Positions 1-44,321 of a stretch of DNA of 44,321 nucleotides are shown piece by piece. Where the stretch lies: positions 1 to 44,321 of the IMG/VR virus record IMGVR_UViG_3300045911_000122. One strand, 5' to 3'. The notes under the pieces were generated by a model. That model saw only the letters and a program-made list of their open reading frames with translations. It was not told the origin of the DNA and did no database searches. Positions within the stretch are counted from its first letter, which is position 1. Each line of letters begins with the position of its first letter. The DNA comes from a virus. A program made the translations under genes and the position numbers.

Positions 1-1
1 T

Positions 2-151
2 AAATTACTAACAGTGAATAAACCTTTTAAAAAATCAAAAAAGGTAAATAATCTGAAAATTGGCAATTATGGTATGAATAATGTAGCAAATGTTAGTGGC
101 ACTGTATTAGTATCATCAACTGGCGATGGCCTATCTGGGGGTGTTGAATGA
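2..151 (+). CDS. C-terminal end of an upstream gene (portal by position)
   Basis: The frame is open from the window edge to a TGA at 149-151, giving 49 residues that are lysine-rich at first and end in a Gly/Ser-rich tail (SSTGDGLSGGVE). The start lies outside the window. The stop overlaps the next ATG (ATGA at 148-151), so the two are translationally coupled. In T4 the genes before protease 21 are portal 20 and prohead core 67 and 68. Position therefore suggests the portal C-terminus, but nothing in these 49 residues proves it. Confidence 0.6.
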   Translation, partial: KLLTVNKPFKKSKKVNNLKIGNYGMNNVANVSGTVLVSSTGDGLSGGVE

Positions 152-339
152 TCAGGTTTTCTAAATTTTTAGAAGAAAAATATGTAACAATTAACGATAT
201 AGTTGAATATGATGATGACCATGATGAAAACGATTCTTCTAAAAAAACAAAAAATGAAAAAAAGCGTAAAAAATGTAAATCAAAATACAATTATAATAAT
301 TTAGTTACATATATGCAACAAGTATCTGGTATACAATAA
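148..339 (+). CDS. Small highly charged protein, candidate prohead core or internal head protein
   Basis: A 63-residue protein. The N-terminus MIRFSKFLEE resembles the short capsid-targeting leaders of T4 internal head proteins and contains an LxE tripeptide of the kind cut by gp21. An acidic block (DDDHDENDSS) and a lysine-rich block follow. It overlaps the upstream stop by 4 nt, lies 10 nt before the next gene and sits two genes before protease 21, where T4 carries the small charged core proteins 67 and 68. The role is inferred from position and composition only. Confidence 0.6.
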   Translation: MIRFSKFLEEKYVTINDIVEYDDDHDENDSSKKTKNEKKRKKCKSKYNYNNLVTYMQQVSGIQ

Positions 340-349
340 GGATTTAAAA

Positions 350-943
350 ATGGACAAAAAAGAACTATTAACAAAATTTATTAATTCAGTAATTGAAAAT
401 GATGACTTATCTGCTCAAGAAGCTATTAAGGCATATTCAATTCAAAAAACTAAAAGTGTATTATCTAGAAATACTAAAAACATTTCAGAGAATTATAAAA
501 AATTCTTGGCTCTTTTAAAAGAAAGCGAATATGATGTTTCTTTAAATGGCGATAATGTTTTAGTAAATGGAAAAGTTGTAGGTAAGATTATTAATAATCT
601 TGATGATGATTCTCCAATCATTTTCACCAGTAAAGATGGAAAAACAAAACATCAGTTTGATACAGTTGAACAATTATTTCAATTTATCGAACAACAATTT
701 GGGAAACGGGTTTCAGAGAATTATAAAAAATTCTTGGCTCTTTTAAAAGAAAGCGAATATGATGTTTCTTTAAATGGCGATAGTGTTTTAGTAAATGGAA
801 AAGTTGTAGGTAAGATTATTAATAATCTTGATGATGATTCTCCAATCATTTTCACTAGTGTGGATGGAAAAACAAAACATCAGTTTGATACAGTTGAACA
901 ATTATTTCAATTTATCGAACAACAATTTGGGAAACGGGTTTAA
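350..943 (+). CDS. Prohead-core-like protein with a 76-residue tandem duplication
   Basis: A 197-residue protein preceded by an AAGGA ribosome-binding site. Residues 1-40 form a helical segment (LLTKFINSVIENDDLSAQEA) that recalls the N-terminus of T4 gp67, although identity is weak. Residues from about 45 to the end are two copies of one 76-residue unit containing FLALLKESEYDVSLNGD. Each copy holds LKE, an LxE candidate site for gp21. Only two residues differ inside the repeats (N to S, K to V). The next gene is the protease. A core or scaffold-associated role is inferred from position. What the duplicated domain does is not recognised. Confidence 0.7.
   Translation: MDKKELLTKFINSVIENDDLSAQEAIKAYSIQKTKSVLSRNTKNISENYKKFLALLKESEYDVSLNGDNVLVNGKVVGKIINNLDDDSPIIFTSKDGKTKHQFDTVEQLFQFIEQQFGKRVSENYKKFLALLKESEYDVSLNGDSVLVNGKVVGKIINNLDDDSPIIFTSVDGKTKHQFDTVEQLFQFIEQQFGKRV
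483..938 (+). repeat. 228-bp direct tandem duplication inside a gene
   Basis: Copy 1 is 483-710 and copy 2 is 711-938. By eye they differ at five of 228 positions (an A to G in the codon after GGCGAT, ACC to ACT, and AAA to GTG). The period is a multiple of three, so the frame is kept. The high identity indicates a recent duplication that could collapse by recombination. Confidence 0.95.
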
Positions 944-945
944 TC

Positions 946-1578
946 ATGAAAAATGAACTTTTGATAGAATGCACCGGAAACAGTTTAGATACAATAGTCG
1001 AAAGCACAGATAACGAAAATAAAAACATATTTTTAAAAGGCGTTTTCATGCAGGCAGATATTGTAAATAGAAATAAAAGGAAGTATCCATTGCATGAGAT
1101 GAATAATGCTGTTTTAGATTTTTCTAAAAGAATTCAGGAATATGGTGGAGTATTTGGTGAAGCTGATCACCCAAATAGTTTAAACATCAACATGGATAGA
1201 GTATCCCATGTTATTACCGAAATGTATATGGATGGTTTTAACGCTATAGGTAAAGCTAAAGTCATTAAAGAAACACCAATGGGAAAAATTTTAAATGAGT
1301 TATTAAAAACTGGTGTTAAAATCGGCGTTTCTAGTAGAGGTACTGGACAAGTAGCTGATGATGGAACTGTATCCAATTTCAGCTTAGTAACAGTTGATGC
1401 AGTAATAACGCCATCTGCACCCGGTGCTATTCCAATGTCTGTATATGAGAGTTTAGAGCTTGACAAATCAGGCAGAAAAGTTTTAAGCTTGAGTGAAGCA
1501 TTGTTGATGGACAAATCAGCACAAAAATTCTTTACAAAAGAAATTATAAATTTTATTAAAAATATATATAATAAATGA
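946..1578 (+). CDS. 21: Prohead core scaffold protease (T4 gp21 type)
   Basis: A 210-residue protein, close to T4 gp21 in length. After scaffold assembly, gp21-family serine proteases cut the core proteins and the capsid N-terminus at (I/L)xE sites. Motifs seen: FLKGVFMQADIVNRNKRKYP at the start of the fold, GEADHP with the candidate catalytic His at 75, and GVKIGVSSRG with the candidate catalytic Ser at 129 or 130. A conserved VDAVITPSAPGA follows. It lies two nt after the putative core gene. Its TGA overlaps the ATG of the homing endonuclease remnant, which separates it from its usual partners 22 and 23, now 8 kb downstream. Confidence 0.93.
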   Translation: MKNELLIECTGNSLDTIVESTDNENKNIFLKGVFMQADIVNRNKRKYPLHEMNNAVLDFSKRIQEYGGVFGEADHPNSLNINMDRVSHVITEMYMDGFNAIGKAKVIKETPMGKILNELLKTGVKIGVSSRGTGQVADDGTVSNFSLVTVDAVITPSAPGAIPMSVYESLELDKSGRKVLSLSEALLMDKSAQKFFTKEIINFIKNIYNK

Positions 1579-2258
1579 GGAAAAAAGAACTATTAAAATA
1601 TCAAAAAAGATCCGCCGATTTGGCGGATCTTTCGTTTGTGGATAGAATAAAATATTGGAGTGTCAATAGTCCAACTAGCATGAAAAAGTTTGACACGGAA
1701 ACGTTTAATAAACTTTTAGAACTAACTAGTAATCTAGATGAAAAGGCTAGTATTAGACAAAGAATGTGGCACGTATTAAATTCAGATTATAGTTTACAAA
1801 TTTGTAAAGCTAACGGATGTGATAAAAAAGTAAAATGGAATTATGAGAAAAAAAATTACAATACATTTTGTTCAGTAAAATGTAGAGCATCTGATCCGTC
1901 GATGATTCTCATTTTACAGTCAGAACAAGCAAAACAAAAAAGAAGATCAACTAATATTAAAAAATATGGTGGAATATCACCGTCAGCTTCAAAAGAAGTC
2001 ACCAATAAGATAAAAAATACAAATTTACAAAAGTATGGCGTTTCATGTCCACTAGCAATTCCTGAAAAAAGAGATGGTTATTTAAAACAATATTCTGTAA
2101 GTAATGTTTCACAACTACAGCATATTAAAGAAAAGAAAATACAAACTTTTCAAAAACGGTATGGTGTTGATAATGCTTTTAACATTCCACAGTTAGTTAA
2201 AATATGTCGTTTTATACCAGATGACAAACAACACCACTGGTCGAGGATTTTAACCTAA
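1575..2258 (+). pseudogene. 5' part of a homing endonuclease gene interrupted by an IS607-type element
   Basis: The open frame gives 227 residues, but only those up to about 2203 (ending near PQLVKI) belong to the original gene; the rest reads into the inserted element. Seen: a Cys-type zinc finger (CKANGC and CSVKC) at about residues 78-103, then repeats of the form KYG(V/G)..P (IKKYGGISPSAS, LQKYGVSCPLAIPE, KRYGVDNAFNIPQ). These repeats are typical DNA-recognition modules of large phage free-standing endonucleases. The catalytic and C-terminal part is at 4105-5199, same strand and same motif style. The ATG overlaps the gene 21 stop. A terminator-like hairpin lies within the first 60 nt, so a start at 1681 is also possible. 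Confidence 0.85.
1606..1632 (+). terminator. Terminator-like hairpin inside the 5' end of the broken endonuclease ORF
   Basis: An 11-bp perfect stem, AAAGATCCGCC, with a GATTT loop and its exact complement. It has an A-run before it and only a short T-run after. It lies about 30 nt after the gene 21 stop, the expected place for that gene's terminator. It may be the ancestral terminator captured into the frame when the endonuclease inserted. Confidence 0.55.
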
Positions 2259-2330
2259 ATGAAACGCCATCAAAGTTTTTGATGGCGAAAAGCTTACGAT
2301 AACTGAGTTTCGTTCGCTTTTTTAAACAAT
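2204..2330 (-). ncRNA. Putative omega RNA (TnpB guide RNA scaffold) at the element's right end
   Basis: In IS605/IS607 elements the guide RNA scaffold spans the 3' end of tnpB and runs to the element boundary, with flanking DNA supplying the guide. Here the tnpB stop is about 8 nt from the inferred boundary. The last 60 nt contain structured sequence, including the perfect 10-bp hairpin at 2265-2287 and a pairing ACCAG/CTGGT. The guide would be the reverse complement of the bases just left of 2204, inside the endonuclease gene. The 5' limit is arbitrary; the RNA is predicted by analogy only. Confidence 0.4.
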
Positions 2331-3468
2331 CATACAAGTTTTTCCACGAAACATCATTGATTTCAGAGCCTAACATTTCCTTCCAACGGGTAGTTATGGC
2401 TTTCAAATCAACTTCAGGAAAAATTGTAACTGATTGATTTGTAAGGAATTGTCGCGCCCTGCGCGACAATTCCATAGCTGCTGCTATTGAATCATATTCT
2501 TCTGGCTGCATCAAGCAGCCAACAAATGATGAATAAAAAGCAGGTATTTCTTTATATTTAATTTGCATGATGTTGCATTTCTTTACCAAGTTTTGAACAA
2601 GTCGTGCTCTGTTCCATGAATTATTTACAATCCGATTGTAATTCTTTCCTTTTTTATGATCTTTTGTCTTCATATTCAGATTTTCAAAAGCTATCAATTC
2701 CACTCTGTGGTGGCGCGCAAGCGCCACAATCCTAGAATTGATCTCAGATGTCTCATGTAACTTCTTGTTTTTATTAGTAATTTTATTCAAAATAGAAAGA
2801 TCGATGATTTCTTTATGGCGAACGGTCTGGTTGTCCATGACAACCAGACCGATATAATTTGGATTCATATCAAATGACAAAATTCTATTTTTAATTGGCT
2901 TGAGTGTGCTGGCTTCAGCCAGCACAGCCTCATCAAAAATCACTATTATATCATTTCTCATGATTTCTAATGAAAAACATGCCTTTTTGTCTTCACACAA
3001 ATCCTGTAAAATTCGTAAGCTTTTTAATCTTTTATCATTTTTAAGATCAATTTCATAGATCAAGCCGCGTTGCGGCTTGAACATGATTTTGTTATTTAAT
3101 AGATCTAATGATGCCTTGCGATTGCCCCCGGCATCGCAAGAAGATCCACGTAAATAAATTGATGGATTTCGTTTTTGATTCCATGCGTCTTTATTTTCTG
3201 TCTTTTTAAATTTTAATTTGTTGAATAAATTTCGAGAACCAAACACAATTTTTTCTTTTGTTTTCAATGACTTAGCAGAATTCACAGCCATTTTAATCAT
3301 TGAAGCATCCATCAATTCAATGTTGTTCAATGACTTGCATGCTCGTTCTATTTCTGTAACAGATTTTTCTTCAATCCATCGGTTGTGCGAAAAGCGCACA
3401 ACATTGTTGAATTGTCGAAAATATTCTTCAGGAATGGAATGAGAACATGAAAGTTTATAGGAGATCAT
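2212..3468 (-). CDS. tnpB: TnpB, RNA-guided RuvC-type nuclease of the IS607-type element
   Basis: A 418-residue protein. The RuvC motifs are complete: ILSFDMNPNYIGLV with Asp200, ELIAFENLN with Glu262, and EEYDSIAAAMELSRRA with Asp326. The family's upstream CDAGGNRKASLD-like block is at about 111. The four-Cys zinc ribbon that most TnpBs carry between RuvC-II and RuvC-III is absent; FYSSFVGC leads directly to motif III. About 75 residues follow the last motif. TnpB proteins cut DNA with a guide RNA from the element's right end and help the element persist. The 3' end of this gene almost coincides with the inferred element end. It contains many short hairpins (see the repeat entry). It looks intact. 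Confidence 0.9.
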   Translation of the reverse strand: MISYKLSCSHSIPEEYFRQFNNVVRFSHNRWIEEKSVTEIERACKSLNNIELMDASMIKMAVNSAKSLKTKEKIVFGSRNLFNKLKFKKTENKDAWNQKRNPSIYLRGSSCDAGGNRKASLDLLNNKIMFKPQRGLIYEIDLKNDKRLKSLRILQDLCEDKKACFSLEIMRNDIIVIFDEAVLAEASTLKPIKNRILSFDMNPNYIGLVVMDNQTVRHKEIIDLSILNKITNKNKKLHETSEINSRIVALARHHRVELIAFENLNMKTKDHKKGKNYNRIVNNSWNRARLVQNLVKKCNIMQIKYKEIPAFYSSFVGCLMQPEEYDSIAAAMELSRRARQFLTNQSVTIFPEVDLKAITTRWKEMLGSEINDVSWKNLYDCLKKRTKLSYRKLFAIKNFDGVSFRLKSSTSGVVCHLV

Positions 3469-4036
3469 TTTTTATTTGCTCTTTAATTTTCTTGGATTTT
3501 CGAAGTCCACGGCGCATGCCGTACAAACGGCAGCAAAATGACGTGATTACAGCAACCAAATCTTTCATCAAATCAGCTTCATCCGTCTTATCTTTATGAG
3601 CTACTTCGATTGTACATCCTTGTTTTATAAGAAGTTTTTCCAAGTAATTGAAGCCGAATCGAGTTAATCGGTCTTTATTTTGAACCACTATCAATGTTGG
3701 ACTGGAGTCCAACATTGCCCAAAATGTTTTTCGGTTGTCGTTCATCCCAGAAGCTATTTCTTTGTAAACCTTGTCGATTGTATAGCCTTTGGCTATGCAA
3801 TATGCCTCAAGTCGTTCTACCTGATAATTTAATTCAAGTTTGCGCGATTGGTTGCTCACTCGCGCATAGATTACAACACGCGGCTGTGCCGCCGTGTTGT
3901 TGACTTCGACTTCATTAGGAACTATAATAGTTCCAGTGTCCATTTAATATGCGCCGGGAATTTTCCCGGAGCGAAACCAATTGAACGCTGTTCGATAAGT
4001 TACACCTTTTAATTTTGCATAATTAGATAATTTCAT
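3455..4036 (-). pseudogene. tnpA: TnpA, IS607-family serine recombinase, split by an in-frame TAA
   Basis: Reading from the ATG at 4036, the first 30 residues are a MerR-like helix-turn-helix (MKLSNYAKLKGVTYRTAFNW and FRSGKIPGAY). A TAA at 3944-3946 follows, then ATG GAC ACT GGA ACT (MDTGTIIVP). In intact relatives the linker reads GAYQ.xTGTI.VP, so a single CAA to TAA change explains the stop. The downstream 162-residue frame (3455-3943) keeps the catalytic domain: VVIYARVSNQSRK with the nucleophile Ser, and ASGMNDNRKTFW and VVQNKDRLTRFG. It overlaps tnpB by 14 nt. Either the recombinase is dead, or two pieces are made, the second from the ATG right after the stop. There is no clear ribosome-binding site for it. 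Confidence 0.85.
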
Positions 4037-4041
4037 ACATC

Positions 4042-4049
4042 TATTTATA
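4042..4049 (-). promoter_or_regulatory. T4-type late promoter match just upstream of tnpA
   Basis: TATAAATA read on the minus strand, 5 nt before the tnpA ATG at 4036. If real it would place the transcript start at or beside the start codon. In such AT-rich DNA a chance match is quite possible. Confidence 0.25.
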
Positions 4050-4104
4050 TGAATTTAAATAAAAAGTCATATTTTCTTATGACTAGTTATTACACATTGC
4101 AGAA

Positions 4105-5199
4105 ATGCGCCATACTAACAGCCAATTATTGAGAAGTGATCAAGTTAAAGAAAAAAGACGATTTACAAATATTAATCGTTATGTAGAAGGTTCGCCAAAA
4201 CAGAGACACATATCTCTAGAAAATTTAGAGTTACTTAACAACGAACAATGGTTACTAGAAAAACATTATAATAAAAAACTTAATTGTGCTATTATAGCTA
4301 AAATTATTGGAGTTGACCGCCATACTGTTGCAAATAAAATAAAACAATTTGGACATGATATTAAAACATATTATAGATCTGGACCAGAAATTGAAATTTA
4401 TAATATAATTAATAGTAAAGTAGACGCTATTCATAATACCAGAAATGTTATTGATAAGGAACTTGATATTTTTATTCCAAGTTTGAATATAGCAATAGAA
4501 TATTGCGGTTTATATTGGCATTCTGAAGAAATAGTAGGTAAAAATTATCATTATGATAAGTATTTACAATGTAAAAATGCAGGTATTAGGTTAATTCAAA
4601 TATTTGAAGATGAATGGTTAGAACGTAAAGAAATAGTTTTACAAAAAATTTTTCATATAATAAAAAAATCCACATTAGAAAGAATTTTTGCTAGAAAATG
4701 CAAAATAGTAAATGTATCATTAAATGATAAGAAAATATTTTTTGAAAAATTTCATTTACAGGGAGATGGTCCTTCTTCTATAAACTTAGGACTAGAATAT
4801 AAAAATAATTTAGTTGCAGTAGCAGGATTTATAAAGAAAAAAGATGATAGTTATATACTAAATCGTTATACTACTAGTATAAATGTTGTAGGTGGTTTTT
4901 CTAAAATTATAAAGAATATTCCATTTTATTACAAATATATTGATACTTTCGCAGATTTACGATGGTCTAACGGTGATCTGTATTTGAATAATGGATTTGT
5001 TCAGACTAGTTTTATCAAACCTGATTATTCATATTGTAGTGGAGAAAAGCGATTTCATAAATTTGGTTTTAGACATTTACATTTAAAAAATAAATTAAAA
5101 AATTATGATGAAAAATTATCAGAATATGAAAATTGTTTATTGAATAATTATTATAGAATATGGGATTCTGGTAAATTAAAATTTTCTTTATACAAATAA
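4105..5199 (+). pseudogene. 3' part of the interrupted homing endonuclease gene (PD-(D/E)XK-like catalytic and C-terminal domains)
   Basis: A 364-residue open frame. It begins with RSDQVKEKRRFTNINRY, the same repeat style as the 5' part. Next comes an HTH-like stretch (KLNCAIIAKIIGVDRHTVAN), then a Vsr/PD-(D/E)XK-like nuclease core: DKELDIFIPSLNIAIEYCGL with YWHSE, and IRLIQIFEDEW. The C-terminal half (FHLQGDG, DLRWSNGDLYLNNGF, YRIWDSGKLKF) is shared with the second endonuclease at 12043-13647. In frame, the sequence is open back to 4087, consistent with the IS607-type element joining near 4097. The fragment may still be expressed but lacks the recognition half of the protein. Confidence 0.85.
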
Positions 5200-5202
5200 A
5201 AA

Positions 5203-5226
5203 ACCCGCCAACTGGCGGGTTTTTTA
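5203..5226. terminator. Rho-independent terminator, bidirectional
   Basis: Stem ACCCGCCA/TGGCGGGT with a 2-nt loop, flanked by an A-run and a T-run, so it works on both strands. It ends the endonuclease transcript and faces the minus-strand gene at 5242. Confidence 0.9.
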
Positions 5227-5241
5227 TTCATTCAACAAATA

Positions 5242-5619
5242 TTAGAATTTTTTGTCATCATCAACATCATCATCAACATCGTCATCAACATCGACATCAT
5301 ATTTTTTTCGGTCTTTATTCATTTTTGCCATTCTACTAGCTCTTAATTTAGCTTCTTTAGCATATGAAGATTGGCCTTCAGAATTAGCTATTTTAACCAT
5401 TTTTTCTCCTGCTGGACTTATCATTCCATGTATTACTAAACCAAGATCTTCCAATTCATCAATGGTTAATTTTTCACGCATAGTAGCGGTTTCATAATCT
5501 AGTATACCGTCATTTAATTTTCTAAGAATGTTAATTTGAATTGGTGTTAAATCCGAAAATGAAACGGTTTTTTCTGTTGAAACAAACTGTGTTTCATTTA
5601 ATAAAATTTCTATACGCAT
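5242..5619 (-). CDS. Hypothetical protein with acidic Asp/Val repeat tail
   Basis: A 125-residue protein not recognised by family. The N-terminal half looks mixed alpha/beta (KLTIDELEDLGLVIHGMISP), a possible small winged-helix-like fold. A basic helical part follows (KLRASRMAKMNKDRKK), and the end is DVDVDDDVDDDVDDD encoded by ATC/GTC/CAT-type trinucleotide repeats. I chose the ATG at 5619, not the one at 5634, because a GGAG lies 8 nt before it and overlaps the upstream ATG. It is one of few minus-strand phage genes here, alone between the terminator and a divergent promoter. Confidence 0.65.
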   Translation of the reverse strand: MRIEILLNETQFVSTEKTVSFSDLTPIQINILRKLNDGILDYETATMREKLTIDELEDLGLVIHGMISPAGEKMVKIANSEGQSSYAKEAKLRASRMAKMNKDRKKYDVDVDDDVDDDVDDDKKF

Positions 5620-5669
5620 TTTATAAATCTCCATTTTTGTATATTTTTATTTATCATAACATAAAAGAT

Positions 5670-5698
5670 TTGACATTTTTCCTAAAATGTCTTATGCT
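5670..5698 (+). promoter_or_regulatory. Sigma70-type promoter for the PTH2 gene cluster
   Basis: TTGACA at 5670-5675, a 17-nt spacer, and TATGCT at 5693-5698, 37 nt before the ATG at 5736. It drives the 5736-6959 operon, which ends at a terminator. Confidence 0.75.
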
Positions 5699-5735
5699 AA
5701 TAAGCATAATTCAAAATAGAAAGGAATTATATACT

Positions 5736-6107
5736 ATGAATGTGAAACAAGTTTTAGTAATAAGAAAAGATTTAAATATGTCTAAAAGTGAAATTGCTGT
5801 TCAAGCAGCACACGCATCAAATGCATTCTTGCTCAATAAAATTAAAAATTTGAGAGAGAGGCCGTTTGAAGTTTTATTTACTAAAGAAGAGTTGTATTGG
5901 ATTGAAAACAATCATAATAAAATATGTGTTGGTATTCATTCAGAGGATGAAATGCTTAAGCTGTATGATATAGCAAAATCTAGCGGTTTATTTGTCAGTA
6001 AAATTAGACATTCTGGTAATAATAACAATACATTAACAGCCATAGCGATAGGGCCAGATTTATCACATTTAATTGATAAAGTTTCAGGACATTTAGAATT
6101 AATATGA
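5736..6107 (+). CDS. Peptidyl-tRNA hydrolase, PTH2 family
   Basis: A 123-residue protein, the normal length for PTH2. The N-terminal block VLVIRKDLNMSKSEIAVQAA followed by HAS at residues 6-28 is the PTH2 signature, and KICVGIHSEDEMLKLYDIAK and TAIAIGPD match later strands. PTH2 enzymes free tRNA from prematurely released peptidyl-tRNA. The family is typical of archaea and eukaryotes; bacteria usually rely on unrelated Pth1, so a phage copy stands out. The start is the ATG with AAAGGA 9 nt upstream; an in-frame ATG at 5541 is rejected because it lies before the promoter. The stop overlaps the next ATG. Confidence 0.85.
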   Translation: MNVKQVLVIRKDLNMSKSEIAVQAAHASNAFLLNKIKNLRERPFEVLFTKEELYWIENNHNKICVGIHSEDEMLKLYDIAKSSGLFVSKIRHSGNNNNTLTAIAIGPDLSHLIDKVSGHLELI

Positions 6108-6673
6108 ATGGTCAGAATATATTTTTCCACAAATTAGAAGCAACAGTATTGACTAGGCGTTGTTACGATAACATGTATGATACCATGGTTGGTGTCTCTC
6201 AATATAGAGAGCTATTCAATATTAATCGTACAGATGATAATAAAGATATTTTTAATGTTTTTCTATTGTTTTATAATATACTTAAAAATAAGAATAGAAT
6301 TATTAATTGTAGATACAAATCTATAAATTCTGAAATGGTAGCATGTTTTTCTAAGTTAATTTCAAAAACAGGGAAAAAACCAGATTCATTAATTTTTTCT
6401 AATGAAAAAACTTTTGATAAAGTAAAATTGCATGCTAATGGAGTTTTTAAATCATTTCTAGATTTAGAAACTAATCATAAATTTATATTTCCAGAAGGAG
6501 TTACAAATAAACAGTTTTGCATTTTAACATATAAAGACATAGACAATATAGGATTAGTTTGTTCAAATGACAAAGAGACAAACTCACTTCGCCTAAAAGA
6601 ACCTATATATAAAGATTCAAGATATGAAGATACACACTATAATTATTATTACGGAGTAAAATTAAATGACTGA
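6104..6673 (+). CDS. Hypothetical protein
   Basis: A 189-residue soluble protein that I do not recognise. It is rich in Lys, Asn and aromatic residues, with no membrane segment or clear motif. It overlaps the PTH2 gene by 4 nt and the GroES-like gene by 8 nt, so it is the middle gene of a coupled three-gene operon. Confidence 0.65.
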   Translation: MNGQNIFFHKLEATVLTRRCYDNMYDTMVGVSQYRELFNINRTDDNKDIFNVFLLFYNILKNKNRIINCRYKSINSEMVACFSKLISKTGKKPDSLIFSNEKTFDKVKLHANGVFKSFLDLETNHKFIFPEGVTNKQFCILTYKDIDNIGLVCSNDKETNSLRLKEPIYKDSRYEDTHYNYYYGVKLND

Positions 6674-6959
6674 AAAAATTAAAGCTGTTGGAAAAAATAT
6701 TTTAATTGAAAGAAAAGAGAAGAAAAATGTTTCTGATGGTGGTATCATTTTATTGGAAAATGTGGAAGCCGAAAATTTTGCTATGGCAACTGTAATTTCT
6801 GCCGCAGAATCATATTATGACGAAAAACTAAAAAAAGAAGTTAAATTATCTGTTAAACCAGGAGATGTAATTGTATATAAGCCAGAATCTGCATTAAAAG
6901 TTGATGGTCGTTATTTAATGATAAATGAAGATAATATATTTGCTATAGTTGAAGAATAA
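6666..6959 (+). CDS. GroES-like co-chaperonin
   Basis: A 97-residue protein, the length of bacterial GroES. It shows the GroES mobile loop (SDGGIILL, residues 23-30) that contacts GroEL, and the barrel strands KPGDVIVYKP and LMINEDNIFAIVEE. T4 uses its own co-chaperonin gp31 to fold the capsid protein; this one looks closer to cellular GroES. The likely role is capsid folding with host GroEL. It is the last gene of the operon and is followed directly by a terminator. A second GroES-fold protein is at 33654-33965. Confidence 0.87.
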   Translation: MTEKIKAVGKNILIERKEKKNVSDGGIILLENVEAENFAMATVISAAESYYDEKLKKEVKLSVKPGDVIVYKPESALKVDGRYLMINEDNIFAIVEE

Positions 6960-6960
6960 A

Positions 6961-6993
6961 AAATCCCCCTCAATTTGAGGGGGATTTTTTTTT
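6961..6993 (+). terminator. Rho-independent terminator after the GroES-like gene
   Basis: Stem TCCCCCTCAA/TTGAGGGGGA with a tiny loop, followed by a run of nine T and preceded by A residues, starting 1 nt after the stop codon. Confidence 0.92.
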
Positions 6994-7031
6994 ACTTATC
7001 ATATTTAAATCCATGATTTATTTGTGATTAT

Positions 7032-7421
7032 TTATCCAGCATAAGACTGTTTAGCTGGTAAATCATTTCCATCATTATCCATTTGTAATTGTGATAGCAT
7101 TTTTTTCTCAAGCATTTTTTGCAATGCTCTAATTCTGTTCATGTTTTGAAAAATTCTACGCCTATGTATAACAAATGATTCTGTATTTTTTGGAAAATTT
7201 TTGCTATTAATTATGCTAACAGCCCTGCGAGCAGCATCCCAACGTTTGGTTAATTCGTTAATTGCTTCTTCAACGCCATCTGGAAGGTTATCAGTTACAC
7301 CCTCTTTAAGAATTTTATTATATGTAAAGAAAATACTTTCATAGCTTCTTTCTAATTTAGAAAAAGCTTCTTCGATTCGATCCATAATGTAATCGTTGAC
7401 AAGTTCTCGTAATAATGACAT
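7032..7421 (-). CDS. Hypothetical helical protein
   Basis: A 129-residue protein, not recognised. It is predicted helical and rich in Arg/Lys and Glu (FVIHRRRIFQNMNRIRALQK), with a C-terminal Gln/Asp tail. The ATG has a good AGGAG site 6 nt upstream. A CATAAATA element, close to the late promoter consensus, lies upstream on the same strand at about 7447-7454. It stands alone, convergent with the GroES operon. A virion or DNA-binding role would be a guess. Confidence 0.65.
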   Translation of the reverse strand: MSLLRELVNDYIMDRIEEAFSKLERSYESIFFTYNKILKEGVTDNLPDGVEEAINELTKRWDAARRAVSIINSKNFPKNTESFVIHRRRIFQNMNRIRALQKMLEKKMLSQLQMDNDGNDLPAKQSYAG

Positions 7422-7473
7422 AATATCTCCTAATATGATTTATTTAATGTATTTATGTAAATGAGGAAAATAT

Positions 7474-7656
7474 ATGCCATTATTTACTTTCAAATGTGAA
7501 AAATGTGAAAAAATTGAAGATAGAATAGTAAAACATAATGATGTGAACGAACAAATATGTTCTTGTGACGAACAATCAAAAATGAAACAAGAATTCAATC
7601 CATCTTGTAATTTCATATTGAAAGGTTCTTGGTTTAAAAATTCAAAAAGTTATTAA
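7474..7656 (+). CDS. Small FmdB-type zinc ribbon protein
   Basis: A 60-residue protein starting MPLFTFKCEKC. The Cys pairs CEKC and CSC fit the FmdB-type zinc ribbon, a family of small putative regulators; the second pair here is C-x-C where CxxC is usual. A GAGGAAAA site precedes the ATG. The function is unknown beyond likely metal binding. Confidence 0.72.
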   Translation: MPLFTFKCEKCEKIEDRIVKHNDVNEQICSCDEQSKMKQEFNPSCNFILKGSWFKNSKSY

Positions 7657-7709
7657 ATGAAATATTAAATTTAAAAACATAATAAGCCAGCCATCATTTT
7701 GTTAAGTTT

Positions 7710-7871
7710 TCAAAAATTACTTGAAAAATTAATCTGGATATATTCATAAAATTCTTTATTATCTAAATAATATTGAACTTCCGCAATTTGTTTTATGCTG
7801 GATAAAAATGTAGAGGATGATTGTGGAACATTTACTACAACAAAATTATCTAAATGATTAAATGTTCCTTT
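7710..7871 (-). pseudogene. Possible gene remnant without a start codon
   Basis: On the minus strand a frame is open for 54 codons between TAA (7872-7874) and TGA (7710-7712), with a protein-like composition (HLDNFVVVNVPQSSSTFLSS and IAEVQYYLDNKEFYEYI). No ATG, GTG or TTG with a ribosome-binding site begins it. It sits in an otherwise empty 269-nt gap. It may be the tail of a lost gene or chance. Confidence 0.3.
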
Positions 7872-7925
7872 TTAATAGTAAAAAATTGAAACAAGCAGAA
7901 AACTATATTCTGAGATGGTTAAAAA

Positions 7926-8261
7926 ATGAAAATATCAATTGATAAAATAGGATATGCAACTTTATCTTGTTGTAAAAAGAAATCTATTGATAGAGCTTGT
8001 TACGGTTTACCAAATCATTTAGATATGAGTAAAATTTTTTATTTACAAGAATTTAAGATAAACAAAAAATATAGATTAAAAGGATATTCATCTTTATTAC
8101 TTGACAAAATAAAAAAATATTGTGATGAAAATAATTTAGTTATATGTTTGGATGCTATTCCACTTGATTCATCTATAAGCACTGATGTTTTACATAAAAT
8201 GTATATAAAAAACGGATTTAATTATATATCTGGTACGGCTTTTAACTACGGACATAAATAA
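7926..8261 (+). CDS. GNAT-like acetyltransferase
   Basis: A 111-residue protein, short for the family. The central block LQEFKINKKYRLKGYSSLLL fits GNAT motif A, with RLKGYS in the place of the acetyl-CoA-binding R/QxxGxG/A loop. The tail VLHKMYIKNGF resembles motif B. The N-terminal strands are abbreviated. The substrate cannot be inferred. A weak GAGATGG lies upstream. Its stop overlaps the next ATG. Confidence 0.65.
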   Translation: MKISIDKIGYATLSCCKKKSIDRACYGLPNHLDMSKIFYLQEFKINKKYRLKGYSSLLLDKIKKYCDENNLVICLDAIPLDSSISTDVLHKMYIKNGFNYISGTAFNYGHK

Positions 8262-8455
8262 TGATAGATTCACTATTTAAAACAATAATAAGTTTAATAA
8301 TTATTATTGTTATGACATCTCCAATATGGTTAACTATATATGTATTATTTTTTACTATTGAAATAATAGTAGCATTTAAAATTCTTATAGGTCTGATAAG
8401 TATTGGTTTTGGAATTTATTATTTGTCAAAAATCATAGACATAATTGATGATTGA
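8261..8455 (+). CDS. Small membrane protein with two transmembrane segments
   Basis: A 64-residue protein made almost entirely of two hydrophobic helices (IISLIIIIVMTSPIWLTIYV and IVAFKILIGLISIGFGIYYL) with short polar ends. It is coupled to the upstream GNAT-like gene by a 1-nt overlap. Its size and two helices would fit a holin, but no lysis enzyme is adjacent, so no function is assigned. Confidence 0.65.
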   Translation: MIDSLFKTIISLIIIIVMTSPIWLTIYVLFFTIEIIVAFKILIGLISIGFGIYYLSKIIDIIDD

Positions 8456-8480
8456 CAAACATTTATTTTGAGTCTATAAT
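8452..8480 (+). promoter_or_regulatory. Perfect-consensus sigma70 promoter for the porin-like gene
   Basis: TTGACA at 8452-8457, 17 nt, then TATAAT at 8475-8480, 27 nt before the ATG at 8508. The -35 element overlaps the stop of the previous gene. This is one of the two perfect-consensus promoters in the window (the other is at 31799-31827). Confidence 0.9.
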
Positions 8481-8507
8481 AGCAAATTATTCTATAGGAG
8501 ATTTATT

Positions 8508-9188
8508 ATGAAAATAAAAAACTTATCACTTGCTTTGGCCCTAGCATTGACGGCATCGAACGCTTATTCTACTAATAGTAGCGTTGAATTACGGGCATCT
8601 TCAGATCTAATAATTCGTGGTCAAGAATTGACTAACTCTGAAGGAACTGTTGGAATTGGATTAAAGTTTGATAATGTTGTATTTGACGGCCTTTATGTAT
8701 CAGGAGATTTCGATACCATAGAAATTACTCCAGTTGACAGTAATGTCAGAGTACGTTCAGATATTGAAGTTGGCTATAAATCAGTTTGGAATGATTTTTC
8801 TTACTCTGCCTCTCTGGCAAGAGTAGTTAATCCAGTTACACATTCAAGTGATTATTCAGAACTTCGTCTGAGAGGAAAATATTCATTTGTATATGGAGAA
8901 ATAGGTCAAGGGTTTACAAATGATGTAAACACTGATACATATTTTTCTTTAGGTGTTGAAGGAAGACCGTTTAATGATAAATTTCTTTTAGGTGCATCTA
9001 CAAGTGTCATTAGCTATAATGACAACCAGTTTGGTCCATCTAACGTAGAGTGGAATAATTTTCAACTTTACACTAGTTATAATGTATGGAACAATCTGAA
9101 CATCAATGCTGGAGCCTCAATCGGTGGTGATAAACCATCTGAAAAATTACCAGATGAATTATGGGTTGGTGTTTCTTATAGATTGTAA
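8508..9188 (+). CDS. Outer-membrane beta-barrel protein, TorF/Gcw_chp porin-like
   Basis: A 226-residue protein. Residues 1-21 are a clear signal peptide (MKIKNLSLALALALTASNAY) with an Ala-x-Ala-like cleavage region. The rest is alternating beta-strand sequence ending in aromatic-terminal strands (ELWVGVSYRL), as in outer-membrane barrels. Motifs such as RASSDLIIRGQELTN and VELRASSDLIIRG match the TorF-type putative porin pattern. A virion role is unlikely; a secreted barrel made from a strong host promoter suggests remodelling of the host envelope, for uptake or superinfection exclusion (inference). It is a single-gene transcription unit: consensus promoter, AGGAG site, terminator. Confidence 0.8.
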   Translation: MKIKNLSLALALALTASNAYSTNSSVELRASSDLIIRGQELTNSEGTVGIGLKFDNVVFDGLYVSGDFDTIEITPVDSNVRVRSDIEVGYKSVWNDFSYSASLARVVNPVTHSSDYSELRLRGKYSFVYGEIGQGFTNDVNTDTYFSLGVEGRPFNDKFLLGASTSVISYNDNQFGPSNVEWNNFQLYTSYNVWNNLNINAGASIGGDKPSEKLPDELWVGVSYRL

Positions 9189-9216
9189 TAAGAAATAATA
9201 GTTTTAGTTAACTTAT

Positions 9217-9247
9217 AAAAAGCCTGTCCTGATGACAGGCTTTTTTT
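9217..9247 (+). terminator. Rho-independent terminator after the porin-like gene
   Basis: Stem AAAGCCTGTC/GACAGGCTTT with a short CTGAT-type loop, followed by a run of T. Confidence 0.92.
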
Positions 9248-9418
9248 GTTGCCAAAAATTAAATAATATCAATTTATTTTATCATTTAAAGATAATTTCT
9301 ACATTAAAAACCTCTATAAAACAATAATTTAGAGTATTATATTTTTTTAATCTTAAGCATAAAATTTCAAATTTTTTATAATATTAATCAAAAAAAAAAT
9401 ATTTATAAATCAAATAGT

Positions 9419-9426
9419 TATAAATA
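9419..9426 (+). promoter_or_regulatory. T4-type late promoter (upstream copy) for genes 22-23
   Basis: An exact TATAAATA box 82 nt before the scaffold ATG. With the copy at 9448 it forms a tandem late promoter for the most heavily needed head genes. Confidence 0.65.
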
Positions 9427-9447
9427 TGTAAAACTATTTTTATTACT

Positions 9448-9455
9448 TATAAATA
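9448..9455 (+). promoter_or_regulatory. T4-type late promoter (downstream copy) for genes 22-23
   Basis: An exact TATAAATA box 53 nt before the scaffold ATG. The spacing leaves a leader of about 40 nt that includes the GGGAG ribosome-binding site. Confidence 0.75.
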
Positions 9456-9507
9456 CATCTTACATAAATAATATGAAATACCATTTCTATTCGGGAGAAT
9501 TAAAACA

Positions 9508-10440
9508 ATGGATGAATTACTAAAGAAATTGCTTAACTCTGAAGTATTGACTGAAGAAACAAAGAATGAAATAAAAACGGCATTCGAAAAAATAATTTCT
9601 GAAGTTACTGAAAAGGCAAAAAAAGAAGCGGAAGAAAAAATTAGAGTTGAATTAACAGAACAGTTTATCGCTGATCGTGAAAAATTAATTGAAGCTTTAG
9701 ATACAAAAGCTGAAGAATTCTTTACTAAAGAAATTGATGAACTGAAAGAAGACATTAATAATTTCAGAGATTTGGAAGTTGAGTTTGCAGAGAAAGAAGT
9801 CAAGTTAAAAAAAGAATTACAAGAAACAGTAAAGGCAGACATGCAGGCTTTAGTTAGAGATATAGATGAATATTTAGATATGACTTTAGCATCAGAATTC
9901 CAAGAATTAAGAGAAAGCATTGAAGAAGCTAGAAAGAATGATTTTGGTATGAAAATCTTTGAAGCATTTCAGCAGACATTCCGTTCTCGCTATGTAGATG
10001 AGAATAAGATTCAGTCTGCATTAAGCGAAGCTACCAAAGAACTGAATATAAAAAATAAAGAATTGAAAAAACTTAAAGAAGAATTTGCATCTCTGACACA
10101 TGCAAAGAAATTAGCTGAAGTGTTAGAGCCGCTAACTGGTCGCAGTAGGGAAGTTATGGAAGCTATTTTGAAAACGCAACCAACTGAAAAGTTGGAAGAG
10201 ACTTACTCAAAATATATTGGTAGAGTCCTAACTGAAACTGCTGTTAACAACACTACTCACACTGCGGAGAAGGATAAAAAGGTACTTGCCGAAAGTGATA
10301 AGAGTGAAAAACCTGTTATAAAAACGGTAATTAAAACAGGAGATAAGCCAGCAATTGTAAATGAAAACGGGGCGTCACAAACGAAAGTTCTTGATGAACA
10401 TTCTCGTAATTCATTAAGAAAATTAGCTGGAATCGAATAA
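9508..10440 (+). CDS. 22: Prohead core scaffold protein (T4 gp22 type)
   Basis: A 310-residue, strongly helical, highly charged protein with long coiled-coil stretches (EKAKKEAEEKIRVELTEQF, NIKNKELKKLKEEFASL). Several LTE/LxE sites fit digestion by gp21. Domain cues of gp22 are FGMKIFEAFQQTFRSRYVDE and LEPLTGRSREVMEAILKTQP. It lies just before the capsid gene, as in T4. Scaffold protein forms the prohead core and is degraded during maturation. Transcribed from two late promoters. Confidence 0.93.
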   Translation: MDELLKKLLNSEVLTEETKNEIKTAFEKIISEVTEKAKKEAEEKIRVELTEQFIADREKLIEALDTKAEEFFTKEIDELKEDINNFRDLEVEFAEKEVKLKKELQETVKADMQALVRDIDEYLDMTLASEFQELRESIEEARKNDFGMKIFEAFQQTFRSRYVDENKIQSALSEATKELNIKNKELKKLKEEFASLTHAKKLAEVLEPLTGRSREVMEAILKTQPTEKLEETYSKYIGRVLTETAVNNTTHTAEKDKKVLAESDKSEKPVIKTVIKTGDKPAIVNENGASQTKVLDEHSRNSLRKLAGIE

Positions 10441-10474
10441 ACTCAAATCATAACATTAACTAAAGGAGAAAATT

Positions 10475-11875
10475 ATGTTTGATGAATCTAAAATGTTAAC
10501 TGAAGGCTGGGCCGAGACTAAGGCAGAATTGCTCGACGGTCTAACCGGCTCACGCAGAGCCATCACCGATCAGGTGTTGGAAAACTCAAAAAATTACTTG
10601 CTAGGTGAAACTGCTGCTGCGGGATCAATCCAAGCACATGATATTGCGAATTTTAGAAAGAATCTTCTTCCTCTGATTCGTCGTATTATTCCTGGAACTA
10701 TAGCAACAGAGTTAGTTGGTGTACAACCAATGACGGGTCCAGTCTCACAAGTATTTAGCATGAAATATAAGTATGCTGATGATGCTACATACGATACAGC
10801 CCGTTCGCAGTTTGGCAATGATTATGCATATGCACCGGGAATGGAGGTTTTTGGCAATGACAATCCAATTAGACAGTTTTACTCAAGCTCCGTTGGTGTT
10901 GGCCAACCTGCCGGTGCTGGCGGTTTAGGTTATGCTGGCGCACAGCCTAATGATATTGATACTGGTGTTGCAACTGGTGATGGCTGGGGTTCTTCACAAC
11001 CATCTGATACTTATACTTCAGGAACAACATTATACGGTGAAGTTGTTGGCGGTTCTCTATATGGTGGTTCCGGCTCCCATTTGGAAGCATCTGGTGGACG
11101 TAAGCTAACTTTGGAAATCGTGTCTCAGGCTGTTGAAGCTAAGTCTCGTAAACTACAAGCTGGCTGGACTATTGAATCTATGCAAGATGCTAAGTCACAG
11201 CATAATATCAATATAGAAAGTGAAATCATAAAGGGCTTATCTGCAACTATCACTCAAGAAATAGATGCAGAAATTATTAACGACCTCTTAGCGTTAGCTG
11301 GCACAATACGTGGTTTCGACTTTTCCGCAACCGCTGGCACAACTTATGCCCCAGCATTCGTTGGCGATCGCTTTGCGAATTTAGGTGTTAAAATTGCTGA
11401 AGTTGCTAATGAAATAGCACGAAAGACACGTAAAGCTGCTGGTAACTTCGTTGTCGTCAGTCCAATGATTGTATCAGTTCTTCAAGGCGCTGCTAAGGCA
11501 GTCTTTGCACCAGCGGTTGATTTCGCCGGTAAAGCTCCAGTAAACAACTATTTTGCTGGTACTTTGAATGGTACAATTAAAGTTTACAGCTATCTGTGGA
11601 ACCAAGCTCAACCCGGAACAACCGACCCATACGGTAATGATAAGATCTTGGTCGGTCTAAAGGGTGGTAATGGTGAATTGGACGCTGGTTATTTCTACTG
11701 TCCATATGTTCCAGTCATGAGCACTGGTGTAACTATGAATCCGGTTACACATTCTCCAGTGGTTGGTTTAATGACTCGTTATGCTAAAGCTGCTTTCACT
11801 GATAGCACTACATCGCTAGGTAATTCAGCAGATTACTATGGTCGTATAAGCGTGCAGAACTTAGAGTTCCTGTAA
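10475..11875 (+). CDS. 23: Major capsid protein (T4 gp23 type)
   Basis: A 466-residue protein with the gp23 N-terminal block (LLPLIRRIIPGTIATELVGV followed by QPMTGPV), a Gly/Ser-rich insertion loop, and the C-terminal core (ARKTRKAAGNFVVVSPMIVS, ILVGLKGG, PYVPVM). LLGE at residues 43-46 followed by TAAAGS is the expected gp21 cleavage site for the delta domain. AAAGGAG lies 7 nt before the ATG. G and C content is higher and codon choice more careful than in neighbours, as expected for the most abundant virion protein. Cotranscribed with 22 and closed by a terminator. Confidence 0.97.
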   Translation: MFDESKMLTEGWAETKAELLDGLTGSRRAITDQVLENSKNYLLGETAAAGSIQAHDIANFRKNLLPLIRRIIPGTIATELVGVQPMTGPVSQVFSMKYKYADDATYDTARSQFGNDYAYAPGMEVFGNDNPIRQFYSSSVGVGQPAGAGGLGYAGAQPNDIDTGVATGDGWGSSQPSDTYTSGTTLYGEVVGGSLYGGSGSHLEASGGRKLTLEIVSQAVEAKSRKLQAGWTIESMQDAKSQHNINIESEIIKGLSATITQEIDAEIINDLLALAGTIRGFDFSATAGTTYAPAFVGDRFANLGVKIAEVANEIARKTRKAAGNFVVVSPMIVSVLQGAAKAVFAPAVDFAGKAPVNNYFAGTLNGTIKVYSYLWNQAQPGTTDPYGNDKILVGLKGGNGELDAGYFYCPYVPVMSTGVTMNPVTHSPVVGLMTRYAKAAFTDSTTSLGNSADYYGRISVQNLEFL

Positions 11876-11901
11876 TACGAACTATAATATTCGAGCCATT
11901 G

Positions 11902-11935
11902 AAAAGGCCCGGATTTCCGGGCCTTTTCTTTTTTA
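11902..11935 (+). terminator. Rho-independent terminator after the capsid gene
   Basis: Perfect stem AAAAGGCCCGGA/TCCGGGCCTTTT with a TT loop, then CTTTTTT. Confidence 0.95.
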
Positions 11936-12042
11936 TTGATTATTAATATATAAATATATTTTGGTAATTTTGATTATTATTTCGCTGTTGACTACGGTTA
12001 ATAGGAATGTTATAATAATTAAAATTAAAAAATAAAAAAAAT

Positions 12043-13647
12043 ATGAATGAAAAATATATAAAATTTCTAAAAGAAAATATTAAATTAAAATCTTTGACCC
12101 CCTCTTCACCGTCTAATGTACACCATGAATTAAAATGTTTATTGTGTGGTAATATTTTCACTGCATATCCCAAAGCAAAAATGCAAGCATATAAAAAATC
12201 TAAAATGCCAGGGTGTCCCAAATGCACGCATTCTTATAGATATAGTCAAATTGATAAAAATAATATTAAAAAAATATCAGATCTTGGATATATTACATTT
12301 TCACCATATATCGGTTTAAAAGAAAAAATAGAAGTAAGTAATTCAAATTGTGAATGCGGAAGAAAATGGTGGACAACACCAGAAAATATATTTTCAGGGA
12401 ATGCTTTTTGTAGACCGTGCAATGATGATAAGAAAAGGAAACGATTTGATGATTTAAATAAAGAAAGATTCAGTTTATATTCCACGAATCAAAAAAATTT
12501 TACAAACTATAAAAAACTTGTCCGATATTATACCGAAAAGAATTATAAAAATTATAAAAATATAATTAATCCAAATAATTTACCTCGCGGTAGGTCTTGT
12601 AAAGAAAATGGTTATCATTTAGATCATATAGTTTCTCAATCATATTGTTGGAAAATGAATATACCTGCTAAAGTATGTGCTCATCAAAACAATTTACGTT
12701 TAATAGATGGTTTTTCGAACATTGCTAAAAATTCTAAGTCAATAAATTATTTTCCTGATATTTTTAATGAATATATCCCTTTCAGAAGAAAAGTCCAAGA
12801 ATTCGTTAATACATTAAATGAAAAGTTCCCTAATACCTTTGAAACTAATTACAAGTTAGGAGACTACACTTTTGATATAAAATATAATAATTATGTTATA
12901 TCGTTACTATTATTTGAAGAAAATAAAGAATCGTTTAATCTAAATCGCAGATTAAACATTAACATTTATAATTTTGCAAATAAGAATAATTTAATATATA
13001 TTCCAATTTTTGAACACGAATGGGACAATAGTAGAAAAATTGTATTACAAAAAATTGAACATATCATTGGCAAAAGCAATAAACCTAAAATATATGGTAG
13101 AAAAACTATTATAAGAGAGATTACTAACTCGGAAAAATCAAAATTTTTAGAAAATAATCATATTCAAGGAAATTCTGGTAGTTGTATAAATCTCGGTTGT
13201 TTTTATAACGACACATTAATATCTGTTATGACTTTTTCTAAGCCACGAATTATAATGCGTAAAAAAGTACAGAACGGTGTTTTTGAACTAGCTAGATTTG
13301 CATCTCATAATGATTTTATCGTAATTGGTACTGCATCGAAACTATTAAATTTTTTCATGAAAAATTACGATTGGAATTCTATTTATAGTTATGCTGATAA
13401 GAGATGGAGCACTGGAAATTTATATATTAAATTAGGGTTCGAAAAGTTTGAAGATTCTGATCCTAATTATTACTATTATAAAGATGGAAAAGTATATCAT
13501 CGTTTTAAATTCGCAAAACATAATATTAAAAAATTATTTCCAGATCAGTTTGATGAAACATTAACAGAATATCAAAACATGTTAAATTTAGGTTATGATA
13601 GAGTATGGGATTGTGGCAATCTTAAATTTGTTATAAACAAAACATAA
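12043..13647 (+). CDS. Free-standing homing endonuclease, HNH type with degenerate PD-(D/E)XK-like domain
   Basis: A 534-residue protein. Residues 20-130 carry three zinc-binding Cys pairs (CLLC, CPKC, CRPC and CECG), typical of phage endonuclease recognition modules. At about 188-230 is an HNH core: YHLDHIVSQSY, then HQNNLRLIDGFSNIAKNSK. The next domain aligns with the Vsr-like core of the broken endonuclease (YTFDIKYNNYVISLLLFEEN, IPIFEHEW), but the acidic and Glu-Tyr-Cys active-site residues are not kept. The C-terminal half (NNHIQGNSGSCINLG, YADKRWSTGNLYIKLGF, DRVWDCGNLKF) is shared with 4105-5199. It sits right behind the capsid terminator with no clear ribosome-binding site, as is common for homing genes in intergenic sites. 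Confidence 0.88.
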   Translation: MNEKYIKFLKENIKLKSLTPSSPSNVHHELKCLLCGNIFTAYPKAKMQAYKKSKMPGCPKCTHSYRYSQIDKNNIKKISDLGYITFSPYIGLKEKIEVSNSNCECGRKWWTTPENIFSGNAFCRPCNDDKKRKRFDDLNKERFSLYSTNQKNFTNYKKLVRYYTEKNYKNYKNIINPNNLPRGRSCKENGYHLDHIVSQSYCWKMNIPAKVCAHQNNLRLIDGFSNIAKNSKSINYFPDIFNEYIPFRRKVQEFVNTLNEKFPNTFETNYKLGDYTFDIKYNNYVISLLLFEENKESFNLNRRLNINIYNFANKNNLIYIPIFEHEWDNSRKIVLQKIEHIIGKSNKPKIYGRKTIIREITNSEKSKFLENNHIQGNSGSCINLGCFYNDTLISVMTFSKPRIIMRKKVQNGVFELARFASHNDFIVIGTASKLLNFFMKNYDWNSIYSYADKRWSTGNLYIKLGFEKFEDSDPNYYYYKDGKVYHRFKFAKHNIKKLFPDQFDETLTEYQNMLNLGYDRVWDCGNLKFVINKT

Positions 13648-13678
13648 ATATATAAAATTAATTTTAGGATTATTTACT

Positions 13679-14107
13679 ATGAGTTATATTTTATTAGAAA
13701 GATTTGGATATACGCCTTTAGGAACATTCGGGCGTTTAATATATGGTGATAAAAGATATTTCACAGTAGAAAGACCTTGGGAAAATAACAGAAGATTCGT
13801 TTCCTGCATACCTGAAGGGCGATATAAAGTTATTTGGCATAATTCACCAAAATTTGGAAGAACTTTAGCCGTTATAGGTGGAACGGTTAGTTTACATCAA
13901 AATGAAAAATTTGAAAGGTATGCAATACTTTTTCATGCTGCAAATACTATGGATGATCTTAATGGTTGTATAGGTGTGGGTAGATCTTTAGGTTACGTTA
14001 ATAACAAATGGGCTATAACATCAAGTGCTGATGCAATAAAGGAATTTTTATCAATTGGCATAAAAGACAATGAAGATTTAATAATAAAACAATATCTTCC
14101 TTTCTAA
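13679..14107 (+). CDS. DUF5675 family protein
   Basis: A 142-residue protein matching the DUF5675 pattern: TFGRLIYGDKRYFTVERPWE, CIPEGRYKVIWHNSPKFG, ILFHAANTMDDLNGCIGVG. The conserved H and C residues resemble an L,D-transpeptidase-like arrangement, so a cell-wall-related role is possible but not established. A CATAAATA late-promoter-like element is about 37 nt upstream, and AGGA precedes the ATG. The next two genes are small proteins, one membrane-bound. Confidence 0.8.
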   Translation: MSYILLERFGYTPLGTFGRLIYGDKRYFTVERPWENNRRFVSCIPEGRYKVIWHNSPKFGRTLAVIGGTVSLHQNEKFERYAILFHAANTMDDLNGCIGVGRSLGYVNNKWAITSSADAIKEFLSIGIKDNEDLIIKQYLPF

Positions 14108-14115
14108 TATAAATA
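14108..14115 (+). promoter_or_regulatory. T4-type late promoter
   Basis: An exact TATAAATA box directly after the DUF5675 stop and 29 nt before the ATG at 14137, where AAGAAG could serve as the ribosome-binding site. Confidence 0.6.
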
Positions 14116-14136
14116 TAAGTAAAAAGAAGATATAAT

Positions 14137-14445
14137 ATGTTGTCATTTAGTCAATACATAGAATCTAAAAATATTTTAAGAATGGCTGTTGAAGACGCAA
14201 CTAAAATTAAAAGAATATATTATGTCACAAAATATTGTAAACTACCTGTTTATGAAGATTTAGAAAACAATAATAAAGATTATATTTCTCTAAAACCTAG
14301 AGATGTTATAGAAATTACATGGGAAAAAGATAATGATAATTTGGTTGCCAGATTCATATGCATAAATGAAGGGCAAAAATTATTCCCCTCATGGTCTATA
14401 TCAAAATTTAATAGTTGGGTAGAGTCAACTTGCATTTTAATTTAA
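14137..14445 (+). CDS. Hypothetical protein
   Basis: A 102-residue protein, not recognised. It starts MLSFSQYIESKN, the xSFxxYIE-type N-terminus seen in many small T4-like virion or internal proteins, and the second half is a small beta-rich fold (RDVIEITWEKDNDNLVARFI). It has its own late promoter. Confidence 0.6.
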   Translation: MLSFSQYIESKNILRMAVEDATKIKRIYYVTKYCKLPVYEDLENNNKDYISLKPRDVIEITWEKDNDNLVARFICINEGQKLFPSWSISKFNSWVESTCILI

Positions 14446-14492
14446 AATTTGTACGTATAAAATAAATAATTAAGATAAATTTTGGATTTAAA

Positions 14493-15149
14493 ATGGAAAA
14501 AATATTAGATTTTTTAGCTACTTATGGGTGGGAAGGATTTCTTGTAATTTGCATTGTATTTTTTGCATATTTGTTAATAATAAAGGGCAAATCTTTTTCT
14601 TTCCTGATTTCAGACTTATCCGCAACTGACACTAGTGATTTAAAATATCACCCATTTTTCAGATATGCAAAATATAGAATGATGGTTGAACTACCTAATT
14701 TAAATATTTGTCCTGAAACACCGGTAAAACAACAAGTTTTTATCGATATGATGCAGTTATTAGTGAAAAGATTTTATGAATCTTGTATGGAAATCGCAAC
14801 AATTAACATGGATGAATGGGATTCTAACAAATGGGGTCTTGAGATTAGTAATATAATGATGAATTCTATTAACTCATGGTATGTCGATTGTATGGAAGAA
14901 GGTATACCCCAACCTGTGGTAAATAAATTTAAAAATTGGGCATCCCAAGATTTTAGTTTAATAAACGAGTATATAACTTCTTTAGCGGACGCTACCATCT
15001 ATAAAAATAATAAAACAAGAACAAACACTTTATTTTTAATAATGAATTTGCTGCTAATTGCACTCATAGCTGATGCTGAAAGATCATTACGCGATTTAAA
15101 TGGGGATATTGCTGGACAAATGTATAAAGGAAATACAATAGAACACTAA
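14493..15149 (+). CDS. Membrane-anchored hypothetical protein
   Basis: A 218-residue protein. One strong N-terminal transmembrane helix (FLVICIVFFAYLLIIKGKSF, about residues 16-35), a mostly helical 140-residue domain, and a second hydrophobic stretch near the end (TLFLIMNLLLIALIA). The layout of terminal membrane helices around a soluble domain would suit a holin or spanin partner, and a DUF5675 gene lies two genes upstream, but there is no sequence proof. Confidence 0.65.
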   Translation: MEKILDFLATYGWEGFLVICIVFFAYLLIIKGKSFSFLISDLSATDTSDLKYHPFFRYAKYRMMVELPNLNICPETPVKQQVFIDMMQLLVKRFYESCMEIATINMDEWDSNKWGLEISNIMMNSINSWYVDCMEEGIPQPVVNKFKNWASQDFSLINEYITSLADATIYKNNKTRTNTLFLIMNLLLIALIADAERSLRDLNGDIAGQMYKGNTIEH

Positions 15150-15253
15150 AAATAATTAAATTATTTTTGTTATTAACAAAAACTATAATAATTATAAAAA
15201 TGTTTCTAAAAATAAAATAATCCTATTATTATAAATGTTGAACTACAACATTC

Positions 15254-15261
15254 TATAAATA
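15254..15261 (+). promoter_or_regulatory. T4-type late promoter for the neck-protein operon
   Basis: An exact TATAAATA box 33 nt before the ATG at 15287, inside a 137-nt AT-rich gap; TATAAATG at about 15230 is a weaker neighbour. Confidence 0.7.
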
Positions 15262-15286
15262 ATTCTAATATGTTAGGATTTAATTA

Positions 15287-18211
15287 ATGGGTATATACGA
15301 TAATTTTGCCGATACGCCTAATGCTATAATTAAAGAAGGGCGTGAAATAACCTTGAAATATGAAAGAGGAGAAAATAATACTGCAATTATAACTTGGAAC
15401 ATACCAGCACCAGCAGCAGGCTGTGGAGCAGATGTTCCAGGAGCATATGATGGTATAGTAATAACTGTAAACACAAAACCGTCTAATTATTTGTCCACGT
15501 CTCCAGTAGATTCTACATATTATTCATATGATCCTACTGCCGATAAAGATTTACATGCAGGAGACAAGATTGACGGCGCACTAGTAGTTGGTGCTTTTTA
15601 TCATAACAAAACAACGAACAGATTAGTTGTTAATAATGTTTTAGAAAAGACGCCATATTATTTTTCCGCATATGCAGTGGATAAAGTCGGTAGATACCAT
15701 AGAGAAGGTGTACATGCATATTCTTTGCCAACAGGCGAACAAGAAGGTGGTACACCTGATATAGCAGCGTATCAAGACGTTGGTATAGATATTATAGGAG
15801 GAATAAAACCATCATTAAAAACAGGTTTATCACATACTGTTTACACACAAAAAATAAGTGTTAATGACGTTGAATATACAGTAAGTATAAACGGCGTAAA
15901 CGCTATAAACTATTCAGATTTAATTAAAGAGTTAAATAAACAATTTGCACTACTGGAAAATCCAATTTTAAATGAAACATATCCATTTAAGGATCATTTA
16001 TACTTAGATAAGTCTAACAAAAAATTATATAAATGGACTGGTCTAACTCACAATACAATTGAAATGATTGTTTCTAATAAAGATCCTTCTGTCCCACAAA
16101 TGGGAGAATATTGGTTATCTGGATCTAATCTGTATCGTTATGAAACTTCAGGATGGGTCTTAGTTAATGCAATAGTTTCATCTGCTTCACCAACTAATTT
16201 AAAGTGCGGGCAATTATGGTTCAATGGAACAGACGTATTTCAATGGGATGGAAACCATTGGTGTAAGTTATGTGTTTATATACAAACTAGGAATCCATTA
16301 TTACCACCTGTATTATCATGTAATACGTTTTGGTATGATGATACTAATGATTTATTTTTTAAATGGGATGAAAAAAAGAAGCGCTGGAGGGAAAAACTGG
16401 TGCTTGTTTCAAATAAAGATCCAAATGATTTAACCACTGGTGATTTCTGGTTTAACGAAACTGATAAATTTATTTATCAATATGTTGGAAATAAATGGGT
16501 TAAATCAAATTTAATTGTTTATGCGGAGAGAAACAATAATAATCAGCCAGCAAATGATTATCCATCGAATACAGTATTTTGGTATATTCCTTCTGAAAAA
16601 ATTCTATATCGAAGAGATAATGATGATTTATTATGGGTTGTACAAGAATTTACATCTTATCCTACAGATCCAATGGATAGAAAATCATGTGATCTATGGT
16701 GGAACACCGAAACAACTATTGATGATTTATATATTTGGGATGTTGTAAATTCTAGATGGATACTACCAGATACATTTTTTAGAACTAGTTCAGACCCATC
16801 GTTGGCACCATCTTTACCGGAATGTGCTGTATGGTTTAACCCAACTGATAAAACATTAAAAGTTATAAAAGATAGCTCTTGTGGTGTAGTGGATTATATT
16901 TATTCAACACAAGACCCAGATAATCTATCTCCAGACACAATATGGTTTGATGGAAAAAAATTTTATGTCTATGATGGTTCTCAATGGATTATTTTAACAC
17001 CAATAATCAGTTCACAAGATCCTTATGAAATAGATAGTGGCGAATATTGGTATAACCCAGATACAGGAATTTTATATGAGTGGGGCGGTTTATCATGGTT
17101 TATTGTTACACCATCTTATGTACCATTAACACCATCAATAGGTACTTTATGGTTTAATTTATTAAATGATAAATTGTATTCATGGAATGGATCTATATGG
17201 AGTGAAAAAATACCAATAGTAAACGTCGAATTGATACCACCATCCAAAAAAGACGGGAGAAGCATATTAAGATTTTACACTAGGGATTCTGGTTGTCAAT
17301 ATGGATTAGAAATAATACAAGAAGAAAATGATTTATTATCTAGTTTAGCTCAACGTGTTATTTATTTTGAGCCGGTTTCAGGTTCTTCTGGCTTGGTTGG
17401 CGGACCTTCTTATTTACAACTTGGCGTTGGTGATGATGGTTCTCCAGATGAAAGGAGAGAGTTACATTCTAAAATAAGAAGTATTCTAGGAGCAGGGTCA
17501 GTTAGAGTAGAATTGAAAAAAGAAGATATTGATGTTTGTATAAACAACGCTATAGCTGAATTAAGAAAATATTCTGGAGCTTCTGTAAGAAGGGGTTATT
17601 TCTTTTTAGATTTAAAAAAAAATCAACAAACATATATCATGACAAATAAATGTGTCGGTTTCAATAAAATAGTTGATATTTTAACAATTCATAGAATGAA
17701 GCCCGGATGGTTAAAGGTTGGGTCTAATGCAAACAATGATTTATTTGCTTATGCCGCTGTACAACAATTGTACACTATGGGAACATTTGACATATTAACA
17801 TATCATTTAGTATCATCATATATAGAAGAACTTGAAACGTTATTTGCTAATAAAATAACTTATAGCTGGTATGAATTTACTAGAGAATTAAAAATTCAGC
17901 AGATAATTCCGAGAAATGAGAGGGTGCTGGTCGATGCCACATTTGAGAAAACAGAACAAGACCTTATTTCTGACAGACAAACAGGATTATGGTTACAAAG
18001 ATGGGCTGTAGCGGAAGCCAAACAGATATTATCACAAATTAGAGGAAAATTCCAAACTTTGCCCGGACCAAGCGGAAGTACAACATTGAATTCACAAGAA
18101 TTGATTACACAAGCAGAAACGGAAAAACAAGAATTACGTTCAATGTTAACTGATTGGTCAATGCAAAACTTACATGAATATGGTGCCGCACCAATGTTAA
18201 TAATAGGATAA
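15287..18211 (+). CDS. Large structural protein: FN3-like head, Trp-rich module array, gp13-like neck domain
   Basis: A 974-residue protein. Residues about 20-150 look like an FN3-type beta domain (NTAIITWNIPAP, TPYYFSAYAVDKVGRYHREG). Residues about 225-650 contain roughly nine modules of about 50 residues built as DP..L..G.xWyn....ly.WdG..W (GQLWFNGTDVFQWDGNHW, GEYWYNPDTGILYEWGGLSW). Residues about 700-974 form the conserved connector-like domain: ILGAGSVRVELKKEDIDVCI, NNAIAELRKYSG, VGFNKIVDILTI, then a helical end. This domain, its late promoter and its place before a gp14-like gene suggest a neck/head-completion protein of the gp13 kind (inference). T4 gp13 is far shorter, so the module array is an added decoration, probably exposed at the neck. 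Confidence 0.75.
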   Translation: MGIYDNFADTPNAIIKEGREITLKYERGENNTAIITWNIPAPAAGCGADVPGAYDGIVITVNTKPSNYLSTSPVDSTYYSYDPTADKDLHAGDKIDGALVVGAFYHNKTTNRLVVNNVLEKTPYYFSAYAVDKVGRYHREGVHAYSLPTGEQEGGTPDIAAYQDVGIDIIGGIKPSLKTGLSHTVYTQKISVNDVEYTVSINGVNAINYSDLIKELNKQFALLENPILNETYPFKDHLYLDKSNKKLYKWTGLTHNTIEMIVSNKDPSVPQMGEYWLSGSNLYRYETSGWVLVNAIVSSASPTNLKCGQLWFNGTDVFQWDGNHWCKLCVYIQTRNPLLPPVLSCNTFWYDDTNDLFFKWDEKKKRWREKLVLVSNKDPNDLTTGDFWFNETDKFIYQYVGNKWVKSNLIVYAERNNNNQPANDYPSNTVFWYIPSEKILYRRDNDDLLWVVQEFTSYPTDPMDRKSCDLWWNTETTIDDLYIWDVVNSRWILPDTFFRTSSDPSLAPSLPECAVWFNPTDKTLKVIKDSSCGVVDYIYSTQDPDNLSPDTIWFDGKKFYVYDGSQWIILTPIISSQDPYEIDSGEYWYNPDTGILYEWGGLSWFIVTPSYVPLTPSIGTLWFNLLNDKLYSWNGSIWSEKIPIVNVELIPPSKKDGRSILRFYTRDSGCQYGLEIIQEENDLLSSLAQRVIYFEPVSGSSGLVGGPSYLQLGVGDDGSPDERRELHSKIRSILGAGSVRVELKKEDIDVCINNAIAELRKYSGASVRRGYFFLDLKKNQQTYIMTNKCVGFNKIVDILTIHRMKPGWLKVGSNANNDLFAYAAVQQLYTMGTFDILTYHLVSSYIEELETLFANKITYSWYEFTRELKIQQIIPRNERVLVDATFEKTEQDLISDRQTGLWLQRWAVAEAKQILSQIRGKFQTLPGPSGSTTLNSQELITQAETEKQELRSMLTDWSMQNLHEYGAAPMLIIG

Positions 18212-18214
18212 TTT

Positions 18215-19951
18215 ATGGCGGACTGTCAATCATGTAATTTGCCAGACAAACAAGAATTAAATTTATCTGGTCCTAAATGTGGAGTCACTAATGAAGATCC
18301 ATTAACTCAGGTTGGAAACTGCCAACTGGATGAACAAGGGCGGCCCATAGTTACTACTCCACCGTCAACTGGTGGCCCTCCTTCATGTATCACAACGCCA
18401 TCCGGCGTTGTATGCCCATCATCAAATCTATGTACCGGATTCGACCTGTCTACTGGACCAGAATCATGTTTAATTTCTTCCATAATCGAAGAAGGATTAA
18501 ATATTGGTGGTGCTGACATAAATGTGTATAAAATTTTAGGTGTTCACGAACAAGGAGCACTAACGGATTTAACTGGTACTGGTGCAGCAATAGCTTCAAG
18601 CTATTTACCAGGTTTTGAACCATTAAATGCATTCGATAAGTATATAACGGAATGGAGATCACAAGAGTTTGGTAGTGACGTAGTTCATAAATCATATATT
18701 GGTTATGATTTTGGACCTATTAGATTGGATAATGGACGCTTACGATATGGTATTGATACTTATGTAAAGAAGGATGTTACTAGAATACGAATAAAACAGA
18801 ATTGTTCGGCAAATAGAGTTACTACAGCGCGGCTTGAACGTTCCAATGATGGGCAAATATGGTATGGAGCAGCTATAGTACAAATACCAGACTGTGATGG
18901 TCTGGTCACAATATCTGTTAGGAAAAGCGTCCCTTCTAGATGGTGGAGATTGCGTCCATTATCTTTTAATGGTGGTGCTAATGATTATTGGAGTGTTCAA
19001 GCACTTCAGTTAATGGATTATGAAGATACTCACATCTATAACATTCAAGATAGAATATTTCTAGAAAATAGGGATATAGAATATGCACTTGTTCCAATTA
19101 AACTTAAAGCACAATATACTCCATTGGATGTTAGAAGTACCATGAGCAAATGGGGCCAGTTAATGGATGATAATGAGTATGCAATTGAAGTCTCATTTGA
19201 TCAAGCTGTTGCTAGACTCGGTAGACCATTTGTTATAGGTGATATCATAGAATTACCGAGTGAAACACAATACACATCAACATTGCGTCCAGTTAAAAAA
19301 TATGTTGAAGTTCAATCCGTTGGGTGGAGCGTTAATAGCTACACTCCAAATTGGAAACCTACTATGCAAACGTTAATATGTACTCCAGCATTGGCTTCTA
19401 CAGAAACAAGAGATGTTTTTGGTAAAAATACAGCTAAAATAAATACCATGGGTCTATCAGATATATTTGATGGAAATAATGAAAAATATCAAGACTTACA
19501 TAATATTTCACAAACCATAAAAGCAGATGCAAATACGATGGTTCCACAAGAGGGATCAGATTATGCTAATGTTCCTAAATTATCTGATGAATTGTTAGAA
19601 TTTAGTAGACAAAGACCTTTCATGAACTTAGAAAAATTAGATAGAAGAAGAGATGCTTTAGGTATTGACGCCTTACCACCGAATGGCTTACCATACACAG
19701 AAGGTGATGATTTTCCAGACAATCCACAAAATGGTGATTATCATAGATTAACTTATACTAAATTAGGCGCAAATATATCAGCAAGATTGTATAGATGGTC
19801 TAGTATAAAAAATCAATGGATTTTCTTGGAACGAGATCGACGAAAAGAATTGAAAAATGCTAAATCTGCTTTAGAAGAACTGAAATCACCAAAGGAAAAT
19901 TCTTCAATGTCAGTATCAATAAAAGATGTCGATAAAACCTTAAACTCATAA
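18215..19951 (+). CDS. 14: Neck protein, T4 gp14-like, with discoidin-like insertion
   Basis: A 578-residue protein. Residues 1-95 are Cys- and Pro-rich. About 100-275 resemble an F5/8 type C (discoidin) carbohydrate-binding fold: NAFDKYITEWRSQEF, SNDGQIWYGAAI, RWWRLRPLSFNGGANDYWSV. About 275-410 match the gp14 core: EYAIEVSFDQAVARLGRPFV, IGDIIELPSETQYTSTLRPV, VEVQSVGWSVNSYTPNWKP. The C-terminus has a Trp module (RLYRWSSIKNQWIFLERDRR) and a charged tail. gp14 with gp13 closes the head and joins it to the tail. The discoidin-like part suggests neck-mounted glycan binding. It lies 3 nt after the gp13-like gene, so is surely cotranscribed. Confidence 0.75.
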   Translation: MADCQSCNLPDKQELNLSGPKCGVTNEDPLTQVGNCQLDEQGRPIVTTPPSTGGPPSCITTPSGVVCPSSNLCTGFDLSTGPESCLISSIIEEGLNIGGADINVYKILGVHEQGALTDLTGTGAAIASSYLPGFEPLNAFDKYITEWRSQEFGSDVVHKSYIGYDFGPIRLDNGRLRYGIDTYVKKDVTRIRIKQNCSANRVTTARLERSNDGQIWYGAAIVQIPDCDGLVTISVRKSVPSRWWRLRPLSFNGGANDYWSVQALQLMDYEDTHIYNIQDRIFLENRDIEYALVPIKLKAQYTPLDVRSTMSKWGQLMDDNEYAIEVSFDQAVARLGRPFVIGDIIELPSETQYTSTLRPVKKYVEVQSVGWSVNSYTPNWKPTMQTLICTPALASTETRDVFGKNTAKINTMGLSDIFDGNNEKYQDLHNISQTIKADANTMVPQEGSDYANVPKLSDELLEFSRQRPFMNLEKLDRRRDALGIDALPPNGLPYTEGDDFPDNPQNGDYHRLTYTKLGANISARLYRWSSIKNQWIFLERDRRKELKNAKSALEELKSPKENSSMSVSIKDVDKTLNS

Positions 19952-19959
19952 GGAAAAAA

Positions 19960-21429
19960 ATGAATATAAAAGAAGAAAGGTTGATAGTAACATATTTACT
20001 ATCATCTCACGATGTTTTTTCTAGATGTAATTCTATAATAGACCCATCATTTTTTCATCCTAAATTGAAGGGCGTTATTTCTTTTATAAAAGAATATTAC
20101 AACAAATATAATGATGTTGTTGATCCATCAATATTGAATGCTAAATTTGATATAGATGGAGAACCTTTTACCACAAAACCCTTAACAAAAGGTGAATATA
20201 AGTTTGCATGTGATTCGATAGAGCTATTCTGTAAACAGAGAGCGGTAAGAAACGCTGTTACGGAAAGTATGCCGGAAGTTGATAAGGGTAACTTATCAGT
20301 TTTATACGAAGCCGTAATGAAAGCCACAACTGTATCTTTATCAGTTGATCTTGGATTAGATTTTTATGTAGACCCGGAATCTGTTTTTCAAAAATTAAAA
20401 GACCAAGCAGTAGCATATACTACTGGTATAAATGATCTAGATAAAAGATTGGGTGGTGGGCTTTTTAAAAAGCAATTAACATTATTTTCAGCAAATTCTG
20501 GTGGTGGTAAATCTGTAATGATGACTAATCTTGCTATTAATTATTCATTACAAGGGTTGGATGTACTATATATATCTTTGGAATTACCAGAAGATCAAGT
20601 ATTTTTAAGAGCAGCATCAATTCTAACACATTATCCCATAAAACAATGGAGAGATAACATACCAAAAATAATTTCTAGTATTATTCAGACTAGAAATAAC
20701 GGTGTTGGCTCTTTGATCATTAAAAGAATGTTAGGGAACCACACTACAAATGATATTCGTTCATATCTAAAACAATATGAATTAGAAAACGGAAAAGTTC
20801 CAGATGTACTCATAGTTGATTATTTAGATAAAATGACACCTAATGGTGGAAAAAAACAATTATCAGTGTCAGAACAAGACAAAGCAAAAACTGAAGAATT
20901 AGCTGAATTAATATTTGAATATGATATGATTGGAATTTCCGCATCTCAGCAAACAAGAGATGCTATAGGAGATGCAGCCCCAACACAAGCTGTAATTGCG
21001 GGCGGTATCACTAAAGTAAATACAGTAGATAATTATATTTCAATATATGCAAGTGATAGTATGAAGATCAAAGGTGAATTATTAATATTCTTCTTGAAGA
21101 CAAGATATTCTGATGGCGTTGGTGAACAAGCATTATTAAAATATTCAGCATCTACATTGAAAATAACTGATATTTCTGGATCAACATCATTAGCATCTTT
21201 ACTTTCTGAAAGAAAAAAACATATTAAACATTTAATTGATAATGGATTGGTATCAGAAGATGACGATGAAAGAATAACACATAATCCATTGGTTGCAGAA
21301 ATTTTAGAAATTGACACTGGAAAAAATTGTGATATACAATATGAACAGGTCAAACCACAAAGAACTAATTCTTTTGTTCAGAAATTGAATATTGATGATT
21401 TAGAACAATACGTGTCAATCGATAAGTAA
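19960..21429 (+). CDS. 41: Replicative DNA helicase (T4 gp41, DnaB family)
   Basis: A 489-residue protein. An N-terminal helical domain is followed by a RecA-type core: FSANSGGGKSVM (Walker A, about 177-188), LEL at the H1a-like motif, VLIVDYLDKM (Walker B), and GISASQQTRDA (motif H3/sensor). gp41 is the hexameric 5'-3' helicase of the T4 replisome. A good AAGGAAAAAA site lies 5 nt before the ATG. It follows the neck gene by only 8 nt, so a replication gene here is joined to a virion operon, unlike T4. Confidence 0.92.
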   Translation: MNIKEERLIVTYLLSSHDVFSRCNSIIDPSFFHPKLKGVISFIKEYYNKYNDVVDPSILNAKFDIDGEPFTTKPLTKGEYKFACDSIELFCKQRAVRNAVTESMPEVDKGNLSVLYEAVMKATTVSLSVDLGLDFYVDPESVFQKLKDQAVAYTTGINDLDKRLGGGLFKKQLTLFSANSGGGKSVMMTNLAINYSLQGLDVLYISLELPEDQVFLRAASILTHYPIKQWRDNIPKIISSIIQTRNNGVGSLIIKRMLGNHTTNDIRSYLKQYELENGKVPDVLIVDYLDKMTPNGGKKQLSVSEQDKAKTEELAELIFEYDMIGISASQQTRDAIGDAAPTQAVIAGGITKVNTVDNYISIYASDSMKIKGELLIFFLKTRYSDGVGEQALLKYSASTLKITDISGSTSLASLLSERKKHIKHLIDNGLVSEDDDERITHNPLVAEILEIDTGKNCDIQYEQVKPQRTNSFVQKLNIDDLEQYVSIDK

Positions 21430-21438
21430 GAGGAAAAA

Positions 21439-21690
21439 ATGGAAATAGAGAAAACAAAACACTTTACGTACAAAGATAAAATGATACCAGTAGATGATTT
21501 TTCTAAAGATGTTAGGAAAGAGATAGAATTTTATGATTACCTTAGAGAAAAACTTTCATTCCTTGAAAGAGAAATGAAAGTGTATGTGACAGCTTTTGCA
21601 ACACAACAAGCAAAGATACAAAAACTTATTAAAGATGAACTAAATATATCAGATTCAACAAATGACACATCATCTAATAATGAAAAGTGA
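21439..21690 (+). CDS. Hypothetical protein
   Basis: An 83-residue protein, charged and helical, with a coiled-coil centre (EFYDYLREKLSFLEREMKVY) and a Ser/Asn-rich end. No family recognised. AGAGGAAAA precedes the ATG. It lies between the helicase gene and the small terminase. Confidence 0.6.
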   Translation: MEIEKTKHFTYKDKMIPVDDFSKDVRKEIEFYDYLREKLSFLEREMKVYVTAFATQQAKIQKLIKDELNISDSTNDTSSNNEK

Positions 21691-21919
21691 TAGGGATAAT
21701 CTTCTTTTACAGTATCGAGAATACTGTTATTTTTATGGATTACAATTGTTATTAATAGGAGTAAATCTTGATAAGATAAAAACATTTCAAGATAAATTAT
21801 GGACTTTTGGCGAATGGTACAAAAAAATTACTGGAGATGATATAAAAGAGGAAGAACTTTTGCTGATAAAAGACTGCAAATTTATGATCATAAATACGCC
21901 TACACCTATAGTAGATTAA
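21680..21919 (+). CDS. Hypothetical protein
   Basis: A 79-residue protein from the ATG at 21680 (MKSDRDNLLLQYREYCYFY). An in-frame ATG at 21662 would add six residues and a longer overlap; neither has a strong ribosome-binding site, and the later one overlaps the previous gene by 11 nt. Helical, with no recognised family. It ends 4 nt before the small terminase gene. Confidence 0.55.
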   Translation: MKSDRDNLLLQYREYCYFYGLQLLLIGVNLDKIKTFQDKLWTFGEWYKKITGDDIKEEELLLIKDCKFMIINTPTPIVD

Positions 21920-21923
21920 TAAA

Positions 21924-22388
21924 ATGACTAAAAAAAATGTAACTATTGCCACCGATCATCCAATGGAAGACTTTTTAGGGATTCCGAAAAATTCTACTAT
22001 GATGACGCATACCGAAAGAGAAGAAGATCAAAGTATAGTTCCAATTGAATACGATGATAAAGATATTGAAATTGAAAGTGAACTTTCCGAAATAAAAAAA
22101 GAAGCGTTAAATGCTTTTGATTCTCTCAGGGACGAAATGGATAGAGTTTCAGATCCTAGACAAAAAGCTAGATTGGGCGAAGTTAGTAATCAAATTCTTA
22201 GTACAGCCTTAAACGCAATTCAACATAAAATTAAAATAAAGCAAGAAAAAGATAAATTGTCAAACAAACAATCTAAATCCGGTGGCGGTAATAAAATTAT
22301 CAACAATAATGTATTTATGGATAGAAATACTATGTTAGAAAGATTGAAAAATGGTGATATTATCATAGATGGAGATATAGAAGAATGA
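21924..22388 (+). CDS. 16: Terminase small subunit (T4 gp16 type)
   Basis: A 154-residue protein, near T4 gp16 in size and plan: an acidic N-terminal arm (PMEDFLGIPKNS), a central coiled-coil hairpin (EALNAFDSLRDEMDRVSD and QILSTALNAIQHKIKIKQEK) and a C-terminal strand block (NNNVFMDRNTMLERL) that parallels the NATVFMGSPTEL of gp16. The small subunit recognises DNA and stimulates the packaging motor. Its stop overlaps the next gene by 4 nt. Large subunit 17 is not adjacent but two genes downstream. Confidence 0.8.
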   Translation: MTKKNVTIATDHPMEDFLGIPKNSTMMTHTEREEDQSIVPIEYDDKDIEIESELSEIKKEALNAFDSLRDEMDRVSDPRQKARLGEVSNQILSTALNAIQHKIKIKQEKDKLSNKQSKSGGGNKIINNNVFMDRNTMLERLKNGDIIIDGDIEE

Positions 22389-24055
22389 ACTTAGATAATT
22401 CAAAAGAATCATTTATAGCAAAATATAAGGCGGCAGTTAAAGCTAAATTAACTAGGGAACAATTTTCGCAAGTTTTAAATATAAAACCAGATTCTTTAAT
22501 TCGTCGCCGCTTAGCAATTTTTAAAGAAACCGGATTAAACCTTCCAATGTTAATTTCAGATGAAGAATCTGAATTAACACAAGAAGCTATTAATAGATAT
22601 AATTCTTTTATTAATCCGAAATCTGATAATATACCATCAACTTTAAAGTTAAATAAAAATAAAAATATATTTGTAATCACTTCAGCACAAAACGCAACCC
22701 CGATACATGAAGATTTTTTTAGTACGCTTTTAAACTATTGCGAACATAGAAACGCGCAACTTATCATTATACCTAATAGATATAAAAATCCCACATCAAT
22801 ATGGACTTCTAACGATAAATGTGACGATTGGTGGCATTCTAAATTGGTTCCATATTTATGTTCAGAAGACTTAAGGCTTTGTAAATCATTGAGGGTTATG
22901 GGCCATATAAAAATACAACCAACGGCGGAAAAACCTTTGTCCGGATTTGATTCATACACAGGCGTTGATAGTGCAATTTTTGGACATGCAAAGGTACAAT
23001 TAAAAACCGTTGCAACTCCAAGTAAAATGCTACCAAAATTATTAACAACTACTGGAAGTGTAACTATATCGAATTATACTGATTCTAAAGCAGGTTGGAA
23101 ATCAGATTTTCACCATTCTATATCAGCGGTTGTTGTAGAAATAGATTCGGATGGAGATTTTCATTTGAGGCACATACATGCTGATGAAGTTACTGGTCAT
23201 TTTTATGACTTAGACAAATATTACACTAAAAATGAAGTATTACATTCACCAAGAGTAAGAGCACTCATAACTGGCGACACTCATGCTGAATTTATAGACC
23301 AAAATGTACTTAATGCAACGTATTTAAATCATGATTCAATAGCTGCTGTCCTTAACCCTGAAAATATGGTATTTCATGATATAACAGATTTCTTCGCAAG
23401 AAATCACCACGAAATGTTAAATGATATTGGTAACGTTGGTAAGCATCGTTATGGTAGAAATAATGTAGAAGAGGGCTTACAAAAAGCTGCTGATTTCATA
23501 GATCTCGTATCAAGAAAGAACACATTGAATGTTATAGTAAAATCAAATCACGATGAAGCCTTTGATCGTTGGCTAAGAACTGCTGAACCTAAAGATGATC
23601 CAGAAAACGCACAATTTTATCATTACATGAAGTGGAATCAGTACAAAAATGTAAAAATGAATGAAACTGGGTTTGAATCTATAGATCCGTTTGAATTTTG
23701 GTGCAAAAATCCAGAAAAACAAAGAGGTTTAAAAAATATAGAAAATACAAAATTTCTTTGTCGTGGAGAAAGCTTTGTTATTGATAATATAGAACTTGGA
23801 TTCCACGGTGATCTCGGTATTAATGGTGCAAATGGTTCAGCAGCATCATTTGCAAAAATATCACAAAAAAACATTATAGGCCATGGTCATTATCCAGAGA
23901 TATTCGAAGGCTGTTATAGAGTGGGAGTTAGTGCAAGATTAGACCTATCATACCAAAAAGGCCAATGCAGCAATTGGTTACATACACATGCCGTTATATA
24001 CCCTGACGGAAAGAGAACATTAATAAATGTAATTAATGGTAAATGGAGATTATAA
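22385..24055 (+). CDS. Metallophosphoesterase resembling phage T5 A1
   Basis: A 556-residue protein. The N-terminus (LTREQFSQVLNIKPDSLIRR) is HTH-like. The C-terminal half carries the calcineurin-like metallophosphoesterase motifs in order: ALITGDTHAEFID at about 293-305, VKSNHDEAFDRW (the GNHD/E equivalent) at about 384-395, LGFHGDLGINGANG at about 471-484, and IIGHGHYPEIFEG (GHxH) at about 498-510. Size and plan resemble the T5 A1 host-DNA-degradation protein. A nuclease on host or incoming DNA is the best guess. It lies between the two terminase subunits and overlaps gene 16 by 4 nt. Confidence 0.75.
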   Translation: MNLDNSKESFIAKYKAAVKAKLTREQFSQVLNIKPDSLIRRRLAIFKETGLNLPMLISDEESELTQEAINRYNSFINPKSDNIPSTLKLNKNKNIFVITSAQNATPIHEDFFSTLLNYCEHRNAQLIIIPNRYKNPTSIWTSNDKCDDWWHSKLVPYLCSEDLRLCKSLRVMGHIKIQPTAEKPLSGFDSYTGVDSAIFGHAKVQLKTVATPSKMLPKLLTTTGSVTISNYTDSKAGWKSDFHHSISAVVVEIDSDGDFHLRHIHADEVTGHFYDLDKYYTKNEVLHSPRVRALITGDTHAEFIDQNVLNATYLNHDSIAAVLNPENMVFHDITDFFARNHHEMLNDIGNVGKHRYGRNNVEEGLQKAADFIDLVSRKNTLNVIVKSNHDEAFDRWLRTAEPKDDPENAQFYHYMKWNQYKNVKMNETGFESIDPFEFWCKNPEKQRGLKNIENTKFLCRGESFVIDNIELGFHGDLGINGANGSAASFAKISQKNIIGHGHYPEIFEGCYRVGVSARLDLSYQKGQCSNWLHTHAVIYPDGKRTLINVINGKWRL

Positions 24056-24056
24056 A

Positions 24057-24674
24057 ATGTATAGTATGATAATAAATGATAAAACAATAAAAATAGAAAA
24101 TTTTTTAATGTCATCAGTTGGAGAAAATACTTGTAAGATATCCTTACAGGTTAAAGACGATTACTTTCATAAATTAATAATGGAAAATTTAGAATCTATA
24201 AAAAATTTTATAATAGATGATGAAAATAAAAATTTTATAGTGAAAAATGCTGTACCTGATTTAATAATGTTGTCTATTGATGGTAGTGGAAGTGATAGAA
24301 TAAGGTTTATTTCCGATTCCGTAACATGTAAAGAAAAATTGAATACGGAATATAAAAACTGTATTTTATCACTTTTGGATTTACATGATAAAATGTATTC
24401 AGATTACCATAATACGGAACCATTAATAATTCAATTAAGTGGATTTAGGCGGTTTGGAAATACAACAATCTTACTAGAAATTGCAGAAAAATATAAAATT
24501 TTAGGAAAAAAAGTTTTAATAATTACAGCAAATAAACAAAGTTGTAATGAATTAAATAATAAAATAGAATGTATCTCAATTCAAAATGCAAAAAACTATT
24601 TAATAGGAAAAAAATTGATATTATGTTATTTGACGACTATAGTACGATGGATAAACAACAAGTTAACGATATAA
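24057..24674 (+). CDS. ATPase-like hypothetical protein with a possible -1 frameshift extension to 24718
   Basis: The zero-frame product is 205 residues from the ATG at 24057, which has GGAGA 8 nt upstream (the earlier ATG at 24036 lies inside the previous gene and is rejected). The N-terminal part is unrecognised. The middle has a P-loop-like strand-loop-helix (LIIQLSGFRRFGNTTILLEI) with Asn where the Walker Lys should be. After the heptamer at 24608-24614 the zero frame ends in an odd tail (LILCYLTTIVRWINNKLTI). A -1 shift instead gives KIDIMLFDDYSTMDKQQVND and a further 15 residues ending at TAA 24716-24718, with a Walker-B-like IDIMLFDD. The extended form looks like the real protein. Confidence 0.65.
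   Translation: MYSMIINDKTIKIENFLMSSVGENTCKISLQVKDDYFHKLIMENLESIKNFIIDDENKNFIVKNAVPDLIMLSIDGSGSDRIRFISDSVTCKEKLNTEYKNCILSLLDLHDKMYSDYHNTEPLIIQLSGFRRFGNTTILLEIAEKYKILGKKVLIITANKQSCNELNNKIECISIQNAKNYLIGKKLILCYLTTIVRWINNKLTI
24608..24614 (+). promoter_or_regulatory. A AAA AAA slippery heptamer (-1 frameshift candidate)
   Basis: In the zero frame the codons are GGA AAA AAA TTG, so the last A of GGA plus two AAA codons form an ideal -1 slippery heptamer. The -1 frame continues for 34 codons to 24718. I see no strong downstream stem-loop, so it may instead be an indel in a homopolymer (biological or sequencing). Confidence 0.5.
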
Positions 24675-24770
24675 TTAGTAATAACTTCACAGCACAAAAA
24701 TTTATAGGATTAAATTAAATAGTATAATATAAAACATCTCAAATAAATAATTTCATTTATTACATATGAT

Positions 24771-26321
24771 ATGAGTAGAAAAGTTTACGGAATAAAACGT
24801 GCTAATGAAGAAGTAAGCTTTGATTCTAAAAAAGCAAAAGAATTAGCTAAATGTTTAACCGATCCAATATTTTTTATTAAAAACTTTATAAAAGTTCAAC
24901 ACCCCGTAAGGGGTATAATTCCATTAGAATTATATGATTTTCAAGAAAAAATGATTCTAATGATGCATAATAATTTAAGATGCATAATTAAAAGTGCTAG
25001 ACAGTCTGGAAAGACTACTTCAGTAGCTGCATATTTATTATGGTATGCAATGTTTAATAAAAATTCTAATATACTCTGCGTTTCCAAAGATTCAGCAGCA
25101 GCTAAAGAAATTATAGATAGAATACAAAAAATGTATTTAGATGTTCCAGAACATATTAAATGTGGAATAGCCGATGATGATTGGAATAAACATACTGCGA
25201 AATTTGATAATGGTTCAAAAATAACATCTTTAGCTACTACAGAAGGATGTGCTCGTGGATTATCAATATCATTATTATTTTGTGATGAATTAGCATTTAT
25301 CAGGCCAAACATTCAGCAAGCATTTTGGGCTTCTGTTCAGCCAACACTTTCTACCGGAGGTAAATGTATAATTGCATCAACGCCGAACGGTGATACAGAC
25401 CTATATTCATCTATATGCAGAGGGGCAGAATTAGGTCAAAATGATTATGCATATATGTTTATTCCTTGGAATGCTGTCCCTGGACGTGACGAAAAATTTA
25501 AAAAACAACAAATTGATGAAATCGGAGAACGGATGTGGAAGCAAGAATATGAGTGTGAATTTATAACATCTTCAGGAACATTATTTGACGATATTATTAT
25601 TAAAAATTTAGAAAGAGATATAAAAGAAAATGCATTTAGTGAAATAGCAGGTGAAAAATTGTGGAAGGAGATAGACAAAAAATGTACATACCTCGTATCA
25701 TGTGATCCTGCTACTGGTACTGGATTAGATAATAGTGTTATACAAGTTGTAGAATTTCCATCGTTAATACAAGTTATGGAAGTAGTTTCTAATACTTTAG
25801 ATTCTACACAAGTATATGCAAAGATTAAAAATATATGTAATTTTATTGCAAGTTTTGGTTGTACTGTTTTTTTCGGTTTCGAAAATAATGGTGTCGGAGA
25901 AGGTATAGCAGCATTGTATTTGACTGATGAAGGCGAATTAAACGCAAGTCTAATACAATCAGCATCAAAAAGTGATACCAGAAAAGTTCGTGCTGGATTC
26001 TTCACTGATATGAGGAATAAGTTAAAATTTTCTTTACGTTTGAAAAAGGTAATAGAAGGCAGAATTCTTAAAATAAATTCTAAAGAATTTTTAACTGAAT
26101 GTAAAAGGTATGTAAGAGATGGTCAAGGCTATAAAGCGCAGTCTGGAGCAACAGATGATCGTATTATGGCTATGATTATATTACTAAGAATGATAGAACA
26201 GATGAGCGATTTTGATGATAGGGCGTATGGAATTTATTATAATTTTGAAAACATAGAAGAAAATGAGTGGAAAAAATTAAATACTGAAGAAGATCATTTA
26301 CCACTTCCTATTGTAGAATGA
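24771..26321 (+). CDS. 17: Terminase large subunit (T4 gp17 type)
   Basis: A 516-residue protein. The ATPase domain has Walker A SARQSGKTT at 75-83 and Walker B LLFCDE near 168-173, followed by the coupling motif IASTPNG. The nuclease domain has YLVSCDPATGTGLDN with the first metal-binding Asp, then GFENNGVGEGIAAL and the late acidic QSGATDDRIMAMII. gp17 is the packaging motor and headful nuclease. No intein or intron interrupts it. The leader is AT-rich (24719-24770) and without an evident ribosome-binding site. Confidence 0.96.
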   Translation: MSRKVYGIKRANEEVSFDSKKAKELAKCLTDPIFFIKNFIKVQHPVRGIIPLELYDFQEKMILMMHNNLRCIIKSARQSGKTTSVAAYLLWYAMFNKNSNILCVSKDSAAAKEIIDRIQKMYLDVPEHIKCGIADDDWNKHTAKFDNGSKITSLATTEGCARGLSISLLFCDELAFIRPNIQQAFWASVQPTLSTGGKCIIASTPNGDTDLYSSICRGAELGQNDYAYMFIPWNAVPGRDEKFKKQQIDEIGERMWKQEYECEFITSSGTLFDDIIIKNLERDIKENAFSEIAGEKLWKEIDKKCTYLVSCDPATGTGLDNSVIQVVEFPSLIQVMEVVSNTLDSTQVYAKIKNICNFIASFGCTVFFGFENNGVGEGIAALYLTDEGELNASLIQSASKSDTRKVRAGFFTDMRNKLKFSLRLKKVIEGRILKINSKEFLTECKRYVRDGQGYKAQSGATDDRIMAMIILLRMIEQMSDFDDRAYGIYYNFENIEENEWKKLNTEEDHLPLPIVE

Positions 26322-26329
26322 TATAAATA
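26322..26329 (+). promoter_or_regulatory. T4-type late promoter match very close to the next ATG
   Basis: TATAAATA starting just after the gene 17 stop, with only 5 nt between box and ATG at 26335. A transcript from it would be almost leaderless. It may be chance or serve a later start. Confidence 0.35.
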
Positions 26330-26334
26330 CAAAT

Positions 26335-26844
26335 ATGGAAAATATAATAACAGAAACATCTACAATACATCAATTAAAATCAACAGTTAATGTTTTTTTT
26401 GATACACCACGAGATCAAAATTCTCGGCTAGTAGAAGTTTTTAATTTATCTTTTATACCTTATGTAGATGATAATCAATTATTAGTAAAAGCTAATACCA
26501 GATCAAAGACTAATACATACAAAACTTCAATTTTGTTTAATGATGTTAAATATGTAAAAAAGGATACACGTTACGCTGTAGAATTTTTAGCAAATAACGA
26601 CAAATATTATATATATCCAATAAAAAAGAATAGGTCAGACGTATTAGTCTCTTGCACATGCTTAGATTTTTATTATATGTTTTCGGTCTGGAATCAAAAA
26701 GACTTATCATTATATGGTGAACCGCCAGAACCATATATAAAGAAGACTAATAGACCATTACGAAATCCTGATAAACAACCTGGAGTGTGTAAACATATTT
26801 TGAGATTATCCGACGAAATTATTGGTAAGAGGATTCTCAAATAA
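26335..26844 (+). CDS. SWIM-type zinc-finger protein
   Basis: A 169-residue protein. An N-terminal beta domain is followed by a SWIM-like CxC...CxH metal site: LVSCTCLDFYYMFSVWNQKD, then NPDKQPGVCKHIL. Pro-rich stretches between (YGEPPEPYIKKTNRPLRNP) are typical of a conserved but uncharacterised T4-like phage family. SWIM domains bind DNA or protein. It directly follows gene 17 without its own ribosome-binding site. Confidence 0.72.
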   Translation: MENIITETSTIHQLKSTVNVFFDTPRDQNSRLVEVFNLSFIPYVDDNQLLVKANTRSKTNTYKTSILFNDVKYVKKDTRYAVEFLANNDKYYIYPIKKNRSDVLVSCTCLDFYYMFSVWNQKDLSLYGEPPEPYIKKTNRPLRNPDKQPGVCKHILRLSDEIIGKRILK

Positions 26845-26845
26845 A

Positions 26846-26891
26846 GCTAGATTTGACAACGCTTAGGATCTAGCGTATTATAACAAGCGTT
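26846..26891 (+). promoter_or_regulatory. Sigma70-type promoter with two interleaved inverted repeats (possible operator) for gene 32
   Basis: TTGACA at 26853-26858, 17 nt, TATTAT at 26876-26881. One inverted repeat GCTAGAT/ATCTAGC (26846-26852 and 26868-26874) brackets the -35. A second, AACGCTT/AAGCGTT (26858-26864 and 26885-26891), brackets the -10. Overlapping dyads on a promoter suggest a repressor or activator site. The leader to the gene 32 ATG is about 80 nt. Confidence 0.7.
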
Positions 26892-26972
26892 ATATGATGT
26901 AAACAGACTTAAAATTAGACTGATTTAATTAGAATATACATAGACAATTATAGATATAGGAGAATATAGTTT

Positions 26973-27977
26973 ATGAGTAGACGTACATTAGCAGATTTAA
27001 AAAAACATATTAAAGAACAGACAGAAAAAAAGGCATCTTACGATATTAATAGATCACGAGACGTATATCCATTCTGGAACATGGAAGACGGACAATATGC
27101 AATAATTAGATTGCTGGAAGATGCAAATCAAGATAACCCAAATATTTTCTTCCTAGAAAGGTTTACGCACACTTTATCTATTGGCGGCAAGGATCGTACT
27201 ATACCTTGTCTAACACAATACGGTGAAAAATGCCCTATCTGTGCTTTATCAAAAGCCTATTATTCTCAGGATGGAAAACAGAGTAAAAATGGTAAATATT
27301 ATTACCGCAAGAAGTCTGCCATAGTCAGAGTTCTGGTCTTGGAAGATCCATTACCACCTGACCCGGAAACAGGAGAAACCTTTAAAGGAAAAGTCGTAAA
27401 GACTTTTATAGGAAATCAATTGCTTAAAAAAATGATGGCGCAATTGACAGATGATATAGATCCTATGTCAAGCATCCCATGGGATATTGAAAATGGTAAC
27501 AATTTTATTATTAGAAAGGACCGTGATGGAGATTATGCCGTTTATGATTTAAATTCTAAATTTATAAATACGGTAACTCCTATTCCAGATGAATATCGCC
27601 ATTTGGTAGAGGAACCAGTAGATCTTAGAACATATCTACCACCAAATCCAGGTTTAGAAAAAGTTGAAAAATTACTTTTTGCACATCAGACTGGTGAAGA
27701 ATTGACTGATGATGAAATTAACGTTAGCGAATTCAGCAATTCTGATGGCAGTCCTACACCAAATAAAACAGAAATTCCTAAAACACAAGCACAAAGAGAA
27801 ACTGAATCAACAGAAGTGAAGTCAACAGAAGTGAAGTCAACAGAAGTGAAGTCAACAGAAGTGAAGTCAACAGAAGTGAAGTCAACAGAAGTGAAGTCAA
27901 CAGAAGTGAAGTCAGCGGACACTGTCATCGAAAGTGATGCAATTGCTAAGATCAGGGATCGTTTCAAAAAGAAATAA
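26973..27977 (+). CDS. 32: Single-stranded DNA-binding protein (T4 gp32 type)
   Basis: A 334-residue protein. The basic N-terminus (MSRRTLADLKKHIKEQTEKK) is the cooperativity domain. The OB-fold core carries the gp32 zinc site H66, C79, C87, C90 (FTHTLSIGGKDRTIPC and GEKCPIC), matching T4 spacing closely. A flexible C-terminal region follows with seven STEVK repeats. The very end is basic (AIAKIRDRFKKK), whereas in T4 the C-terminus is an acidic partner-binding tail; the acidic stretch here is earlier (EELTDDEINVSEF). GGAG precedes the ATG. It has its own promoter and a terminator-like hairpin after it. Confidence 0.95.
   Translation: MSRRTLADLKKHIKEQTEKKASYDINRSRDVYPFWNMEDGQYAIIRLLEDANQDNPNIFFLERFTHTLSIGGKDRTIPCLTQYGEKCPICALSKAYYSQDGKQSKNGKYYYRKKSAIVRVLVLEDPLPPDPETGETFKGKVVKTFIGNQLLKKMMAQLTDDIDPMSSIPWDIENGNNFIIRKDRDGDYAVYDLNSKFINTVTPIPDEYRHLVEEPVDLRTYLPPNPGLEKVEKLLFAHQTGEELTDDEINVSEFSNSDGSPTPNKTEIPKTQAQRETESTEVKSTEVKSTEVKSTEVKSTEVKSTEVKSTEVKSADTVIESDAIAKIRDRFKKK
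27807..27911 (+). repeat. Seven perfect 15-bp tandem repeats in gene 32
   Basis: TCAACAGAAGTGAAG seven times without mismatch, encoding STEVK each time. Perfect identity suggests recent slippage and likely copy-number variation between isolates. Confidence 0.97.
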
Positions 27978-27991
27978 CTTCTTGTAAAAAA

Positions 27992-28027
27992 GATGACGGG
28001 GATGCAAATCATCCCCGTCATCGTCTT
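27992..28027 (+). terminator. Hairpin between gene 32 and uvsX, probable terminator
   Basis: Perfect 13-bp stem GATGACGGGGATG/CATCCCCGTCATC, loop CAAAT, with A residues before it and GTCTTT after. The T-run is weak, so it may be a partial terminator or mRNA stabiliser. Confidence 0.75.
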
Positions 28028-28052
28028 TGTATAAACTATATAAGGAATTAAT

Positions 28053-29126
28053 ATGAGCGTATTTGAAAAGTTCAAAACAAAAGTTTCAAAAATAGAAGGT
28101 ATAGGTCTTGGTGATGGAATTCCAAAGTTTTGGTTAGACACTGGATCATTTGTTTTAAACAAAATTATGTCTGGCAGTTATAAGAAAGGAATACCACAGG
28201 GACGCCTTACAGCACTTGTGGGGCCATCTGGATCTGGTAAGTCATTTGTATTAGGGAACATCATAAAATCAGCACAAAAACAAGACTGTTCGGTTTTAGT
28301 AATAGATACAGAGAATGCATTGGATTACGATTACCTAAAAGCCATAGGTGTTGATGTCAATAAAGAAGATTTTGTTAGAGTATCAGTGAATGAAGTAAAT
28401 TTATGCATCAATGTTGTAAATACAATTTTAGGAATGTACAGAAGCGGCGAAGCTGGTGAAAATCCTAAGAAGCTTTTAATATGTATAGATTCATTAGACT
28501 TTTTATTCATTAATTCTGCCTTAGATGCCTATGAAAAAAGTGGAGAATTAAATAATGATCAGGGGCTGCACGCCAAAAAATTAAAACAATTACTTGTTAC
28601 CATTATGCAAGATATTCAGAATATGCCAGTTGCAGTCGTTGCAACAAAACAAGTATATGTAGACCAAACCCCTAATGCATTTCCACCCTTTAAGATGACA
28701 GAATCATTAAAATTTCCATTCTCACAAATTATTTTATTTTCTCGTCTCTTTGACAGAGACAAGATCACAAAACAAATAGACGGTATACGAATGAAAGCCT
28801 TTGGTTGGAAAGTGAGATTTACAAAACCTTTTCAACAAGTAGAATTAACAGTTCCATATGATACTGGATTAGATCCATATGATGGACTGATGCAAGCAGC
28901 AGAATCTTTGGGTATCATAAAGAGAAATGGGGCATGGTATACATATAAAGATATCAAATTTCAATCTAGTAAGTTTAAAGAAATTGAAAATCAAATTTTA
29001 GAAGATTTAATTTTAAGAGAAAGAGAGTCTTTGATTGTAAAAATTAGTGGTGAAGAAGAGTTACCTTCGGTTTCTCCAGAAGATGTAAAAAGGCAAAGAT
29101 TGGAAGAATTAGCATTATCTGATTAA
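28053..29126 (+). CDS. uvsX: UvsX recombinase (RecA/RAD51 family)
   Basis: A 357-residue protein. Walker A GPSGSGKS at 57-64, VLVIDTENALD (with the catalytic Glu), LLICIDSLDFL (Walker B), and DNA-binding loop regions around DQGLHAKKLKQLL. The Glu/Arg-rich C-terminal end is typical of the family. UvsX catalyses strand exchange for recombination-dependent replication with UvsY and gp32. AAGGA lies 7 nt before the ATG. Confidence 0.95.
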   Translation: MSVFEKFKTKVSKIEGIGLGDGIPKFWLDTGSFVLNKIMSGSYKKGIPQGRLTALVGPSGSGKSFVLGNIIKSAQKQDCSVLVIDTENALDYDYLKAIGVDVNKEDFVRVSVNEVNLCINVVNTILGMYRSGEAGENPKKLLICIDSLDFLFINSALDAYEKSGELNNDQGLHAKKLKQLLVTIMQDIQNMPVAVVATKQVYVDQTPNAFPPFKMTESLKFPFSQIILFSRLFDRDKITKQIDGIRMKAFGWKVRFTKPFQQVELTVPYDTGLDPYDGLMQAAESLGIIKRNGAWYTYKDIKFQSSKFKEIENQILEDLILRERESLIVKISGEEELPSVSPEDVKRQRLEELALSD

Positions 29127-29189
29127 TTTTTATATAAAAAATGTAAATATATACTCTATCTAATACTATTAATTGTAAAGGTTTAAAAA

Positions 29190-29816
29190 ATGGAAAAACC
29201 TAAAGTTTCCTCTTTATTGTGTAAAAGGGACATTGATTTTGATAATATTACAAACACTATCATAAAAATGGTAGAACAAAATTTAATTAAAGCAGTTCAG
29301 TTTTTTCTTAACAAATCGAGAGATATGAAAATTGTCTCATTAGAGGCTATCCATAGCCTCCCAGGCTTTTGTATGATAAATTTATTAATGACACCAAATA
29401 TAGGAGATATAATAAGTATAAATAACGAACAAATAGTAATGGACGAAACAAACGTAAATAAATATTTGCAAAGTGTGCAATTAATAGTTTCTTTGAAGGC
29501 TTTGGATATAAATTCACCTTTTGTGTTATATAAAAATATAAAAGACATAAATCTTATAATCACATCGTCAAAACATGACGTAAATGAAAAACTATTGAAA
29601 TATAATTCACTACCATTAGACGAAAAAAATACAAATGTAAATATACTAGAACACAGTATACTAGAAAATCCAGAATTTGCTGACATATTAGATATTTTTA
29701 CAAAACCAGAAGACATTAGTATAATGGGGTTTGATACAAACAATTTAAATGAAGAACAGATAACAAATCTTAAAATATTAGAGAGTATGGAATCAATAAA
29801 AAAGAGTGTAAACTAA
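29190..29816 (+). CDS. Hypothetical protein in the recombination cluster
   Basis: A 208-residue acidic protein, not recognised. The N-terminal half is helical (MVEQNLIKAVQFFLNKSRDM), and the C-terminus is acidic (EFADILDIFTKPEDISIMGF). Its stop is the base before the uvsY ATG. An auxiliary role in recombination or helicase loading is possible from position only; it does not resemble T4 gp59 by eye. Confidence 0.65.
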   Translation: MEKPKVSSLLCKRDIDFDNITNTIIKMVEQNLIKAVQFFLNKSRDMKIVSLEAIHSLPGFCMINLLMTPNIGDIISINNEQIVMDETNVNKYLQSVQLIVSLKALDINSPFVLYKNIKDINLIITSSKHDVNEKLLKYNSLPLDEKNTNVNILEHSILENPEFADILDIFTKPEDISIMGFDTNNLNEEQITNLKILESMESIKKSVN

Positions 29817-30287
29817 ATGGCTATAATAGAGGAATTAGCAGACGATTTATCTAACTTAGATGTGATAATTTCAGCATATTCATCTCTTCTTAATAAAGAT
29901 TTAAAAACTGATATATCATTAAAAAATAAAACTCTACAATTTTGTAATCAAGAGCAACCATCAATATTTTCTTATTATGATCAATTACGTGTAGAGATAG
30001 AAATACTAAATGATTATATTGAAATTAAAGTAAAAGAAACTAAAATGAAAGTGATTCGTCTTATTCTTGAAAAATCTGATAAGACATATGGTGAAAGAAT
30101 GCTTGAAAGGATGGCGGATGATCATCCAGCATTCATAGAAGCACAGAAAAAATTATTAAAAGTTAGAGAATTATATATGAAAGCCAAGTCGGCTGTAGAT
30201 TCATTACAACAACGTGGATATTCACTTAACAATATAACAAAAATTAGAGTAGCCGGAATAGAAGAAACAATAATATACGATGAATGA
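29817..30287 (+). CDS. uvsY: UvsY recombination mediator
   Basis: A 156-residue helical protein. The C-terminal block AVDSLQQRGYSLNNITKIRV parallels the end of T4 UvsY (ALDAIKSRGFAIKHIQDMRA). T4 UvsY loads UvsX onto gp32-covered single strands. It overlaps uvsW by 8 nt; in T4 uvsY and uvsW are also neighbours. The N-terminal two thirds diverge. Confidence 0.8.
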   Translation: MAIIEELADDLSNLDVIISAYSSLLNKDLKTDISLKNKTLQFCNQEQPSIFSYYDQLRVEIEILNDYIEIKVKETKMKVIRLILEKSDKTYGERMLERMADDHPAFIEAQKKLLKVRELYMKAKSAVDSLQQRGYSLNNITKIRVAGIEETIIYDE

Positions 30288-31812
30288 AATAAAAAATAAA
30301 ATAACTATCACAATTTTAAATGAATATGATTGTTTATTTTCTGGTTTGCATAGGCAGCATTATGATTACCTTTATGAAAAATATGGTATTTTTACAGATA
30401 AATATTTTTTCCATCCTCTATATAAATTAGGAAGGTGGGACGGTAAGAAAAGATTTTTTTCTAAAAACGGAATGACTTGTGTCAATTTATCACAAGATAT
30501 CATAAAAACATTACAAGAATTTGGATACAAAAATTTTAATTTAGTAGATAAACGAAAAGAATACACAATTGAATTTAAAAATATAGATGAAAATTATCTT
30601 TCACACAAAAATATAACTTTGGGATCTCATCAAGTAGATGCAATAAATGCTGTTTTACATAATTATGGCGGAATTATTAGGGCAGGTACAGGTGCCGGTA
30701 AAACTATAATAACAGCAGTATTATGTGATTTGTTTAATAAACAAGGTTTTAAAACTGTTGTCATAGTTCCTAATTATGATTTAGTTACACAAACAAAAGA
30801 AACTTTTAATAGATGTGATGTAGATGTTGGTGAGTATTCAGGAAAACTAAAAGATATAGATCATGCTAATATAATAGCATCTTGGCAAGCTATACAACAT
30901 AATGTAGACGTATTGAAAATGTTTACTGTTGTTATTCTAGATGAATGTCACATATTAATGGGAAATAAAATTCTTGAAATAATATCGCAGCATTGTAATC
31001 ATATGCCATTAAAAATAGCTATGACAGGTACGTTACCACAAAGTAAATGCGGTGAAATTACAATGAAAAGTTGTTTTGGAAATTTAGTATATGAAATAGC
31101 AGCTAGTGACTTAATAGAAAAAGGCTGGCTTGCTGACATTGAAATTAATTGTGTTGAACTTACTGAAGATTTTTCACCACAATACAAATTATATTTAAAA
31201 AATAATAAAGATAAACAAATATCATATAAAGAATTTATTCTTGGTTATTTTCCAGATTATAGCGCTGAATCATCATATTTAATTGGAAATGATAATCGTA
31301 ATGAAGAATTAGTTAAGTATATTTCTAATATTTCTAAGAGTGGAAATACTTTAGTAATTTTAAATTCTATAAAACACGGTAAAAAACTACAATCAATGAT
31401 AGATGGTTCTGTTTTTATATACGGAGAAACAAAAACTAAAGAACGTCAAACAGTTTATAAATCATATAACGAACGCGATAATATAGTACATTTTTCTACT
31501 TTTAAATTAGTACAAGCTGGTTTGGACATTCCAAGAATTAAAAATCTTGTAATAATTGATGCTGGCAGAAGCTATATACGTGTAATACAATCGTTAGGCA
31601 GAGGTTTAAGAAAAGCGCACGACAAATCACATATTAATGTAATTGATATTCATTCAAATTTGAAATATTCAATGGTGCATTATAAAGAAAGAATTTCTTT
31701 TTATAAAAAAGAAAAATATAAATTTAAAAAAACAAAAATTCAACTAAAACCTAATGAAAACTATAATGTATTAAATCAATTAATAGATGATGAAGTTGTT
31801 GACATTGATTGA
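30280..31812 (+). CDS. uvsW: UvsW helicase (SF2)
   Basis: A 510-residue protein. The N-terminal T4-type domain includes FFHPLYKLGRWDGKKRFFSK. SF2 core: HQVDAINA (Q-like), AGTGAGKT Walker A at 135-142, VVILDECH Walker B (DECH), AMTGTLP (motif III), FKLVQAGLDIPRI (V) and QSLGRGLRKAH (VI). UvsW unwinds and anneals branched DNA and R-loops. Translation is coupled to uvsY. Confidence 0.94.
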   Translation: MNEIKNKITITILNEYDCLFSGLHRQHYDYLYEKYGIFTDKYFFHPLYKLGRWDGKKRFFSKNGMTCVNLSQDIIKTLQEFGYKNFNLVDKRKEYTIEFKNIDENYLSHKNITLGSHQVDAINAVLHNYGGIIRAGTGAGKTIITAVLCDLFNKQGFKTVVIVPNYDLVTQTKETFNRCDVDVGEYSGKLKDIDHANIIASWQAIQHNVDVLKMFTVVILDECHILMGNKILEIISQHCNHMPLKIAMTGTLPQSKCGEITMKSCFGNLVYEIAASDLIEKGWLADIEINCVELTEDFSPQYKLYLKNNKDKQISYKEFILGYFPDYSAESSYLIGNDNRNEELVKYISNISKSGNTLVILNSIKHGKKLQSMIDGSVFIYGETKTKERQTVYKSYNERDNIVHFSTFKLVQAGLDIPRIKNLVIIDAGRSYIRVIQSLGRGLRKAHDKSHINVIDIHSNLKYSMVHYKERISFYKKEKYKFKKTKIQLKPNENYNVLNQLIDDEVVDID

Positions 31813-31827
31813 TAATACCTATATAAT
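31799..31827 (+). promoter_or_regulatory. Perfect-consensus sigma70 promoter at the uvsW 3' end
   Basis: TTGACA at 31799-31804, 17 nt, TATAAT at 31822-31827, 25 nt before the ATG at 31852. The -35 lies inside the last uvsW codons. It drives the 31852-33227 cluster. Confidence 0.85.
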
Positions 31828-31851
31828 ACCAATAATACAATCGGTGTTTAA

Positions 31852-32337
31852 ATGATTATATCTAATGATGAATCTAAACCTATTATTATAGATGATTTAG
31901 ACAGTCCTATAAAATCTAATTATTTTTGGACTTTAAATTTAACAGAAATGGATTTTCAGTTATCCAGAATTAAAATGCTGGAATGTATTAACACACCAGC
32001 ATTAGTTATAGAGATTATGGGATATGTAATTAAAGTTCCAGCAAGTTGGCATATTCTGGCTTCTACAGAAGATACGCACGAGCTTGATACATTAGTTATA
32101 TCTGATTGTACTAAAGGTTTATACACAGCTTTGGTGATGAATCATCGAACAATGAAACAATCTTACATTCCGGTAAGATGTATAGACTACATACAATCTG
32201 TTAATATATATACAATTGCTTTACACAGAAACCAGATGATGTGTCATGCATTAGGACCAAATAATTGGATAATGTTATCAGGTGTAGATGTATATAGTAA
32301 ATATTTAAAAAATAAAACAGTATGGGATATAATTTAA
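31852..32337 (+). CDS. Conserved phage protein of unknown function
   Basis: A 161-residue protein. The pattern VIKVPASWHILAST, LVISDCTKGLYTALVMNH, NQMMCHALGPNNWIML and YSKYLKNKTVWDII looks like a conserved T4-like family found near uvsW, without known function. It is mainly beta. Its stop abuts the next gene. Confidence 0.7.
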   Translation: MIISNDESKPIIIDDLDSPIKSNYFWTLNLTEMDFQLSRIKMLECINTPALVIEIMGYVIKVPASWHILASTEDTHELDTLVISDCTKGLYTALVMNHRTMKQSYIPVRCIDYIQSVNIYTIALHRNQMMCHALGPNNWIMLSGVDVYSKYLKNKTVWDII

Positions 32338-32703
32338 ATGAAAGTTAAAGAATTTAAAATGTGGTTAGAAGGTGTATTAGCTTTTCAAGAGGATAAAGAA
32401 TCTTGGAGACCTACAGCAAAACAATGGAAAACAATACTACAGAAGATAGAAAGCTTGGATGATGAAGAAGATGCTGTTCAAATAAAACAGCAAACCACAA
32501 ACCATAAACAGGCAGTAATGCAACCTCAAAATAATGAAATAAATTTTTCATTAGAAAAATTTTCTGAAAATCCACCAAAGTCACCGTCATATACAATATA
32601 TAGTGATGAGCAATTGGAAGCTATGAAAAAGGCCGCAACTGGTAGTAACATGATTGATGTTCCAATTTTAAGTTCTGAACATTATGAATCACCATTTAAA
32701 TAA
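32338..32703 (+). CDS. Hypothetical protein
   Basis: A 121-residue protein. An N-terminal helix-turn-helix-sized segment (FKMWLEGVLAFQEDKESWRP with QWKTILQKIESL) is conserved-looking, followed by a Gln/Asn-rich linker. It starts right after the previous stop and ends 2 nt before the DnaE-like gene. No function assigned. Confidence 0.62.
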   Translation: MKVKEFKMWLEGVLAFQEDKESWRPTAKQWKTILQKIESLDDEEDAVQIKQQTTNHKQAVMQPQNNEINFSLEKFSENPPKSPSYTIYSDEQLEAMKKAATGSNMIDVPILSSEHYESPFK

Positions 32704-32705
32704 AT

Positions 32706-33227
32706 ATGTTTACTAGACTTTCTGATAAGACGTTATGGTTTGACGGGTCTTATTCATTAACAGAAGATCAATTATGTGATCGAATGTTAATGGACTTACC
32801 ATTAGATAGATGTTTTGTAGAAGAGTTAACTTCTAATATTAAAAAATACAATCTTATATCAGACAAACCAATTGAAGTTAAGTATTCAAATGATAATATT
32901 AAAACAGTATGGAATATTCCTGAAAAATATTTACATATAAATATTTTAGATCATTGTTTATATAAACTAAATTATATAGAGGGTGATGAAGAATATAAAC
33001 AAAAAGCAAAATCTAGAATTGAAATCGAGGCAGATTTTGTTGATAAAATGAATATGTCAGATTTATTTCGTTGTATTATTTACTTAGTAGATTATTTTAA
33101 TGAAAATAACATAGTATGGGGGGTTGGTAGAGGCTCCTCATGTGCTAGTTATATATTATATGTAATAGGTTTGCATTGTGTAGATTGTATTAAATATGAT
33201 ATAAATTTTAAAGAATTCTTCAGATGA
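32706..33227 (+). CDS. N-terminal half of a DnaE (DNA polymerase III alpha)-like protein
   Basis: A 173-residue protein. Residues 101-173 align with the palm entry of bacterial DnaE: a helix (RIEIEADFVDKMNMSDLFRC), then NNIVWGVGRGSSCASYILY, like the GPGRGSAAGSLVAY motif, then GLHCVDCIKYDINFKEFFR, like GITDLDPLKYDLLFERFL. It stops exactly where DnaE would continue into the PDxDxDF catalytic motif, and that motif begins the protein at 41626-42192. The PHP nuclease, tau and beta parts of real DnaE are missing. It is last in the 31852 transcription unit. Confidence 0.75.
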   Translation: MFTRLSDKTLWFDGSYSLTEDQLCDRMLMDLPLDRCFVEELTSNIKKYNLISDKPIEVKYSNDNIKTVWNIPEKYLHINILDHCLYKLNYIEGDEEYKQKAKSRIEIEADFVDKMNMSDLFRCIIYLVDYFNENNIVWGVGRGSSCASYILYVIGLHCVDCIKYDINFKEFFR

Positions 33228-33251
33228 AGAATGTATGATTAAAATTTTCAT

Positions 33252-33259
33252 TATAAATA
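33252..33259 (+). promoter_or_regulatory. T4-type late promoter
   Basis: An exact TATAAATA box 25 nt before the ATG at 33285. It starts the late cluster 33285-34733. Confidence 0.65.
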
Positions 33260-33284
33260 GATAAACAAAAAAGGTATTAGATCA

Positions 33285-33653
33285 ATGAGTGATAAAAAAA
33301 TAGTAAATTCTATTCGAGGGGAAAAGGTTGATTTTGACTTATTACGTCTGCAAATAAGCAATATACCCGAAAGTGAAACAGTTAAACACAGAGAGAATCT
33401 GATTCAAAGTCATCGAAAAAGAAAAAATGCCACTAAGCGTAAGATTAGAGACATGTTTCATCAACAACAAATAAATGAAGCCAACATGAGAAAAGCGTTA
33501 GAAAAACAAAAATACAAAGAAGAGATACCTACCTCTAATAATTTAGATAAATCTGATATTGATGATTCTATAACATCTTCATCTTATTCTGAAAAACAAG
33601 ATGTTTCAACCAAAGAACCAGAAAAATTCAATAGAAAAATAAAAGGTAAATAA
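33285..33653 (+). CDS. Hypothetical basic protein
   Basis: A 122-residue protein. The start NSIRGEKVDFDLLRLQISNI with HRKRKNATKRKIRDM looks like a conserved small T4-like family; the tail is Ser-rich and variable. The basic middle suggests nucleic acid contact. It ends where the next ATG begins. Confidence 0.65.
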   Translation: MSDKKIVNSIRGEKVDFDLLRLQISNIPESETVKHRENLIQSHRKRKNATKRKIRDMFHQQQINEANMRKALEKQKYKEEIPTSNNLDKSDIDDSITSSSYSEKQDVSTKEPEKFNRKIKGK

Positions 33654-33965
33654 ATGAAGTCTATAACACCGCTTAAAAAAAATATTCTTTTTCGTTTTAT
33701 ACAGGAACTATCAGCACAAAGAGGTTTCGAAAACAAAACTGAATGGGGGTTTTCTATCATAGATAAAAAATCAGACATGCAGCTTGGTAGATGGGGGGAA
33801 GTTATACATGTAGGGCCAGAAGTTAAAGATATTAAAGTTGGAGAATTTATTTTTATTGAACCGCTACAATGGACTAACATGCTGACTATAAATAAGAAAA
33901 ATTATTGGATGACAAATATAGATAAAGTATTATTAGTTAGTAGCGAAAAGCCGGTTACGATGTAA
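33654..33965 (+). CDS. GroES-fold-like protein (gp31-type candidate)
   Basis: A 103-residue protein. LGRWGEVIHVGPEVKDIKVG, EFIFIEPLQWTN and TNIDKVLLV follow the barrel strands of the GroES fold, and TEWGFSIID occupies the place of the mobile loop, without the GGI(V/I)L motif. It may be a diverged co-chaperonin like T4 gp31 or a structural relative. It is under a late promoter; compare the clear GroES-like protein at 6666-6959. Confidence 0.6.
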   Translation: MKSITPLKKNILFRFIQELSAQRGFENKTEWGFSIIDKKSDMQLGRWGEVIHVGPEVKDIKVGEFIFIEPLQWTNMLTINKKNYWMTNIDKVLLVSSEKPVTM

Positions 33966-34733
33966 ATGTTTTTATCAATATTATTGTTTTTTTCAATGTT
34001 GGCTGTAGCCGGTAGCGCAGCTTACTTTTCGGTTATAGGTTTAGCTAAATTATTTTCTGGTGCTTTTTTCAGCGTATTAATGATGGGAGGAGCATTAGAA
34101 TTTGGAAAAATTGTAATAACGTCTTATCTATACAATTACTGGAAACAAACTTCATTTTTATTAAAAACATATTTAGTAACTAGTATTTTTATACTAGTAT
34201 CAATAACTTCTATGGGAATAGCTGGTTACTTAATGTCTGCACATCAAATATCAACAATATCTATCCAACAAGATAAAGAAACATTAGATATTCTTCAAGA
34301 ACAGTTAAAAACTTATAAAGAAAGAAAATTAGACATAGATAAGCAGATTCAAAGCGTTGGAAACAATTATGTAACTGCAAAACAACGGTTGATGAAATCA
34401 TTTGAAGGTGAATTAAATCAACTAACAAATGATATACGTGTTATTGAAAAACAAATATTGGAAATAAAAACTAAAAAAGTTGAAACATCTGCTAAGATAG
34501 GGCCTATAGTTTTTATTACAGAAGTTTTTGGAATACAACAAGATAAAGCAATTACAATTCTTATATTAATAATTGTATTTGTATTCGACCCATTTGCTAT
34601 AGCCTTAACTATTGCGTTTAATAATGTATTAAAACAAAGAAAAAAAAATTTAATAAAAAATGAAAACGTAACCGACGATCATTTAAGTTTAATAAAATCT
34701 AAAGCAATGGATAAATTTATTCAAGAAACTTGA
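33966..34733 (+). CDS. Polytopic membrane protein with a central coiled coil
   Basis: A 255-residue protein. Three hydrophobic segments in the first 95 residues (LLFFSMLAVAGSAAYFSVIG, SVLMMGGALEFGKIVI, YLVTSIFILVSITSMGIAGY), a coiled coil of about 85 residues (LDILQEQLKTYKERKLDIDK), and a fourth membrane helix (AITILILIIVFVFDPFAIAL). The pattern looks conserved among T4-like phages without a known role. It is probably an inner-membrane protein acting late. Confidence 0.7.
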   Translation: MFLSILLFFSMLAVAGSAAYFSVIGLAKLFSGAFFSVLMMGGALEFGKIVITSYLYNYWKQTSFLLKTYLVTSIFILVSITSMGIAGYLMSAHQISTISIQQDKETLDILQEQLKTYKERKLDIDKQIQSVGNNYVTAKQRLMKSFEGELNQLTNDIRVIEKQILEIKTKKVETSAKIGPIVFITEVFGIQQDKAITILILIIVFVFDPFAIALTIAFNNVLKQRKKNLIKNENVTDDHLSLIKSKAMDKFIQET

Positions 34734-34759
34734 TTGTATTCTCCATGATGTGTTATCAT
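34730..34759 (+). promoter_or_regulatory. Weak sigma70-like promoter before the clamp loader genes
   Basis: TTGATT, 18 nt, TATCAT, 25 nt before the gene 44 ATG. Less certain than the other promoters; needed because the upstream genes appear late and the clamp loader early. Confidence 0.4.
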
Positions 34760-34784
34760 CTTTCTTCATTCATAAGGAAATATT

Positions 34785-35747
34785 ATGAAATTGAAGAAGA
34801 AAGAATGGTCTTTAGTTTATAGACCGTATGATATAAAAGATTACATATTCCCATCAGAAGATGTAAAGAGGCGCGTTGAACATTTTATATCAACAGGTTC
34901 TATACCACATTTGTTTTTATATGGTCCTCCAGGGACAGGAAAAACAACATTAGCGCTTTTACTAAAGCATCATCTTAACATAGATGATATGGATTTTATG
35001 CGTATAGACGGTTCTAAAGAAAATTCCGTCGATGTTATGAGAAATAAAATTGACGAATTCACAAGATTGGCTACAATCTCAGAATGTGGATTTAAAATTG
35101 TGTATATTGATGAATGTGATTATTTGTCCCTTAATGCACAAGCAACATTAAGAACAATGATGGAAAATCGCGCAGATAATGTCACTTTTATATTATCATG
35201 TAATTATCCACATAAAATAATGAAAGAGATAAAATCTAGATGTGCAGAAGGTACATTTGAATTCAAAACTTTAGATCGTAGTGATATGTGTGTCAGAATG
35301 CTACATATTCTAAAAGATAATGACGTTTCATGCGAAACCGATGAAGATTTTAATATTCTTGAAGAAGTTTTAAACAAGACATATCCAGATTTTCGTAGAT
35401 TTATTGATAGTGTACACGCTTGTGTTTTAAATGGAAAACTTGTTCGAGCCAGTGTTGATGAAGACAAAAGCATTAGCGATAAAGTAGAACTTTTAGAATC
35501 CGTTGGAAACGAAAAAATAAATTGGGAATCTATTAGAAATTTAGTCTCAGGTAACATATCTGACGATGAATTCTTAGAATACTATAGATTTTTTTATGAA
35601 TATTTACAAGATGTTGATAAATTCAAAGATTCCAATAAATGGAAAGCCGGAATTATTATCATAGCCGACTGTATGTACAAACATTCTTTAGTTGCAGATA
35701 AAGAAATAAACTTTATGGCCATGTTGATTAAATTGCATGGATTATGA
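34785..35747 (+). CDS. 44: Sliding clamp loader ATPase subunit (T4 gp44 type)
   Basis: A 320-residue AAA+ protein. Walker A GPPGTGKTT at 47-55, Walker B IVYIDECDYL near 105, sensor 1 FILSCNY, arginine finger IKSRC. gp44 with gp62 loads the sliding clamp at primer ends. AAGGAAATATT precedes the ATG. The next gene begins as this one ends. Confidence 0.95.
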   Translation: MKLKKKEWSLVYRPYDIKDYIFPSEDVKRRVEHFISTGSIPHLFLYGPPGTGKTTLALLLKHHLNIDDMDFMRIDGSKENSVDVMRNKIDEFTRLATISECGFKIVYIDECDYLSLNAQATLRTMMENRADNVTFILSCNYPHKIMKEIKSRCAEGTFEFKTLDRSDMCVRMLHILKDNDVSCETDEDFNILEEVLNKTYPDFRRFIDSVHACVLNGKLVRASVDEDKSISDKVELLESVGNEKINWESIRNLVSGNISDDEFLEYYRFFYEYLQDVDKFKDSNKWKAGIIIIADCMYKHSLVADKEINFMAMLIKLHGL

Positions 35748-35748
35748 T

Positions 35749-36039
35749 ATGAAAGATGAAATTAAAAAAAAGTTGCGATCGCACTTCGATAAGGCTGATT
35801 TATTAGCATGGAAACGTAAGGAAAAAAAGCTCAACGAGATTATAGAAAATAAATTAAAGCCTTTAGAAGATAAAATTTTAGAAATTCAAATGTTAAAACA
35901 GCCAATATTTGATGAAATGAATGAGATACGAAAAGAAATGGTGGATACATGTATACATCCTGAAAATTACTTGGTAGAAATAGATAATTCTATCATTTTG
36001 TGTAAATTTTGCAACAAGAAATTAAAATTTTATGAATGA
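35749..36039 (+). CDS. Hypothetical protein with C-terminal zinc ribbon
   Basis: A 96-residue protein from the ATG at 35749 (the in-frame ATG at 35737 would overlap gene 44 by 11 nt and is also possible). A long helix (KLNEIIENKLKPLEDKILEI) is followed by a Cys/His group (CIHPENYLVEI, CKFCNKKLKF) fit for one zinc. It lies between the two clamp loader genes and overlaps gene 62 by 8 nt, so it may act with the clamp loader or DNA. Confidence 0.62.
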   Translation: MKDEIKKKLRSHFDKADLLAWKRKEKKLNEIIENKLKPLEDKILEIQMLKQPIFDEMNEIRKEMVDTCIHPENYLVEIDNSIILCKFCNKKLKFYE

Positions 36040-36472
36040 CAATAAACTAGATATTTTTGAAATATTAAAAAATATTGATAATTTTGATTTAGAATTCTTT
36101 TCTAATTTAACAGAAGAACAAAGAAAATCCATACAACCATTAACAATAATGCGTTGGTTATCAGGAACAAAAGATACAAAACAGATTAATAGAATAAACT
36201 CTATTTTAAATCCATTTGTTTTCTCTTTATATAAAGAGAAAGAGCTTTTAATCCGGTTATTACTATGTTGTTCGACGTCTAAAAAAACTTATTTTTGGAA
36301 TAAAAGAATAAAACAAGATCGCTCTTCTATTCGTTGCAACATAATACAAGATTACTATAATTGCACTTATAAAGAGGCTTTACTATACGAAAAAAATATA
36401 TCACATGATGATTTAATGCTAATGGCAGAAGAGTTAGGATTGGATAGTGAACAAATTAAAAAATTAAAATGA
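36032..36472 (+). CDS. 62: Clamp loader small subunit (T4 gp62 type)
   Basis: A 146-residue helical protein. Family cues: FDLEFFSNLTEEQRKSIQPL, TIMRWLSGTKD, INRINSILNPFVFSLYKEKE, KKTYFWNKRIK. This pattern (PLxxMRWLSG..., IN..LNP.VF.L) matches gp62-type subunits of T4-like phages. It is separated from gene 44 by one small gene and coupled on both sides by overlaps. Confidence 0.8.
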   Translation: MNDNKLDIFEILKNIDNFDLEFFSNLTEEQRKSIQPLTIMRWLSGTKDTKQINRINSILNPFVFSLYKEKELLIRLLLCCSTSKKTYFWNKRIKQDRSSIRCNIIQDYYNCTYKEALLYEKNISHDDLMLMAEELGLDSEQIKKLK

Positions 36473-37146
36473 CAGAAAAATGTATTTATTGTGGTTATGT
36501 ATATAAATCTGAAAATGATCGTCGATTGCACTCCTGCAAATTCTCAGAAAGAGAGAAAGAGTCTCGTAATGCTGATGGAATTCTGATATGGGATTTATAC
36601 AAATATTGGAGGTCGTTGCATGCACATAGAGCACCAAACTATAATTCTTTCATTCAATCTAGGTATTATACTATTTTTAAAAACTTGCTTTCTTTTGTAA
36701 AAAAGAAAGGGATACCAGATCCACATCATTACGTTAAATTTTGTTCAGACTTAAATATTTTGCCTAATAATTGGTGCATGAATGATGTATATATAGATTA
36801 TTTAATTCATTTTGATAATACGGTATCACCGGAAAAACAATTTAAAATATCCGTAAATACTATAGCAAAACTTGCTGATATTATTGATTGTAAACCTAAT
36901 GAAGTGCTATTATATTTAAATTTTGATGAAATATTGAAATTAATTCATTGCAAATGTTTATCTCCGTGGTATCTGTTATTTTCTAACGCTTTTGATTACA
37001 TTTATAATAAAAAATTAACAATGTCTGAAAAGATAATATGTGATTCTGTTATAGATAGAAATAAATGGTTAGAAAAAATGAGAACAGATAAAAAAACAAC
37101 TAAAATTATATTGTCATTAGCGAAATCTCATAATATATTTTATTAA
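36469..37146 (+). CDS. Zinc-finger protein, conserved T4-like hypothetical
   Basis: A 225-residue protein. The N-terminal C2HC-type finger CIYCGYVYKSENDRRLHSC is followed by a helical domain with the pattern YNSFIQSRYYTIFKNLLSFV, IPDPHHYVKFC and NNWCMNDVYIDYLIHF that looks like a widespread uncharacterised T4-like family. It is probably DNA-binding. It overlaps gene 62 by 4 nt. Confidence 0.7.
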   Translation: MTEKCIYCGYVYKSENDRRLHSCKFSEREKESRNADGILIWDLYKYWRSLHAHRAPNYNSFIQSRYYTIFKNLLSFVKKKGIPDPHHYVKFCSDLNILPNNWCMNDVYIDYLIHFDNTVSPEKQFKISVNTIAKLADIIDCKPNEVLLYLNFDEILKLIHCKCLSPWYLLFSNAFDYIYNKKLTMSEKIICDSVIDRNKWLEKMRTDKKTTKIILSLAKSHNIFY

Positions 37147-37178
37147 ACATAAATATATGATATTTTTATTTTGGTTCC

Positions 37179-37186
37179 TATAAATA
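37179..37186 (+). promoter_or_regulatory. T4-type late promoter for the fibre-like genes
   Basis: An exact TATAAATA box 22 nt before the ATG at 37209, with a CAGGGTT ribosome-binding region between. Confidence 0.7.
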
Positions 37187-37208
37187 AGAACAGTATCAGG
37201 GTTATGAA

Positions 37209-38672
37209 ATGACAACAAGTTGTAATACAAATGCTTATGTAATTAGATTTACCGATCCGGCTAATGGAACTATAACCGTAGGAAAAAATGCTCTAATAAC
37301 AGATAAAGCTGACATTGCATTTCCGGGAAAATCAAGATTAGAATATGGAAAAATATTTAACGAAAATATTGTTCATATTTTAGAAAATTTTGCATGCCCG
37401 GAAGACACGAGTAACCCCGGAAACCCGAATTTAGATATTGCACATGCAGAATTGTTAGAGCGACCGGTTTACGGACAGTTTTGGTATAATTCTACAAATA
37501 GCCGTATATATTTTTGGGATAATTCCAGGTGGGTTCCATTATCTAGAATGGATGATATCGCAGGTAACTCAGGCGTTATAGCCAGCGGGCAAAACATACC
37601 TTTGCCAATAAGTGATGTTACTGGTTATCAATTCAGTGCAGACGAATGTGTATTTTTTGTGTCACCATTCTATTTCCAAAATGAAATTGATTATTTTATA
37701 TGTACAGTCGATAATAATGGTTTGGTCACATCACAATACAGATTACTTGGTCAAAGTGATATGATAGATGGATGTGCAAATTATATAGTATTAGGGATTA
37801 GAAATAATGTTGATATAGGAACTGTTGGTTGTACAATTGTTCCACCATCAACACCGTCTCCAACACCTTCAATGACCGTCTCAATAACACCTACTCCTTC
37901 ACAAACTGTTGGTTTAACCCCAACTACTACACCAAGTGTTACACAAACAATTGGAAGCAGCCCATCAGCTACACCATCAGTTACAATTACTTCTACGCCA
38001 ACTATTACTCCTACTCCAACTGAATCTATTCAACCATCTCTATCTGTTGGAGCATCTCCATCTGTTACAAGAACTCCGACAAGAACACCAACTGTTACTC
38101 CGACAAGAACGCCATCAAATACTATTACTCCGACAAGAACACCAACAGTAACACCTTCTGTTACTCCGACAAGAACACCAACTGTTACTCCGACAAGAAC
38201 ACCAACTGTTACTCCGACAAGAACACCAACTGTTACTCCAACTAGAACTGTCACTCCTACACCAACAAAAAGTCCAGTAGCGCCTTTAAATGTTAATTCT
38301 AGTATAAATGGTGGCCCAGAACAATGTGTACAGGCTGGTTACGGTTGTGATATTACACGTTTTAAGAGAGTTGTAAATGGATCATATTCCGGCCCAATTA
38401 CTGGTGGAGTTGCGCCATATTCGGTTGTATCACATTCATTGGCGTTAACAGGAGCTACAGGACCAGAGTTTTTAGTTATTTCGTCATCTTGTAGTGTATC
38501 TGGATCTAATATTACCGGAGCCTTTGAAATAAGAAGTAAGGATTGTATTCCTGGCACATGTCCAGGAGGTCCAAAGACTTTGAACGTTCTATTTACTGTA
38601 ACGGTACAAGATTCCCTTGGCAATACTGCGACAGATACAGATACGACTACCTTTGAATGGGGTTCACCATAA
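37209..38672 (+). CDS. Fibre-like structural protein 1: N-module, Pro/Thr-rich repeats, Ig-like end
   Basis: A 487-residue protein. Residues 1-200 are a module shared with the two following paralogues: YVIRFTDPANGTITV, SRLEYGKIFNENIVHILENF, YGQFWYNSTNSRIYFWD and NSRWVPLS. Residues about 215-355 are a mucin-like Pro/Thr linker with TPTRTPTVTPTR repeats. Residues about 357-487 look Ig-like (GGVAPYSVVSHSLALTG, LFTVTVQDSLGNTATD). This is probably a virion surface fibre or decoration that binds the host. It has a late promoter. The repeats invite length variation. Confidence 0.75.
   Translation: MTTSCNTNAYVIRFTDPANGTITVGKNALITDKADIAFPGKSRLEYGKIFNENIVHILENFACPEDTSNPGNPNLDIAHAELLERPVYGQFWYNSTNSRIYFWDNSRWVPLSRMDDIAGNSGVIASGQNIPLPISDVTGYQFSADECVFFVSPFYFQNEIDYFICTVDNNGLVTSQYRLLGQSDMIDGCANYIVLGIRNNVDIGTVGCTIVPPSTPSPTPSMTVSITPTPSQTVGLTPTTTPSVTQTIGSSPSATPSVTITSTPTITPTPTESIQPSLSVGASPSVTRTPTRTPTVTPTRTPSNTITPTRTPTVTPSVTPTRTPTVTPTRTPTVTPTRTPTVTPTRTVTPTPTKSPVAPLNVNSSINGGPEQCVQAGYGCDITRFKRVVNGSYSGPITGGVAPYSVVSHSLALTGATGPEFLVISSSCSVSGSNITGAFEIRSKDCIPGTCPGGPKTLNVLFTVTVQDSLGNTATDTDTTTFEWGSP
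38073..38234 (+). repeat. 24-bp tandem-type repeats encoding PTRTPTVT in fibre-like gene 1
   Basis: Unit ACTCCGACAAGAACACCAAC plus TGTT, present in several near-perfect copies, the last three (from about 38163) in an unbroken row. Mismatched copies occur upstream. Confidence 0.9.
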
Positions 38673-38675
38673 ATT

Positions 38676-40202
38676 ATGAGCATATATGATATAAAATTTA
38701 CAGATTCAAACAAATCTTATATAGAAGTTAAATCCGAAACGGAAGTTGATTATGCGTTGGATGTTAATTTATTTGGAAGAGGATTTTTAGAGTATGGTGA
38801 ACAACTAAATGAAAATCTGTTAAGATTATTGGAAAATTTTGCGGCACCAGAATTGACAGGATCAGTTCCAGTTAAACCAGATTTAAATCAAACTACAGGG
38901 AACGTTTTAAAAAACCCAACACAAGGTCAATTGTGGTATAATAAATCTAATAAAACATTTTATTCATGGAATTCATTTTCAAAAACTTGGGAACCGTTAT
39001 CCATGAAAAATAATGTTACTGTAAATGCTGGCGTTATTTTGGATGGATATGCAATTCCACTGCCAGTACATCCAATTACAGGATATCAATATCAATTATC
39101 AGAATGTATATGGGCTGTAGCACCTAGAGCATTATATGGGCCTTTTAATTATGTTGTATGTACAACAGATAACAATGCTGTAGTAACTTGTAAATTTGTA
39201 ATGACAGGCTCCAACAATATTAATATAACACTTTGCAATTATATTATAATAGGTATAAGTGGAAACGTTAATAATGGTTCTGTTGGTTGTACATATGGAC
39301 CTGTTCCTAGTGTTACACCGACTATTACCCCTACGGTCACACCGAGTATTACGCCTACTATTACATCGACAGTCACACCAAGTGTTACACCTACTATTAT
39401 ACCATCTGTAACGATTAGTAATACTCCTTCTTCTTCAGTAAGTGTAACTCCTACTGTTACACCTTCAGTAACTACTACTCCATCAACCACAAATACACCG
39501 TATCCAACTTTATCTATTGGTGCTTCACCATATCCAACAGAGACTCCTTCTGGAACTCCTGCTGAAACTCCTGCTGAAACACCATCGCCAACAGCTACAC
39601 CTGAGGCAACACCATCAGCTACACCTGAACCTTCAGTTACACCATCGCCAACAGCTACACCTGAGGCAACACCATCAGCTACACCTGAACCTTCAGTTAC
39701 ACCATCGCCAACAACTACACCTGAGCCTACGCCTACAGTTACACCAACATCGTCTATGCCAGAATTGATGTTGACACCAAACTCTAGTGGCTCTGTTTCT
39801 GGTTGTGGTTCAGGAACTATCGCTGGTTATTCTAATTATGACAATATTGAAAATAAGATAACAATGTTTGGCTCTGGTTTAACTGGACTTCTAGCATGTC
39901 GTCCTGATGGGCAAGGTCCAGCAGTATCCGTATATGAATTTATACATACTCTAAATGCCACTGGTGGTTCTGGAAATTATGCTTGGTCTATTTCTACAAT
40001 AGGTTCATGTCCGCCGCCGCCAACATATACATTCGGTTTTGCTCCACAGACAGGTTCGCCGGTAGTGTTTACTGCTGAAGTAATAGGACCTAACGGGACA
40101 GAGGGGTATTGTACTTTCCAAGTTACATTAACTGATACAACAACACTACAAACAAAAACTGTTGAAGTTTTAATAATAACTACTCATGAACCAATAGATT
40201 AA
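38676..40202 (+). CDS. Fibre-like structural protein 2: N-module, Pro/Thr-rich repeats, Ig-like end
   Basis: A 508-residue paralogue starting 3 nt after the previous stop. N-module: YDIKFTDSNKSYIEV, GFLEYGEQLNENLLRLLENF, QGQLWYNKSNKTFYSWN. A Pro/Thr/Ser linker at about 210-355 (TPTITPTVTPSITPTI, then ATPEATPSATPEPSVTPSP) includes a 60-bp repeat. The C-terminal beta domain (TLNATGGSGNYAWSISTIG, YCTFQVTLTDTTTLQTKTV) is Ig/PKD-like but different in sequence from that of paralogue 1. This suggests that the outer domain is swapped while the base is kept. Confidence 0.75.
   Translation: MSIYDIKFTDSNKSYIEVKSETEVDYALDVNLFGRGFLEYGEQLNENLLRLLENFAAPELTGSVPVKPDLNQTTGNVLKNPTQGQLWYNKSNKTFYSWNSFSKTWEPLSMKNNVTVNAGVILDGYAIPLPVHPITGYQYQLSECIWAVAPRALYGPFNYVVCTTDNNAVVTCKFVMTGSNNINITLCNYIIIGISGNVNNGSVGCTYGPVPSVTPTITPTVTPSITPTITSTVTPSVTPTIIPSVTISNTPSSSVSVTPTVTPSVTTTPSTTNTPYPTLSIGASPYPTETPSGTPAETPAETPSPTATPEATPSATPEPSVTPSPTATPEATPSATPEPSVTPSPTTTPEPTPTVTPTSSMPELMLTPNSSGSVSGCGSGTIAGYSNYDNIENKITMFGSGLTGLLACRPDGQGPAVSVYEFIHTLNATGGSGNYAWSISTIGSCPPPPTYTFGFAPQTGSPVVFTAEVIGPNGTEGYCTFQVTLTDTTTLQTKTVEVLIITTHEPID
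39579..39738 (+). repeat. 60-bp tandem repeat in fibre-like gene 2
   Basis: Copies start at 39579 and 39639 with no visible mismatch, and a third, partial and diverging copy starts at 39699. It encodes TPSPTATPEATPSATPEPSV. Confidence 0.92.
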
Positions 40203-40214
40203 TTAAGGATAATT

Positions 40215-40385
40215 ATGTATATATTAGTTAGAAAAAGTGATAATATAATTATAGGTTCTGCTATGAATCCTATAAATAAAGAAAATGCAGAAAAAAATGG
40301 CTATGACGTATACGAGATTGATAAGTCAGAGTTTTCTGATAAATTAATAGGTTCTAAGTTAGAAAAATTCGATGAGATAAAATGA
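40215..40385 (+). CDS. Small hypothetical protein in the fibre cluster
   Basis: A 56-residue protein starting MYILVRKSDNIIIGSAMNPI. AAGGATAATT gives a ribosome-binding site 6 nt before the ATG, and its TGA overlaps the next ATG (ATGA at 40382-40385). Small proteins of this type are common next to fibre genes; it may be an accessory or assembly factor, but no family is certain. Confidence 0.7.
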   Translation: MYILVRKSDNIIIGSAMNPINKENAEKNGYDVYEIDKSEFSDKLIGSKLEKFDEIK

Positions 40386-40957
40386 CAGATTACAATATAA
40401 AATTCACAGATTCATCATCTCCCACAATAACATTAGGGCCTAAAAATATAAATACTGACTATGATATAACATTGTTCGGTAGAACCCGTTTGCGTTATGG
40501 ACGGGAAATGAATGAAAATATGCTGCATCTTTTGGAACATTTTGCGTGCCCGGAAGATCCAGGTAATATTGGTAATCCAGATTTATCAGTTTCCATATTA
40601 AATTTATTATCCAATCCCGTAGAAGGACAGATTTGGTTAAATAGTACGCAAAATAGGCCATTTTTTTGGGATGGTACACAATGGCTACCATTGAGTCTTA
40701 CTGGAGATTATGCCGCTAATTCAGGTATTATAGCACATGGAGAATATTTGCCTAGACCCGTTAGCGAATCCGGTTATGTATTCCCCTATTCAGAATGTGC
40801 TTGGATTGTTTCCCCAGCTAATGTACCAGTCTATGCATCTCAAATAATGTGTTATACAACTTCCGATGGAAGGGTAACTATGCGCTATAGAGAGAATCTT
40901 TCGCCAACATCAATACCAGGATGTGCAAATTATTTAATTGTAGGCGCAAAACTATAA
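40382..40957 (+). CDS. Fibre-like structural protein 3: N-module only
   Basis: A 191-residue protein equal to the N-module of the two preceding paralogues (YNIKFTDSSSPTITL, TRLRYGREMNENMLHLLEHF, EGQIWLNSTQNRPFFWDG and TQWLPLS) and ending GCANYLIVGAKL where the others go on into Pro/Thr repeats. It is a minimal or base form. It is coupled to the 56-residue gene; a TATAAATA box at 40271-40278 could give it separate late expression. Confidence 0.75.
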   Translation: MTDYNIKFTDSSSPTITLGPKNINTDYDITLFGRTRLRYGREMNENMLHLLEHFACPEDPGNIGNPDLSVSILNLLSNPVEGQIWLNSTQNRPFFWDGTQWLPLSLTGDYAANSGIIAHGEYLPRPVSESGYVFPYSECAWIVSPANVPVYASQIMCYTTSDGRVTMRYRENLSPTSIPGCANYLIVGAKL

Positions 40958-40990
40958 CGCTGATATTAATATATGTAATACAAATTTACA

Positions 40991-41665
40991 ATGAAAAAAA
41001 TAGCTAATATAGTTACATCTCCAACGAAATATACAGAAGATTTGGAATGGTCTGAACCAATTTCATATAAAATAAAATTATTGCAAAATACAGATTGGAT
41101 TGTTCAGCAAGGATCAGGTGTGGTAAAACAACATAAATGGCTTCAATGGAGAGAAGCCGTAAGGAAATGCACCAGAAACTCATCTGAATCCCCAAATGAT
41201 TTACAACTTAAATTGGAAAAATTAGATTCTGAAATTCCCAAATTAATTAGATATAATTCAATTGATTTTTCTGATATTTCTTTATATAAAGAAACTGTAA
41301 TAAAACTTGTAAAATATTATTATTGTAAAAAATTAGATATTGATATTGCAACATATCTTAATAATATTTTATTGTTAGAAGAAAGATACAAAGAAGCAAA
41401 ATACTATCTTGAGACAAAAGATATATCAAAATGTCATTTTATAAAAAGTTATATGGATATAACTGGAAAAGACGTTGAAAGTACGGTACAATTTTTCATT
41501 GAGCAGAAAGAGTTTTATTTCATCTTACTCCTAAGAAACCAAAAAGAAGTAGAATCAAAAATAAAAGAAATTAATAATATTAACGAAATGGAAGCTCTTC
41601 AAAAAATTTACGAAGAATATAATGTATGGATATCGACATTGACATTGACCCCCTTGCAGATTTGA
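40991..41665 (+). CDS. Fibre-assembly-like hypothetical protein
   Basis: A 224-residue protein. The stretch LLQNTDWIVQQGSGVVKQHK and WLQWREAVRKC resembles the tail-fibre-assembly pattern (LL.xTDW...W..YR.ALR). The rest is helical with no recognised family. It follows the fibre-like cluster, as assembly proteins usually do, and overlaps the DnaE-like C-half gene by 40 nt in another frame. Confidence 0.6.
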   Translation: MKKIANIVTSPTKYTEDLEWSEPISYKIKLLQNTDWIVQQGSGVVKQHKWLQWREAVRKCTRNSSESPNDLQLKLEKLDSEIPKLIRYNSIDFSDISLYKETVIKLVKYYYCKKLDIDIATYLNNILLLEERYKEAKYYLETKDISKCHFIKSYMDITGKDVESTVQFFIEQKEFYFILLLRNQKEVESKIKEINNINEMEALQKIYEEYNVWISTLTLTPLQI

Positions 41666-42192
41666 CAGGTATGAATTTTGTAAGAGCATCAATGATTGAA
41701 AATGATAAAATTAAACAACATCCAGTTGGTGTATATTTTCAATCTATTCCAATCGATATGGATTCCGGACTTGCTGCAATACCGTATCGACATGCTCAAG
41801 AATATGGTTTCATAAAAATTGATTTATTAAATCTTAATCTTTTAAAAAATTTTGAAAGCAGAAAAGAAGTCTTAGCAGTATTAAATATAAAACCGGATTG
41901 GACTTTATTACAAGATGAAACAATTGTAAAACGTCTTTTCCATATTAAAAATCATTTTGATTTGGTATCGAAATGTAAACCGCAATCAGTAGAAGATTTA
42001 GCAGATATATTGGCTCTTATTCGACCTAATAAAATTAAATTTATTGATAAATATTTAAAATCAAAAAAAGAAATAAGAAAATTTTTATACGATAAAATAG
42101 ATGACAGTGATTTGAGAAAATCTCATGCTATAGCATACGCACTTAATATTGTATTACAAATTAATTTGATTAAATTAGGAGCAGATATATAA
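41626..42192 (+). CDS. C-terminal half of a DnaE (DNA polymerase III alpha)-like protein
   Basis: A 188-residue protein that starts at the DnaE catalytic motif: MDIDIDIDPL (compare PDFDVDF, two catalytic Asp). Next comes QHPVGVYFQSIPI (compare HAGGVVIAP), then EYGFIKIDLLNL with Asp66 in the place of the third catalytic Asp (VKFDFLGL). LFHIKNHFDLVSKCKPQSVE and DLADILALIRP match the region FQLES...ALFRP, and RKSHAIAYALN matches NKSHSAAYALV. It continues the protein at 32706-33227. It is far smaller than DnaE. In frame, a TAA lies 3 nt before the ATG. Confidence 0.75.
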   Translation: MDIDIDIDPLADLTGMNFVRASMIENDKIKQHPVGVYFQSIPIDMDSGLAAIPYRHAQEYGFIKIDLLNLNLLKNFESRKEVLAVLNIKPDWTLLQDETIVKRLFHIKNHFDLVSKCKPQSVEDLADILALIRPNKIKFIDKYLKSKKEIRKFLYDKIDDSDLRKSHAIAYALNIVLQINLIKLGADI

Positions 42193-42500
42193 TGTTTACT
42201 ATACTTCATAGTATTAATGAAAACATAAATTCTATAAAATTAAATACACATCAATCATATAGTTTGTTATTAATATACTCAAGTCCAACAGAAGAATTAG
42301 CATTAGAATATATTAAATCTAGCGAAAAATTAATAGCTGCAACAGCGTATTTGAAAGAAATGCAATTAATAAAATATAATCCATCTGGATATAAAATTAA
42401 TGATGCTGGACTAAAAGTATTAATTTATAATGGATTTATAGATGAAGATGGGAATTTAACGTTAAAAGGTAAAAATCTATTAAATACTAAAAAATCTTAA
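42192..42500 (+). CDS. Small winged-helix-like hypothetical protein
   Basis: A 102-residue protein. Helices and a wing-like end (AATAYLKEMQLIKYNPSGYK, INDAGLKVLIYNGFIDEDG) suggest a small winged helix, perhaps DNA-binding. The ATG shares one base with the upstream stop. It faces the convergent minus-strand gene 2 nt away. Confidence 0.6.
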   Translation: MFTILHSINENINSIKLNTHQSYSLLLIYSSPTEELALEYIKSSEKLIAATAYLKEMQLIKYNPSGYKINDAGLKVLIYNGFIDEDGNLTLKGKNLLNTKKS

Positions 42501-42501
42501 A

Positions 42502-42954
42502 TTAAATAATCTCATTTGGAGACTCTATAATTCTCCCTTTGTAAACAACTTCTATATTTTCAGGAATATCCTTCTTTCTTTTCCTCTTTATTTTAATTGG
42601 ATTACCCATGTTAAATGAAAATAATGGACCTAAAACTCTAGAAACATAATGAAGTGGAAACAATTTAATTATTTTATAGTATTCTAAACCTATATTATTC
42701 TTAGCTAAAAAAATTGAAAAAGGAATTTTATTGGAATCTTTCATGTACCATTCTTCTGCATATGAAAGTAATGTGTTTTCATCCAGATTTAGAGGTTGAC
42801 ATTCATCTAAAACAAATGCTTGTATGTAATCTGCTATGACATTATCAATTATTGTTATTTGTGGTTTTTCGTTGTATTTAACCAAAGAAACAAAGCGATA
42901 ACCATTATAATTTTCTGGATAGTTTTCTGGTATTAATTCAATTTTTTTCATCAT
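42502..42954 (-). CDS. Hypothetical protein
   Basis: A 150-residue protein, not recognised. It has a mixed fold with a basic segment near the end (NPIKIKRKRKKDIPENIEVV). It overlaps the upstream minus-strand gene by 4 nt, so both belong to one small late unit. Confidence 0.6.
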   Translation of the reverse strand: MMKKIELIPENYPENYNGYRFVSLVKYNEKPQITIIDNVIADYIQAFVLDECQPLNLDENTLLSYAEEWYMKDSNKIPFSIFLAKNNIGLEYYKIIKLFPLHYVSRVLGPLFSFNMGNPIKIKRKRKKDIPENIEVVYKGRIIESPNEII

Positions 42955-43223
42955 ATTATAATCAACACGTTTATTAATTCTACAGTTGATACTGTTATTT
43001 CTATAGTATTTATATCTAATATTTTAACTTTATCTGGAATAATTAACTGTTTATCTGCATTATAAACATTGCATATTATTGCAGTCGTTCCAAAATTATG
43101 TTGAATTGTATATACATTATTCCCAGATAAGCTAATTGAACCTGATACTAATCCAGTATCATTGTCTAATATCACTTTATTTCCAGAATTAACGTCAATA
43201 TAAATTTGATAAAATCTTTTCAT
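42951..43223 (-). CDS. Small beta-rich, fibre-tip-like protein
   Basis: A 90-residue protein. YTIQHNFGTTAIICNVYNAD and IIPDKVKILDINTIEITV follow the pattern (W/Y-x-I-x-H-xLG...VxVYD...I.D.N.V.I) common in tail-fibre modules. A structural role is likely. A TATAAATA box on the same strand is 5 nt before the ATG. Confidence 0.62.
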   Translation of the reverse strand: MKRFYQIYIDVNSGNKVILDNDTGLVSGSISLSGNNVYTIQHNFGTTAIICNVYNADKQLIIPDKVKILDINTIEITVSTVELINVLIII

Positions 43224-43228
43224 TTTTG

Positions 43229-43236
43229 TATTTATA
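43229..43236 (-). promoter_or_regulatory. T4-type late promoter (minus strand), divergent pair
   Basis: TATAAATA on the minus strand just before the ATG at 43223. With the plus-strand box at 43250 it forms a compact divergent late promoter pair 13 nt apart. Confidence 0.5.
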
Positions 43237-43249
43237 GTAAATTAATGGA

Positions 43250-43257
43250 TATAAATA
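43250..43257 (+). promoter_or_regulatory. T4-type late promoter (plus strand), divergent pair
   Basis: An exact TATAAATA box 21 nt before the ATG at 43279. Confidence 0.6.
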
Positions 43258-43278
43258 CAAAAAACTGGAACCAAAAAA

Positions 43279-43689
43279 ATGAAATTACTAAAAGAATTAA
43301 AAATTTATAAAATGAAAGAAATAGATAGTTCAGATCAAGATAAAGATAATTATGATTTAGATTCTGATTTTAATGATCATGATTATAAGTATGACTATGA
43401 AGACGATGACTATGAAGACGATGACACCAAAAACTACCAAGGTAACATCAGGTCAGTACCAGGAGCATTCTTAGTTTATAAAAGACAGGCTGAAGATTCC
43501 ACATATGAAGAATTATGGATTTATAATTCCGGAAAAGATATAAAACACGAGATGAAAATAAGAAGGGCTATTTTAGCTGGAACTGATATATCTCCACAAA
43601 CTGGTAAATCTAATGATAATAAACAGACAGCAAAAATAGTATCATTGGGCAACGTTCAATTTTTAAACATTTTTGGTATACCAAACTAA
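43279..43689 (+). CDS. Acidic conserved phage protein
   Basis: A 136-residue protein. Residues about 15-52 are a strongly acidic Asp/Tyr block (DYEDDDYEDDD). The rest, NIRSVPGAFLVYKRQAEDST, YEELWIYNSG and IRRAILAGTDI, looks like a widespread T4-like family of unknown function, possibly virion-associated given the late promoter. Confidence 0.7.
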   Translation: MKLLKELKIYKMKEIDSSDQDKDNYDLDSDFNDHDYKYDYEDDDYEDDDTKNYQGNIRSVPGAFLVYKRQAEDSTYEELWIYNSGKDIKHEMKIRRAILAGTDISPQTGKSNDNKQTAKIVSLGNVQFLNIFGIPN

Positions 43690-43690
43690 C

Positions 43691-43719
43691 TTTACAGATC
43701 CTAAAAAGAGTGCTATATT
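43691..43719 (+). promoter_or_regulatory. Sigma70-like promoter for the last two genes
   Basis: TTTACA at 43691-43696, 17 nt, TATATT at 43714-43719, 20 nt before the ATG at 43740. Confidence 0.65.
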
Positions 43720-43739
43720 GTACCAAAAATAGGTTTTCT

Positions 43740-43973
43740 ATGGATCAATACAATGGTTCTGTAAATCAATTAAGCACTGCAAGGAGTAATATCCATGGAC
43801 CAGCATTTATGGCGAACGACGAATATACAAAAAGTTTAGTGATGAAATTATTTAAATTAAAATCTATAATAAAATCTGAGAAAGCTTCTGAACTGAAGAA
43901 AAAATTAGCAAAGAAAAAATACGATAAGATTTTAAAGAACATTTTAAAGGTGAAAAATGATAATAACATTTAG
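43740..43973 (+). CDS. Small basic hypothetical protein
   Basis: A 77-residue protein from the ATG at 43740 (the in-frame ATG at 43710 lies in the promoter and is rejected). It has a Lys-rich helical end (KSEKASELKKKLAKKKYDKI). No family recognised. It overlaps the next gene by 17 nt. Confidence 0.6.
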   Translation: MDQYNGSVNQLSTARSNIHGPAFMANDEYTKSLVMKLFKLKSIIKSEKASELKKKLAKKKYDKILKNILKVKNDNNI

Positions 43974-44321
43974 TGCTGCTCAGGGGCAAGGTAAAAGCAC
44001 TTTTATAAAAGACATCTCTACAAGATCTAAAATGTCTTCTGATATGACAATATATCCAACTAAAAGTGCTAGAACTATTATTGAATCTTATGGTCAGAAT
44101 CTACAAGATATTTACGCAAATAAAAATACATTATGTAACTTTCAGTTGGATGTATTAAAACTTCATACCGAAATATTTAATTATAGTTATAATACAAAAT
44201 ATTTGTTAGTTGAAAGATCCTTCATAGATATTTTAACATTCTCTGTCCTAAATTTAGGAAGATTTAATGATTTGTCATCTTGGTTAGATGATTTCGAATC
44301 ATTATGCCTTGAAAACCAATC
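43957..44321 (+). CDS. P-loop ATPase or kinase-like protein (partial, runs off the window)
   Basis: At least 121 residues, open to the window end. It starts MIITFSAAQGQGKSTF, a P-loop of the form AxxxxGKS, and continues with YLLVERSFIDILTFSVLNLG, the strand-Glu-Arg-Ser-x-Asp pattern of AAA-type nucleotide-binding proteins and nucleoside/nicotinamide kinase-like phage proteins. A preceding AAAGGTG serves as ribosome-binding site. The function is undecided without the rest. Confidence 0.75.
   Translation, partial: MIITFSAAQGQGKSTFIKDISTRSKMSSDMTIYPTKSARTIIESYGQNLQDIYANKNTLCNFQLDVLKLHTEIFNYSYNTKYLLVERSFIDILTFSVLNLGRFNDLSSWLDDFESLCLENQ

What the first reader, a model, noticed from the sequence alone, without database searches (positions are those of the whole stretch)
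2265..4084. Dense array of diverse inverted repeats across the coding sequence of the IS607-type element
At least sixteen distinct short inverted repeats (stems 6-13 bp, mostly 2-5 nt loops) lie in about 1.8 kb, including perfect 13-bp stems at 2445-2473 and 2823-2851 and a 12-bp stem at 3692-3717. With roughly 4^-8 per position and a handful of loop sizes, fewer than one 8-bp stem is expected by chance; I count about nine. The arms are mostly GC islands in AT-rich DNA, use different sequences and lack T-runs. At 2445-2473 they encode residues that fit the family, so they arose in place. Possible causes: template-switch correction of quasipalindromes, selection for structured tnpB/omega RNA, or a barrier to host nucleases or transcription. 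The second endonuclease (12043-13647) shows no such array.
Basis: seen in the sequence. Interest (0 to 1): 0.88.

Follow-up and report, generated by a model that had tools for sequence, protein, structure and literature searches.

The report
Palindrome-riddled mobile element in a phage
A 1.9-kb jumping gene inside a virus of bacteria is crowded with perfect DNA hairpins in its protein-coding sequence, far more than chance, most likely because the copying enzyme repeatedly used one half of a near-palindrome as the template for the other; an unrelated element of the same family shows the same thing.

Summary
The array is real. tnpB alone has 9 perfect stems of 7 bp or more (loops 2-8 nt), against 1.0 in synonymous shuffles, and 4 of 10 bp or more against 0.013. 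GC-rich stems run at 5.7 per kb in the element and 0.26 per kb elsewhere in this T4-like phage contig. The element is an IS607-type insertion (serine TnpA plus a zinc-finger-less TnpB/Cas12f-like nuclease) that splits a homing-endonuclease gene. 137 of 210 related elements have no such hairpin, but the family has a threefold excess peaked at 3-nt loops, and an unrelated element (L135) carries a comparable array confined to its two tnpB copies. Close relatives of L135 show how such arrays evolve: stems barely vary, one 3-nt loop is exactly inverted (GAA to TTC), and one copy extended three stems by single amino-acid-changing substitutions. Stems are perfect, with no more G-U than A-C interruptions, so sense-RNA selection is not supported. 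Best reading: recurrent DNA polymerase template switching (quasipalindrome correction) creates and maintains them. Why IS607 elements are prone to it is open; repair copying during TnpB-driven homing is a candidate (homing-endonuclease genes show a mild excess). Omega-RNA could explain at most the last hairpin.

The parts
2205..4130 (-). IS607-type element, approximate limits, inserted in a homing-endonuclease gene
   Evidence: A single 575-aa homing endonuclease in L261 matches window 1656-2168 (its residues 23-211) and 4138-5184 (residues 218-569), so the gene is split here; the exact ends were not determined
2215..3468 (-). tnpB, 418 aa, RuvC triad D200/E262/D326 intact, no zinc finger
   Evidence: Invariant columns in 22 relatives; predicted fold (pLDDT 82.6) matches Cas12f (Foldseek E 1.3e-8) and TnpB 8iaz/8h1j; no Pfam or PHROGs hit
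3455..3943 (-). tnpA catalytic part, serine recombinase
   Evidence: NCBIfam transpos_IS607 157.7 bits, cut-off 110; Pfam Resolvase 2e-16
3944..4036 (-). N-terminal HTH part of tnpA, separated from 3943 by one in-frame TAA directly before an ATG
   Evidence: translation; relatives are open through this codon
2265..2287 (.). hairpin, 10-bp stem, 3-nt loop; the only one at a site where a few relatives also have (different) hairpins (tnpB residue ~398, possible omega-RNA scaffold)
2445..2473 (.). hairpin, 13-bp perfect stem, 3-nt loop, codes ELSRRARQF
2503..2521 (.). hairpin, 7-bp stem, 5-nt loop
2710..2727 (.). hairpin, 7-bp stem, 4-nt loop
2823..2851 (.). hairpin, 13-bp perfect stem, 3-nt loop
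2905..2926 (.). hairpin, 10-bp stem, 2-nt loop
3060..3080 (.). hairpin, 9-bp stem, 3-nt loop, codes FKPQRGL; an almost identical hairpin stands at the same site of the distant TnpB of L070
3116..3140 (.). imperfect hairpin with a one-base bulge
   Evidence: read from sequence
3382..3402 (.). hairpin, 8-bp stem, 5-nt loop
3692..3717 (.). hairpin in tnpA, 12-bp perfect stem, 2-nt loop, codes MLDSSPTL
3777..3801 (.). hairpin in tnpA, 11-bp stem with one mismatch, 3-nt loop
3841..3866 (.). hairpin in tnpA, 10-bp stem with one mismatch
3873..3900 (.). hairpin in tnpA, about 12 bp with a one-base bulge, in the linker between HTH and catalytic domain
3918..3934 (.). hairpin in tnpA, 7-bp stem, 3-nt loop, codes GTIIVP; the relative L090 has an 11-bp hairpin at the same motif
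3954..3969 (.). hairpin in the HTH part, 7-bp stem, 2-nt loop, codes GKIP
4065..4084 (.). AT-rich hairpin, 7 bp, in the left end upstream of tnpA

Best explanation
The hairpins are quasipalindromes completed and kept perfect by DNA polymerase template switching. Conserved peptides whose codons are nearly self-complementary (TIIV, FKPxxGL, ExxRRG) give short imperfect inverted repeats. A nascent strand folds back, or switches to the sister strand, and copies one arm from the other, which makes the arms perfect, extends them or inverts the loop. Later point mutations in an arm are erased the same way, so stems look conserved. Shown: the array, its confinement to the element, perfect Watson-Crick arms with short loops, and, in close relatives of another such element, one exact loop inversion and three stem extensions. 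Inferred: that the window's array arose by the same route, since it has no close relatives; and that IS607/TnpB elements are specially exposed because each round of TnpB-driven homing re-synthesises the element by double-strand-break repair, a kind of synthesis reported to switch templates.
For: Excess over synonymous shuffles, confined to the element. Perfect stems dominate: 19 vs 1.4 expected, against 8 vs 1.9 with one mismatch; G-U and A-C interruptions equal, 1 vs 1 in the hairpin-rich set, 13/5.0 vs 17/5.5 in the rest. Loop sizes peak at 3 nt (41 vs 7.3 expected even without the window, L135 and the last 50 tnpB codons). Codon phases of pairs are not concentrated in one class: 10, 11, 14. 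L135-type tnpB, four distinct sequences: stem cores vary at 2/154 columns, outside 98/929 (P=3e-5); loop CAAAATGG-GAA-CCATTTTG stands against CAAAATGG-TTC-CCATTTTG in L255/L256; copy L258 has 3 stem-extending private substitutions (random 0.17, P=0.0025), none shortening, all three amino-acid changing. The same 3-nt GAA/TTC spacer inversions are the published footprint of template switching in yeast genes, and short inverted repeats are reported to evolve slowly for this reason (PMC8604942). Homing-endonuclease genes show a mild excess, 16 vs 7.4, their neighbours none, 37 vs 39.9.
Against: No close relative of the window element was found, so no event was observed in it. Only one loop inversion and three extensions were seen, all in one lineage; block differences in that lineage also suggest recombination with diverged copies. 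If switching alone kept the arms equal, some double compensatory changes would be expected; none was seen among four sequences, although double-coding constraint could remove them. Template switching acts genome-wide, yet the contigs of L135 and L090 show little excess elsewhere, and T4 homing endonucleases carry no arrays (3 vs 0.5 in 8.8 kb); the element-specific cause is therefore only a hypothesis. Hairpins are far more GC-rich (56%) than the rest of the element (33%), which selection for stable stems would also give.
Confidence: 0.58

Rival explanations
1. The hairpins are selected in the mRNA: strong stems along tnpA-tnpB slow translation, protect the transcript or shape the omega-RNA precursor.
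For: Both strands fold far better than shuffles (z -11.7 sense, -9.0 antisense). In L135-type tnpB, stems are conserved at third codon positions (2/65 vs 51/311, P=0.003) while loops vary. Relatives carry a recurrent hairpin near the tnpB 3' end at residue ~388 (13 of 76 sequences), where an omega-RNA scaffold would lie.
Against: No preference for G-U over A-C interruptions; loop sizes 2-3 nt with no stable-loop motif or sense/antisense bias; positions differ between elements; most relatives lack them; extensions in L258 came at the cost of amino-acid changes.
Confidence: 0.2
2. The hairpins are selected as DNA: cruciforms or ssDNA hairpins that bind a protein, stall replication or block invading nucleases, or serve transposition.
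For: Strand symmetry, perfect Watson-Crick arms, short DNA-like loops, high GC.
Against: Arm sequences share no motif; sites are mostly not conserved; IS607 transposition by a serine recombinase is not known to need internal hairpins (own knowledge); most relatives do without.
Confidence: 0.12
3. Inserted palindromic repeats, like Rickettsia palindromic elements, or an assembly artefact.
For: None beyond the hairpins themselves.
Against: All arms differ in sequence; hairpin codons align with family residues, not insertions; L135-type arrays recur in contigs of several metagenomes.
Confidence: 0.03
4. Relics of a GC-rich ancestor: GC islands that happen to be hairpins because the rest drifted to AT.
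For: Hairpins 56% GC, rest of the element 33%, phage 30%.
Against: GC alone does not make perfect inverted repeats; shuffles with the same codons do not give them; L135-type hairpins grow in a 25% GC gene.
Confidence: 0.03

Closest known systems
Coding palindromes of Nematomorpha mitochondrial genes (PMC6649704)
   Same: Many perfect inverted repeats inside functional coding sequence, both arms coding for aligned residues, some sites shared between species, lack of imperfect repeats, template switching proposed
   Different: There arms are 15-142 bp with mean spacing 37 bp in mitochondrial housekeeping genes; here 7-13 bp arms with 2-5 nt loops, in one mobile element of a phage
Template-switch events in Saccharomyces cerevisiae genes (PMC8604942)
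   Same: Short arms (about 10 bp) with 2-5 nt spacers, arm homogenisation and GAA/TTC spacer inversion with amino-acid change
   Different: Single events spread over a genome, not an array in one element
Quasipalindrome template switching in bacteriophages (Ripley 1982, as cited in PMC8604942)
   Same: Same type of virus and the classical mechanism
   Different: Known as isolated mutation hotspots; T4 genes show no arrays here
IS607 / TnpB elements with omega-RNA (PMC10278001)
   Same: Gene content and tnpA-tnpB order; omega-RNAs rich in hairpins at the 3' end of tnpB
   Different: Known structure is at the right end, not along both coding sequences

Membership tests
IS607-family insertion sequence | Serine recombinase TnpA of the IS607 type | tested here: met
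   NF033518 157.7 bits over cut-off 110; serine in YARVSN kept
IS607-family insertion sequence | N-terminal HTH fused to the catalytic domain | tested here: inconclusive
   HTH is encoded upstream but an in-frame TAA separates it from the catalytic domain
IS607-family insertion sequence | Insertion with a GG core and no target duplication | not tested
   exact ends not determined; no empty site found
TnpB nuclease | RuvC triad and Cas12f/TnpB fold | tested here: met
   D200, E262, D326 invariant; fold matches Cas12f and TnpB
TnpB nuclease | Zinc-finger insertion in RuvC | tested here: not met
   no CxxC pair in the sequence; same in the aligned relatives; this marks a zinc-finger-less branch, and the protein is called TnpB-like for that reason
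Template-switch (quasipalindrome-correction) inverted repeats | Perfect arms in excess over imperfect ones | tested here: met
   19 vs 1.4 perfect, 8 vs 1.9 with one mismatch
Template-switch (quasipalindrome-correction) inverted repeats | Spacer inversion or arm extension between close relatives | tested here: met
   met for the L135-type array; not testable for the window element, which lacks close relatives
Conserved structured RNA (omega-RNA or regulatory mRNA) | G-U pairs tolerated and compensatory pair changes | tested here: not met
   G-U equals A-C; no compensatory double change in A3; changed pairs seen only, by inspection, in the separate hairpin near tnpB residue 388 of other elements
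Rickettsia-type palindromic elements | One repeated sequence inserted into reading frames | tested here: not met
   arms all different, no protein insertions

The most novel reading that the evidence does not exclude
IS607/TnpB elements in phages accumulate palindromes because each TnpB-driven homing cycle re-copies the element, and only the element, by double-strand-break repair synthesis prone to template switching; hairpin number would then be a molecular record of how often an element has homed.
Probability: 0.25. Interest if true: 0.8.

Novelty: new variant of a known kind. Interest (0 to 1): 0.6.

Why it matters
Coding palindromes were known at scale only in hairworm mitochondria. Here a 1.9-kb phage-borne mobile element, an unrelated second one and, weakly, the whole IS607 family show them, with footprints of template switching visible between close copies. 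If the enrichment is caused by repair copying during homing, hairpins become a readable trace of RNA-guided gene drive in the wild. If it is caused by selection, a new function of tnpB mRNA or DNA is implied. Either way, omega-RNA prediction from hairpins in tnpB genes must allow for this background.

Tried and rejected
Chance and codon usage: rejected by synonymous shuffles and codon permutation. General hairpin richness of the phage: rejected; likewise in the contigs of L135 and L090, where the excess sits in tnp genes. Rho-independent terminators: no T-runs; the window's terminator-like stems lie between genes. Omega-RNA as general cause: only the 2265-2287 hairpin sits at a site where a few relatives have hairpins; an Rfam search of the region gave nothing above a gathering threshold. 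Inserted palindromes: no insertions in protein alignments. One arm overwritten by the other: in the window the 5' arm encodes the more family-typical residues in 9 of 12 hairpins, 21 of 33 over all elements tested, not significant. Searches for closer relatives of the window element: none in IMG/VR, phage records, or GTDB contigs by TnpB. Sequence search of TnpB against PDB gave nothing; fold search did. Loop motif (GNA) test: 4 GNA, 4 TNC, no signal. Paper searches found no report of such arrays in IS607/TnpB elements, but only open-licence papers are held. A close-relative search for L070 found only itself.

Full report
WHAT IS THERE. The window is a 44-kb IMG/VR virus record from a T4-like phage (gp23 capsid at 10475-11875, prohead protease at 946-1578). 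On the minus strand at about 2205-4130 lies an IS607-type element: tnpA (serine recombinase, NCBIfam IS607 157.7 bits) overlapping tnpB. TnpB has no Pfam or PHROGs match, but 22 aligned relatives keep D200, E262 and D326 and the predicted structure (pLDDT 82.6) matches Cas12f over its length (Foldseek E 1.3e-8), Fanzor2 and ISFba1 TnpB, with the RuvC core at about residues 193-348. It lacks the zinc finger. The element interrupts a homing-endonuclease gene: one 575-aa protein in L261 matches window 1656-2168 and 4138-5184 on either side.

THE OBSERVATION. Twelve perfect stems of 7 bp or more with loops of 2-6 nt, and about four imperfect ones, lie in 1.82 kb. In tnpB 9 stems of 7 bp or more stand against 1.0 expected from 300 synonymous shuffles, and 4 of 10 bp or more against 0.013; tnpA has 2 against 0.27. 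Other genes of the window mostly lie near expectation; the second endonuclease has 3 against 2.8. Stems with four or more G/C occur at 5.7 per kb in the element and 0.26 per kb outside, and no other window of that size has more than two. Stem regions are 56% GC, the rest of the element 33%.

RELATIVES. Searches with TnpA and TnpB alignments brought 226 loci from viral and bacterial genomes. In non-redundant tnp genes the count is zero for 137 of 210 elements; the window (10, expected 0.3) and L135 (8, expected 0.4) stand out, followed by L142, L145, L009, L090, L070, L122 and L077. Without the window, L135 and the last 50 codons of tnpB the family still has 83 against 27.8 expected, and 41 of these have a 3-nt loop against 7.3 expected; viral copies 64/19.0, bacterial copies 19/8.8. 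In the L135 contig the hairpins sit in two tnpB copies (8 vs 0.17 and 7 vs 0.33), with 12 against about 8 in the rest; in the L090 contig 3 of 4 are in tnpA; the L070 and L077 contigs show a more general excess. The L135 TnpB belongs to a different, zinc-finger-bearing subfamily, so the arrays arose independently. Some sites recur: FKPxxGL carries nearly the same hairpin in the window and in the distant L070; the ExxRRG and TIIV motifs carry hairpins in two to four elements each. These peptides have nearly self-complementary codons.

HOW THEY EVOLVE. Close relatives of L135 tnpB (L254-L259, contigs of several metagenomes) give a direct view. Eleven hairpins were compared in four distinct sequences about 4-6% apart. 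Stem cores vary at 2 of 154 columns, the rest at 98 of 929 (P=3e-5); third codon positions 1/49 vs 51/311 (P=0.004); loops 7/34. One 3-nt loop is exactly inverted, GAA against TTC, between unchanged 8-bp arms, changing N to S. In copy L258, 3 of 19 private substitutions extend stems (random 0.17, P=0.0025) and none shortens one (random 3.9, P=0.015); all three change an amino acid (N to S, Y, T). No compensatory double change was seen. Extension of arm identity is the definition of a quasipalindrome mutation (PMC3820800); spacer inversion, including GAA/TTC with 10-11 bp arms, and slow evolution of short inverted repeats are reported footprints of template switching (PMC8604942); perfect stems from single events are described in PMC8794818.

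RNA OR DNA. If pairing in the mRNA were selected, G-U pairs should be tolerated better than A-C. They are not: 1 vs 1 in the hairpin-rich set, 13 (expected 5.0) vs 17 (5.5) in the rest (a second count agrees). Perfect stems dominate, the 'binary' pattern that the hairworm study took as a sign of arm conversion (PMC6649704). Loops show no stable-loop motif and no strand bias. Both strands fold strongly. Only the hairpin at 2265-2287 falls at a site where a few relatives have other hairpins; the recurrent hairpin near tnpB residue 388 in relatives, with changed pairs, is probably omega-RNA scaffold and a separate matter.

MECHANISM. The best-supported reading is recurrent polymerase template switching at quasipalindromic coding motifs, which creates, extends and maintains perfect short hairpins. 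This is shown for the L135 lineage by footprints and inferred for the window, which has no close relatives. The open question is why these elements. TnpB acts as an RNA-guided gene drive that cuts element-free copies (PMC11870625 for IS200/605), so the element may be re-synthesised by repair in each round; gene-conversion synthesis is reported to involve template switches (cited in PMC9262586). A prediction is that other homing genes show it: 72 homing-endonuclease genes have 16 vs 7.4 (8 bp or more: 9 vs 2.8), their neighbours 37 vs 39.9, and T4 homing endonucleases 3 vs 0.5. This is in the right direction but far from arrays, so the step stays a hypothesis. R-loops or strong transcription (PMC3820800) are alternatives.

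LIMITS. Synonymous shuffles ignore context across codons, but control genes behave. The window element was seen in one contig only. The hairpin-rich set was picked for its hairpins, so its excess is not an unbiased estimate. The decisive comparisons rest on one lineage. Functional selection cannot be excluded: conserved third positions in stems fit it as well as repeated correction under double coding.

Noticed in passing
window 3941-3946: tnpA is split by a single in-frame TAA between HTH and catalytic domain, directly followed by an ATG; relatives are open there. Could be stop-restart, a nonsense mutation or a sequence error.
   Followed up: partly
window 1575-2258 and 4105-5199: A homing-endonuclease gene interrupted by the IS607 element: one mobile gene nested in another.
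   Followed up: yes
L008, L022, L023, L029, L036, L038, L057, L058, L059, L064, L077, L081, L087 near tnpB residue 388: A recurrent hairpin at KNSKxxYRVS near the 3' end of zinc-finger-less tnpB genes with different paired sequences (13 of 76), probably part of the omega-RNA scaffold.
   Followed up: partly
L254-L259 (alignment A3): Several serine codons switch between TCN and AGY, and block differences occur, among tnpB copies only about 5% apart, which suggests recombination with diverged copies.
   Followed up: no
3-nt-loop hairpins of all tnp genes: The base 5' of the loop is A or C in 39 of 53 hairpins (closing pairs A-T or C-G rather than T-A or G-C).
   Followed up: no
L005, L006 and Lak phage records: Lak phages carry zinc-finger-less TnpB genes of the same branch that read through with genetic code 15.
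   Followed up: no
window 12043-13647: The second homing endonuclease has a weak Mom-family match at residues 356-497 (28.2 bits, cut-off 27.1).
   Followed up: no
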